Assembly: GCA_002839765.1 (NCBI GenBank)
Contig: PGYR01000025.1
Coordinates: 1-39,726, forward strand
Length of the DNA stretch: 39,726 nt
Origin: Ignavibacteriae bacterium HGW-Ignavibacteriae-4
GTDB taxonomy: Bacteria > Bacteroidota > Ignavibacteria > Kapaibacteriales > UBA2268
Reading direction: 5' to 3'
Below the pieces are notes generated by a model that saw only the letters and a list, made by a program, of their open reading frames with translations, was not told the origin of the DNA and did not search any database. The translations under genes and the position numbers were made by a program. Shown here one piece after another: positions 1 to 39,726 of the stretch. Position 1 is the first letter of the stretch. Each line of letters opens with the position of its first letter.

Positions 1-2
1 TT

Positions 3-1139
3 GAGTCTCAGATAGTGAAAAAAGGCGATGATTGTATCTTCACATTCGATGCAAACATATATGGCGAACATAATATGGAAGACCCAACTTATTGGACTGA
101 TATACAGTGGTTCAAAGACTCGGTGGCTCTCATAGATGGCGATAGAATCTCTGGAGTTCAATCTTCAATACTAACAATAAACAACATAAAAGAAACGGAC
201 TACTCTACCAAATACAGAGTCAGATTATCTGGTGATTGCGATACTATCTGGTCGAATGAGTTTGCAATTTATGATGAGCCTAAAGTACTTTGGTGGGGTG
301 CTAGTGTCGATAGAGAGGGTTGCATTGGTGATACAATAGTAAATTGGAATCTATGTTTGTCAACAGTCCCAGGTATAGAACTTGAGTATCAATGGTTAAT
401 TGATGGTGTTCCTTTCGAAGACAGAGAAGGAGTAGTATATGGTTCAAAGAACGATACAATTATATTTATACTAGATACAATTTTTGACTTTAACTTCGAT
501 TCGAAATTTCTATGCGAAGTATGGCCAAAAGGGTATTATCAGAATGTAGATACATTTTCAATTATTAATCTAAATTTTCTTAAGCCTCCGATAATTCTTT
601 CTGACTTAGAAGATACATATACATTAGAAGAAGATGGATTATTATTATTAGGTATACAATCAGGGGGTTCGGATACATATGTGTATTGGAGAAAAGATGA
701 TGAAGACTGGTTTTGGTATGAAGATACATTAAGATTAGGTCAGATTAGTCTTGAACAATCAGGAAAGTATCAGGCAATGGTTTATAATCAATGTGATACT
801 GTTTTCTCGAATATAGCTGAAGTAATTGTTACAAAGAAATCTATAATTTCTGGTATAGAAGATAACTCAACCAATCAAGAAATTAGTATTTATCCGAATC
901 CACTAACTTCGAATTCTACGTTGACTATTAGTCCTAGAACTTCGGGGAAGGTGTCGGTTATTCTCGCTGATTTATTGGGGAATAAACTTGCGACTGTTTA
1001 TGATGATATGATACAAGCGAATCGGCAAAAGTCGATAAATCTCAATATCGATAATATTGGATTATCGAGTGGGACTTATTATATTATAATTCAGATGGAC
1101 GATAAAGTTGAGACAAGACAAATTTCTGTTGTGAGATAA
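3..1139 (+). CDS. T9SS-secreted Ig-like surface protein, 5' end outside window
   Basis: The reading frame is open from base 3, and the first visible codons (ESQIVKKGDD) match an internal stretch of the next gene (EYQIVKKDDD), so the GTG at 15 is not the start and the N-terminus lies upstream of the window. The visible part has repeated Ig-like beta-sandwich segments with Trp/Cys patterns (QWFKD, QWLIDG, YWRKDDED). The last ~85 residues form a type IX secretion sorting domain: a YPNPL motif, a GNKLATVYDD turn, an LSSGTYYIII strand and a final short strand. Such proteins normally cross the outer membrane through the T9SS and are released or anchored at the surface. The ligand is unknown. It is a tandem paralog of the next gene, 28 bp away. 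The family-level call is secure; the function is not. Confidence 0.82.
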   Translation, partial: ESQIVKKGDDCIFTFDANIYGEHNMEDPTYWTDIQWFKDSVALIDGDRISGVQSSILTINNIKETDYSTKYRVRLSGDCDTIWSNEFAIYDEPKVLWWGASVDREGCIGDTIVNWNLCLSTVPGIELEYQWLIDGVPFEDREGVVYGSKNDTIIFILDTIFDFNFDSKFLCEVWPKGYYQNVDTFSIINLNFLKPPIILSDLEDTYTLEEDGLLLLGIQSGGSDTYVYWRKDDEDWFWYEDTLRLGQISLEQSGKYQAMVYNQCDTVFSNIAEVIVTKKSIISGIEDNSTNQEISIYPNPLTSNSTLTISPRTSGKVSVILADLLGNKLATVYDDMIQANRQKSINLNIDNIGLSSGTYYIIIQMDDKVETRQISVVR

Positions 1140-1167
1140 TTGTGTAATTAATATTCGGAGGTCTAAA

Positions 1168-2769
1168 ATGAAATCAATATTTACTACTCTTTTTTTAGTG
1201 CTATTTGCTCTACAACTAAGTGCAGAAGCAAAAGCACAAAGCTACACAGAGGCGATAATAATCGAGCAACCAAATGACGTAATAGAATGCGAGGGTAGTC
1301 TCGATCAACACCTATTCGTAGTGGCGGCACCGAGCCAAAAGCAATATAAAATCGCTTATCGTTGGTTGAAAGATGACAGACCAATCTCCAATTGGGTGGC
1401 AGATTTCGGGCAGCTAACATTCGATACTCTTCGATATAGAATGAGTGGGTTATACAATGCCGAGATATTCGCTTTTGACCCGAATTGGACATCTGTTTTT
1501 GGCAATCCGTTCAACTATGATTCTGCTCGTGTCTCCCCTGTTGTCAGTTCTGACAGAGTGAATTTGTATGTACTTCAACCGCCATCTTTTATGAAAGATA
1601 TTGAATATCAGATTGTAAAGAAAGACGATGATTGTATCTTCACTTTCGATGCAAACATCTATGGTGAGCATAATATGGAAGACCCAACTTATTGGACTGA
1701 CATACAGTGGTTCAAGGACTCGGTGGCACTCATAGATGGAGATAGAATCTCAGGCTCGCAGTCTTCAATTCTCACTATTAATAACATAGAAGAAACCGAC
1801 TATTCCACCAAATACAGAGTCCGCCTATCGGGCGATTGCGATACTATCTGGTCGAATGAGTTTGCGATTTATGATGAACCAAAGATAGTTATACGTAGTC
1901 ATGGTTCTATAATTAGTGATAGTTACTGCACAAATAGAAACGCTCCAGTGATTATTTACGTTGGAACTTACCCACCAAATTTACCAATTGAATACCAATG
2001 GTATATGAATGATAAACCAATTTATAATGAACTTGATAAATATGAGATATTATTAGAATCAACACATTTCAAAGATTTTGAAGGATTAATTATTCGTGTT
2101 GAGTGGAACTCAGATTTTGAGAATGAGAGATATCAAAAATATCGTGTAGAAATGTGGCCTAAAGGATATAAAAATAATAAAACATTTTTAGAACATCTGA
2201 GATTACGTTGGGTTGACCCCCTTGAGTTACTAACTGATCTTGAAGATGAATATTCAGTAGAAGAAGGACAAGAGATAACATTTGAAGTAGAAATCAAGAA
2301 TACTGTTCGAAGATATAGATGGATGAAAGATGATGTAGAGACTCCGGTTTCTGATTCAGTCTATAAATGGAAAGTTGCAAGATTGGAAGATTCTGGAATT
2401 TACTATTTGGAAGCGTTAAATGATTGTGGTTCGATATTTACTAAAAAAACTAAATTAATTGTAACGAAGAAGCCCATTATCACTGGCATAGAAGACAACT
2501 CAAGCCAAGAAATAAGCATTTATCCGAATCCATTAACAGCTAATTCAACATTGACTATCAATCCAAAATCAACTGGAAAAGTATCGGTAATACTCGCTGA
2601 TGTATTGGGGAATAAACTTGCGACTGTATATGATGATATGATTCAAGCGAATCAGCAACAGTCAATAAATCTCAACATCGATAATATTGGATTATCGAGT
2701 GGGACTTATTATATTATAATTCAGATGGGCGATAAAGTTGAGACAAGACAAATTTCTGTTGTGAGATAA
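1168..2769 (+). CDS. T9SS-secreted Ig-like surface protein (paralog of upstream gene)
   Basis: 533 aa. The ATG is preceded by a clear GGAGG ribosome site. Residues 1-24 are a Sec signal peptide with a hydrophobic core (TTLFLVLFALQLSA) and a probable cut near KAQ/SY. Three to four Ig-like segments follow, each with a W...C-type core (YRWLKDD, QWFKDS, YQWYMND, YRWMKDD). Residues ~445-533 are a T9SS type A sorting domain (YPNPL, GNKLATVYDD, LSSGTYYIII). DNA over about 1615-1880 and 2608-2771 is nearly identical to the upstream gene, while the middle (about 1885-2470) has diverged strongly, so the pair looks like a duplication with a variable central module. Probably a cell-surface adhesin or binding protein; this is inferred from architecture only. 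Confidence 0.87.
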   Translation: MKSIFTTLFLVLFALQLSAEAKAQSYTEAIIIEQPNDVIECEGSLDQHLFVVAAPSQKQYKIAYRWLKDDRPISNWVADFGQLTFDTLRYRMSGLYNAEIFAFDPNWTSVFGNPFNYDSARVSPVVSSDRVNLYVLQPPSFMKDIEYQIVKKDDDCIFTFDANIYGEHNMEDPTYWTDIQWFKDSVALIDGDRISGSQSSILTINNIEETDYSTKYRVRLSGDCDTIWSNEFAIYDEPKIVIRSHGSIISDSYCTNRNAPVIIYVGTYPPNLPIEYQWYMNDKPIYNELDKYEILLESTHFKDFEGLIIRVEWNSDFENERYQKYRVEMWPKGYKNNKTFLEHLRLRWVDPLELLTDLEDEYSVEEGQEITFEVEIKNTVRRYRWMKDDVETPVSDSVYKWKVARLEDSGIYYLEALNDCGSIFTKKTKLIVTKKPIITGIEDNSSQEISIYPNPLTANSTLTINPKSTGKVSVILADVLGNKLATVYDDMIQANQQQSINLNIDNIGLSSGTYYIIIQMGDKVETRQISVVR

Positions 2770-2802
2770 TTATTTAAACACCTCGTCCATGCTATCGGCG
2801 TG

Positions 2803-2845
2803 CCCCCCCCCTCTTTCGGAAAATTTTAATTTCCTTAAAGAGGGG
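2803..2845. other. GC-rich stem-loop with nine-C tract
   Basis: Nine consecutive C (2803-2811) lead into the arm CCCCTCTTT (2808-2816), which pairs with AAAGAGGGG (2837-2845). An inner GGAAA/TTTCC pair (2818-2822, 2830-2834) extends the stem. It lies 34 bp after the stop of the T9SS gene and 26 bp before the next ATG. It could end the upstream transcript, but no T tract follows, so a factor-independent terminator is uncertain. Confidence 0.45.
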
Positions 2846-2870
2846 AATAATCTTTTCAGTATATTGCATT

Positions 2871-3230
2871 ATGAAAAAGATAATAATGATATTAAGTTTA
2901 GCACTAGTCTTTGCGTGTAGCGATGATGGTGGTATGACAGATGAGAAATTCATACAGATATACCAAGAAGTACTAGTAGCACGAGAAAGCACTGTAGATA
3001 GAGAAGCGGGTACTTCTAAAGTGAACGAGGTATTCGAAAAGTATAATATTAGTGAACCTGAGTTTCGCCAGATGTACTTGAAAATGTCATCGGAGAAACC
3101 GAAAAGACTAGCTGAGATGCTGGATTCTATTCGTATTCAAACGGAAGTAGAGATTCACAATATAGATTCGACTAGAAAAGCATCAGAGATGGAAAAGAAG
3201 ACCGACTCCACCACCAAGTCCGATAAATGA
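2871..3230 (+). CDS. Small lipoprotein, DUF4296-like
   Basis: 119 aa. The N-terminus MKKIIMILSLALVFAC ends in a lipobox (LVFAC), giving lipidation at Cys16 and anchoring in a membrane. The rest is charged and helical (KFIQIYQEVLVARES, EVFEKYNISEPEFRQMYLKM). Its helix pattern and a short spacer ending in Ser/Thr/Lys-rich sequence resemble the Bacteroidota family DUF4296, whose role is unknown; that match is from memory and moderate. No Shine-Dalgarno-like motif is evident before the ATG. Its last 48 bp overlap the 3' end of the opposite-strand beta-barrel gene, so the two convergent messengers are complementary at their ends. Confidence 0.72.
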   Translation: MKKIIMILSLALVFACSDDGGMTDEKFIQIYQEVLVARESTVDREAGTSKVNEVFEKYNISEPEFRQMYLKMSSEKPKRLAEMLDSIRIQTEVEIHNIDSTRKASEMEKKTDSTTKSDK

Positions 3231-3752
3231 TTCTTTACCATCAGTACGCTCTAAGTAATTTGTGAACGAGTCATTCGAAGTCATTTGGTATTGCAAACCC
3301 AAATTCATATTGAATGAAACTGCCTCATTCAATATATAGTCATAACCAACACCAAGCCCCAAATTATGATAAACATCTTTATCATATAGCTTTATTTCTT
3401 TTTCGAAATCTGTGCCTTGATTAATGTAAGTCACACTATTTTTCTCAAAATACCATAAACTAGCAGCTGCGAACCCATATACTTTATGTTCTGAATCTCT
3501 ATAAATAGTCTTCTGAAATTCAATACCTGTGATAATAGTTAGATTTAGGTCATTGTCAGCGTTGCTTCCAGTGTAGTAAGGCATCACTGTGAATTGGAAA
3601 GCATTGTGTCGATCTAGCTCTATAACATAGCCAAGACCTGTACCAGAAATAGTAGAATAGCTGATACCAAGTTGATGATGCGGGTATTTACTAGCAAAAG
3701 CAGTGCTCATTGTTAGTAGGAATATTGTCAATATTATTAATTTAGAACGCAT
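3183..3752 (-). CDS. Outer-membrane beta-barrel protein, unknown function
   Basis: 189 aa with a signal peptide (LIILTIFLLTMSTAFA). After it comes a run of alternating amphipathic strands with Gly/Tyr turns (GLGYVIELDR, FQFTVMPYYTG, YHNLGLGVGYDYIL, NMNLGLQYQM), and the chain ends in GLGGGVGLLFHL, a typical aromatic/hydrophobic barrel end. This fits a small ~8-strand outer-membrane porin-like or OmpW/OmpA-barrel type protein. The start overlaps the 3' end of yraN by 11 bp, so it is the third gene of a purF-yraN-barrel transcript and probably translationally coupled. No ligand or function can be assigned. Confidence 0.75.
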   Translation of the reverse strand: MRSKLIILTIFLLTMSTAFASKYPHHQLGISYSTISGTGLGYVIELDRHNAFQFTVMPYYTGSNADNDLNLTIITGIEFQKTIYRDSEHKVYGFAAASLWYFEKNSVTYINQGTDFEKEIKLYDKDVYHNLGLGVGYDYILNEAVSFNMNLGLQYQMTSNDSFTNYLERTDGKESFIGLGGGVGLLFHL

Positions 3753-4095
3753 TTTCTAAATGTGTGATTTGTGGTTTTCCAGCAATTATATCAATTGCTA
3801 CTAAGTCCATACGACAATCTTTGTCAGTTATTTTATTTATGTTCAAATAACCTTCGGCTGTCTTTCTGAGCTTCATTTGCTTACCGTACGTAACGGCTTC
3901 AATTGCCGAACCAAAATTATTATTATTCCTACCTTTTACTTCGCAAAAGACAAGAATATTATCTTTCTCGGCAACAATGTCTATTTCCCCAAGCTTCCCA
4001 AAATGGAAGTTTCTCTTAATAATTTTATAGCCCTTTTTGACTAGATAATCTTCGGCTAAATCTTCAAAATTATGTCCAACTTGAGTATTATCCAT
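3742..4095 (-). CDS. yraN: YraN/UPF0102 family nuclease-fold protein
   Basis: 117 aa from the ATG at 4095. The open frame extends further upstream into purF, but family members begin just before the GxxxEDLAxxYL helix, and here the purF stop and this ATG overlap as TAATG, so this start is preferred. Conserved family residues are GEID (36-39) and the E-V-K triad in CEVKGR (E52, K54), the PD-(D/E)xK-type core of the Holliday-junction-resolvase-like fold. The family is widespread; its exact substrate in cells is unsettled. Translation probably depends on ribosomes finishing purF. Confidence 0.9.
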   Translation of the reverse strand: MDNTQVGHNFEDLAEDYLVKKGYKIIKRNFHFGKLGEIDIVAEKDNILVFCEVKGRNNNNFGSAIEAVTYGKQMKLRKTAEGYLNINKITDKDCRMDLVAIDIIAGKPQITHLENAF

Positions 4096-5993
4096 TAGTA
4101 AGCTCTTACGTTTTTCCCTTCGTAATAATTGATAAATGCACGGTTCACTACTCTCATACCACTTTCGGTAGGATAGTTCCCTGTGAAATACCAATCTCCT
4201 TTGTGATTAGGACAAGCAATATGCAAATGGTCAACAGTTTGGAAGATTACTTCGACTTCTGCATTTATATTCTCTTCGCGGATTAGCTGTGCCACTTTGT
4301 TCGATACTTCTTCATAAGTAAATAAGTCGTAAATACCTTTTACATAGTTGATTCCGTCATACTCAGGAAGAGCTACTGAGGCTTTACATTTCTTATAAAC
4401 TTCATCTAATACCTCTTCTTTTCCTTGCTCTTTTAGTAATTCAACAGCTGCCTTGAAAGCTATGAAATCGCCAAGTTTCGCCATATCTATACCATAGCAA
4501 TCTGGATAGCGAATCTGTGGAGCAGAAGAAACAACTATAATTTTCTTAGGTTTTAGGGTATCTAATATTCTGATTATACTTTTTTGTAGAGTTGTTCCAC
4601 GCACGATACTATCATCTAAGACAACAAGAGTGTCTGTCGGCTTTACTTTGCCATAAGTAACATCATATATATGCGAGACCAAATCGTCTCGCGAGCTGTC
4701 TTCAGTGATGAAAGTACGTAGCTTTGCATCTTTGATAGCTATTTTCTCTAATCGAACACGCTTTTCTAGTATTTTACTTAGATCTTCATCGGTTAGAGTA
4801 CCGTTTTTCTCTTTAATTTCGTCTATCTGTATTCGCTTTTGGTAATCTTCCATACCCTTGAGTAGTCCGTAGAATGCAACTTCGGCCGTATTAGGTATGA
4901 AAGAGAAAACAGTATTATCCAAATCTCCAGCAATGGAGTGGATCACTTGTTTAGTAACTTGTCTTCCCAACTCTAATCGCTCGTTGTATATATCTGCATC
5001 ATTACCACGGGAGAAATATATACGCTCAAACGAACATGATAATTTCTCACCCGGCTCGCGGATTTCCTCAAATGAGATTCGTCCATCTTTCTTGATGATA
5101 ATAGCATGACCTGGGTCAAGTTCTTTTACATCTTCTATATCTACCTTGAAAGCCGTTTGTATAACAGGTCTTTCAGAAGTAACTACTGCAATCTCGTCAT
5201 CTATATAATAGAAACAAGGACGAATACCATTTGGATCACGTAGTACGAACGAATCACCGTGTCCTATCATACCAGCTATAGTATAGCCACCATCCCACTT
5301 TTTAGCAGAGCGGCGTAGCATATTGACAACGTCGAGATTATCCATAATCAAAGGAGAAGCATCTTTTTTAGAAATACCTTTGCTTTTTAGGTCGAACCAT
5401 ACTTTGTTTACTTCTTCATCTAGAAAATGACCTGTTCTTTCTAGTATAGTAACAGTATCAGCCTTCTCTTTGGGGTGTTGACCGAGGTTGATGAGAGTCT
5501 CAAAAAGCTCATCAACATTCGTCATATTGAAATTACCTGCTATAATCAGATTTTTATGCATCCAATTATTAGCTCGTAAGAAAGGGTGACAATTTTCGAT
5601 TTTATTTTTGCCATAAGTGCCGTAGCGTAGATGCCCTAGATAGACATTCCCAACATAAGGAAGCTCTTCAGCTGCAAGTTCCAGATTGTTCTTATATTCT
5701 GGATTATTTCTCATTCTTTTATTTATCTTTCGAGAGATTTGCCCAAAGATATCTTGTATAGGTTGATTTTCTACGGAGCGACGACGGAATATATAAGGAC
5801 TGCCAGGCTCAGGATCAAACTTTATGCTAAGAAAACCAGCACCATCTTGTCCTCGGTTATGCTGTTTTTGCATTAATAAATACATTTTATTGATGCCATA
5901 AAATGGACTGCCATATTTTTCAATATAGTATGACATTGGCTTCAATAATCTAAGTAGAACTATACCACATTCGTGCTTTATCGGATCGCTCAT
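4095..5993 (-). CDS. purF: Amidophosphoribosyltransferase, long Bacteroidota-type PurF
   Basis: 632 aa. PurF makes 5-phosphoribosylamine from PRPP and glutamine, the first committed step of purine synthesis. The N-terminus MSDPIKHECG places the likely nucleophile at Cys9, after a short propeptide. The class II glutaminase part shows NRGQDGAG (46-53), HLRYGTYG (121-128) and GNFNMTN (153-159). The phosphoribosyltransferase part has the PRPP loop VVLDDSIVRGTT (457-468). At ~630 aa it is longer than the usual ~470-500 aa PurF and matches a long form seen in Bacteroidota. A second, standard PurF may exist elsewhere in the genome, in which case this may be a paralog. It leads a purF-yraN-barrel unit. 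purH lies 17 kb away on the other strand. Confidence 0.9.
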   Translation of the reverse strand: MSDPIKHECGIVLLRLLKPMSYYIEKYGSPFYGINKMYLLMQKQHNRGQDGAGFLSIKFDPEPGSPYIFRRRSVENQPIQDIFGQISRKINKRMRNNPEYKNNLELAAEELPYVGNVYLGHLRYGTYGKNKIENCHPFLRANNWMHKNLIIAGNFNMTNVDELFETLINLGQHPKEKADTVTILERTGHFLDEEVNKVWFDLKSKGISKKDASPLIMDNLDVVNMLRRSAKKWDGGYTIAGMIGHGDSFVLRDPNGIRPCFYYIDDEIAVVTSERPVIQTAFKVDIEDVKELDPGHAIIIKKDGRISFEEIREPGEKLSCSFERIYFSRGNDADIYNERLELGRQVTKQVIHSIAGDLDNTVFSFIPNTAEVAFYGLLKGMEDYQKRIQIDEIKEKNGTLTDEDLSKILEKRVRLEKIAIKDAKLRTFITEDSSRDDLVSHIYDVTYGKVKPTDTLVVLDDSIVRGTTLQKSIIRILDTLKPKKIIVVSSAPQIRYPDCYGIDMAKLGDFIAFKAAVELLKEQGKEEVLDEVYKKCKASVALPEYDGINYVKGIYDLFTYEEVSNKVAQLIREENINAEVEVIFQTVDHLHIACPNHKGDWYFTGNYPTESGMRVVNRAFINYYEGKNVRAY

Positions 5994-6122
5994 AAACTAA
6001 GGGGGATTTGATTATTTAACGAATTCAAAAATAAGAAATAATTTTATAAGGTTTTGTGTTTTTGTTTTTTAACATTAGACGACTGATTGATATTGAAAGT
6101 TTATGAAAACGATTATCAATAC

Positions 6123-6947
6123 TTATAGTAGATTAACAAGCATAGTCATAGAAGCTAAGATAAGTGCAAACCCAATTAGCTTTTCCAAATTTGTAGATTT
6201 GATATGTGTATTAACCTTATGCCCTAACAATGCACCTATGGCAAAACCAATTATCACAGGCATTGCTTTTGATATATATATATGCCCTTGCATATAGTGA
6301 CTTATAGATCCTGTTATACTAGTAACCAATATCATAAACAAAGCCGTTGCAGTAGCAATCTTAGCTGGAATTTTGAATACTTTTATCATAATAGGGGTTT
6401 TCATAAACCCACCCCCCATACCAAATAACCCTGCCAATGTCCCCGAAAGCAAGCCAAAGAAGAGCAACATGAAAAGGCTTGCTCTATATTGGACCGAATG
6501 ATATTTATTCTTTATTACAAAGCTTGGTTTTAGTTTATTTAGTTTATTGAATAGATCAAGATTACTATTTTTTGATCCAAGCTTGATAAAAAATGATAAT
6601 CCTAATATAAATATGAAGACAACAAATATCACCTTTAAACTATAGATAGAGACAAAAGAGATAAGCAAACTACCGAAGATTACACCTATCATAGTTGGAA
6701 TTTCTAATAGTGTTCCCATTTTAAAATCAACATTCTTATTTTTTCTATTAAGAAAAGTTGAAATAAATGCGGAGGGAATTAGTGATGCCATAGTAGTACC
6801 AACTGCAGTTCCGAAGTCAAAACCAAAGAATGTAATTAGTATCGGAACCATGAATATGCCTCCGCCAAAACCAACTAATGAGCCATATAGACTTATAAGT
6901 ATGCTAACTATAATTAGAAGCAAAGAGGTAAGTATTTCCAGGTACAT
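6123..6947 (-). CDS. TauE/SafE family membrane transporter
   Basis: 274 aa with about eight hydrophobic helices in two halves. Each half carries the family's Gly-rich signature: GSLVGFGGGIFMVPIL near the N-terminus and GTLAGLFGMGGGFMKTPIM in the second half. TauE/SafE proteins export organosulfonates or sulfite, or move other anions. The substrate here is unknown and the neighbours do not help. It is monocistronic: nothing co-directional lies close on either side. The 5' end is ATG, and a promoter candidate lies just upstream (6980-7012). Confidence 0.88.
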   Translation of the reverse strand: MYLEILTSLLLIIVSILISLYGSLVGFGGGIFMVPILITFFGFDFGTAVGTTMASLIPSAFISTFLNRKNKNVDFKMGTLLEIPTMIGVIFGSLLISFVSIYSLKVIFVVFIFILGLSFFIKLGSKNSNLDLFNKLNKLKPSFVIKNKYHSVQYRASLFMLLFFGLLSGTLAGLFGMGGGFMKTPIMIKVFKIPAKIATATALFMILVTSITGSISHYMQGHIYISKAMPVIIGFAIGALLGHKVNTHIKSTNLEKLIGFALILASMTMLVNLL

Positions 6948-6979
6948 AAAGGATGGCGCTAAGTATATTGATGATTAGA

Positions 6980-7012
6980 CAAAATTACTGATTTATATTG
7001 AAAACTAACAAT
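6980..7012 (-). promoter_or_regulatory. Candidate promoter for the TauE/SafE gene
   Basis: On the minus strand ATTG is followed after 21 bp by TAATTTTG, a full match to the Bacteroidota -7 box TAnnTTTG with a one-base-off -33 box. The gene starts 33 bp downstream of the -7 box. Pattern match only. Confidence 0.42.
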
Positions 7013-7039
7013 CAAGAGCGATTTGTCAATAGAATTACC

Positions 7040-7086
7040 TTGACTTTATTACACGATTTGGACAAAATTGTGTTGACTTTATTACA
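7040..7086. repeat. Direct repeat TTGACTTTATTACA, two copies 33 bp apart
   Basis: The same 14 bases occur at 7040-7053 and 7073-7086, in the 317-bp gap between the TauE gene and the next ORF. The 33-bp period is about three helical turns, which would suit two protein sites on one DNA face. The second copy runs on into ATTACAAACTAT, a 12-mer that is also found inside the operator at 10019-10046. Confidence 0.6.
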
Positions 7087-7146
7087 AACTATTCGTACTG
7101 AACACCATTATCTCATTTACTTATCAAAGTTATATCAATCTAAACT

Positions 7147-7173
7147 ATGCTCCCTCTAAAGGGAGCATTTTTT
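7147..7173 (+). terminator. Intrinsic terminator without an upstream gene
   Basis: Arms ATGCTCCC (7147-7154) and GGGAGCAT (7161-7168) with a six-base loop, followed by six T (7168-7173). The T run is only on the plus strand, yet no plus-strand gene lies upstream back to the divergent TauE gene. It may end a short untranslated RNA starting somewhere in 6950-7130. The rest of this 300-bp gap shows no ORF. Confidence 0.75.
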
Positions 7174-7194
7174 CTGCATTTAATGTATAATATA

Positions 7195-7225
7195 TTTGAC
7201 ATTATGTATATTATTATTAACTTTG
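7195..7225 (+). promoter_or_regulatory. Bacteroidota-type promoter for the XRE unit
   Basis: TTTG (7195-7198), 19 bp, then TAACTTTG (7218-7225) match the -33/-7 consensus TTTG-N19..21-TAnnTTTG exactly. The ATG of the first gene is 40 bp after the -7 box. Confidence 0.72.
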
Positions 7226-7264
7226 TATCAATTATATTATACATTACACAAAAAGATTATTACT

Positions 7265-7723
7265 ATGGAAAAATTATCATTAGCTGAAAAAAGACCTCTT
7301 TTCTCATTATTAACTACAATTATCACTTTCGTTACCTACTATTGGTACGTATCAGAGTTATACGCAGAAAAGATATTAGACTTACAGGGGCAAATAGAAT
7401 TTTGGAGTGCCGTTATACTAATACTAATTCCTGTATTTGTAGTTAGTAAGATTATTCTAATGATAATACTGACTATAATCAATACTATAATTACAGGTGA
7501 TAAGACGAGGTTTGATAAGTTAGATGAATTTGGGAAATTAATAGATATAAAGGCAACAAGAAACTTCTATCATGTCTTTATTGTTGGTTTTCTAGTTTTC
7601 CTTAGCTCTCTAGCATTTAGTTTTAATGTATTCATATCATTCAATATTATTCTATTTACTATACTCGTATCAGCTATTATAGCCGACTTATCAGAGTTCT
7701 ATTATATGCAAAGTGGAGTATAA
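7265..7723 (+). CDS. Four-helix membrane protein paired with XRE regulator
   Basis: 152 aa from the ATG at 7265. The open frame reaches back to a TTG at 7196, but that lies inside the promoter, so the internal Met is preferred. It has four predicted transmembrane helices (about 10-28, 41-63, 95-115 and 120-140) and a soluble loop containing [21 protein letters not shown]. Very similar small membrane proteins sit directly before an XRE-type repressor in many Bacteroidota; no function is established. It is the first gene of a three-gene unit, with the regulator starting 2 bp after its stop. A role as a membrane-linked partner of that regulator is an inference from context. Confidence 0.8.
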
Positions 7724-7725
7724 AT

Positions 7726-7953
7726 ATGAGTAAGAATTACATTAGCTCGAATATAAGAGCACTCAGGTTCCACAATAGTGAGATGACACAACAGCAGTTA
7801 GCCGATGCAGTCGATGTTACACGCCAGACTATAGTTGCAATAGAAAAAGGAAAATACTCCCCCTCACTCGAACTTGCATTCAAAATTGCTAGAGTATTTG
7901 ATAAAAAACTTGAAGATGTTTTCTCTTATGAACCAACCGAGGAAAAGAAATGA
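7726..7953 (+). CDS. XRE/Cro-CI family transcriptional regulator
   Basis: 75 aa, essentially one HTH_3 domain. The helix-turn-helix spans [20 protein letters not shown] (about residues 20-39), followed by [19 protein letters not shown], the usual fourth and fifth helices. Compact regulators of this kind bind short palindromes and often repress their own operon. A GGAG ribosome site lies inside the end of the previous gene, and the stop overlaps the next start (ATGA), so all three genes are probably made together. The target is not known. Confidence 0.92.
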
Positions 7954-8174
7954 TTGATAATTTGTTCATCTTCAAAACTAATATAGAGCAAGGTGAAAGG
8001 GTTAACGGAATAAAAGAAGATTTGAATTCTAATCCGTATATACAGAGTTGGTATCTGGATCAAGAAGATAAAGACAATGTATTAAAAGTACAGACAGACG
8101 GTTCAATTAGAGAACACGAAGTAATAGCAATAGTGAAGTCGAACGGGTTTCATTGTGAAATTCTAACAGATTAG
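7950..8174 (+). CDS. HMA-fold-like small protein lacking the CxxC metal site
   Basis: 74 aa. The order of predicted strands and helices (LFIFKTNI - helix - [16 protein letters not shown] - helix - GFHCEILTD) follows the beta-alpha-beta-beta-alpha-beta layout of heavy-metal-associated/ACT-like ferredoxin folds. The two cysteines of the metal-binding CxxC are absent: the loop after strand 1 reads NIEQGERV. Its single Cys is near the C-terminus. Close look-alikes occur in Bacteroidota without an assigned role. It overlaps the XRE gene by 4 bp (ATGA). A regulatory partner or small-ligand sensor is possible, but this is speculation. Confidence 0.7.
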
Positions 8175-8185
8175 GGGAAATTAAA

Positions 8186-9154
8186 ATGAAAGCAATGATT
8201 TATACGGAGTATGGAACTCCAGATGTATTCCTAAAAGCAGAGATAACTAAACCAGTACCTAAGAAGAATGAAGTCTTAGTTAAAATATATGCTACTACAG
8301 TAACAACGGCAGATGTTCGTCTTCGTTCACTCAACGTACCAAGAGGTTTTGGGCTGATAATTAGATTAGTCCAGGGTCTCACGAAGCCAAGGAAACCTAT
8401 ACTCGGTTCTGATTTTGCGGGTGTAGTAGAATCAATAGGAAATCAAGTTAATGAGTTCAAAGTAGGTGATAGAGTATTTGGCTCAAGTAAAACAGGTACT
8501 TATGCAGAATATACTACAATCAAGGAAGAAGGTGCAATAACATTGATTCCTGAAAATCTAAGCTTTGAAGAAGTGGCAGCATTACCTTTTGGAGCTTTAA
8601 CATCTCTAACTTTTCTTGAGGAAGTCAGTGACAAACTCAAAGGTCAATCAATACTCATAAATGGGGCATCTGGTTCATTAGGTACTAATGCTGTTCAAAT
8701 GGCGAAGAATTATGGAGCTGTAGTAACAGGAATTTGTAGTGGGAAGAATGTTGAATTAGTAAAATCATTAGGAGCAGACGAGGTTATAGACTACACCAAA
8801 GAAGACTATCTGAAAAGAGGAATGAAGTATGATATTATCTATGACACGTTAGGAATAATCTCACCGAAGGAAAGCTTGAGTATGCTCAACGAAGGTGGTA
8901 AACATTTGATGGCGGTAGCTACTGTACCACAGTATTATGATATGTTCAAATATAACTTAACTAAGAAGGTTAAAATTAAAGCCGGAGTAGCTTTATTTAA
9001 TAAAAAGAATATAGAATCTGTTGCCAAGTTAGCGGAACAGATTAAACTAAAGTCAGTTATAGATAAAATATATCCCCTAGAAGCAATATCAGAAGCACAC
9101 CGATATGTTGATTTGGGTCACAAGGTTGGGAATGTTGTAATAAAAATTCAATAA
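8186..9154 (+). CDS. Zinc-free MDR family NAD(P)H-dependent oxidoreductase
   Basis: 322 aa. N-terminal GroES-like half (residues 1-120, with PILGSDFAGVVESIG and FKVGDRVFG), then a Rossmann half with the nucleotide loop NGASGSLGTNAVQMAK (159-174) and SLGADEVIDY. The catalytic and structural zinc ligands of classical alcohol dehydrogenases are missing, which places it with quinone oxidoreductase/enoyl reductase-like medium-chain dehydrogenases. It probably reduces a quinone or an alpha,beta-unsaturated carbonyl with NADPH. AGGGGA lies upstream of the ATG. It follows the XRE unit by 11 bp on the same strand and may be read from the same promoter. Confidence 0.88.
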   Translation: MKAMIYTEYGTPDVFLKAEITKPVPKKNEVLVKIYATTVTTADVRLRSLNVPRGFGLIIRLVQGLTKPRKPILGSDFAGVVESIGNQVNEFKVGDRVFGSSKTGTYAEYTTIKEEGAITLIPENLSFEEVAALPFGALTSLTFLEEVSDKLKGQSILINGASGSLGTNAVQMAKNYGAVVTGICSGKNVELVKSLGADEVIDYTKEDYLKRGMKYDIIYDTLGIISPKESLSMLNEGGKHLMAVATVPQYYDMFKYNLTKKVKIKAGVALFNKKNIESVAKLAEQIKLKSVIDKIYPLEAISEAHRYVDLGHKVGNVVIKIQ

Positions 9155-9252
9155 ATAGCAATTAAATTACATTTTCTTGTCCCAATCTTGAAAAGCAAAT
9201 CGTTATATTGGTGTAATCAAAATATTATTAACTAATTTTAAGAGGTGGTAAG

Positions 9253-9597
9253 ATGAACCAATATTTATTAATCTACAGAAATGACGTAAGTCAAGAATTC
9301 AATCCAAGTCCTGAGCAAATGCAAGCAATAATGGAACAATGGGGTGCATGGCACGAAGATCTAGCAAAGGAAGATCGCTTAGTAGCATCAGAAGCTTTAC
9401 AAACTACAGGCAAGATATTAGCTCCCGATAACGTAGTAACTGATGGACCTTATGTAGAAGCTAAAGAATTAGTCGGTGGATTCACACTGATAAAAGCAGA
9501 GTCTATGGATAAAGCAATTGAGCTATCAAAAGGTTGCCCAATACTTGCAAGTGGCGACAAGATAGAGATAAGAGAAGTAATGAAATTTGAATTTTAA
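9253..9597 (+). CDS. YCII/DGPF-domain protein
   Basis: 114 aa. A single YCII-related fold with the hallmark DGPYVEAKELVGGF (64-77), the DGP(F/Y) motif. The N-terminal strand YLLIYRND and the helix EQMQAIMEQWGAWHEDL are typical of the family. DGPF proteins are often encoded beside ECF sigma factors; none is visible here. Enzymatic activity is proposed only for some YCII relatives, so no reaction is assigned. A strong GAGGTGG site precedes the ATG. Twelve bp separate it from a second YCII-like gene, so the two form a pair. Confidence 0.87.
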   Translation: MNQYLLIYRNDVSQEFNPSPEQMQAIMEQWGAWHEDLAKEDRLVASEALQTTGKILAPDNVVTDGPYVEAKELVGGFTLIKAESMDKAIELSKGCPILASGDKIEIREVMKFEF

Positions 9598-9609
9598 TAA
9601 GGAGCAATA

Positions 9610-9942
9610 ATGAAAAAGTTTATAGTAATATATCATGCACCAGCGGAAGCAATGGAAATGATGGCAGACGCTACTGAAGAACAGAAAATGGAAGGCATGA
9701 AACCTTGGTTTGATTGGAAAGATAAAGTTGGAGACAAGTTAGTGGACTTCGGTTCTCCTCTATGTGGAAGCTCTAGACTATTGCCTGATGGTACTAGTGT
9801 TCCTAGTACTAAAGAAGTAACTGGATACTCTATAATCCAAGCAACCGATATGGATGAAGCGAAAACCCTACTATCAAGTCACCCCCACCTACAATGGACT
9901 GGTGGTTGCGACATAGAAGTACACGAATGTATGCAAATGTAA
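9610..9942 (+). CDS. YCII-like protein, partner of upstream DGPF gene
   Basis: 110 aa. It begins KKFIVIYHAPAEAMEMM and has a GYSIIQATDMDEAKTLLSSHPHL segment matching the second half of the YCII fold (strand-helix ending in a His-Pro-Xaa-Leu turn). The DGP motif of its neighbour is replaced by VPSTKEVTGYS. A GGAG site lies upstream of the ATG. The two proteins may form a heteromeric pair, given YCII proteins usually assemble as dimers; that is inferred. The transcript ends at the terminator at 9969-10001. Confidence 0.82.
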   Translation: MKKFIVIYHAPAEAMEMMADATEEQKMEGMKPWFDWKDKVGDKLVDFGSPLCGSSRLLPDGTSVPSTKEVTGYSIIQATDMDEAKTLLSSHPHLQWTGGCDIEVHECMQM

Positions 9943-9968
9943 TTCATCTCTAGAAAATTAAGATAAAC

Positions 9969-10001
9969 AAAACCCGATGATTAAATATTATTGGGTTTTT
10001 T
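9969..10001 (+). terminator. Intrinsic terminator of the YCII pair
   Basis: Arms AAAACCCGATGAT (9969-9981) and ATTATTGGGTTTT (9987-9999) pair over 13 bp with two G-U pairs and a five-base loop, continuing into T. It belongs to a set of three similar CCCAATAAT-type hairpins in this region (also at 10956 and 12539). Confidence 0.85.
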
Positions 10002-10009
10002 AAAAATAA

Positions 10010-10041
10010 TTTGGTTTGCATTACAAACTATATTATGTTTG
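10010..10041 (+). promoter_or_regulatory. Bacteroidota-type promoter of the winged-helix module
   Basis: TTTG (10010-10013), a 20-bp spacer and TATGTTTG (10034-10041) match TTTG-N19..21-TAnnTTTG exactly. The ATG is 31 bp downstream. The -7 box overlaps the right arm of the palindrome at 10019-10046. Confidence 0.75.
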
Positions 10042-10046
10042 TAATG
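10019..10046. promoter_or_regulatory. Palindromic operator over the -7 box
   Basis: CATTACAAAC (10019-10028) and GTTTGTAATG (10037-10046) are perfect 10-bp inverted arms with an 8-bp spacer. The palindrome fills the promoter spacer and covers the -7 element, so a bound dimer would block RNA polymerase. The obvious candidate protein is the winged-helix regulator encoded second in the same transcript (10638-10931), giving negative feedback; this link is inferred. Confidence 0.7.
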
Positions 10047-10072
10047 TTGTTTAACTTATTTGGATAAAAATT

Positions 10073-10636
10073 ATGGGAAATATTAGTGCGAAAGAAAGTA
10101 TTGATATAATTTCAGAGTCAATACTAAATGCGAAAGAGAATCTGAAATCACAAAGCTTTTATTATATACTTTGGGGATGGTTATCAATTCTATCAGCGCT
10201 ATCTGATTATGCATTGTTAAAATCAGGTGAACTCAAATGGCATTTTCTTCCTTGGATTATAATAATGCCGATTGGTGGTATTATTACAAGCGTTGTCTCT
10301 AAGAAAAAAGATAAAGAAAAAGGCTTTAGAACACATCTGGAAGTATTTTTAAAATCAATGTGGATAGTGATTGCGTTTTCTATGTTAGTAGTTGTCTATA
10401 TATCTGTATATATTGGAATCAACCCCGTAGTACTAACTTTACTAATCGCAGGTATGGGTACTTTAGTTTCTGGGTTAACTATGAAATTCAAACCTTTAGT
10501 TTTCGGAGGAGTAGTTTTCTTCGTAATTTCGCTAACGACTCTATATATAAATAATGAAAATGCATATTTATTATATGCCTTAGCAATAGTGATTGGATAT
10601 TTGATACCGGCTTATAAATTAAAACACGAAAAGTAG
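10073..10636 (+). CDS. Multi-pass membrane protein of a regulator-linked pair
   Basis: 187 aa. A soluble start (SAKESIDIISESILNAKENLKS) is followed by about five to six transmembrane helices (YYILWGWLSILSALSDYALL, FLPWIIIMPIGGIITSVV, a short charged KKKDKEKG loop, then three more). Similar proteins stand directly before a winged-helix regulator in many Bacteroidota. No transport or enzyme motif was recognised. The downstream regulator starts 2 bp after this stop, and both follow the palindromic operator. A membrane sensor or stress target of that regulator is possible. Confidence 0.8.
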   Translation: MGNISAKESIDIISESILNAKENLKSQSFYYILWGWLSILSALSDYALLKSGELKWHFLPWIIIMPIGGIITSVVSKKKDKEKGFRTHLEVFLKSMWIVIAFSMLVVVYISVYIGINPVVLTLLIAGMGTLVSGLTMKFKPLVFGGVVFFVISLTTLYINNENAYLLYALAIVIGYLIPAYKLKHEK

Positions 10637-10637
10637 A

Positions 10638-10931
10638 ATGTATGAAAATCTGGATAAAGTTCTAAATCAGCAAGTAAGATTGGCTATTATTTCATTTTTG
10701 ATCAAAGTTGATTCTGCAGACTTTAAACATTTAAAGAAAATAACCAAAACTACACAAGGCAATCTAAGTCACCAACTTAAAGTGTTGAGTGAAGCTGAGT
10801 ACATTATTATAGATAAATCTTTCGAGAATAATTACCCGAAAACTACTTGCCGAATATCAAAGAAAGGACTAACCGCTTTTGAAGAATATGTTGAAGCAAT
10901 GAAAAGCTATTTGAATATGGATGAAAAGTAA
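10638..10931 (+). CDS. Winged-helix transcriptional regulator (HTH_34 type)
   Basis: 97 aa made up almost entirely of a winged helix-turn-helix. NQQVRLAIISFLIKVDSADF is helix 1, HLKKITKTTQGNLSHQLKVL is the helix-turn-helix with the recognition helix at NLSHQLKVL, and KTTCRISKKGLTAFEEYVEA is the wing plus the last helix. This matches the MarR/ArsR-related family HTH_34. It has no metal-binding cysteines (one Cys only, in the wing). It follows the membrane protein gene by 1 bp and probably represses the promoter carrying the 10-bp inverted arms. A terminator lies directly after it. Confidence 0.9.
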   Translation: MYENLDKVLNQQVRLAIISFLIKVDSADFKHLKKITKTTQGNLSHQLKVLSEAEYIIIDKSFENNYPKTTCRISKKGLTAFEEYVEAMKSYLNMDEK

Positions 10932-10955
10932 ACTCTAATTCAAAGTTTAGATAAT

Positions 10956-10988
10956 AAAACCCAATAATTAATAATTATTGGGTTTTTT
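10956..10988 (+). terminator. Intrinsic terminator of the winged-helix module
   Basis: Perfect 15-bp arms AAAACCCAATAATTA (10956-10970) and TAATTATTGGGTTTT (10972-10986), then more T. The right arm is the beginning of a 32-bp direct repeat that recurs at 12543. Confidence 0.88.
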
Positions 10989-11004
10989 ATTATATTGTGA
11001 AAGT
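10973..11004 (+). repeat. 32-bp direct repeat, copy 1
   Basis: 32 bases, from AATTATTGGG through TATTGTGAAAGT, are identical to 12543-12574. The copy contains the right half of a terminator and a TATATTG stretch that could act as part of a promoter for the following gene. The two copies bracket the GT-C-like gene. Confidence 0.85.
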
Positions 11005-11036
11005 GCAACCTAATTAATACTATAAATTTGAAAATT

Positions 11037-12503
11037 ATGAAGAAAAATCAAACTCTTAATTATAGCTTATTTTTTTTGGTAATTTCAGCTTCATTATTAT
11101 TATTAACTAAATATTTTGAGAGTGGAGATAAATATTTAGCATTTTTTGATGATGATTTTTATTATTACATACAAACTATAAAACAAACCTTCAAATCAGG
11201 TTTTATAACTTTTAATGGAATTGTAGTAACGAATGGTTTCCATCCACTATGGTTTTGGTTGTTAACTATACTATCAGTAATACTAGGGTTTGGAAAGGGA
11301 TTGTTCATAGTTGTAAATATAATTACAATTTCGTTATCTGCAGTTGTTTTTAGTGAAAGTCATAAACTGTTAACTGACAAATTTCAGTTAGAGGAATACT
11401 ATTCTTTAGCTTCATCATTATTTGTAAGTTTCATATATCTCTTGATTGGTAAAGGCGGAATGGAAGTAATAATAACCATTCCATTGATAATATATTTATT
11501 GAATCTATTGACTAAAGATGAATCAGTTTCAAGTTTTAAAATTGGACTAGTCTATTCATTGTGTTTCTTATCAAGACTGGATAGTATAATACTCCTAATA
11601 TTGTTAACTATTTATATAATAAAGTTCCGAAAAGGATTTAATTTCACAAAATTTTTAATAGGACTTATTCCTTCTGCTTTTTACCTCCTCTCAAATCTAT
11701 TCTTTTATCATACATTGATGCCTATATCCGGGATGGCAAAACAACTTAAAAATTCTTATTGGCCAGTAACGAATACAATTGAATCTCTAATTTCATTTAA
11801 TCCTAACCATATAATATATTCATTAATTCCTATTTTCTGCATATTCATTAGTATCATATTACTAATGAATAAAAGGATTATGTCTCGGATTAAGGTACTA
11901 TCAATAATTTCCATACTATTTCCTTTAGTTTTGATTTTGTTTAACTCTATTGTTAGTGGATGGGGGTTTTGGCCTTGGTATTACTATATTTTTATTCCCT
12001 CTCAACTAATGTTTTTTATCCTTTTTGCACCTTACATAAGGGGCAATAAGAAAACACTATGGGTTATGATTGTTATTTTTATACTATGTTGGTCGTTTGG
12101 CTTTGGTATTTTCAAGAAGGGAATACATTACGACAACTATAATGGTGCAAAAGGAATTCAAGAATTCAGTATCGATAAGAAAGGAGTATATGCTATGGGC
12201 GATAGAGCTGGATTAGTTAGTTTTTTGATAGAAAACCCTTTGATACAAATGGAAGGTTTAGTCATGAACAAACAGTTTGTTCATGACCTAAAAAGTAATA
12301 AACTACTGAAATTACTGAATATGTACGATGTCAATTATTATATTGCTAACAATCCAAACAGAATTAATAATTCTAAATGGTTCGTACAGGATCCATATAA
12401 AATTCACCCTTCTCAAATTGTTAGTTCTGATACTATTTACTCAGTTCCTTATGATTCTGTTATAGTCAAGACATGGAAGTATTATATTTTTAAGATGAAG
12501 TGA
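11037..12503 (+). CDS. GT-C-like integral membrane glycosyltransferase candidate
   Basis: 488 aa from the ATG at 11037; an in-frame TTG lies three codons earlier but is less likely. About ten to twelve hydrophobic helices. After the first helix comes an outward loop with acidic residues FFDDDFYYYIQ (Asp38-40), the position where GT-C transferases (GT39/GT83-like) carry their catalytic acidic residue, then NGFHPLWFWLL. The C-terminal ~110 residues are a small soluble domain (GVYAMGDRAGLVSFLIENP). Such enzymes move sugars from polyprenyl-phosphate carriers to lipids or proteins on the outer face. The acceptor is unknown. It stands alone, its base composition is lower in GC than its neighbours to the eye, and it is flanked by 32-bp direct repeats, which suggests acquisition or insertion as a unit. 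Confidence 0.72.
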   Translation: MKKNQTLNYSLFFLVISASLLLLTKYFESGDKYLAFFDDDFYYYIQTIKQTFKSGFITFNGIVVTNGFHPLWFWLLTILSVILGFGKGLFIVVNIITISLSAVVFSESHKLLTDKFQLEEYYSLASSLFVSFIYLLIGKGGMEVIITIPLIIYLLNLLTKDESVSSFKIGLVYSLCFLSRLDSIILLILLTIYIIKFRKGFNFTKFLIGLIPSAFYLLSNLFFYHTLMPISGMAKQLKNSYWPVTNTIESLISFNPNHIIYSLIPIFCIFISIILLMNKRIMSRIKVLSIISILFPLVLILFNSIVSGWGFWPWYYYIFIPSQLMFFILFAPYIRGNKKTLWVMIVIFILCWSFGFGIFKKGIHYDNYNGAKGIQEFSIDKKGVYAMGDRAGLVSFLIENPLIQMEGLVMNKQFVHDLKSNKLLKLLNMYDVNYYIANNPNRINNSKWFVQDPYKIHPSQIVSSDTIYSVPYDSVIVKTWKYYIFKMK

Positions 12504-12538
12504 ATTTGTAATTAACCGTCCAACTTTAGGGGTTAAGT

Positions 12539-12558
12539 CCCAAATTATTGGGTTTTTT
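12539..12558 (+). terminator. Intrinsic terminator of the GT-C-like gene
   Basis: CCCAA (12539-12543), loop ATTA, TTGGG (12548-12552), then six T (12553-12558). The stem is shorter than in its sister hairpin at 10956, because only the right half lies within the repeated segment. Confidence 0.72.
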
Positions 12559-12574
12559 ATTATATTGTGAAAGT
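12543..12574 (+). repeat. 32-bp direct repeat, copy 2
   Basis: Identical to 10973-11004. The copies start 1570 bp apart, and the copy ends 23 bp before the next ATG (32 bp for copy 1). Confidence 0.85.
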
Positions 12575-12597
12575 ATGAATAAATCTAAGTTAAATTT

Positions 12598-13032
12598 ATG
12601 AAAAAGATTTTTCTAGTATTCTTTCTTACTATCTCATTCGTTTTTTCATCTGAAGAGTCTTATTGGATTGTATTTCAAGGTGGAATCGCTGCAACACCAA
12701 GTAGTTCTGTTAAAGAGATGGATGAATTAGTAGAAGATAAAGATATTGATGAAATAAGAGAACTTCTTTTTTCGGATGATGTTGCACTAAAGGGACTATC
12801 CGTTAATGTATTAGAAATTTTATATGAAATGAATATAATTGATTTGGATTCGTTGGTACTAAATCAAATTAAAAGACTATATACTTCAAAAGAAGAATTG
12901 AAGCTCCTCTATGGGTGTGATAATTTCTACTCTGTAACTTTAGAAGAATATCTTAATAATGATCATGGATTTAGAAATACAGCTAAAGAAAGATATACAA
13001 ATCTAATTGATGAATTCTACTTAAATGAATAG
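12598..13032 (+). CDS. Exported protein with HEAT-like helices, unknown
   Basis: 144 aa with a signal peptide (MKKIFLVFFLTISFVFS/SEE). The mature part is acidic and helical. DKDIDEIRELLFSDDVALKGLSVNVLEILYEMN looks like one or two HEAT/armadillo-type helix pairs of the kind found in 'HEAT repeat' periplasmic proteins (written here in full only to residue limits: key parts are IRELLFSDD and LKGLSVNVLEIL). No catalytic motif. The end overlaps the start of the PH-domain gene by 8 bp, so the two are probably co-translated. Function not recognised. Confidence 0.68.
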   Translation: MKKIFLVFFLTISFVFSSEESYWIVFQGGIAATPSSSVKEMDELVEDKDIDEIRELLFSDDVALKGLSVNVLEILYEMNIIDLDSLVLNQIKRLYTSKEELKLLYGCDNFYSVTLEEYLNNDHGFRNTAKERYTNLIDEFYLNE

Positions 13033-13612
13033 CTACAACTACATAGACCCACGATCTGAAATCATAGACCAAATAGAGGGTGATGAGAGATTGCTCTGGG
13101 CAGACAAGCCGGCGAGAGGAATAAAGTTCAGAGCAACTGATATTTTCCTTACGCTTTTCAGCATATTTTGGCTCGGATTCTCCATATTTTGGACTTATAT
13201 GGCTATGGATGCGAGTATTCTATTTGCATTATTTGGAACACCCTTTTTATTAATTGGTGTTTATTTGCTAATTGGTCGGTATTTTTTTGATGCTATTTCA
13301 AGAAAAAATACAGTTTATGCACTCACTAATCGAAGAATAATTCAAAAATCTGGGATGCTCTCTAAAACATATAAATCAGTATTTCTTGAGAATCTGCCAA
13401 GTTTATCATACACCGAAAAACCAGACGGTAGCGGTGATATTAGTTTTGGACAGACGATAGAAAGTTTCAAGAAAAGAGACAGAAGAAACAATCAAGATTT
13501 CCCAATAACTCGAATTGAATTTATAGCTAACGCACGTAGTGTCCATAATAAAATAGCTGATGCGAAGAGCAAAGTCCGAGTTAATGATAATACAACAGAA
13601 ATGAAATGGTAA
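13025..13612 (+). CDS. Membrane-anchored bacterial PH-domain protein
   Basis: 195 aa. Residues ~1-30 (ERLLWADKPARGIKF) resemble the start of YdbS/YdbT-like PH proteins. Two transmembrane helices follow (about 41-62 and 66-86), then a bacterial pleckstrin-homology domain beginning YALTNRRIIQKSGMLSKTYK and including LENLPSLSY. The Y-x-L-T-x-x-R pattern is characteristic of the bPH_2 family. The role of such domains in bacteria is poorly known; they are thought to work at the inner membrane. It overlaps the preceding exported protein and is followed after 3 bp by the TMEM175-like gene, so it is part of one transcript. Confidence 0.83.
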   Translation: MNSYNYIDPRSEIIDQIEGDERLLWADKPARGIKFRATDIFLTLFSIFWLGFSIFWTYMAMDASILFALFGTPFLLIGVYLLIGRYFFDAISRKNTVYALTNRRIIQKSGMLSKTYKSVFLENLPSLSYTEKPDGSGDISFGQTIESFKKRDRRNNQDFPITRIEFIANARSVHNKIADAKSKVRVNDNTTEMKW

Positions 13613-13615
13613 TAA

Positions 13616-14191
13616 ATGACTAAAAATAGATTAGAAGCGTTCAGTGATGGTGTATTAGCAATCATAATTACAATTATGGTTTTGGAGCTAAGACCGCCGG
13701 AGAATACTGATTTACAATCCTTACTCGCTGTTGCACCATTTTTTATAAGTTATTTAGTCAGTTTTATTTATATCGGTATTTATTGGAATAATCATCATCA
13801 TCTTTTCCAGATAGTGGAGAAAGTCAATGGTAAAATACTATGGGCAAACCTCCATCTTTTATTTTGGTTATCTCTTGTACCTTTTACAACAGCTTGGATA
13901 GGAGAGCATTTCACCTCCTCATTGCCCGTATTAGCTTATGGGACTATACTACTAATGTGTGCCATAGCATATACTATATTGCAAACACAGATTATTGCAT
14001 TTCACGGTGTCGATTTCAAATTGAAAAATGCTATTGGTAAAGATATAAAAGGAAAAGCATCAATTATTATGTATCTGATTGGTATAATTACATCCTTTTA
14101 TATAATTTGGATTTCCGTTCTATGCTATGTCTTAGTAGCTATTATGTGGTTCATCCCAGACAAAAGAATCGAAAACAATATTGATAAATAA
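13616..14191 (+). CDS. TMEM175-family potassium channel-like protein (DUF1211)
   Basis: 191 aa, about six transmembrane helices. Helix 1 has the family signature RLEAFSDGVLAIIITIMVLE: the F-S-D in the first helix lines the pore of bacterial TMEM175 channels. NNHHHLF and WLSLVPFTTAWIG are also typical. Bacterial members form tetrameric, weakly selective K+ channels in the inner membrane. The gene lies 3 bp after the PH-protein gene and directly before a DUF1801 gene whose ribosome site touches its stop codon. A role in ion balance is inferred from family only. Confidence 0.9.
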   Translation: MTKNRLEAFSDGVLAIIITIMVLELRPPENTDLQSLLAVAPFFISYLVSFIYIGIYWNNHHHLFQIVEKVNGKILWANLHLLFWLSLVPFTTAWIGEHFTSSLPVLAYGTILLMCAIAYTILQTQIIAFHGVDFKLKNAIGKDIKGKASIIMYLIGIITSFYIIWISVLCYVLVAIMWFIPDKRIENNIDK

Positions 14192-14201
14192 GGAAAAAGC
14201 A

Positions 14202-14657
14202 ATGAGAATAGAATCAAATAGTCCAGAAGAGTACATCTCAAAATTGCCTGACGACAGAAAAGAGGCAATGACAAAACTAAGAAAAACCATAAAGGATAAT
14301 CTCCCGAAAGGTTTCAAAGAAGTGATGAGCTATGGAATGATTGGTTACGTAGTGCCACATACCCTTTATCCGGATGGATATCATTGTTCGCCTGAGCTAC
14401 CACTCCCCTTTTTAAGTATCGCCTCACAGAAGAATTTTGTTGCGTTGTATCACATGGGTATATACGCTGATAAAGAATTACTCGATTGGTTCGTAGCTGA
14501 ATACCCCAAGTATGTAAAAACAAAGCTTGATATGGGAAAGAGCTGTATTCGGTTCAAGAAAGTAGAAACTATACCTTTTGATTTAATCGCTGAACTCTGC
14601 ACTAAAATGACTGCACAGCAATGGATTAATCTATATGAAAAAAATTTAAAAGGATAA
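14202..14657 (+). CDS. DUF1801 (YdhG/YjbR-fold) protein
   Basis: 151 aa from the ATG at 14202, which has AAGGAAAAAG just upstream; the earlier in-frame ATG at 14181 lies inside the TMEM175 gene and has no ribosome site. DUF1801 features are SPEEYISKLPDDRKEAMTKL, GFKEVMSYGMIGYVVP, LPFLSIASQKNFVALYHMG and CIRFKKVETIPFDLI. The family has the YdhG fold with an iron-chaperone-frataxin-like shape and no proven activity. It sits between the channel gene and a VOC gene, with 3 bp to the next start. Confidence 0.9.
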   Translation: MRIESNSPEEYISKLPDDRKEAMTKLRKTIKDNLPKGFKEVMSYGMIGYVVPHTLYPDGYHCSPELPLPFLSIASQKNFVALYHMGIYADKELLDWFVAEYPKYVKTKLDMGKSCIRFKKVETIPFDLIAELCTKMTAQQWINLYEKNLKG

Positions 14658-14660
14658 TAT

Positions 14661-15152
14661 ATGAGTATAGATTACCAAATACCAGCGAAAACTAGGATTG
14701 GACACGTTCACTTGAAAGTATCTGATTTGGAACGCTCATTAGAATTTTATTGTGGATTGCTAGGGTTCGAACTAGTAACGAGTTACGGAACTGAAGCGGC
14801 ATTTATCTCAGCAGGTGGTTATCACCATCATATAGGTCTGAATACTTGGTTCAGTAAAGATTCTCCCCCATCTAGTATTAACAGTACCGGTCTATTTCAT
14901 ACTGCTATCCTATACCCCACGAGAAAGGATTTGGCAGCAATACTGCAAAGGTTACTTGATGCTGAGTACCGATTAACAGGGGCCTCTGACCATGGAGTAT
15001 CAGAAGCAATATATCTAGATGATCCTGATAAGAATGGAGTAGAGCTATATTGGGATAAGCCGAAAGAGCTTTGGCCTCACAAAGCAGATGGTACAATAGA
15101 AATGTACACTTATAGGTTGGATTTGGATGATCTATTAAAGGAATTAGTCTGA
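14661..15152 (+). CDS. VOC-superfamily glyoxalase/dioxygenase-like protein
   Basis: 163 aa. Two VOC (beta-alpha-beta-beta-beta) modules. Likely metal ligands are His17 (GHVHLKVSD), His80 (TGLFHTAI) and Glu128 (NGVELYWD), the same pattern as catechol 2,3-dioxygenase-type (CatE-like) proteins. A second histidine group, GGYHHHIGLNTW, sits at the end of the first module as in CatE relatives. Either an extradiol dioxygenase or a glyoxalase-like detoxifying enzyme; the substrate cannot be told. Translationally close to the DUF1801 gene (3 bp). Confidence 0.88.
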   Translation: MSIDYQIPAKTRIGHVHLKVSDLERSLEFYCGLLGFELVTSYGTEAAFISAGGYHHHIGLNTWFSKDSPPSSINSTGLFHTAILYPTRKDLAAILQRLLDAEYRLTGASDHGVSEAIYLDDPDKNGVELYWDKPKELWPHKADGTIEMYTYRLDLDDLLKELV

Positions 15153-15178
15153 AATTAATTAAGTAGAAAAGTATAATT

Positions 15179-15388
15179 ATGGCAGAACTTATAGGCGAAG
15201 TATTTTGGGAAGCAATGAGGGTAATAGCTAAAGCAATTGGTGCTGTTTTCATAAAGGTTTTTACATTTTCGACTACCCCTATCAAAGAGATTTACCTGGA
15301 CGAATCGAAGGATGTTATTGCATATATTATAGGAGCTTTGTTTTTCTTAGCTTTGATAGCGATATTGATTTATTATACTAACCAATAA
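15179..15388 (+). CDS. Small single-helix membrane protein, unknown
   Basis: 69 aa. An N-terminal amphipathic, weakly hydrophobic part (ELIGEVFWEAMRVIAKAIGA) precedes a linker (YLDESKDVIA), and a strong C-terminal transmembrane helix (YIIGALFFLALIAILIYYT) ends the chain. No domain recognised. The neighbours are on the same strand with a 26-bp gap upstream. The coding call rests on ATG start, composition and location in a gene-dense run. Confidence 0.6.
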   Translation: MAELIGEVFWEAMRVIAKAIGAVFIKVFTFSTTPIKEIYLDESKDVIAYIIGALFFLALIAILIYYTNQ

Positions 15389-15478
15389 TGAAGGTATTTA
15401 AATGAATGAAAGCTATGACTATGTTATGAGTTTGAAGAAGAAGTGAAGTTGTATAAATTTTTAACCGGATAATTTGAT

Positions 15479-16189
15479 ATGGAATCATTTAATATTAACA
15501 TCGTTTCAGAATTAGAGTTAGAATATATAGTTGAAAGACTAAATGAGGAAGAGATTCCTTATACTATAAAACTAAATAACGATTCTGTGTTACCCGTTTT
15601 TAATAATGAAGCTCCATTTGGGATTATTACTATAATAGAAGAATTTCGTGAGAAGGTTGAAATTATCTATTCCCAAGTTCAAGCGGAAATCGGGAAAAAA
15701 GTAAAAAAAGAAAACAAAGGTAAAAAGTATAACTTTAAGCAAATTGCACTTATAATCTATGCAAGTATTATTACGGTAGTCGCTGTTAAGTATTGGTCAA
15801 TAGTGAATAGAGAAGATATAGCAGATAATTTCGAATATGTTTGGGATTATAGCAATACAAAAATGGAAATATTAGATAAATCTAGTGGAACTTTACTAGA
15901 AAAGCATATTGATAATAATTTTAATTTTAATTTCGAGAAAGAGTATATTTATTCCAAAGATGCTAAACTACGAAATTTGAATATTGATAAAAACGATGAT
16001 GGTTTTATAGATCAATATATTACGTATGACAATGATGAGAATATTACAAATGTCAGATACGACTTTGATAGTGACGGTTTGATAAACCAAATTGAATATT
16101 ATTTGAAAGGTGGTGACACGTTAGTTATAGTTGACAAAAACCAGACTGGAGAGCTAGAATTACTTTATTACAACAAGTTAAGGAAATAA
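15479..16189 (+). CDS. Membrane-anchored protein with DUF2007-like head and EF-hand-like tail
   Basis: 236 aa. Residues 1-70 look like DUF2007 (ELEYIVERLNEEEIPYTIKLNND), a small putative signal-transducing fold. A basic linker (KKVKKENKGKKY) leads to one transmembrane helix (about 88-106). The outer part contains three regularly spaced acidic loops: DKNDDGFID (170-178), DFDSDGLIN (195-203) and DKNQTGELE (219-227), about 24-25 residues apart. The first two fit the DxDxDG calcium loop; the third lacks the last Asp before Gly. A calcium-responsive extracytoplasmic part joined to a cytoplasmic head is a reasonable inference, but no named family covers the whole protein. Confidence 0.7.
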   Translation: MESFNINIVSELELEYIVERLNEEEIPYTIKLNNDSVLPVFNNEAPFGIITIIEEFREKVEIIYSQVQAEIGKKVKKENKGKKYNFKQIALIIYASIITVVAVKYWSIVNREDIADNFEYVWDYSNTKMEILDKSSGTLLEKHIDNNFNFNFEKEYIYSKDAKLRNLNIDKNDDGFIDQYITYDNDENITNVRYDFDSDGLINQIEYYLKGGDTLVIVDKNQTGELELLYYNKLRK

Positions 16190-16191
16190 TT

Positions 16192-16644
16192 ATGCATAGG
16201 TATATATTAATAGTACTTCTATTTTTATCATCAATTCCTCTACTTCTTAGTGAGGAGATTGTATCTCTTGATATTCTCTTCGAAAAATATGAATGTAATG
16301 AGGAAGAATTTGAACTGATTAATCCTGACTTTAGTTCTAATAGTGACTTTAAAAAATTCAAAACTATTATCACTGAGAAATGTATGGAAGGAGTTAACTT
16401 TGCCCACAAATACACAATTGTAACTTGGGGATGTGGTACGAATTGTCAATATACTGTACTGGTAGATAGAACAAATGGTAAAATCTATGATGGAATTACT
16501 TCTACTTATGGTGTGAATTTTAGAATAGATAGTCAGCTTATCGTTGTAAATGATGCGACCAATATTTCTGAGAGCTCAACACCTATAGATACTACGAGAT
16601 ATTACGTCATTAATGAAGGTGTACTTGAGGAAATAATTCCATGA
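16192..16644 (+). CDS. Exported protein with NFAxKYTIVxWGCG motif, unknown
   Basis: 150 aa with a signal peptide (MHRYILIVLLFLSSIPLLLS). The mature part has NFAHKYTIVTWGCGTNCQ (about 71-88) followed by VLVDRTNGKIYDG. A very similar GxNFAGxYTIxxWGCGxxC...xGK(I/V) phrase occurs in many uncharacterised exported bacterial proteins, so this is a recognisable but unnamed family. The two Cys in WGCGTNC may form a disulfide. It starts 2 bp after the EF-hand-like gene and overlaps the nitrilase gene by 4 bp (ATGA), giving a three-gene unit. Confidence 0.75.
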   Translation: MHRYILIVLLFLSSIPLLLSEEIVSLDILFEKYECNEEEFELINPDFSSNSDFKKFKTIITEKCMEGVNFAHKYTIVTWGCGTNCQYTVLVDRTNGKIYDGITSTYGVNFRIDSQLIVVNDATNISESSTPIDTTRYYVINEGVLEEIIP

Positions 16645-17339
16645 AAATCTGTCTTGCTCAAATTGCCTCTTTCAAAGGAGATATTCAAAAGAATATAGTG
16701 AAGCATATAGTCTATGTAAAAGAAGCAATCGAAATTAGAGCTGATTTGATTTGCTTTCCTGAATTATCAATTACGGGTTATGAACCAGAATTAGCTGAGA
16801 GCCTGGCCACTACGATTAGTGATAATAGATTTGATATATTCCAAGAATTAGCTGATAGTGGAGCAATCACTATTTGTATTGGATTTCCTTTAATAGTTGA
16901 AAATGGCATTAATATCAGTATGCTGATATTCCAGCCAAACAGCAGCAGACAAACCTACTCGAAGCAATACCTTCACTCAGATGAAAAGCCATATTTCGTA
17001 GAAGGAACAGAGCCGATTATAATAGATATTAATGGGGTGAGAATTGCCCCAGCTATTTGCTATGAGTCGTTACTCTCAGAGCATTTTGAGAAAGCCAACG
17101 TTATGGGTTTTGATGTATATATGGCGAGTGTAGCCAAGCCAAAGAATAATATTGAAAGAGCAAATGAATATTTTGCCGAATTATCTAAGAGTAAAAGCAT
17201 CCCAATTCTGATGGTTAATGCTATTGGCTATTCTGATAATTTTCTCGCTGTTGGAGGTAGTGCTGCATGGGATAGCAAAGGTGAGTTAGTTGAGAAGTTA
17301 GATGATAAGTCAGAAGCATTATTAATTTTTGAATTTTAA
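16641..17339 (+). CDS. Carbon-nitrogen hydrolase (nitrilase superfamily)
   Basis: 232 aa. The catalytic triad is visible: Glu41 (CFPELSITGYEPE), Lys108 (TYSKQYL) and Cys140 (APAICYESL). The EPELAE/ITGY context resembles the amidase/N-carbamoyl hydrolase branch rather than aromatic nitrilases. These enzymes hydrolyse amides, ureido groups or nitriles through a cysteine acyl-enzyme. The substrate is unknown. At 232 aa it is a little shorter than the usual 260-280. The start overlaps the previous stop by ATGA. Confidence 0.9.
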   Translation: MKICLAQIASFKGDIQKNIVKHIVYVKEAIEIRADLICFPELSITGYEPELAESLATTISDNRFDIFQELADSGAITICIGFPLIVENGINISMLIFQPNSSRQTYSKQYLHSDEKPYFVEGTEPIIIDINGVRIAPAICYESLLSEHFEKANVMGFDVYMASVAKPKNNIERANEYFAELSKSKSIPILMVNAIGYSDNFLAVGGSAAWDSKGELVEKLDDKSEALLIFEF

Positions 17340-17356
17340 TAATATTCACTAAATTG

Positions 17357-17380
17357 TGATAGTATCAAATGATAGTATCA
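17357..17380. repeat. Tandem palindrome TGATAGTATCA x2
   Basis: TGATAGTATCA occurs at 17357-17367 and again at 17370-17380, a 13-bp period. Each unit is itself an inverted repeat (TGATA/TATCA around one base). It lies in the short gap after the nitrilase gene and 38 bp before the next ATG. It could be a pair of operator sites or a small hairpin cluster; nothing decides between these. Confidence 0.65.
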
Positions 17381-17417
17381 TGCAGCAAAACTAACCAAAT
17401 TGAGTATAGAGATTTCA

Positions 17418-17810
17418 ATGATTTTCGACTACTTATTTTATTATATTTTTAAATTTTTTAAGCTATTTAAAAGTGATGATGATATGGCATCTTTTAAATC
17501 TATAATAGTACTTTCTATTGTAGCTTATACTAATGTTATGCTTTTGCTATTAATTATAAGAGCATTTGATTTAATAATGATTCCTATAATTGGTACAATC
17601 GAAACAGTTGTTCTTGTTTCTTTACCATTTTCCGTTTTGTACTTTATTTATGGATATAAGAAAAAATATAAAGACATGGTTAAAAAAATTGAAGCAGCTT
17701 CTAAAAAACAGAAAATAATTTTCGCCATTATCTCATTAATTTACGTAATTTTATCATTCTCACTCCCCTTTATATTTGGTAATTACTATAAGGTATCCCT
17801 TTTAAGCTAA
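17418..17810 (+). CDS. Small membrane protein, unknown
   Basis: 130 aa from the ATG at 17418; an in-frame TTG at 17400 is possible but has no support. Three main transmembrane helices: about 25-50 (IIVLSIVAYTNVMLLLLIIR), 57-80, and 100-122 (IIFAIISLIYVILSFSLPFI). A lysine-rich cytoplasmic loop (YKKKYKDMVKKIEAASKKQK) lies between the last two. No family recognised. It lies 78 bp after the nitrilase stop, behind the tandem palindrome, and 60 bp before the SMR gene. Confidence 0.62.
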   Translation: MIFDYLFYYIFKFFKLFKSDDDMASFKSIIVLSIVAYTNVMLLLLIIRAFDLIMIPIIGTIETVVLVSLPFSVLYFIYGYKKKYKDMVKKIEAASKKQKIIFAIISLIYVILSFSLPFIFGNYYKVSLLS

Positions 17811-17870
17811 TTTTTTGCAAATTTGTGTTATCACTTTTTTAAAGATGCTTATAAAATAATTGATAAAGAT

Positions 17871-18197
17871 ATGAACTGGATACTTTTAATAATAGCGGGG
17901 CTTTTCGAAATCGGATTTGCCACCTGTTTGGGAATGGCGAAAGAGAAAACTGGCAATGAATCAACATATTGGTTTGTAGGGTTTCTAGTTTGCTTGGCTA
18001 TCAGTATGTTCCTCCTAGTCAAAGCGACAGAAAGTTTACCGATTGGTACTGCTTATGCTGTTTGGACTGGGGTAGGTGCTGTGGGGACTGTGCTAATGGG
18101 TATAGCATTGTTCAACGAGCCGACTGATTTTTGGAGATTGTTTTTTATCACTACACTTATTGCCTCTATTATTGGGCTGAAAGTTGTTTCTAATTGA
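17871..18197 (+). CDS. SMR family efflux protein, SugE/Gdx type
   Basis: 108 aa from the ATG at 17871, the normal length; the open frame reaches further upstream, but the family starts MNWxxLxIAGxFEIGF as here. Four transmembrane helices, with the essential Glu in helix 1 (GLFEIGFATCLG, Glu13) and AYAVWTGVGAVGTVLMG in helix 3. The W-T-G-x-G-A-V-G-T phrase is that of the SugE/Gdx (guanidinium or quaternary ammonium exporter) branch rather than EmrE. It works as an antiparallel dimer using proton exchange. No guanidine riboswitch-like hairpins were seen in the 60 bp upstream. Confidence 0.92.
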   Translation: MNWILLIIAGLFEIGFATCLGMAKEKTGNESTYWFVGFLVCLAISMFLLVKATESLPIGTAYAVWTGVGAVGTVLMGIALFNEPTDFWRLFFITTLIASIIGLKVVSN

Positions 18198-18229
18198 TCT
18201 ATTCAACTTGACACACAATGCTCTGATGC

Positions 18230-18320
18230 CTGAGAGGAGTCGAAGGCAGAGGTAAACTCAGACGAGCAAATGTTTTATTCCGAGGAACTTAGCGACATGG
18301 CAATCTTAAGAGTAAAACAT
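18230..18320. other. Structured, GC-richer intergenic element
   Basis: This gap between the SMR and ALDH genes has no ORF but clear inverted symmetry. CTGAG (18230-18234) pairs with CTCAG (18257-18261). The 11-base arm ATGTTTTATTC (18270-18280) pairs with GAGTAAAACAT (18310-18320), with one wobble. The phrase GAGGAGTCGAAGG resembles a dispersed intergenic repeat seen in many bacterial genomes. Not a typical terminator, since no T run follows on either strand. Confidence 0.45.
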
Positions 18321-18406
18321 ATTAGAAATATATTCCTAGGATATTATTGAAATAACACCTCCATAAATCCCTCTTCAAGGAGTGACTTGCGAGGATTAAT
18401 CTTTTT

Positions 18407-19852
18407 CTAATACTTCACACAAATATTCTTCGGTTCAGTGAAAAAGTCCATAGCCTCGAAGCCACCTTCTCTGCCCATACCACTATCTTTGACTCCACCG
18501 AAAGGAGTACGCAAATCACGTAACAACCAGCAATTCACCCAAACTATACCTGCATGTAGGTTCTGTGCTACTCTATTAGCTCGGCTGATGTCTTGTGTCC
18601 ATACAGTTGCAGCAAGTCCGTATTTTACGCTATTCGCATATTCTAGCACTTCTTCTTCTGTGCTGAATGGTTGCAGCGTTACAACTGGTCCGAATATTTC
18701 TTCTTGATTAGTTCTGCAACTGAAAGGTAATCCTTCGATAACTGTCGGCTCTATAAAATAACCGTTCGCACATCTACCCTCTGGGTTTACTGCCTTTCCG
18801 CCTGCTATTACTTTGCCGCCTTCTTGTTTTGCTAATTCGATATATGATAATACTTTCTCTTGATGTGGTTTCGATACCACTGCACCTAGTGATGTGTCGA
18901 CTTCCATAGGGTCACCCACCTTAAGTTTTTTCACTTTCGCCACGAAATCATCACGGAATTTCTCATATATAGATTCGTGTATAAATACTCGTGAACCACA
19001 AAGACATATCTGCCCTTGATTCGCAAAAGATGAGATAACGCTAGTGCTTAATGCTTTATCATAATTACAATCATCGAATATAATGTTCGGATTCTTCCCA
19101 CCTAATTCTAGCGACATTTTCTTGAATTTTGGTGCAACAATACTAGCGATATGCTGTCCAGTCATTGTACCACCAGTGAACGATATTGCTTGTATATCAT
19201 CATGTTGGACTATTGCTTCACCAGCAGTTGGGCCATTGCCGTGCACAATATTTAGAACTCCTTTGGGTAATCCAGCTTCTTTACATACTTCAGAAAGCAA
19301 GTATGCTGTCATAGGCGTTATCTCGCTCGGCTTCGCAACGACTGTATTACCAGTCGCTAGAGCCGGGGCAATCTTCCAGGTAAACAGATAAAGAGGCAAA
19401 TTCCAAGGTGAGATGCATCCAACTACACCTAGAGGTTGTCTTAGAGTATAGTTGATAGCTGGCTCTTCCGGCATAAAATGCGATTGACTAGAATAGTGCA
19501 TCACTGCAGTAGCATAGAACTTAAAGTTTGATTTTGCTCGAGGTATATCCACTTTTCGGGCTAACTTTATTGGCTTGCCATTGTCTCTGCTTTCGGCTTC
19601 TACGAACTCCTCGAATCTACTTTCTATACCATGCGCAATTGCCATTATATAGTCGTGTCTTTGCTCGTTCGATAGATTAGACCAAGCTGGAAAAGCAGCT
19701 TTTGCAGCTTTGACCGCCAAATCTACATCTGCAGCATTGGAATCGGGTATTAGCGAATATACCTCCCCTACCGAAGGGTCATAATTATCTAAGTATTTAC
19801 CATTTATCGGAGCTACTAACTCACCATTTATATAATTCTGTAGTTTGAACAT
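18407..19852 (-). CDS. NAD-dependent aldehyde dehydrogenase, muconic-semialdehyde type
   Basis: 481 aa, normal for the family. Catalytic residues: Asn151 (PWNLPLY), Lys174 (VAKPSE), Glu249 (LELGGKNPN) and Cys283 (NQGQICLCGSR). The phrase ICLCGSRVFIHESIYEKF is closest to the ALDH8/2-hydroxy- or 2-aminomuconic semialdehyde dehydrogenase branch, which oxidises ring-cleavage products (for example in tryptophan/kynurenine breakdown). No other pathway gene is nearby, so the precise substrate is uncertain. It is monocistronic and divergent from the MBOAT gene (114 bp apart). Confidence 0.9.
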   Translation of the reverse strand: MFKLQNYINGELVAPINGKYLDNYDPSVGEVYSLIPDSNAADVDLAVKAAKAAFPAWSNLSNEQRHDYIMAIAHGIESRFEEFVEAESRDNGKPIKLARKVDIPRAKSNFKFYATAVMHYSSQSHFMPEEPAINYTLRQPLGVVGCISPWNLPLYLFTWKIAPALATGNTVVAKPSEITPMTAYLLSEVCKEAGLPKGVLNIVHGNGPTAGEAIVQHDDIQAISFTGGTMTGQHIASIVAPKFKKMSLELGGKNPNIIFDDCNYDKALSTSVISSFANQGQICLCGSRVFIHESIYEKFRDDFVAKVKKLKVGDPMEVDTSLGAVVSKPHQEKVLSYIELAKQEGGKVIAGGKAVNPEGRCANGYFIEPTVIEGLPFSCRTNQEEIFGPVVTLQPFSTEEEVLEYANSVKYGLAATVWTQDISRANRVAQNLHAGIVWVNCWLLRDLRTPFGGVKDSGMGREGGFEAMDFFTEPKNICVKY

Positions 19853-19966
19853 TTCTTTTCAGTTTTTTAGTTTTTATTATCTATCAAGATAATGAATTAT
19901 TCTAAATTTACATTAATTTGTAGCCGACACTTAATCTAAAAATTAAAAAAAAATAGACAACCTCGA

Positions 19967-21379
19967 TTGCTTTTTAACTCATTTATATTTTTAATCTTTC
20001 TAGCTGTAGTCTTACCTATATTCTATTTGCTACCTAAAAAAACGTATAAGAATATATTCTTATTAGTAGCGAGTTACTTTTTCTATGGATATTGGGATTG
20101 GAGATTCTGTCTGCTACTGTTACTATCTACAGTAGTTGATTATTATATTGGCTTGAAAATTCACAAGACTGATGATGAGAAGAAAAGGAAGTATCTACTT
20201 TATGCTAGCTTAGGCATAAACTTAGGGATACTTGGATTCTTCAAGTATTTCAACTTCTTCGTCGATAGTTTCCAGAGTATGGTAAATAATTTCGGGGGGC
20301 ATGTAGATTCGCTCCATTTAAATATAATACTTCCTGTTGGAATATCATTTTACACTTTTCAAACACTCTCATACACTTTTGATATATACAGAAAGAAGCT
20401 AGAACCAACCGATAACTTAATTGATTTTGCTCTATTTGTTTCATTTTTTCCGCAATTAGTAGCAGGCCCTATTGAAAGAGCAAAAGACCTTTTACCTCAG
20501 CTATACAAGAAACTTAGCCCTACAAAAGACCAGCTAAAAGAAGGTGCTACACTTATAGTTCTCGGATTATTCCGAAAGGTTATGATAGGTGATACAGCAG
20601 GTCGTATAGTAGATCACATATTTGGGAATCTTCATCTCTATAAATCTATTGAGATAATAGCAGCTGTACTTCTTTTTGGTATTCAAATATACGCTGATTT
20701 TTCTGGTTATAGCAAAATAGCTCGTGGTACTGCTAAGCTATTAGGCATAGAGCTTATGATAAATTTTGAGCAACCATATCTATCGAGAAATATAACAGAG
20801 TTTTGGCGAAGATGGCATATATCACTTTCTTCGTGGCTAAAAGATTATCTCTACATAACCTTAGGTGGGAATAGAAAGGGAGAAGCACGCACTTATGCCA
20901 ACCTCATGATAACTATGTTATTGGGTGGTTTGTGGCATGGAGCTAGCTGGAACTTCGTTATTTGGGGTGGATTGCATGGTATCTATCTAGCCGTACACAA
21001 ATTTCTAAATAAAGGTAAAACAGAATATGACCCGATAACAAGACTCAAAGATATTCCAAAAGTAATAATCACTTATGCCCTAGTTGCGTTTACATGGCTG
21101 TTTTTTAGAGCTACTTCGTGGGAATCAACTAAGCTTATTTTCTCTTCGATATTTGATTGGCAAACGAGCGAATACACACATATATTCGTTCAGATATTAA
21201 TTTCATATTTTGTTCTAAACTTTACAATGGACATAATTGAGAATAGGTTTGGACATACTTTTGTACTTAGATTCAAATCTAATTCTGTTCAATTAGGTAT
21301 TTTACTGAGTTTATTCGTAGTTACATTAATCTATATATTTCAATCAAAACCTCTACCATTTATTTATTTCCAATTTTAA
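19967..21379 (+). CDS. MBOAT family O-acyltransferase (AlgI/DltB-like)
   Basis: 470 aa, multi-pass. The start is TTG: relatives begin MLFNSxxFLxFLP exactly as read here, and no ATG is available upstream. Key residues: the MBOAT histidine His324 in GLWHGASWNF, His337 in WGGLHG, and QIYADFSGYSKIARGTAKLLG plus FWRRWHISLSSWLKDYLYITLGG, hallmark stretches of the AlgI/PatA group. Such proteins bring acyl groups across the inner membrane to modify exopolysaccharide, peptidoglycan or teichoic acid. The next gene encodes an SGNH-type partner, as in known O-acetylation pairs. Very confident in the family; the polymer is unknown. Confidence 0.93.
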   Translation: MLFNSFIFLIFLAVVLPIFYLLPKKTYKNIFLLVASYFFYGYWDWRFCLLLLLSTVVDYYIGLKIHKTDDEKKRKYLLYASLGINLGILGFFKYFNFFVDSFQSMVNNFGGHVDSLHLNIILPVGISFYTFQTLSYTFDIYRKKLEPTDNLIDFALFVSFFPQLVAGPIERAKDLLPQLYKKLSPTKDQLKEGATLIVLGLFRKVMIGDTAGRIVDHIFGNLHLYKSIEIIAAVLLFGIQIYADFSGYSKIARGTAKLLGIELMINFEQPYLSRNITEFWRRWHISLSSWLKDYLYITLGGNRKGEARTYANLMITMLLGGLWHGASWNFVIWGGLHGIYLAVHKFLNKGKTEYDPITRLKDIPKVIITYALVAFTWLFFRATSWESTKLIFSSIFDWQTSEYTHIFVQILISYFVLNFTMDIIENRFGHTFVLRFKSNSVQLGILLSLFVVTLIYIFQSKPLPFIYFQF

Positions 21380-21382
21380 GAT

Positions 21383-22426
21383 TTGATAAAAACTCTCAAA
21401 CATATCGCCCTTTTTCTAATAGCTACAATTCTTACATTGCTGATTTGTGAGCTATTTGTTAATAATGCTAAAATAGTCGAAGCCTCGCTTGGGAAATACT
21501 ATGACGATATAGGCAAAGGTTTACCTAACAACTTAGAGACTGTTTTTTTCAATGAAGGTATGGGGATATTTAGAACTAATCACAGCCGGTTCATAGGTGA
21601 TGAAGTAGATACAACTAGCAAGCACCACATTAATATAGCCCTAGTAGGAGATTCATTTGTCGAATCTTTCCAAATATTCCAGCGTGATTATTTTGGGAAT
21701 ATCATAGAGAAAAGACTGAATGAACGATTTGAAGGATATACTTTTGATATACTAAATTTCGGACGTGCTGGTTTCAACATTAGTCATAATTATGCATATC
21801 AGCGGTTATTAGTTGACAAATTCAAACCAGATTTAGTCCTGTATTTCGTTTCTAATGGAGACCTTCATTTGGAGAAATTGTCACCTCTTTACCCTTATGC
21901 CAAAGAAGTTAATGACTCTCTAGTTGCGTCAATTGAGTTTGACCAAGAGGAAATAGATAGATATAAATACGTGCAAGATGTGTTATCTAAATCAATATTG
22001 CTAAACATGTTAAAGAATGCAAAACATACAACTGATAAACGTCCTGTACCTTCTATAATTTTTGGGAAGGTATATGATTGGTTTGTACCAGAGAAAAAGC
22101 CAGTTATCCCTGATCCTAATTACAAGCCTCTCCCTATAGTAAATAAAATTTTGACCCACTTAGACAATAACGTGATAATAATCAATCGAGATTACGCACC
22201 TTTCTATAAAGCTTTTCAAGATGAAGTTAATAGACTCGGTATAACTAACTGGGATACAAGTAATCTCATGGATTCACTCTACAATTTGGGTAAAGACCCA
22301 TATTATTGGAAAGTTACTAAGACTAATGGGCATTGGAATCAAGAAATGCACAAAGATATTGGTGAGTATTTATCTAAGAAATTAATCCAAAAAATCGAAC
22401 AAGACTCAACTATTATTCTACGCTAA
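21383..22426 (+). CDS. SGNH-hydrolase-like partner of MBOAT transferase
   Basis: 347 aa. One N-terminal signal anchor (HIALFLIATILTLLICELFV) places the rest outside the inner membrane. SGNH blocks: GDSF (Ser91 in ALVGDSFVESF), NFGRAGFN (125-132), SNGDLH (157-162) and NGHWNQ (315-320, His317). In the last block the usual Asp is Asn, so the catalytic triad may be altered. The start is a TTG 3 bp after the MBOAT stop, pointing to coupled translation. By analogy with MBOAT/SGNH (AlgI/AlgX, PatA/PatB) pairs it probably completes acyl transfer to a surface polymer. Confidence 0.83.
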   Translation: MIKTLKHIALFLIATILTLLICELFVNNAKIVEASLGKYYDDIGKGLPNNLETVFFNEGMGIFRTNHSRFIGDEVDTTSKHHINIALVGDSFVESFQIFQRDYFGNIIEKRLNERFEGYTFDILNFGRAGFNISHNYAYQRLLVDKFKPDLVLYFVSNGDLHLEKLSPLYPYAKEVNDSLVASIEFDQEEIDRYKYVQDVLSKSILLNMLKNAKHTTDKRPVPSIIFGKVYDWFVPEKKPVIPDPNYKPLPIVNKILTHLDNNVIIINRDYAPFYKAFQDEVNRLGITNWDTSNLMDSLYNLGKDPYYWKVTKTNGHWNQEMHKDIGEYLSKKLIQKIEQDSTIILR

Positions 22427-22779
22427 GGGCTATTCTCAAATCTCGCTTTTAACTCCTTCTCAGTTTTTATAATAGCAATGGCCATAAATACCATCATAGC
22501 TATTAGAGAAAGTACAACACCCATAATTGGGTCTATATCTTTCATAGGGACTGAGAAAGCCGCTGTTAATGTATAGATAACCATATATCTCAGCATCATT
22601 TTCACAGAGTATGGCTGAGCAAATTCCCAAGCCTCTTGACTTGCCATTGATCGCTTCGTTCTGTATCCGTACAGAGAATTTATCTTCTTAGGCGGAAACT
22701 TCAATGTAACTAGCATAATTATTATAATTATTGGCCCAATTAATATAGGTATTAGAAACAGAGGGTTTTCTAAATTCAT
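22423..22779 (-). CDS. SdpI-family membrane protein
   Basis: 118 aa, three to four transmembrane helices. The motif PPKKINSLYGYRTKRSMASQ (28-47) then EAWEFAQPYS is the SdpI signature (N-x-x-Y-G-Y-R-T-x-R-S...W). In Bacillus SdpI protects against the SdpC toxin and signals its presence; most relatives in other phyla have no known toxin partner, and none is visible here. The 3' end overlaps the convergent SGNH gene by 4 bp. Its transcript probably starts after the csbD terminator. Confidence 0.88.
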   Translation of the reverse strand: MNLENPLFLIPILIGPIIIIIMLVTLKFPPKKINSLYGYRTKRSMASQEAWEFAQPYSVKMMLRYMVIYTLTAAFSVPMKDIDPIMGVVLSLIAMMVFMAIAIIKTEKELKARFENSP

Positions 22780-22814
22780 TTTGTATTATTTAATATTATT
22801 ATTTTCGAAGATAC

Positions 22815-22855
22815 AAAAAAAATGCCACCAAACAATCAAACTTTTTGGTGGCATT
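22815..22855 (-). terminator. Intrinsic terminator of csbD
   Basis: Arms AATGCCACCAAA (22821-22832) and TTTGGTGGCATT (22844-22855) are perfectly complementary over 12 bp. On the minus strand the stem is followed by eight T (opposite 22815-22822). It separates csbD from the SdpI-like gene. Confidence 0.88.
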
Positions 22856-22887
22856 ATAATCGAATTTGCATTATTACATTCTAGCTA

Positions 22888-23082
22888 TTATTTGCTGGTA
22901 TATTCAGCAATTTTTTGCTTTATTTCGTCTTTAGTCTTACCGAGTTTTTGCTGCAGCTTACCGATTAATTCATCTTCCTTACCTTCTGCATAAGTTAAAT
23001 CAAAATCAGTTAACTCACTAAAATCTTGTTTAAGTTTCCCTTTCACTTCGTTCCATTTTCCTTTTACTATTAAGTTATCCAT
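22888..23082 (-). CDS. CsbD-like stress protein
   Basis: 64 aa. [20 protein letters not shown] and [20 protein letters not shown] are the repeated CsbD-family segments; the protein is small, charged and helical. Members are abundant under general or envelope stress, with no defined activity. An AAGGAGATG ribosome site precedes the ATG. It is a single-gene transcript ending at the strong hairpin 33 bp downstream. The 220 bp between this gene and purH hold only the two divergent 5' regions; no consensus promoter with both boxes was found. Confidence 0.93.
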
Positions 23083-23304
23083 TTTACATCTCCTTCATAT
23101 AATTAAACATTAATTTCATACTATATGAACGAACAAATAGCAAGATATTGCAACATGTCCTGAGTTAGTAGCAGTTACGGGTTGTTTTTTATATTTTCGA
23201 TAAGTCGAAACGACTGTGCATAACTCGACAATAGAAAGGTAATGATAAAGGTCTATTATTTTATTAATTTTGTATAACTAATTCAAAATAAAACAAAAAG
23301 ATAA

Positions 23305-24864
23305 ATGAAAACCCCCTCAACACATAAAGTAGAAAGAGCAATAATCTCAGTTTCAGATAAAACTGGAGTTGTGGAATTTGCAAGAAGACTAGATTCACTC
23401 GGTATAGAGATATACTCAACAGGTGGAACTAAGGCAACAATAGCAAACGCAGGAATAACTGTACAATCAGTTAGTGCATTGACTAATTTCCCAGAGATAA
23501 TGGATGGTAGAGTAAAAACTCTGCATCCTGCAATCCATTCGGGTATATTGGCTGACCTCGGTAAGCAAGACCACATAGACGAGCTAGAAAGACACAACCT
23601 AAAATCAATAGATTTGCTTGTTGTGAACCTATATCCATTCGAAGAAACACTAAAGAAAAATGCTCCCCACGATGAGATGATAGAGAACATAGATATCGGT
23701 GGGCCGACTATGCTACGTGCTGCTGCTAAAAACTACAAATGGACTGCCGTTGTAGTTAATCCTGATAAATATGACACTGTACTTAATGAATTGGAGTCTA
23801 ACGGTAGTACTATATCTGAGGCGTTGAGAGTACAACTAGCAGGCGAAGTATTCGATCATACTGCAAGATATGATTCGATCATTTCTAACTATTTCAATAA
23901 GCATAACAAAATTGATTTGGGTCCTACTATCAATATATCATTCAAGAAAGAGCAAGATCTACGCTATGGTGAAAACCCTCACCAATCAGCTGCACTTTAC
24001 GGGAATATCTCTGAAATATTCGAGAAATTGCACGGCAAGGAACTTTCATATAATAACATAATTGACATAGACTCAGCAGCTAGAATAATAAATGAATTTT
24101 CAGATGACGAAGAGCCCACAGTATCTATAATCAAGCACACTAACCCATGTGGCGTGGGTCGTGGTAGCAACCTAGTAACAGCTTATGAAAATGCTTTTGC
24201 AACAGACAAGGTCTCCCCTTTTGGTGGTATAATAGCTATGAATAAGACACTTGATATGGAGATGGCTGAGAAGATACATAGTATATTCACCGAAGTTCTA
24301 ATAGCACCAGATTTCACAGAGGAAGCGCTAGAACACCTATCAAAGAAGAAAGATAGACGATTAATAAGACTAAACTACGATATGCTGAAAAATGCACAAG
24401 GATACGAGCTAAAATCTGTACTAGGTGGATTGCTATCTCAATCTACTGATGCTGATTTGATAAACAATGAAGAAATGAAAGTAGTAACGGACAGAGAGCC
24501 AACGAACGAAGAGTGGCAAGCACTGATGTTCAATTGGAAAGTTTGTAAGCACGTTAAATCGAATGCAATTGTATATGGTAAGAGCGACAGAACTCTAGGA
24601 ATAGGCGCTGGTCAGATGTCGCGAGTAGATTCGTCAAGAATAGCGGTAGAGAAATCGAAGCTAATGGAGTTAGACCTACAAGGTAGCGTAGTTGCTTCCG
24701 ATGCTTTCTTCCCATTTGCTGATGGACTATTAGAAGCTGTTAAAGCAGGAGCAACAGCCGTAATACAACCCGGTGGCTCTGTGAGAGACGACGAAGTTAT
24801 AAAAGCAGCAAATGACAATAACATAGCTATGATATTTACTGGTATGCGTCACTTCAAGCACTAA
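23305..24864 (+). CDS. purH: Bifunctional AICAR transformylase / IMP cyclohydrolase
   Basis: 519 aa, normal length. It performs the last two steps of IMP synthesis. The N-terminal IMP cyclohydrolase part has [29 protein letters not shown], and [10 protein letters not shown] (61-70). The C-terminal transformylase part has [15 protein letters not shown], the KHTNPCGVG loop, and [20 protein letters not shown]. All expected motifs are intact. TAATTTTG at 23265-23272 matches the -7 box, 32 bp before the ATG, but no -33 box is visible, so the promoter is unconfirmed. It ends at a strong terminator shared with the opposing pth gene. Confidence 0.97.
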
Positions 24865-24889
24865 TACTAACGAAGAGAATAAGAAATAG

Positions 24890-24918
24890 AAAAAGGAGCC
24901 GGTGGCTCCTTTTTTTTT
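24890..24918. terminator. Bidirectional terminator between purH and pth
   Basis: GGAGCC (24895-24900), loop GGT, GGCTCC (24904-24909). Nine T follow on the plus strand, and five A lie before it on the plus strand give T on the minus strand. It serves both convergent genes, with plus stronger. Confidence 0.88.
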
Positions 24919-24926
24919 ATATTGAG

Positions 24927-25517
24927 CTAGAGTTTATCTGTATTTATGTCGCTCATAGATTTGAGCGTGCCTAGTTCGGCTATATTATGTAGTGCCATGA
25001 CAGCTTTTAGGATTGATTTGGTTAGCTCGCCGTTCCATTCATCTTCAGTGAATTCGGAGAGTACATAGTCCACTAGTTCACCTGGACCAAAGTTTTTGCT
25101 GATACCCATACGAAGTTTGTAGAATTGGTCGGTATCTAAGTGATAGAGAAGAGATTTCAGACCATTGTGACCGCCAGCACTTCCACCAATTTTCAGGTGG
25201 ATTTTTCCCAACTCGAAATTGTATTCGTCAACTAGTACTATTATATTCTTAGTTGGTACTTTATATTTCTTGATTGCGGCACGTACAGATTCGCCCGAGT
25301 TATTCATGTATGTAGTAGGAAGAAGGCAGAGGATATTCTTGTCGCCAATTTGTACCTTTGCTTGGTGGGCTTGCAGCCCATCGGAAGAGTTGAAGTCTTT
25401 CTTGTTGCGAAGTACAAATTCATAAAGAGCAAGCCAACCTATATTGTGGCGAGTCTTTTGGTACTTGGGTCCGGGATTTCCGAGTCCAACGAATATATAA
25501 TCAAATGTGTCTTTCAT
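24927..25517 (-). CDS. pth: Peptidyl-tRNA hydrolase
   Basis: 196 aa. It recycles peptidyl-tRNAs released from stalled ribosomes. Motifs: GLGNPGPKYQKTRHNIGW with the catalytic His24, TYMNNSGESVRAA, LVDEYNFELGKIHLKIGGSAGGHNGLKS (key parts VDEYNFELG and GGSAGGHNG), and LRMGISKNFGPGELVDYVL. All are intact. It follows rplY, from which it is separated by an intrinsic terminator, so its expression relies on read-through or on its own promoter. The tRNA-Gln, prs, rplY, pth order is shared with other Bacteroidota-type genomes. Confidence 0.97.
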   Translation of the reverse strand: MKDTFDYIFVGLGNPGPKYQKTRHNIGWLALYEFVLRNKKDFNSSDGLQAHQAKVQIGDKNILCLLPTTYMNNSGESVRAAIKKYKVPTKNIIVLVDEYNFELGKIHLKIGGSAGGHNGLKSLLYHLDTDQFYKLRMGISKNFGPGELVDYVLSEFTEDEWNGELTKSILKAVMALHNIAELGTLKSMSDINTDKL

Positions 25518-25529
25518 AATTATTAGTAT

Positions 25530-25567
25530 AAAAAAAGGGTATTCTTAAAATCAATCAAGAATACCCT
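25530..25567 (-). terminator. Intrinsic terminator of rplY
   Basis: Arms AGGGTATTCTT (25536-25546) and AAGAATACCCT (25557-25567), an 11-bp perfect stem with a 10-base loop, followed on the minus strand by seven T (opposite 25530-25536). It lies 13 bp before the pth start, so it may regulate pth supply. Confidence 0.88.
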
Positions 25568-25589
25568 AAATATATTAGTAGAAGAGCGA

Positions 25590-26240
25590 TTACTCGCCAG
25601 CTTCTCCTTCGCCGCCTTCAGTAGCAGCTCCTTCTTCACCGATTGAATCTTCATCCTCATCATCATCCATTTCGATAGTAGTTCCTGCAGTAGCAACTCT
25701 CGGACGTGATACACCAGCGATAACAGCGTTGCCTTTTACAACAACTTCCAAATCGCCTAAGTCGATTTCATCAAGTTTGATTAATTTACCAATTTTTAAT
25801 TTAGATATATCAACTTCGATAGTCTCAACCAAATCTTTAGGTAAACATCTAACTTTAACTTTTCTTAGTACGTGGTTCAATATACCACCATTTCTAACAC
25901 CAACTGATTGACCAATCAGAGTGATAGGAATGTTTACTACAATTTTATTACCTGGAGTTAATCCCATCAAATCAAAGTGAAGAATTTCATCAGTGATTGG
26001 GTCGAACTTAACTTCCTTAAGAATACATTTTCTATTTTCTTCACCATCTATTTCCAAATCAACAACGTTAGTCAATGAAGTGAAAACGATAGATTTTAAA
26101 TCTTTGAAATTAGAAGTAATAGGAACTGACTCAGTACCATTGATGTAGTAAACACCAGGTATAAAGCCTTGTCTTCTTACGTCACTTACTTTCGTATTCT
26201 TAGCGTCTCTTTTAGCTACTTTTAGTTGTATAGAAGCCAT
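25590..26240 (-). CDS. rplY: 50S ribosomal protein L25, long Ctc form
   Basis: 216 aa. The N-terminal ~95 residues bind 5S rRNA (KVSDVRRQGFIPGVYY, LKEVKFDPITDEILHFDL). A C-terminal TL5/Ctc domain follows (VVNIPITLIG, RNGGILNHVLRKVKVRCLP, EVDISKLKIG). The chain ends in an acidic, low-complexity tail (DDDEDEDSIGEEG...). The length matches the Ctc/TL5 form found in Bacteroidota. It lies 21 bp after prs on the same strand and is probably co-transcribed with tRNA-Gln and prs. Confidence 0.95.
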   Translation of the reverse strand: MASIQLKVAKRDAKNTKVSDVRRQGFIPGVYYINGTESVPITSNFKDLKSIVFTSLTNVVDLEIDGEENRKCILKEVKFDPITDEILHFDLMGLTPGNKIVVNIPITLIGQSVGVRNGGILNHVLRKVKVRCLPKDLVETIEVDISKLKIGKLIKLDEIDLGDLEVVVKGNAVIAGVSRPRVATAGTTIEMDDDEDEDSIGEEGAATEGGEGEAGE

Positions 26241-26261
26241 AATTAAAAACCTGTTTAAATA

Positions 26262-27200
26262 TTATCTTTCAATTTCAAAAAGTGAACTTACCGACCGATT
26301 GTCGTGAGTTCTACTGATAGCTTCGGCAAGCAATTCGGCTACCGAAACCACTGTTATTTTCTTTGATTCCTGACGCAATGGGATAGTATCAGTTACTATC
26401 ATATTGTCTATTGCATCGCTCTTTTCAATTCTTTCTATCGCTGACCCAGAGAAAACTGGATGAACGCACACACCAATTATTCGTCTAGCACCAGCAGCTT
26501 TTAGTCCTTCTGCAGCACCAACAAATGTTCCGCCTGTGTCTATCATATCGTCTAGGATGACAATGTCTTTTCCTTCGACTTCGCCTATGATATTCATAAC
26601 TTCTGATTCGTTATGTCCAGAGCGACGTTTGTCAACTAGTACCAAATCACCGTCCAATCTTTTAGCATAAGCTCTAGCAGTACGAACACCCCCTACATCG
26701 GGAGAAGCTACAGTTGGGTTTTTGATTCCCATCTTATTAATAGCATTGACCAATACGTTAGAAGCGTAAAGATTGTCTAGTGGTATATCAAAGAAACCTT
26801 GTATTTGTGACGAGTGCAAATCGATTGTAATAACTCTGTCTGCACCAGCACGAACCAACAAATTAGCTAATAATTTAGAAGTAATAGCTACTCTTGGCTG
26901 ATCTTTCCTATCCTGACGAGCATACCCATAATATGGTATAACGGCAGTAACCCTACTGGCAGAAGCTCTCTTTGCTGCATCTATTAACATAAGCAGCTCG
27001 AAGATATTGTCAGTAGGTGCGAAAGTAGATTGTAATATATACAAATCTACTCCTCTAACATTTTCGTTGTACTTTACCCAGATTTCGCCATCGCTGAAAT
27101 TTTTAATAGAAGTATCAGCAAGTGAAACTCCTAGTGATTCAGCCACCTTGCTAGCAAGAGGTAAATTAGATCTTCCGGTGGCAATTTTGAAATCAGACAT
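26262..27200 (-). CDS. prs: Ribose-phosphate pyrophosphokinase
   Basis: 312 aa from the ATG at 27200. The open frame extends back through the tRNA gene, which is a false extension. It makes PRPP from ribose-5-phosphate and ATP, feeding PurF and pyrimidine and tryptophan synthesis. Motifs: NFSDGEIWVKYNENVRG, IPYYGYARQDRK, DLHSSQIQGFFDIPLDNLYA, and the PRPP loop IVILDDMIDTGGT. Twenty bp separate the ATG from the 3' end of tRNA-Gln, indicating a joint transcript. Confidence 0.97.
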   Translation of the reverse strand: MSDFKIATGRSNLPLASKVAESLGVSLADTSIKNFSDGEIWVKYNENVRGVDLYILQSTFAPTDNIFELLMLIDAAKRASASRVTAVIPYYGYARQDRKDQPRVAITSKLLANLLVRAGADRVITIDLHSSQIQGFFDIPLDNLYASNVLVNAINKMGIKNPTVASPDVGGVRTARAYAKRLDGDLVLVDKRRSGHNESEVMNIIGEVEGKDIVILDDMIDTGGTFVGAAEGLKAAGARRIIGVCVHPVFSGSAIERIEKSDAIDNMIVTDTIPLRQESKKITVVSVAELLAEAISRTHDNRSVSSLFEIER

Positions 27201-27220
27201 TGATACACACTGTAAATTAG

Positions 27221-27292
27221 TTGGGATGGCAGGGTTCGAACCTGCGTATGACGGTACCAAAAACCGTTGCCTTACCACTTGGCCACATCCCA
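27221..27292 (-). tRNA. tRNA-Gln, anticodon TTG
   Basis: 72 nt, CCA not encoded. The acceptor arms TGGGATG/CATCCCA pair over 7 bp. The anticodon stem ACGGT/ACCGT encloses the loop TTTTGGT with anticodon TTG. The T arm contains GGTTCGAACCC. The D arm reads GGCCAAGTGGTAAGGC. The discriminator base is A. It lies directly before prs and probably belongs to the same precursor RNA. Confidence 0.97.
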
Positions 27293-27308
27293 ATATTATA
27301 AAAAACAT

Positions 27309-27327
27309 GCTCTGACTATATCAGAGC
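27309..27327. other. Seven-bp inverted repeat before tRNA-Gln
   Basis: GCTCTGA (27309-27315) and TCAGAGC (27321-27327) with a five-base spacer, followed on the minus strand by ATGTTTTTT. It sits about where transcription should start from the promoter candidate just upstream, so it could act as a small leader hairpin, an attenuator, or an operator. Confidence 0.55.
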
Positions 27328-27330
27328 TTA

Positions 27331-27362
27331 CAAATATAATTGATGAACTATTAATTACCAAT
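27331..27362 (-). promoter_or_regulatory. Candidate promoter of tRNA-Gln/prs/rplY
   Basis: On the minus strand: ATTG, 20 bp, TATATTTG. The -7 box matches TAnnTTTG fully and the -33 box differs in one base. The tRNA 5' end is 38 bp downstream. Confidence 0.6.
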
Positions 27363-27588
27363 AAATAGTGTAAGTTTTTTTGAATTATTTTTGATTTTCT
27401 CAAATTAACTACACTTTTTCACTTAGTATGTCATTCTTATCTCCTTACTTTCATCACTTTTCTGCTTTTCTTTGATTTGCTAAAAACTTATAATGACACA
27501 TTTTAAACACGAGACTCTTAGTAAATCATCTAAAAATAAATATTATCAGTAAATTAAATAAAATTCTATTACGTTATTGGCAAAAATT

Positions 27589-28533
27589 ATGAAAGGCAAA
27601 TACAACATAAACCCAGCTCTCCAAAAAGCAATTTTTATTGTGACTGTATTACTGTGTCTTTCTTCTTTTGTATCTAGTCCTGTAGCTTTAGTAGGTGGAT
27701 TCTTATTTGTATTTTTATTTGGTCATCCATACCCAGAGTTAAATAATAAAGCGGTTAACTTATTTCTAAAAGTAGCTGTAGTCGGTTTGGGTTTCGGAAT
27801 GAATATTACTCAGGCGATAGCAGCTGGTAAAGATGGTTTTTTGCTAACGGTAGGGTCGATTATATTAACTCTTGTTCTTGGATATTTCATTGGTCGTAAG
27901 CTAGGAATGGAAAGACGGACAAGTCATCTACTTTCCTCTGGTACCGCTATCTGTGGTGGAAGTGCAATAGCTGCGGTTGCACCTGTGATAAATGCGACTG
28001 AGAAAGATATGTCTGTTTCATTAGGTGTGGTGTTCTTACTTAACTCCGTAGCGTTAGTTTTATTCCCTATATTAGGGCACCTGCTTGAGCTAAGTCAACA
28101 CCAGTTCGGCTTGTGGAGTGCTATCGCAATACACGATACTAGCTCGGTCGTCGGAGCTGCCTATGCTTATGGAGACGAGGCTTTGCGAATAGCGACTACT
28201 GTTAAGCTCGCACGAGCATTATGGATAATCCCACTTTCTCTTGTTTCACTTTATCTATTCAAGGGAAAAGGAAAAAGCATCAAGATTCCGTGGTTCATAT
28301 TCCTATTTGTATTGGCTATATTGCTGAATACATATCTACCAATTCCAGAAATAGTAACTGGTAGCATAACCACTGCATCCAAGTCCTTATTGGTACTTAC
28401 ATTATTTCTTATAGGGGCAGGTCTATCTATAGAAAAGATAAAATCTGCTGGATGGAAACCTATGATACTTGGACTCTCTTTGTGGGTAGCAATCTCTATT
28501 GTTTCTCTGTTAGTGATAATAAACATTTACTAA
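27589..28533 (+). CDS. YeiH/UPF0324 family putative sulfate exporter
   Basis: 314 aa from the ATG at 27589; an in-frame TTG four codons earlier is possible. About ten hydrophobic helices. Family motifs: VGLGFGMNITQAI, SSGTAICGGSAIAAVAPVI (about 117-135), IHDTSSVVGAAYAYG, TVKLARALWIIPLSL, and LFLIGAGLSIEKIKS. The UPF0324 family is proposed to export sulfate or sulfite, but this is weakly proven. It ends 6 bp from the convergent APC permease gene, with no terminator visible between them. Confidence 0.92.
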   Translation: MKGKYNINPALQKAIFIVTVLLCLSSFVSSPVALVGGFLFVFLFGHPYPELNNKAVNLFLKVAVVGLGFGMNITQAIAAGKDGFLLTVGSIILTLVLGYFIGRKLGMERRTSHLLSSGTAICGGSAIAAVAPVINATEKDMSVSLGVVFLLNSVALVLFPILGHLLELSQHQFGLWSAIAIHDTSSVVGAAYAYGDEALRIATTVKLARALWIIPLSLVSLYLFKGKGKSIKIPWFIFLFVLAILLNTYLPIPEIVTGSITTASKSLLVLTLFLIGAGLSIEKIKSAGWKPMILGLSLWVAISIVSLLVIINIY

Positions 28534-28539
28534 GATTAA

Positions 28540-30294
28540 CTATATAATCAATCTAACACCACCCAACTCTTCTAATCTATACGGGAATCTATCGCTCGGG
28601 GATCCTATAAACATAAAGTTAACAGGTATTTTCCATTTTTTAGATAATTCATGTATTAATTCAGGACCAAATTTACCTTCCATTTGGACAAACTCAATTT
28701 TAATTGCTGGGTATTCTCTGTCTATCACATCTATATCGTAAATGAATTTATCACTTGCTTTTTCACCTTCATTATAAACTGCAACGACCTTAATATTCTT
28801 TGTATGTTCGTTACCTTGTATGTAGAGCATAACTTTATTGATTACTTCCACATCATCGTTTTTAGTAAAGTAAACAAATTCTTGTGAATTAATCTCATCT
28901 ATGAAGCTAAGAATACTTTTATTAGATTTTTTTAGTGAATTCTGTATTGGATTCAAGAAGTACTGTATTATAAACAACACAAATTTCAACAGAACTATAC
29001 GGTTGAGCATTATCATAACTAAAAGTATAGTAGGTATGAAGTATTGAAAAAAGACAACTAAGTATGCTGGATTAAGTATAGCATTACCAACTATTGCTAT
29101 TATCACTGCTATAATAGCTATAAACAATGAAAGCCAAGATGAACGTTCTGGACGTGGTAAATTTTTCCTTTTAACTTTTAGTAGGATATTACCCGCACCA
29201 AAAAGCACCATTACTGATAAGAAAGCTATAGTGTAAACTCCAGCTAATGCCCCAAGTTCTCCATTTGTCAAAAGCAATATAGAAACGCACAATAGGAAGA
29301 ATGCTATTGCAATTCTATATGAGCTACCCCTCTTATTCTTTTTTAGTAGGAAAGGTGGTAATACTCTATCTAGTGTCATACGCTCTACTAGACCAGTAAC
29401 ACCGACGAATGATGTAAGTACAGCCCCACTAAGTACTAAGGCGGCATCTATAGAAATCATTACAGAAAGCCAGTTACCTGCGGAAAGATTACCCATGTAA
29501 GAGAGAAGTGCTTCTTTATTATTAAGGATACCGTCCATAGGAATAACTGCTAATGCTAAAAATGCCATAAGTGGATTAAATACAGTAACAACTATCCACA
29601 TATTACGAAGAGTCTTAGGGAACACACCATTCTTCTGTTCTTCAACAAAATTAGCTGAACTCTCAAAACCACTAATACCTAACATAGCAGCAGAAAACCC
29701 AAAGAATAGTGCTGTAATTATGCTACCTTCTTTGACTGGTAAACTTGAATTAGCATAGAATATATCAAGGCCGTTATTTAATAAATATAACCCAGTAAAA
29801 GTAGAAAGAACGACTAAAGAAATTAAATGAAATATGAAAATAGCTATTGCCACTTTCGATGATTCACCGATACCAATTATACTGATACCCATGAATATTC
29901 CTAATAGAACAATAGTTGATATTATAATATCCATATTCTCGAATAATATATGGGCATAATGCATGGCCTCATTAGCTGAAATTACAGCGGTAGCCATATA
30001 TGAAAGTAGAGTAAGGGTTGCTGCTAGCGATGCCATCGATTTGCTAGTTGTATTAAGTAAGGCGTTGTAAGCTCCTCCATTAAGCGGTAGTGCACCAACT
30101 ACTTCACCATATACCTTTCGGAAAAGGAATAAAACAGCTCCAACCATCAGTAGAGCTAACCAAGCATATTGCCCAGAGTAAACTATTGCCAGTGCTGATA
30201 CATATAGACACGAAGAACTAATATCGTTTCCAGAAATTGCTGTAGAAGCAAGCTCACCTAATTTTTTAGGATGTGCGACTTTTATATCTTTCAT
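28540..30294 (-). CDS. APC-superfamily amino acid permease with soluble C-terminal domain
   Basis: 584 aa. Residues 1-~440 hold about 12 transmembrane helices. Helix 1 has AISGNDISSSCLYVSALAI (the unwound G-x-x-S/D region that binds substrate in APC transporters), and GFSAAMLGISGFESSANFVEEQ is helix 6 with its usual F-E pair. The last ~130 residues are soluble and Rossmann-like (IKVVAVYNEGEKASDK ... KWKIPVNFMFIGSPSDRFPYRLEELGG), in the place where some APC transporters carry a UspA-type domain. It likely imports an amino acid or polyamine under control of the tail. Monocistronic; substrate unknown. Confidence 0.86.
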   Translation of the reverse strand: MKDIKVAHPKKLGELASTAISGNDISSSCLYVSALAIVYSGQYAWLALLMVGAVLFLFRKVYGEVVGALPLNGGAYNALLNTTSKSMASLAATLTLLSYMATAVISANEAMHYAHILFENMDIIISTIVLLGIFMGISIIGIGESSKVAIAIFIFHLISLVVLSTFTGLYLLNNGLDIFYANSSLPVKEGSIITALFFGFSAAMLGISGFESSANFVEEQKNGVFPKTLRNMWIVVTVFNPLMAFLALAVIPMDGILNNKEALLSYMGNLSAGNWLSVMISIDAALVLSGAVLTSFVGVTGLVERMTLDRVLPPFLLKKNKRGSSYRIAIAFFLLCVSILLLTNGELGALAGVYTIAFLSVMVLFGAGNILLKVKRKNLPRPERSSWLSLFIAIIAVIIAIVGNAILNPAYLVVFFQYFIPTILLVMIMLNRIVLLKFVLFIIQYFLNPIQNSLKKSNKSILSFIDEINSQEFVYFTKNDDVEVINKVMLYIQGNEHTKNIKVVAVYNEGEKASDKFIYDIDVIDREYPAIKIEFVQMEGKFGPELIHELSKKWKIPVNFMFIGSPSDRFPYRLEELGGVRLII

Positions 30295-30398
30295 TTATAT
30301 TTTCATATTACGTTAATAATTAATCAAAAATATGAATTAATTTGTAAAACATTCAAAAAAAATCAATTTTACAAAATAATTAATAATGGATATTACTC

Positions 30399-30429
30399 AA
30401 AAAAAAATCCCAACCATAAGGTCGGGATT
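30399..30429 (-). terminator. Intrinsic terminator of rpsF-rplI
   Basis: Arms AATCCCAACC (30406-30415) and GGTCGGGATT (30420-30429) with loop ATAA and one wobble pair. On the minus strand nine T follow (opposite 30399-30407). Confidence 0.88.
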
Positions 30430-30460
30430 CTTCATATTTCATCTTTAGATAAGTAAGGGA

Positions 30461-30907
30461 TTAATCTTCGCTAATAACCCAAACTTTTAGAGGAGCAACA
30501 ACATCTTTGTGCAATTTAACTTTCACGCTAAATACACCTAGTGATTTAATTGGCTCTTCTATAACTATATCTCTTCTATCTATTGTGTGACCCATTAGGC
30601 TCATTTGCTCAGCAATAGCTTGACCAGTAACAGCACCAAATAGTTTGCCTTCTTCACCAACTTTCATCGGGATAGACACTTGCAATTCAGCTAATTTAGC
30701 TGCTAATGATTCAGCAACAGCTTTTTGCTCTTCTTGACGTTTGTCATATTGCTTTCTTTCGAATTTGATTCTTTGGATAGCAGCAGGAGAAGCATAGTAT
30801 GCATATTGTCTAGGGATTAGATAGTTTCTACCGTAGCCGTTTTTCACTTCTACAACATCACCAATCGAACCTAAGTTGTCTAAATCTTGTCTTAAAATAA
30901 CTTTCAT
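30461..30907 (-). CDS. rplI: 50S ribosomal protein L9
   Basis: 148 aa, normal length. The N-terminal domain shows KVILRQDLDNLGSIGDVVEV and GYGRNYLIPRQYA, the L9 signature. A long connecting helix (about 45-75) leads to the C-terminal domain with GKLFGAVTGQAIAEQM and LGVFSVKVKLHKDVVAPLKV. It follows rpsF by 36 bp with an AGGTGT ribosome site. In most relatives rpsR (S18) lies between rpsF and rplI; here it does not. Confidence 0.97.
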   Translation of the reverse strand: MKVILRQDLDNLGSIGDVVEVKNGYGRNYLIPRQYAYYASPAAIQRIKFERKQYDKRQEEQKAVAESLAAKLAELQVSIPMKVGEEGKLFGAVTGQAIAEQMSLMGHTIDRRDIVIEEPIKSLGVFSVKVKLHKDVVAPLKVWVISED

Positions 30908-30943
30908 CTTAACACCTGAATTTTAAATTTCTTTTTATAATTA

Positions 30944-31315
30944 TTATGATTTTTCTTCTACTTTTTCAGTAGAAACTTTGCCAGCTTCCAAATCTCTTTG
31001 CTTTCTGTATTCTATCATTGCATCTGGTAAATCTAAGTTCAAGTGTCTTAGTATTGTATCTTCCAAAATTAAAAACTTATTGTAAATAGTTTGGAACTCA
31101 GAAGAAGCAAGGAATTGAATATGAACATAACAGCCATTGTATTTTTTGTTGATTGGGTAAGCCAATCTACGACGACCTGCATTTTTTATATTCTCAACTT
31201 CTCCACCATTATCTTCTATATATTTTGTTACTTTTGATACTACTGCGTCGATCTCTTGATCTTCTAGAGCAGCGTTTATTATCAAAGTGGTTTCGTATCT
31301 ACGACGTTCAGCCAT
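30944..31315 (-). CDS. rpsF: 30S ribosomal protein S6
   Basis: 123 aa. RRYETTLIINAALEDQEIDAVV is the N-terminal strand and first helix. GRRRLAYPINKKYNGCYVHI, FLASSEFQTIYNKFLILEDTILRHL and a Lys/Glu-rich tail (EAGKVSTEKVEEKS) follow. It contacts 16S rRNA with S18. CGGAG lies near the ATG. Upstream is a perfect 8-bp dyad (31344-31370). The usual partner gene rpsR is not in this operon. Confidence 0.96.
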   Translation of the reverse strand: MAERRRYETTLIINAALEDQEIDAVVSKVTKYIEDNGGEVENIKNAGRRRLAYPINKKYNGCYVHIQFLASSEFQTIYNKFLILEDTILRHLNLDLPDAMIEYRKQRDLEAGKVSTEKVEEKS

Positions 31316-31343
31316 GTATAACTCCGATTACTGACGGTTTATA

Positions 31344-31370
31344 GTTTGTACTGTCTAAATATGTACAAAC
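31344..31370. promoter_or_regulatory. 8-bp dyad upstream of rpsF
   Basis: GTTTGTAC (31344-31351) and GTACAAAC (31363-31370) with an 11-bp spacer, 29 bp before the rpsF start. As RNA it would form a leader stem; as DNA it could be an operator. The following leader has CCG...CGG just before the ATG. A relation to the known S6:S18 autoregulatory leader is possible but not shown. Confidence 0.5.
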
Positions 31371-31481
31371 CAGTAAATCATTAATTGTATTTAATTAGAC
31401 CACAAAATTATCTAAATATAACTTACTAACAAAATATTATTCAAGAAATAATAAAAAAAAATAAAAAAAACCTTATCAAGT

Positions 31482-31512
31482 TTTGTTTCAAAGATTTATA
31501 ATACTTAACTTG
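31482..31512 (+). promoter_or_regulatory. Candidate promoter of the S1-domain gene
   Basis: TTTG (31482-31485), 20 bp, TAACTTG (31506-31512), one T short of the TAnnTTTG box. The ATG is 55 bp downstream. The AT-rich tract before it (31446-31470) may serve as an upstream element. Confidence 0.5.
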
Positions 31513-31566
31513 TGAATCGTGTAAAAACACATTTAGAATTTTAAACACACATCTTAATCGAAGCGT

Positions 31567-33069
31567 ATGAGTAACGAAGAACTAAAAAACACTGAAAACA
31601 GCCAACCAGAGACTGAAATAACTTCAGAAGAAACATCTGCCAGTGCTGAGCAATCTGCTGAAACTGAAAACCAAACTCCTGTGGTAGAAGCTGCTGAAGA
31701 GAAAGTTGAGGCTGTTGCTGAAACTACTCCTGAGCCAGAAGTTGCTGAAGTAAAAGTTGAAGCTCCTGCTGAAACTGCTACTGAGTCAATTGCTAAAACA
31801 GAAGAGCCAAAAGCTGCGGAATCTACTGATTCTAAGCCAGAAGCTAGTAAATCTGAGGATTCAGAAACAGAAGACAAAGCACATTATAATAGTGTTGTTA
31901 GCTCTTTGGAAAAATTAATTGGTACAGAAGATACTATAAATGTTGAAGTCATTGCGAAAGCAAAAGGCGGTCTTCGTGTAGTATATGACTCTGTTCCTTT
32001 ATTTTTACCTGCATCTCATTTCTCTTTAGAAAAGAATGTAAAAGACGAAAAATTAGAAGAAGCAGTTAATACTAAATTTGACGTAAAAGTTACTGAAGTG
32101 AAACAAATAGGCGACGGTAAAATCGTTATTGTTTCTCGTAAAGAGCTAATACAAAAAGAACTTTGGGAAAAAATCAAAGTTGGTGAAGATTTGACTGGTA
32201 AAGTATCTTCTATCACTAATTTCGGTGTTTTCTTGGATTTGGGTGGAGTAGAAGGTCTGATACACGTATCAAGATTATCTCACTCTCACATCGACAATCC
32301 AAAAAATCACTTCCACAAAGGCGATGAGCTAACTGTCAAAGTTGTAGAAGTTGACCAAAAGAATGGTAAAATCACTCTAAGCAAAAAAGCTTTGGAAGAT
32401 TCTCCATGGAAAGGTGCTGAACAAAAATACAAAGCTGGTGAATCAGTTACTGGTAAAATCAAACGCCTAACAGATTTCGGGGCTTATGTTGAACTAGAGC
32501 CAGGGGTAGAGGGTTTACTAAGAGTAAGCGAACTAAGCTGGGCTAAAAGAATCAACAAGCCTTCTGATATGTTAGAAGAAAATCAAGAATTAGAACTTAA
32601 AGTAATTCAAATCTCAGAAGAAAAAGGGCAAGCTGCTCTTAGCTTAAAGCAAAACCAAGAAAATCCTTGGCCAGCATTAGCTGAGAAATATAGCAAAGGC
32701 TCTGAGGCTTCTGGTAAAGTAGAGAAAGTATTTGACAAAGGTGCTATCATCAGAATCAATGATGAAGTTGATGCATTTATGCCTATCAGCCGTATCAGTG
32801 CATTGAAAGTAAATGAAGATGATCAACCACTAAAAGTTGGTGCCGAAATAGCTGTGAAAGTTATAGACTCTGCTGCAAAAGATGAATCTTTAGTTGTTTC
32901 TCCAGTACTATCTGAAGCGCAACAAGAAAAAATGAACGATAGAAGAGAAAAACGCGAAAGAGCACCTAGAAAGCCAGTTCAGAATATACAGACTTCTGGT
33001 GGTTCTATTTCTTTCGGTGATTTACTTTCTAAAGCTGCTTTAGATAAATTGACAAAAGATTCTAAATAA
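31567..33069 (+). CDS. rpsA: S1 RNA-binding domain protein, ribosomal protein S1-like
   Basis: 500 aa. Residues 1-~105 are a disordered acidic tail rich in Glu, Ala, Pro and Thr (EETSASAEQSAE..., EAPAETATES...). Four S1 domains follow: about 118-190 (GGLRVVYDSVPLFLPASHFS), 205-275 (GKVSSITNFGVFLDLGGVEG), 290-360 (GKIKRLTDFGAYVELEPGVE) and 378-445 (GKVEKVFDKGAIIRINDEVD). The tail ends RREKRERAPRKP then SFGDLLSKAALDKL. Domains 2 and 3 carry the FG(V/A)(F/Y)V(E)L core and look RNA-competent; 1 and 4 are divergent. Bacteroidota S1 usually has six domains, so this may be a shortened S1 or an S1-like paralog. It has its own promoter candidate and terminator. Confidence 0.83.
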   Translation: MSNEELKNTENSQPETEITSEETSASAEQSAETENQTPVVEAAEEKVEAVAETTPEPEVAEVKVEAPAETATESIAKTEEPKAAESTDSKPEASKSEDSETEDKAHYNSVVSSLEKLIGTEDTINVEVIAKAKGGLRVVYDSVPLFLPASHFSLEKNVKDEKLEEAVNTKFDVKVTEVKQIGDGKIVIVSRKELIQKELWEKIKVGEDLTGKVSSITNFGVFLDLGGVEGLIHVSRLSHSHIDNPKNHFHKGDELTVKVVEVDQKNGKITLSKKALEDSPWKGAEQKYKAGESVTGKIKRLTDFGAYVELEPGVEGLLRVSELSWAKRINKPSDMLEENQELELKVIQISEEKGQAALSLKQNQENPWPALAEKYSKGSEASGKVEKVFDKGAIIRINDEVDAFMPISRISALKVNEDDQPLKVGAEIAVKVIDSAAKDESLVVSPVLSEAQQEKMNDRREKRERAPRKPVQNIQTSGGSISFGDLLSKAALDKLTKDSK

Positions 33070-33096
33070 GTTTTAAATTTAGAAATCTGAATTATT

Positions 33097-33131
33097 AATC
33101 CCTTATAAATCGGTTTTGTAAGGGATTTTTT
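33097..33131 (+). terminator. Intrinsic terminator of the S1-domain gene
   Basis: AATCCCTTA (33097-33105) and TAAGGGATT (33119-33127) with a 13-base loop, then T to 33131. Confidence 0.85.
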
Positions 33132-33202
33132 ATATTTTAATACTTCTGTGTAATAACATATTACATAAAATGACGTTAATTCAAGTAAAACAAAACCCGA
33201 AC

Positions 33203-33904
33203 ATGATAAAATCAATCTCACTTTTAATTATATTACTACAAGTTAGTCTTTTTTCTCAGAATGAAGATGTAAAAACAATTCTAAAAAAAGAAGATATTAG
33301 ATCTTCATTCGATGTTTTTACAAAGGATAGCTCGGACACAAAAATTCCTGGTATAGAAAATAGGACTACACCAGCTCAAGATAGTGCTTATGCACAAGCA
33401 TTGAGAATGAAGTTACCTATAGAACTACGATTACGCTATGACTTGATGAATATTGGTTATACGCTAATCAGTTTGGATCCAGAAGCTGAGAAAACAGGAA
33501 TGGATTACATACCTACAAATGCCTTCAAACCTGATCCTAATATGATAGTGCAAAGGCAAGAGAACCTAATGCGAGCGTTCGAAGTGCCTTATGCTCGGAC
33601 TTACAACCCCTATGGTGTTCGTCTATCATTCGCTGATATTGGTAGCTTTTTTGGTCTGACGGAAGATTATAGTGGGAATATACAATTCAAAGTAGATCAT
33701 TACACCGAAGTAGAAGTTGTTATATACTCTATTCAAGCAGTAGTAGTAGCAACTATATTCAAAGGGCATTTACCTCCGGGTAGTTACCAGCGTACTTGGA
33801 CTGGTAGAGATGAGAACGGCAGAAAGCTCTCACCGGGTGACTACATCGGCGAAGTTCGTATAAAGGGCGAGAACTCATACAGGAAACAGATAATTATTAG
33901 ATAG
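33203..33904 (+). CDS. Exported protein with C-terminal FlgD-like Ig domain
   Basis: 233 aa from the ATG at 33203, where a signal peptide begins (MIKSISLLIILLQVSLFSQ); the earlier frame start is unlikely. The middle (residues 50-150) is rich in Pro/Tyr/Asn, with no family recognised. The C-terminal ~65 residues follow the FlgD_ig pattern: an EVEVVIYSIQAVVVATIFKG strand pair, PPGSYQRTWTGRDENGRKLS, PGDYIGEVRIKG and a final RKQIIIR strand. In the FCB group such domains end many exported proteins and may serve as sorting signals. The stop overlaps the minus-strand pseudogene by 8 bp. Confidence 0.75.
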   Translation: MIKSISLLIILLQVSLFSQNEDVKTILKKEDIRSSFDVFTKDSSDTKIPGIENRTTPAQDSAYAQALRMKLPIELRLRYDLMNIGYTLISLDPEAEKTGMDYIPTNAFKPDPNMIVQRQENLMRAFEVPYARTYNPYGVRLSFADIGSFFGLTEDYSGNIQFKVDHYTEVEVVIYSIQAVVVATIFKGHLPPGSYQRTWTGRDENGRKLSPGDYIGEVRIKGENSYRKQIIIR

Positions 33905-34162
33905 AAAGCGTCAATTGGCAAATCAAATAAATATTATCTTTTATATGTTTAATCCTCTTAAAACCATTTGCATAGAATCTAAAATGCAAATAATTCTCAA
34001 AGTTATTAAACAATTCTTTGTAATTATTATCTAAACAACAATTTCCTGAAATAGCTTTTATGTCATTTTCTTTGTAATATATTATATATCTACTTCTTCT
34101 CTTACAGAACAACCGAAAGAAATAAGAAAAATGAATATGATTAGACATTTTATGAAATTCAT
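33897..34162 (-). pseudogene. Frameshifted small lipoprotein gene (remnant)
   Basis: On the minus strand a lipoprotein signal peptide MNFIKCLIIFIFLISFGC with lipobox ISFGC starts at 34162, but the frame stops at 34082-34084 after SVREEVDI. A second frame, offset by one base, is open from 34148 to 33897 and continues with protein-like sequence (KENDIKAISGNCCLDNN, HFRFYANGFKRI). Joining the two near the TATATAATATATTA tract gives one ~85-residue lipoprotein. A single slip in that tract explains the break. Alternatives are a real frameshift event in translation or chance. No family recognised. Confidence 0.5.
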
Positions 34163-34344
34163 TTTATTTTTCGTAATCATAATTAGTCCCATTTTTATTT
34201 TATCTAGAAGATATGCTGTGTGGGTGATATCCCTCTTTTACCGCTCACTTTAGTTCGCCAAATAGGGGAATATACTAACTACTGTTATAGCGTTTGTTTT
34301 GATTCCTTCTATTTACAAATTATAACATTTCTAATAATAATAAT

Positions 34345-34379
34345 AAAAAAATGGCCACCCTTTGGGCAGCCATTTTTTG
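34345..34379. terminator. Bidirectional terminator hairpin, copy 1
   Basis: The stem ATGGC/GCCAT with an inner CCC/GGG pair and a two-base internal mismatch (34351-34373) has six T on the plus side and A on the other side, so it can work both ways. It ends the minus-strand operon. It matches the hairpin at 37381-37403 at all but two positions. Confidence 0.8.
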
Positions 34380-34421
34380 TATTCGTTTAGCACATGTTTT
34401 TGTTAATTCTATTTATAAATA

Positions 34422-35108
34422 TCAATTATTTGGTTCAAAATATCTTGTGTATAGTGTAGAATTATTATCACTATAGTATTTTAGACCTACTAATTTATTA
34501 CCTCTGTCAGTATCTTCTAACCTGTACAAATAATTATCACCATCATTAAAAACTAAAACTTCTTGTATCTCAAGAATTGTATATTCATTAAAATAATCTG
34601 TTTCCCCATTCCATGATAAAATGTAACCATTGTATTTCGATGTTTTAACATTGTATTCAAATATAGACATAGGGTTATTAGGATCAACTATATTTACTGT
34701 ATCAGAGCTTGCTAGGCTTGGATCCAAGTATAATAGACCTTTTGAGTCTGAATCTAAATTGTAATACAATTCGCCAATAACTTCGAATTGTGAAGTGGAA
34801 GTATCCAAAGAGCTTCTAATCATTTTAATATTTACATCAGAGAATGAATATGTTGTGTCAGTGTCTTTTAATTCTGAAGCTTTCTTCTCAAGATAGTAAA
34901 AATTTGGTGATACTGAACAATCAACATATAGTGCAGACTTATAAATTGCTTGATTTGTATCTGTATTTAAAAACTCGAATTTAAGATAATCTAACTCTGG
35001 ATTAGACGAATTACAATCACCTAAAAACATTACACTTTCTGGATATCCAGAATAAGAAAGAATAGGGCTTAAAATTATTATCGTCATTATTAATATTATT
35101 TTTTTCAT
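34422..35108 (-). CDS. Exported protein, unknown; last gene of the Cys-rich/thioredoxin operon
   Basis: 228 aa with a signal peptide (MKKIILIMTIIILSPILSYS). The mature part is strand-rich with few motifs. It has two Cys (LGDCNSS near the start, YVDCSVS), which could form a disulfide, and long Ser/Asp/Tyr-rich segments (SKGLLYLDPSLASSDTVNI). No domain recognised and no T9SS sorting domain at its end. It starts 10 bp after the preceding gene with an AAGG site. Its place in the operon suggests export along with, and folding by, the thioredoxin-like partner, which is inference. Confidence 0.68.
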   Translation of the reverse strand: MKKIILIMTIIILSPILSYSGYPESVMFLGDCNSSNPELDYLKFEFLNTDTNQAIYKSALYVDCSVSPNFYYLEKKASELKDTDTTYSFSDVNIKMIRSSLDTSTSQFEVIGELYYNLDSDSKGLLYLDPSLASSDTVNIVDPNNPMSIFEYNVKTSKYNGYILSWNGETDYFNEYTILEIQEVLVFNDGDNYLYRLEDTDRGNKLVGLKYYSDNNSTLYTRYFEPNN

Positions 35109-35118
35109 TTTATATACC

Positions 35119-35586
35119 TTATTTCATTATATTTAGAGTAACATTGTTTACATTTCCTTCTTCATCAAATAGTCTAATTACATAAATACCGCTTTCTAGA
35201 TAATCTAAATTAATTGTTTTATCTAATAACGTATCTTTCATTATGACTTGTCCTGAAATATTAATTACTTCGTAAGATGAAAAACTATTGTCATTTATTT
35301 GCATTATATTATTTATTACAATAAAATCTATTGTATTCACATTTGCTTTTTTAGCAGTATTGCAAATCACTGATGAGTATGGCCCATCACACCAATCCCA
35401 AGAAACCTGTGTTCCATTTCCGAACTGCCATGTCTCCATATCCCAAAATCCATCTTCATCTAAATCAATTGCGTAAGCTGTGTATCCAAAACCTACACCT
35501 ATTATCTTAGATTTATAAGCAAACGAGGCATAGCTTATGGTAACAAAAGCCAGTAGCAATATTATTATTCTATTTCTTGTACTCAT
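35119..35586 (-). CDS. Short exported protein with T9SS sorting domain
   Basis: 155 aa with a signal peptide (IIILLLAFVTISYASFA). The middle part (residues ~25-75) contains IDLDEDGFWDMETW, an Asp-rich DxDxDGxxD loop like a calcium-binding dockerin/EF-hand loop, and a Cys pair in WDWCDGPYSSVIC. Residues ~85-155 form a T9SS type A sorting domain (SSYEVINISGQVIMKD, NLDYLESGIYVIRLFDEEG). So this is probably a small secreted or surface-anchored protein. Its effector part is only ~55 residues, unusually small for a T9SS cargo. A GGAGA site precedes the ATG. Confidence 0.75.
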   Translation of the reverse strand: MSTRNRIIILLLAFVTISYASFAYKSKIIGVGFGYTAYAIDLDEDGFWDMETWQFGNGTQVSWDWCDGPYSSVICNTAKKANVNTIDFIVINNIMQINDNSFSSYEVINISGQVIMKDTLLDKTINLDYLESGIYVIRLFDEEGNVNNVTLNIMK

Positions 35587-35635
35587 TCTGATTATCTCCT
35601 AATTTAATTTAAAAATATGTTAATCAATAATAACT

Positions 35636-36775
35636 TTAGTACTGTAAACTTCTTATATACTCGGGTAATTCCAACGGAGAAATCCAATTCTTATGAATTA
35701 ATACCCCATTTCTCAAAACTAACATTGAAGGTAGGTTTTGAATAAAGAATTCCTTACATAAAGGATTTGAATTAAGTCCTTTTAAAAAAATAGTTGCATC
35801 GAATTCATACTCTTCAATTGTTTTTCTAACTTTATTTTGATTAGCTTCCATAGCAAATAGATAGAAATCTACATCTTCCAATTTCTTGGATAACTCTATA
35901 CTTGTTTTTATAGAATCAACATAAAGCTTACAAGGTCCACACCAACTAGCTGTAAAATATAGAATCGAATAATTTGATTTATTCAATAAACTATCAAGTA
36001 ACTTACTTGAATAGGCGGATTCGCCTTTTAGAACATTAGAGTAACTTGATTTTTGTTTTAATGAGAACAATCCTCCTTCTGTAAAGGTATAGTTTTCAAT
36101 TTGTTTAATCAATTTATATTTTTCTACAGATTTTATCTGACTATTTATGATATCAGTATAAAGTAAATGTAATAATGCTTCGTTGAATCTATTATTTTTT
36201 GAATCATTCATAATCCAATTAATGAAATCCCCATAACCCATTTCCAATTTTGAGAAAAATATATCACTAATAAAATACAAATCTTCAACTGTAAATAGTT
36301 CCCTACTTATTTCAGAATATTTAGAAATAAATTTCAGGTAGTCTGCATCAACTAACGATGTATCATTGGCACAGTCCTTATCAAACTGACTTCGGAATTG
36401 AGACTTTATAATATCAGTTTCTGATGATTTCAATTCTTCTTTATTTACAAAATAGTAACTTCCATCTGAATTATCTTTAATTAATATCTCAGAGAGAGAC
36501 CCACTATTAAAATCTAAATATGTAGAAGTAGGTGGAAAAAAAATTGATATGTTGTTATCTATACTATTCAAATCAATTGTTAAACTATCAGTAATAAAAT
36601 ACTTCCCAATGAGCTGGTTTTGATTTTGTCCATAAACAGTTGAAATACCATTATATATATAAATTGAATCACTATATGTTGAATCAAATTTAATATTGAT
36701 CGGATTTGCAATTAAAGATACTTTAATAACTATTAAAATTAATATAATCTTAGAAAAATGTGCCGATGTGTCCAT
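35636..36775 (-). CDS. Exported thioredoxin-fold protein (TlpA/DsbD-like, CGPC)
   Basis: 379 aa. It starts with a signal peptide (KIILILIVIKVSLIA). Residues ~25-255 form an unknown N-terminal part. Residues ~268-379 form a thioredoxin domain: YFTASWCGPC with active Cys279 and Cys282, and the cis-Pro loop QNLPSMLVLRNG (Pro349). The domain resembles TlpA/ResA-type periplasmic reductases, where the N-terminal part often determines the partner. It overlaps the upstream Cys-rich gene by 26 bp, so the two are probably made together. A role in forming or resolving that protein's disulfides is inferred from context. Confidence 0.8.
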   Translation of the reverse strand: MDTSAHFSKIILILIVIKVSLIANPINIKFDSTYSDSIYIYNGISTVYGQNQNQLIGKYFITDSLTIDLNSIDNNISIFFPPTSTYLDFNSGSLSEILIKDNSDGSYYFVNKEELKSSETDIIKSQFRSQFDKDCANDTSLVDADYLKFISKYSEISRELFTVEDLYFISDIFFSKLEMGYGDFINWIMNDSKNNRFNEALLHLLYTDIINSQIKSVEKYKLIKQIENYTFTEGGLFSLKQKSSYSNVLKGESAYSSKLLDSLLNKSNYSILYFTASWCGPCKLYVDSIKTSIELSKKLEDVDFYLFAMEANQNKVRKTIEEYEFDATIFLKGLNSNPLCKEFFIQNLPSMLVLRNGVLIHKNWISPLELPEYIRSLQY

Positions 36776-37193
36776 CTAAAAGTTGTTTGTCAATTGCTGT
36801 TGATGTACACGTGCCTGAACTATTCTCATTGACACAAGGTCCGCAAGGAAGTGCACAAGTACATCCTGTCATTTTACAGTTTGTGTATTTACCATGAGTT
36901 GGGTCTGTTTCTGCCGTTGCATATCCAGATGATATAGAAATTGAGAGCTTCCAATAATAAACATTTTTTATATCACCTATTATAAAAGAAGTTGCCTCTA
37001 AGTAATAGTTACCATCGAAAGGGTCATGATAGAAATTTACTGTATTTATCGAATCCCCTGTTTCCTCTTCAAAAGCATCAATAAGAACTTGTTCACTTAT
37101 AACAAGTCCACTATCTAAATGTGCGATATTTGTTTGAGTTTGAGCGAACAAACTACAACAAGTAAAAAATATAAATACTATGTAATACTTCAT
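36750..37193 (-). CDS. Exported six-cysteine protein, first gene of the operon
   Basis: 147 aa with a signal peptide (MKYYIVFIFFTCCSLFAQ). Residues ~19-100 form a small strand-rich domain (NFYHDPFDGNYYLEATSF, YYWKLSISISSGYATAE). The C-terminal part holds six Cys at 106, 111, 113, 117, 120 and 129 (NCKMTGCTCALPCGPC then GTC), a spacing C-x4-C-x-C-x3-C-x2-C-x8-C. This suggests a disulfide-rich or metal-binding knot. No known family is recognised. The GAGG ribosome site lies in a stem-loop (37201-37234). The gene directly overlaps the CGPC thioredoxin-fold gene. Confidence 0.75.
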   Translation of the reverse strand: MKYYIVFIFFTCCSLFAQTQTNIAHLDSGLVISEQVLIDAFEEETGDSINTVNFYHDPFDGNYYLEATSFIIGDIKNVYYWKLSISISSGYATAETDPTHGKYTNCKMTGCTCALPCGPCVNENSSGTCTSTAIDKQLLDGHIGTFF

Positions 37194-37200
37194 TTAAACA

Positions 37201-37234
37201 CCTCATAAATTAATAAAAAATCGTCTTAATGAGG
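37201..37234 (-). promoter_or_regulatory. Leader hairpin hiding the ribosome site of the Cys-rich gene
   Basis: On the minus strand CCTCAT (opposite 37229-37234) pairs with ATGAGG (opposite 37201-37206). GAGG (opposite 37201-37204) is the ribosome site, 7 bases before the ATG. Additional A-T pairs (TAA with TTA) may extend the stem. The helix is AU-rich beyond the six pairs, so it may open with heat or with a bound factor. Confidence 0.5.
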
Positions 37235-37373
37235 CAAGCTACACACACAATTCCTACTAAAAGTTATTAACAATTCTTTGTTTCATCTTTGTACCACAAA
37301 CATCCTAAAACCTCTTTTTTTTAGGCTCCTGTCAACTTAACGGAGGAATGTATAATAATAAGTCATTTACCAC

Positions 37374-37403
37374 AAAAAAAATGGCCGCCCTTTGGACAGC
37401 CAT
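37374..37403 (-). terminator. Intrinsic terminator of rho, copy 2 of the repeated hairpin
   Basis: The stem at 37381-37403 (ATGGC...GCCAT) is followed on the minus strand by seven or more T (opposite 37374-37381). It differs at two positions from 34351-34373. It lies 26 bp after the rho stop. Confidence 0.82.
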
Positions 37404-37428
37404 ACTTCGGTTTCTATTTTTTAAATTA

Positions 37429-38814
37429 CTAAGAATTCAGACCATTTAGGAATTGGTCGTTGTTCTCTGTGTTACGTAATCGGTCTAGTAAGAACTCAAC
37501 GGCTTGGACTGATTCCATATCATTAAGCACTTTACGAAGTACCCATATACGGCGAAGTTTGTCTTCGTCTATTAGTAATTCTTCTTTTCTAGTACCAGAT
37601 TTATTAACTTCGATAGCTGGATATACTCTTCTATTAGAGATTTTTCTATCCAATACTAGCTCCATATTACCAGTACCTTTGAACTCTTCGAAGATTACAT
37701 CATCCATCTTAGAGCCAGTTTCGATTAGCGTAGTAGCAATGATAGTAAGAGATCCACCACCCTCTATATTACGTGCAGCCCCGAAGAATCTCTTCGGTTT
37801 ATGTAGTGCATTAGCATCCACACCACCAGATAATATTTTACCTGAGTGAGGTATAACTGTGTTGTATGCACGAGCAAGACGAGTAATAGAGTCGAGTAGG
37901 ATAACCACATCTTGTCCAGCTTCAACTAATCTTTTCGATTTTTCGATTACCATTTCGGCAACTTGTACGTGTCTTTCTGGTGGCTCATCGAATGTAGAAG
38001 CGACTACTTCTGCTTTTACTGAACGCTCCATATCCGTTACTTCCTCTGGCCTCTCATCTATTAGAAGTACTATTAGTTTTACCTCTGGATGATTACGAGC
38101 AATGGCATTTGCCATTTTTTGAAGAATAACTGTCTTACCAGATTTAGGTGGTGCTACAATTAGCCCCCTTTGACCTTTACCAATTGGAGATAACATATCT
38201 ACTATTCTCATAGAATAATCAGTTGGCATTGATTCCAAGCTTAACTTTTCTTCTGGGTATAGTGGTGTTAGGTTATCGAATAATATTCTATCGCGGATTG
38301 ATTCAGGTGCAGAGAAGTTGATGGTTTCAACTTTTAGTAATGCATAGAATCTTTCAGCTTCTTTTGGTGGGCGTACCATACCGGTAACAGTGTCACCAGT
38401 TTGCATCCCAAATCTTTTTATTTGTGATGGTGAAACGTAAATGTCATCCGGAGATGGCAAGTAGTTATAACTTTGAGAACGAAGGAACCCGTAACCATCA
38501 GGCAAAACTTCTAATACTCCACCGCTGGCTAACAAACCATCGTCATTAGCAGTTTGTTCGCGTTTGGCACGTTGTTCTTCTACTATTTTTAAGATTAGGT
38601 CTTGTTTTCTGAGCCCGCTAATCCCAACAATTCCAAGGGATTTTGTAATTTCGTTTAGCTCGGAGATTTTTTTAGTTTTAAGTTCATCTATATCTATAAT
38701 AGGAACTGGTGGAGGTGCTGATGAAGGAGTTATATGGCTAGTTCTTTTATAACCATTAGTTTCCCTGCCGGAAGAGAATTTTCTCTTCGGTCTTCTATTG
38801 TCTCGTTGTTTCAT
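37429..38814 (-). CDS. rho: Transcription termination factor Rho
   Basis: 461 aa. Basic N-terminus ([17 protein letters not shown]) and a short Pro-rich linker. A Rho N-terminal domain ([18 protein letters not shown], residues ~45-75) precedes the cold-shock-like RNA-binding domain with [20 protein letters not shown] (106-125). The ATPase part has Walker [13 protein letters not shown] (217-228), Walker [17 protein letters not shown] (303-318), and the Q/R loops. All look intact, so it should be a working hexameric RNA helicase. It is divergent from ftsL (244 bp between the two starts; no clear promoter was seen). Confidence 0.97.
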
Positions 38815-39058
38815 AACATCTTTGTATAGAAATAATTTATAATATTCATTTGTTGAATTTTTTAATTTGAATTGAACTTCTGCGAGATTAGTAGTAAATA
38901 AGTCTATTATTTGAATAAATAGGGTACTCGGTGTGTTCGTTCAAAGGCAAGTTATAACTTTTTTTCTTATTTCAAAAATAAAAAGTATTTTTTTTGTTCT
39001 AATTGATTTGATATTTTGCAATTATAAATATGTTCTTCGGGGGGAGAAGCATAATAAA

Positions 39059-39406
39059 GTGGATAAAAACAGCATAAATATCAAAAACAGCAAGTCACAA
39101 ATAAGCCTTTTTTTTAAGAGTTGGCTCAACCTAAACCGTTGGGTTATAGTGTTATACCTAGTTATTATTGCTACGGCAGGTGTACTATATGTTGGTAACG
39201 TAAACGACACAACGGACTTGCTTCGAGAGATTCGCACATTAGAACGAAAAATAGACGACCTCGAAAATAAAAGAAAAATGACAGATAGTAGAGTAAAAAG
39301 ATTGCAATCGCCAGAAAGAATAATACAAATAGCTACAGAAAAATTGAATATGACGCTTTCGGATGAAGCGCCATTATTCATAGAGGAATATGAAGACAAA
39401 GATTAA
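39059..39406 (+). CDS. ftsL: Cell-division protein FtsL-like
   Basis: 115 aa from the GTG at 39059, chosen because it lies downstream of a GGGGGGAG purine tract; the frame is open back to 38933, but its extra 42 residues look unlike FtsL, so the start is uncertain. A short cytoplasmic part (about 25 residues) leads to one transmembrane helix (WVIVLYLVIIATAGVLYV). Then a periplasmic coiled coil follows (LREIRTLERKIDDLENKRK) ending in SPERIIQIATEKLNMTLSDE, the usual FtsL end. It acts with FtsB/FtsQ in activating septal synthesis. It overlaps the ftsI start by 17 bp. Confidence 0.82.
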   Translation: MDKNSINIKNSKSQISLFFKSWLNLNRWVIVLYLVIIATAGVLYVGNVNDTTDLLREIRTLERKIDDLENKRKMTDSRVKRLQSPERIIQIATEKLNMTLSDEAPLFIEEYEDKD

Positions 39407-39726
39407 TACATATTTGGAAGAAAACGAAGATTACAAAGGACCGAAAGGGAAATTTTGGAAATTTTGGTCTTTGATGGGGATAATACTGTTTGGTTTTGTG
39501 ATGGTTGTTGTACGATTGTTTTCAGTTCAGATACTAGATAATGAGAAATATACGGCTATTGCTAAAAGGCAACATGAATCTAAAATAGACCTACGTGCAG
39601 ACCGAGGTAATATATATGATAGAAATGGGAATCTAGTAGCCACAACTTTCAAGACAATTTCAATTGCGGTTGACCCAACACTGCTTATAAATGTAAATAA
39701 ATTATGCGATGCACTCTCCAAAGATT
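39390..39726 (+). CDS. ftsI: Septal penicillin-binding protein FtsI (3' end outside window)
   Basis: The first 112 codons are visible. ATG at 39390 with AGAGGA just upstream. A cytoplasmic start (MKTKINTYLEENEDYKG) precedes one transmembrane helix (FWSLMGIILFGFVMVVVRLF), then SVQILDNEKYTAIAKRQH and the PBP dimerisation-domain motif RADRGNIYDRNGNLVA. FtsI cross-links septal peptidoglycan. The transpeptidase part lies beyond the window. It overlaps ftsL by 17 bp, the normal order in the division/cell-wall cluster. Confidence 0.92.
   Translation, partial: MKTKINTYLEENEDYKGPKGKFWKFWSLMGIILFGFVMVVVRLFSVQILDNEKYTAIAKRQHESKIDLRADRGNIYDRNGNLVATTFKTISIAVDPTLLINVNKLCDALSKD

Follow-up and report, generated by a model that had tools for sequence, protein, structure and literature searches.

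Is a gene that lies between two perfect 32-nt direct repeats an inserted, exchangeable unit, and if so, from what were the repeats made? The question is raised by one region of the window, by which we mean the whole stretch of DNA that was analyzed (39,726 nucleotides; contig C104 of G000, the 3.36-Mb draft genome of the source organism). A first-pass annotation of this DNA had proposed that the GT-C-like gene between the repeats is an added cassette. We compared the locus with three congeners (G001, G002, and G003) and with other parts of the G000 genome. In our judgment, the slot probably reflects the insertion of a gene with duplication of the target. This reading draws on the repeats themselves, on the differing occupancy of the slot in the congeners, on a similar pattern elsewhere in the genome, and on the identity of repeat and target at three other loci.

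Repeat copies and flanking features

As first annotated, the sequences at 10973-11004 and 12543-12574 are identical: they are direct repeats that match at 32 of 32 positions, with their starts 1570 nt apart. Within 9500-14500, this is the longest exact repeat whose copies are at least 250 nt apart; the corresponding length in 300 dinucleotide shuffles was 10-17 nt. Identity drops immediately outside the repeat borders, to 8 of 40 positions on the left and 17 of 40 on the right. The features of the region are as follows.

9969-10002, forward strand: terminator T1, which matches the terminator at 10956 with 88% identity over 34 nt and forms the left border of a neighboring two-gene bracket
10073-10636, forward strand: gene for a 187-aa protein, hydrophobic by eye, no Pfam match
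10638-10931, forward strand: gene for an HTH_34 winged-helix regulator (PF13601, from Pfam)
10956-10986, forward strand: full terminator hairpin of the left joint (from sequence and folding)
10973-11004, forward strand: repeat copy A, with the terminator right arm, a T tract, and promoter-like TATATTGTG at 10991-10999 (presumed function)
11037-12503, forward strand: passenger gene for a GT-C-like membrane protein, 488 aa from the ATG, 9 hydrophobic segments
12543-12574, forward strand: repeat copy B, the same 32 nt; sequence from the passenger side, with ACCGTCCAA in it, takes the place of the hairpin's left arm
12598-13032, forward strand: gene for a 144-aa accessory protein, overlapping the bPH start
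13025-13612, forward strand: bPH_2 domain gene, the conserved anchor, found in all three congeners (72-76%)

The right arm of a strong hairpin (10950-10992, -15.8 kcal/mol, z -4.4) falls within copy A. Next to copy B, other sequence stands in place of the left arm, and the hairpin there is weak, with 5 bp (12530-12562, -5.0 kcal/mol, z -0.2). Each repeat had been described as half of a terminator joined to the 5' region of the next gene. Both copies do contain the right arm and the promoter-like box, but copy B falls short of a full terminator, and the gene that follows it is the 144-aa gene overlapping bPH, with the repeat upstream of that gene.

The 32-nt repeat thus reads as the right half of a predicted intrinsic terminator followed by a promoter-like box, whose function as a promoter is presumed from its sequence. 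The -7 element of Bacteroidota-type promoters is TAnnTTTG, and we take the TATATTGTG box to be a near-match to it. This element occurs in 57 of 231 upstream regions of G000, versus 34 on the opposite strand and 25 in reversed sequence. The joint of G002 carries TATATTTG, which is a full match.

With no mismatches allowed, a 24-nt core of the joint occurs in the four genomes twice in G000, twice in G002, once in G003, and not in G001, always at this locus. A search of the 3.36 Mb of G000 for a 22-nt core with up to two mismatches added one site (C76:37392, two mismatches). We also considered whether the repeats reflect a terminator style shared throughout the genome, and rejected this candidate because, in the four genomes, the mismatch-free core has no occurrence outside the locus.

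Other repeats in the window are of different kinds. The longest exact repeat of the whole window is 52 nt and comes from the near-identical 3' ends of two tandem Ig/Por_Secre_tail paralogous proteins at 15-2769, which are 57% identical. Farther along, a terminator-like pair (34345-34373 and 37375-37403; 93% over 29 nt) lies around four genes, encoding 228, 155, 379, and 147 aa.

Passenger gene and its surroundings

The passenger is the only gene between the repeats, with a reading frame from the ATG at 11037 (earliest possible start, TTG at 11028) to 12503. Its protein has no Pfam match and no PDB match, and its NCBIfam match to the LA_3751/LA_3752 putative glycosyltransferase is weak (E 1.2e-4, 21 bits against a cutoff of 200). 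A two-sequence AlphaFold model had a mean pLDDT of 39 and was unusable. These four sources give no firm assignment as a GT-C glycosyltransferase, and we refer to the protein as putatively GT-C-like. It was matched in 9 of 60 genomes, G000 included. A foreign composition of the gene was considered and rejected: its GC content is low (28.1%, 6th percentile), and its codon usage is native-like (75th percentile). Among the 31 window proteins scanned, Pfam (E 0.001) gave no match to a recombinase, integrase, or transposase, and there are no phage-related Pfam matches near the passenger.

The hairpin of T1 (9960-10004) is also strong (-14.0 kcal/mol, z -4.6). The gene for the 187-aa protein and that for the HTH_34 regulator lie between the similar terminators at 9969 and 10956, so that one bracket directly adjoins another. 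The locus had been described as a single bracketed gene; one gene does lie between the 32-nt repeats, but a second bracket, with two genes, is immediately upstream. The 187-aa protein has a match in none of the 35 other relatives searched. The 144-aa protein was matched in one of the three congeners (G001, 76%) and in none of 32 further relatives (1 of 35 in all). This narrow distribution of both proteins marks the stretch before bPH as a region of turnover.

The slot in three congeners

None of the three congeners has the GT-C-like gene in this slot; the G001 genome has no GT match, and its contig with this locus stops 449 nt before the orthologue of the window gene at 12598-13032. In G002, a PIN toxin gene (PF13470) and, upstream of it, a 69-aa frame lie between two copies of the joint, directly before bPH. 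This frame has no Pfam match and looks like an antitoxin. G003 has one copy of the joint directly before bPH, after a 179-aa gene, and no passenger. The genes found before bPH are, then, the GT-C-like and 144-aa genes in G000, the PIN pair in G002, the 179-aa gene in G003, and an 84-aa and the 144-aa gene in G001. The left anchor, an ADH gene, is present in G000 and G002, truncated in G003, and off the contig in G001. In G003, the ADH reading frame (L029 7784-8083, C13) has just 99 codons, a further sign of turnover before bPH.

The presence of different passengers in the slot would agree with an exchangeable cassette, as the first-pass annotation had supposed. The relative it had asked for, with one repeat and no gene, exists in G003, and its opposite, the gene and both repeats at the same place in all relatives, was not found. 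The single joint of G003 could be either the state before insertion or the product of a deletion, so that gain at this particular locus is a direction that we infer.

Comparison of the joint copies gives some indication of their history. The right-hand copies of G000 and G002 have the left flank ACCGTCCAA in common; in both genomes, the left copy has the fuller hairpin and the right copy the weaker one. The common ACCGTCCAA hints at one older duplication followed by exchange of passengers. However, the shared part of the copies clusters by genome and not by position, except in the last five columns, where the left copy of G002 equals G000. Copy A matches a G002 copy at 29 of 32 positions and the G003 copy at 28 of 32, which makes similarity a poor clock for the duplication.

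One further finding, together with the native-like codon usage of the passenger, makes the cassette reading less clear-cut. G002 encodes a GT homologue (58%) between its ADH and YCII genes, just upstream of and outside the bracket; the family was thus already near the slot. A second G002 homologue (38%) and a pair in G003 (39-40%) are each on another contig. In G001, 38 nt left over from a bPH 5' end stand before the 144-aa gene. They share 95% identity with G003, and the intact bPH start of G001 matches G002. Identity to G002 is 77-92% across bPH and 94-100% from about position 1500 of the contig. We take this mosaic as evidence that recombination with a G002-like donor occurred in G001, on a contig that is short (3,478 nt) and has 0.72 given as coverage in its name.

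Filled and empty sites at other loci

Similar brackets elsewhere in G000 could be compared with the corresponding sites in the congeners. At the flagellin gene, two copies of the terminator (53 of 55 positions identical) lie around a 431-aa sorting-domain protein in G000, and one same-strand copy follows the flagellin gene in all three congeners, which favors gain as the direction of change. At a dehydrogenase E1 gene (L049 8960-11147, C75), two terminator copies (31 of 32) surround an NgoPII-type restriction-modification (R-M) system consisting of a C5 methylase (PF00145) and an endonuclease (PF09521). Both congeners without the R-M system, G001 and G003, have one copy. G002 has the same R-M genes at this position with a single terminator copy; a passenger is sometimes present, therefore, without duplication.

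A third example (L102 6220-6897, C86) involves an outer-membrane efflux protein (PF02321). Here a ParE toxin gene and a gene for a 64-aa partner lie between the intact 3' end of the efflux-protein gene and a doubled copy of that end (81 of 83). The two congeners without the pair, G002 and G003, have one copy of this end; in G001, the pair is present and the right side is off the contig. Two other loci are less informative. The 3' end and terminator of an NAD/FAD oxidoreductase gene bracket a GNAT gene in G000 (88% over 99 nt), and none of the congeners has the GNAT gene at this site; we regard the case as weak because G001 and G002 have other sequence there and the terminator of G003 is distantly similar (72% over 58 nt). 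At L043, which encodes an AAA_14/DUF4143 ATPase, the neighboring gene used as query matches the congeners at only 28-29% and partially.

We scored copies as identities in the best local alignment on the better strand. The two G000 copies share 32 of 32 positions at the joint, 53 of 55 at the flagellin locus, 31 of 32 at the dehydrogenase locus, and 81 of 83 at the efflux locus, versus 23-29, 47-51, 25-28, and 51-70 positions, respectively, for a G000 copy and the congeners. At the efflux locus, the lower congener scores are partly explained by the sequence after the stop codon, which the congeners do not share; what they share is mainly the coding 55-56 nt (89-93% in G002 and G003). That every congener copy falls below the second G000 copy at all four loci fits the doubling of a local target. 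Judged by the congeners, the repeated sequence at the flagellin, dehydrogenase, and efflux loci is the target's own predicted terminator or gene end. The likeness between the G000 copies suggests that the doubling occurred inside this lineage.

Frequency of brackets

We surveyed 41 stretches of G000, one of which was the window; they total 610 kb and contain 284 intergenic regions. Intergenic pairs with 40 bits or more in common were retained and called local if they were up to 5 kb apart and distant otherwise; before counting, 24 dispersed-repeat pairs and 5 local pairs with paralogous genes were dropped. The search retained 18 of 553 local pairs versus 5 of about 39,600 distant pairs, where 0.3 local pairs were expected from the share of such pairs. 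At a 35-bit cutoff, the numbers were 18 local and 10 distant. One array (L053) accounts for three of the 18 pairs, two have copies in common (L043 7642/8253/9219), and one (L039 17346) is IS200-like, so the total corresponds to about 14 separate cases, five of which were checked in the congeners. The bracketed genes include the NgoPII-type R-M system, the ParE toxin pair, the AAA_14/DUF4143 ATPase, and the GNAT gene.

The same procedure retained two pairs in 320 kb of G002 (with contig C54 outside the sample), one in 103 kb of G003 (four sampled stretches and two already-known loci), one in 200 kb of G035, none in 200 kb each of G008, G037, and G045, and none in 50 kb of E. coli. The density is thus highest in G000, in comparison with samples that are small (200 kb each for four of the genomes). 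A simple stem test marked 8 of the 18 local and 6 of the 10 distant pairs. Because the scan covers intergenic stretches and 30-45 nt of gene ends, and so is biased to terminators, these numbers establish no terminator preference.

Some repeat structures encountered in the surveys resemble other elements. At L037 3800-11100 (G000 C15), an array of dispersed hairpins (CCCCTCTTTCGCGTTGCTTAAAGAGGGG and relatives) surrounds several genes and resembles a separate repeat family. The IS200-like case (L039 17346-18220, G000 C25) is a transposase gene (PF01797) flanked by 189-nt repeats that are 88% identical. At L137 8230-9563 (G002 C81), two perfect 74-nt repeats containing a terminator-like hairpin flank the gene for a 185-aa protein, which has a sub-cutoff match to Y1_Tnp (E 0.001).

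Proposed origin and competing explanations

Insertion with duplication of the target would account for the locus as follows. The landing site would have been the joint, a terminator followed by a promoter-like box, that separates the upstream gene from the bPH operon. Entry of a passenger would double 32 nt of this joint, so that the passenger begins behind the full terminator, where it could use the box of the joint, and ends at a half copy, which would provide a weak terminator for the passenger and a promoter-like box for the 144-aa/bPH operon. The 32-nt repeats would then permit loss or exchange, with the outcomes seen as the GT-C-like gene in G000, the PIN toxin pair in G002, and nothing in G003. 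For the molecular step, we favor illegitimate recombination or template switching, which would double the neighboring stretch with no dedicated recombinase involved.

The timing could differ: the joint might have been duplicated once in an ancestor, followed by turnover of passengers, gene conversion, and loss of a copy in G003. This variant of the same explanation, which we think somewhat unlikely, would account for ACCGTCCAA left of copy B in both G000 and G002 and for the fuller left and weaker right hairpins of both genomes, but the grouping of copies by genome in all except the last five columns makes it depend on gene conversion or a second duplication. Import from congeners is an unlikely origin for the slot as a whole. 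In this process, incoming DNA would undergo homologous recombination in one neighboring gene and an illegitimate join close to where the homology stops, with a short stretch doubled as a result. The G001 mosaic, with its bPH remnant close to G003 and its intact start and downstream sequence close to G002, is in line with such events, and the G002 R-M genes with one terminator copy fit plain exchange; immunity arrays of Vibrio cholerae are so explained in the available text of PMC5361080. However, copies at four G000 loci are 96-100% alike, and each congener copy is lower, which indicates that the doubled DNA is local and not from a known congener; the G001 contig also has the shortness and stated coverage given above. 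Such import accounts well for G001 and may account for some of the remaining observations. On this proposal, the slot would be a minimal mobile element, with exchange through homologous recombination. The proposal overlaps with insertion accompanied by target duplication, and both can hold.

A site-specific mobile cassette (an integron, an Xer module, or transposon ends), whose passenger carries the repeat as its attachment site, would also place direct repeats with a hairpin around single genes, and toxin-antitoxin and R-M passengers are consistent with it, as is the IS200-like transposase in 1 of the 18 bracketed cases. We consider it very improbable, and have rejected the attachment-site or integron reading, because the repeats differ between loci and at three of them are the target's own sequence, single in insert-free congeners. 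In addition, the mismatch-free joint core occurs nowhere else in the four genomes, and the 31 window proteins scanned lack a recombinase. Tandem duplication, chance, a shared terminator style, and assembly error are together scarcely credible. Similar terminators do exist (C76:37392, with two mismatches, and 9969 in the window), but the repeat far exceeds the 17 nt reached in shuffles, and the same kind of bracket is present in the separate assembly of G002. Tandem duplication was rejected because the GT protein has no similarity to either neighbor.

In the 610 kb of G000, five brackets have an insert that is missing in at least one congener, and terminators are recurrent targets in a scan that favors them. 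Filled and empty sites can be compared side by side within one genus, with many cases in one genome. It is conceivable, although quite unlikely, that an active lineage-wide pathway places single genes or pairs at terminators, doubling the terminator each time, with hairpins as fragile or preferred entry points. If true, the genome would grow through insulated transcription units that can each be removed, with no transposase or integrase involved. If the elements are functional, the box of copy A would serve the passenger from behind a strong terminator, and copy B would provide a weak end and a box for the 144-aa/bPH operon. Recombinational removal between the copies would leave a strong terminator and a box, an arrangement that G003 has. 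Brackets could therefore make gained genes easy to lose or swap, which is a testable link between terminators and gene turnover.

Comparison with known systems

Several known systems resemble the locus in part. Phage morons are genes with their own promoter and terminator added between others; the present gene would likewise have been added with promoter-like and terminator elements, but here the box and the terminator come from the host joint. Integron cassettes have common attC sites and an IntI integrase, whereas the brackets described here differ by locus, and no integrase was found among the 31 window proteins. The minimal mobile element was reportedly introduced by Saunders and Snyder in 2002. 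In the accessible part of PMC3898611, the term covers different whole-gene cassettes that lie between conserved genes across strains and are exchanged by homologous recombination. Different cassettes before the same conserved bPH gene are found here too; unlike that system, the bracket here is a 32-nt repeat at the joint itself. For homologous exchange in the flanking genes, the support comes from the mosaic in G001. The Vibrio cholerae immunity arrays, attributed to homology-facilitated illegitimate recombination in the available text of PMC5361080, are alike in their stacked insertions and in a leftover gene end such as that of G001, and unlike in that the stretch doubled in G000 is local and not the allele of a known donor.

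According to the available parts of PMC2884548, direct repeats, most of them below 30 bp, flank 10-18% of the variable segments in E. coli, S. aureus, and S. pyogenes; some strains have empty versions, and the repeats are read as possible signs of deletion or slippage. The word "terminator" is absent from its main text. Among the literature matches listed, none describes natural genes bracketed by duplicated or repeated terminators, and PMC2991278 and PMC8880864, in the portions available, concern engineered constructs. In the engineered E. coli circuits of PMC2991278, as its available portion reports, a gene between homologous terminators, longer than those here, was lost within about 20 generations. 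By analogy, loss of the GT cassette through the 32-nt repeats is plausible.

The locus is best classed as insertion with long target duplication, which is already a known category. The first description is said to be that of Nobusato et al. (2000, Gene 259:99). Insertions of this kind were found by comparing H. pylori strains and were tied to R-M genes, as stated in the available parts of PMC1643837, PMC3031569, and PMC3874152. Although named in 2000, the process has no settled mechanism in the parts of the literature covered. According to the same partial sources, such inserts are recognized against a related genome, have target direct repeats of variable length, often contain R-M genes, and are unlinked to a known mobile element. 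Here, the orthologous site lacks the GT gene in all three congeners, and no transposase or integrase was found among the 31 window proteins. The target is single when empty and double around the insert at the joint (G003), the flagellin locus (three of three congeners), the dehydrogenase locus (two of two), and the efflux locus (two of two), and the duplications are variable in length (32, 32, 55, 83, and 99 nt). The accessible text of PMC3874152 gives a length on the order of 100 bp; the range here is 32-99 nt, and the 32 nt of the window lie at its short end. The brackets of G000 also differ from those insertions in that the doubled target is a terminator or gene end, and in that their passengers include toxin-antitoxin genes, an ATPase gene, a GNAT gene, and the GT-C-like gene.
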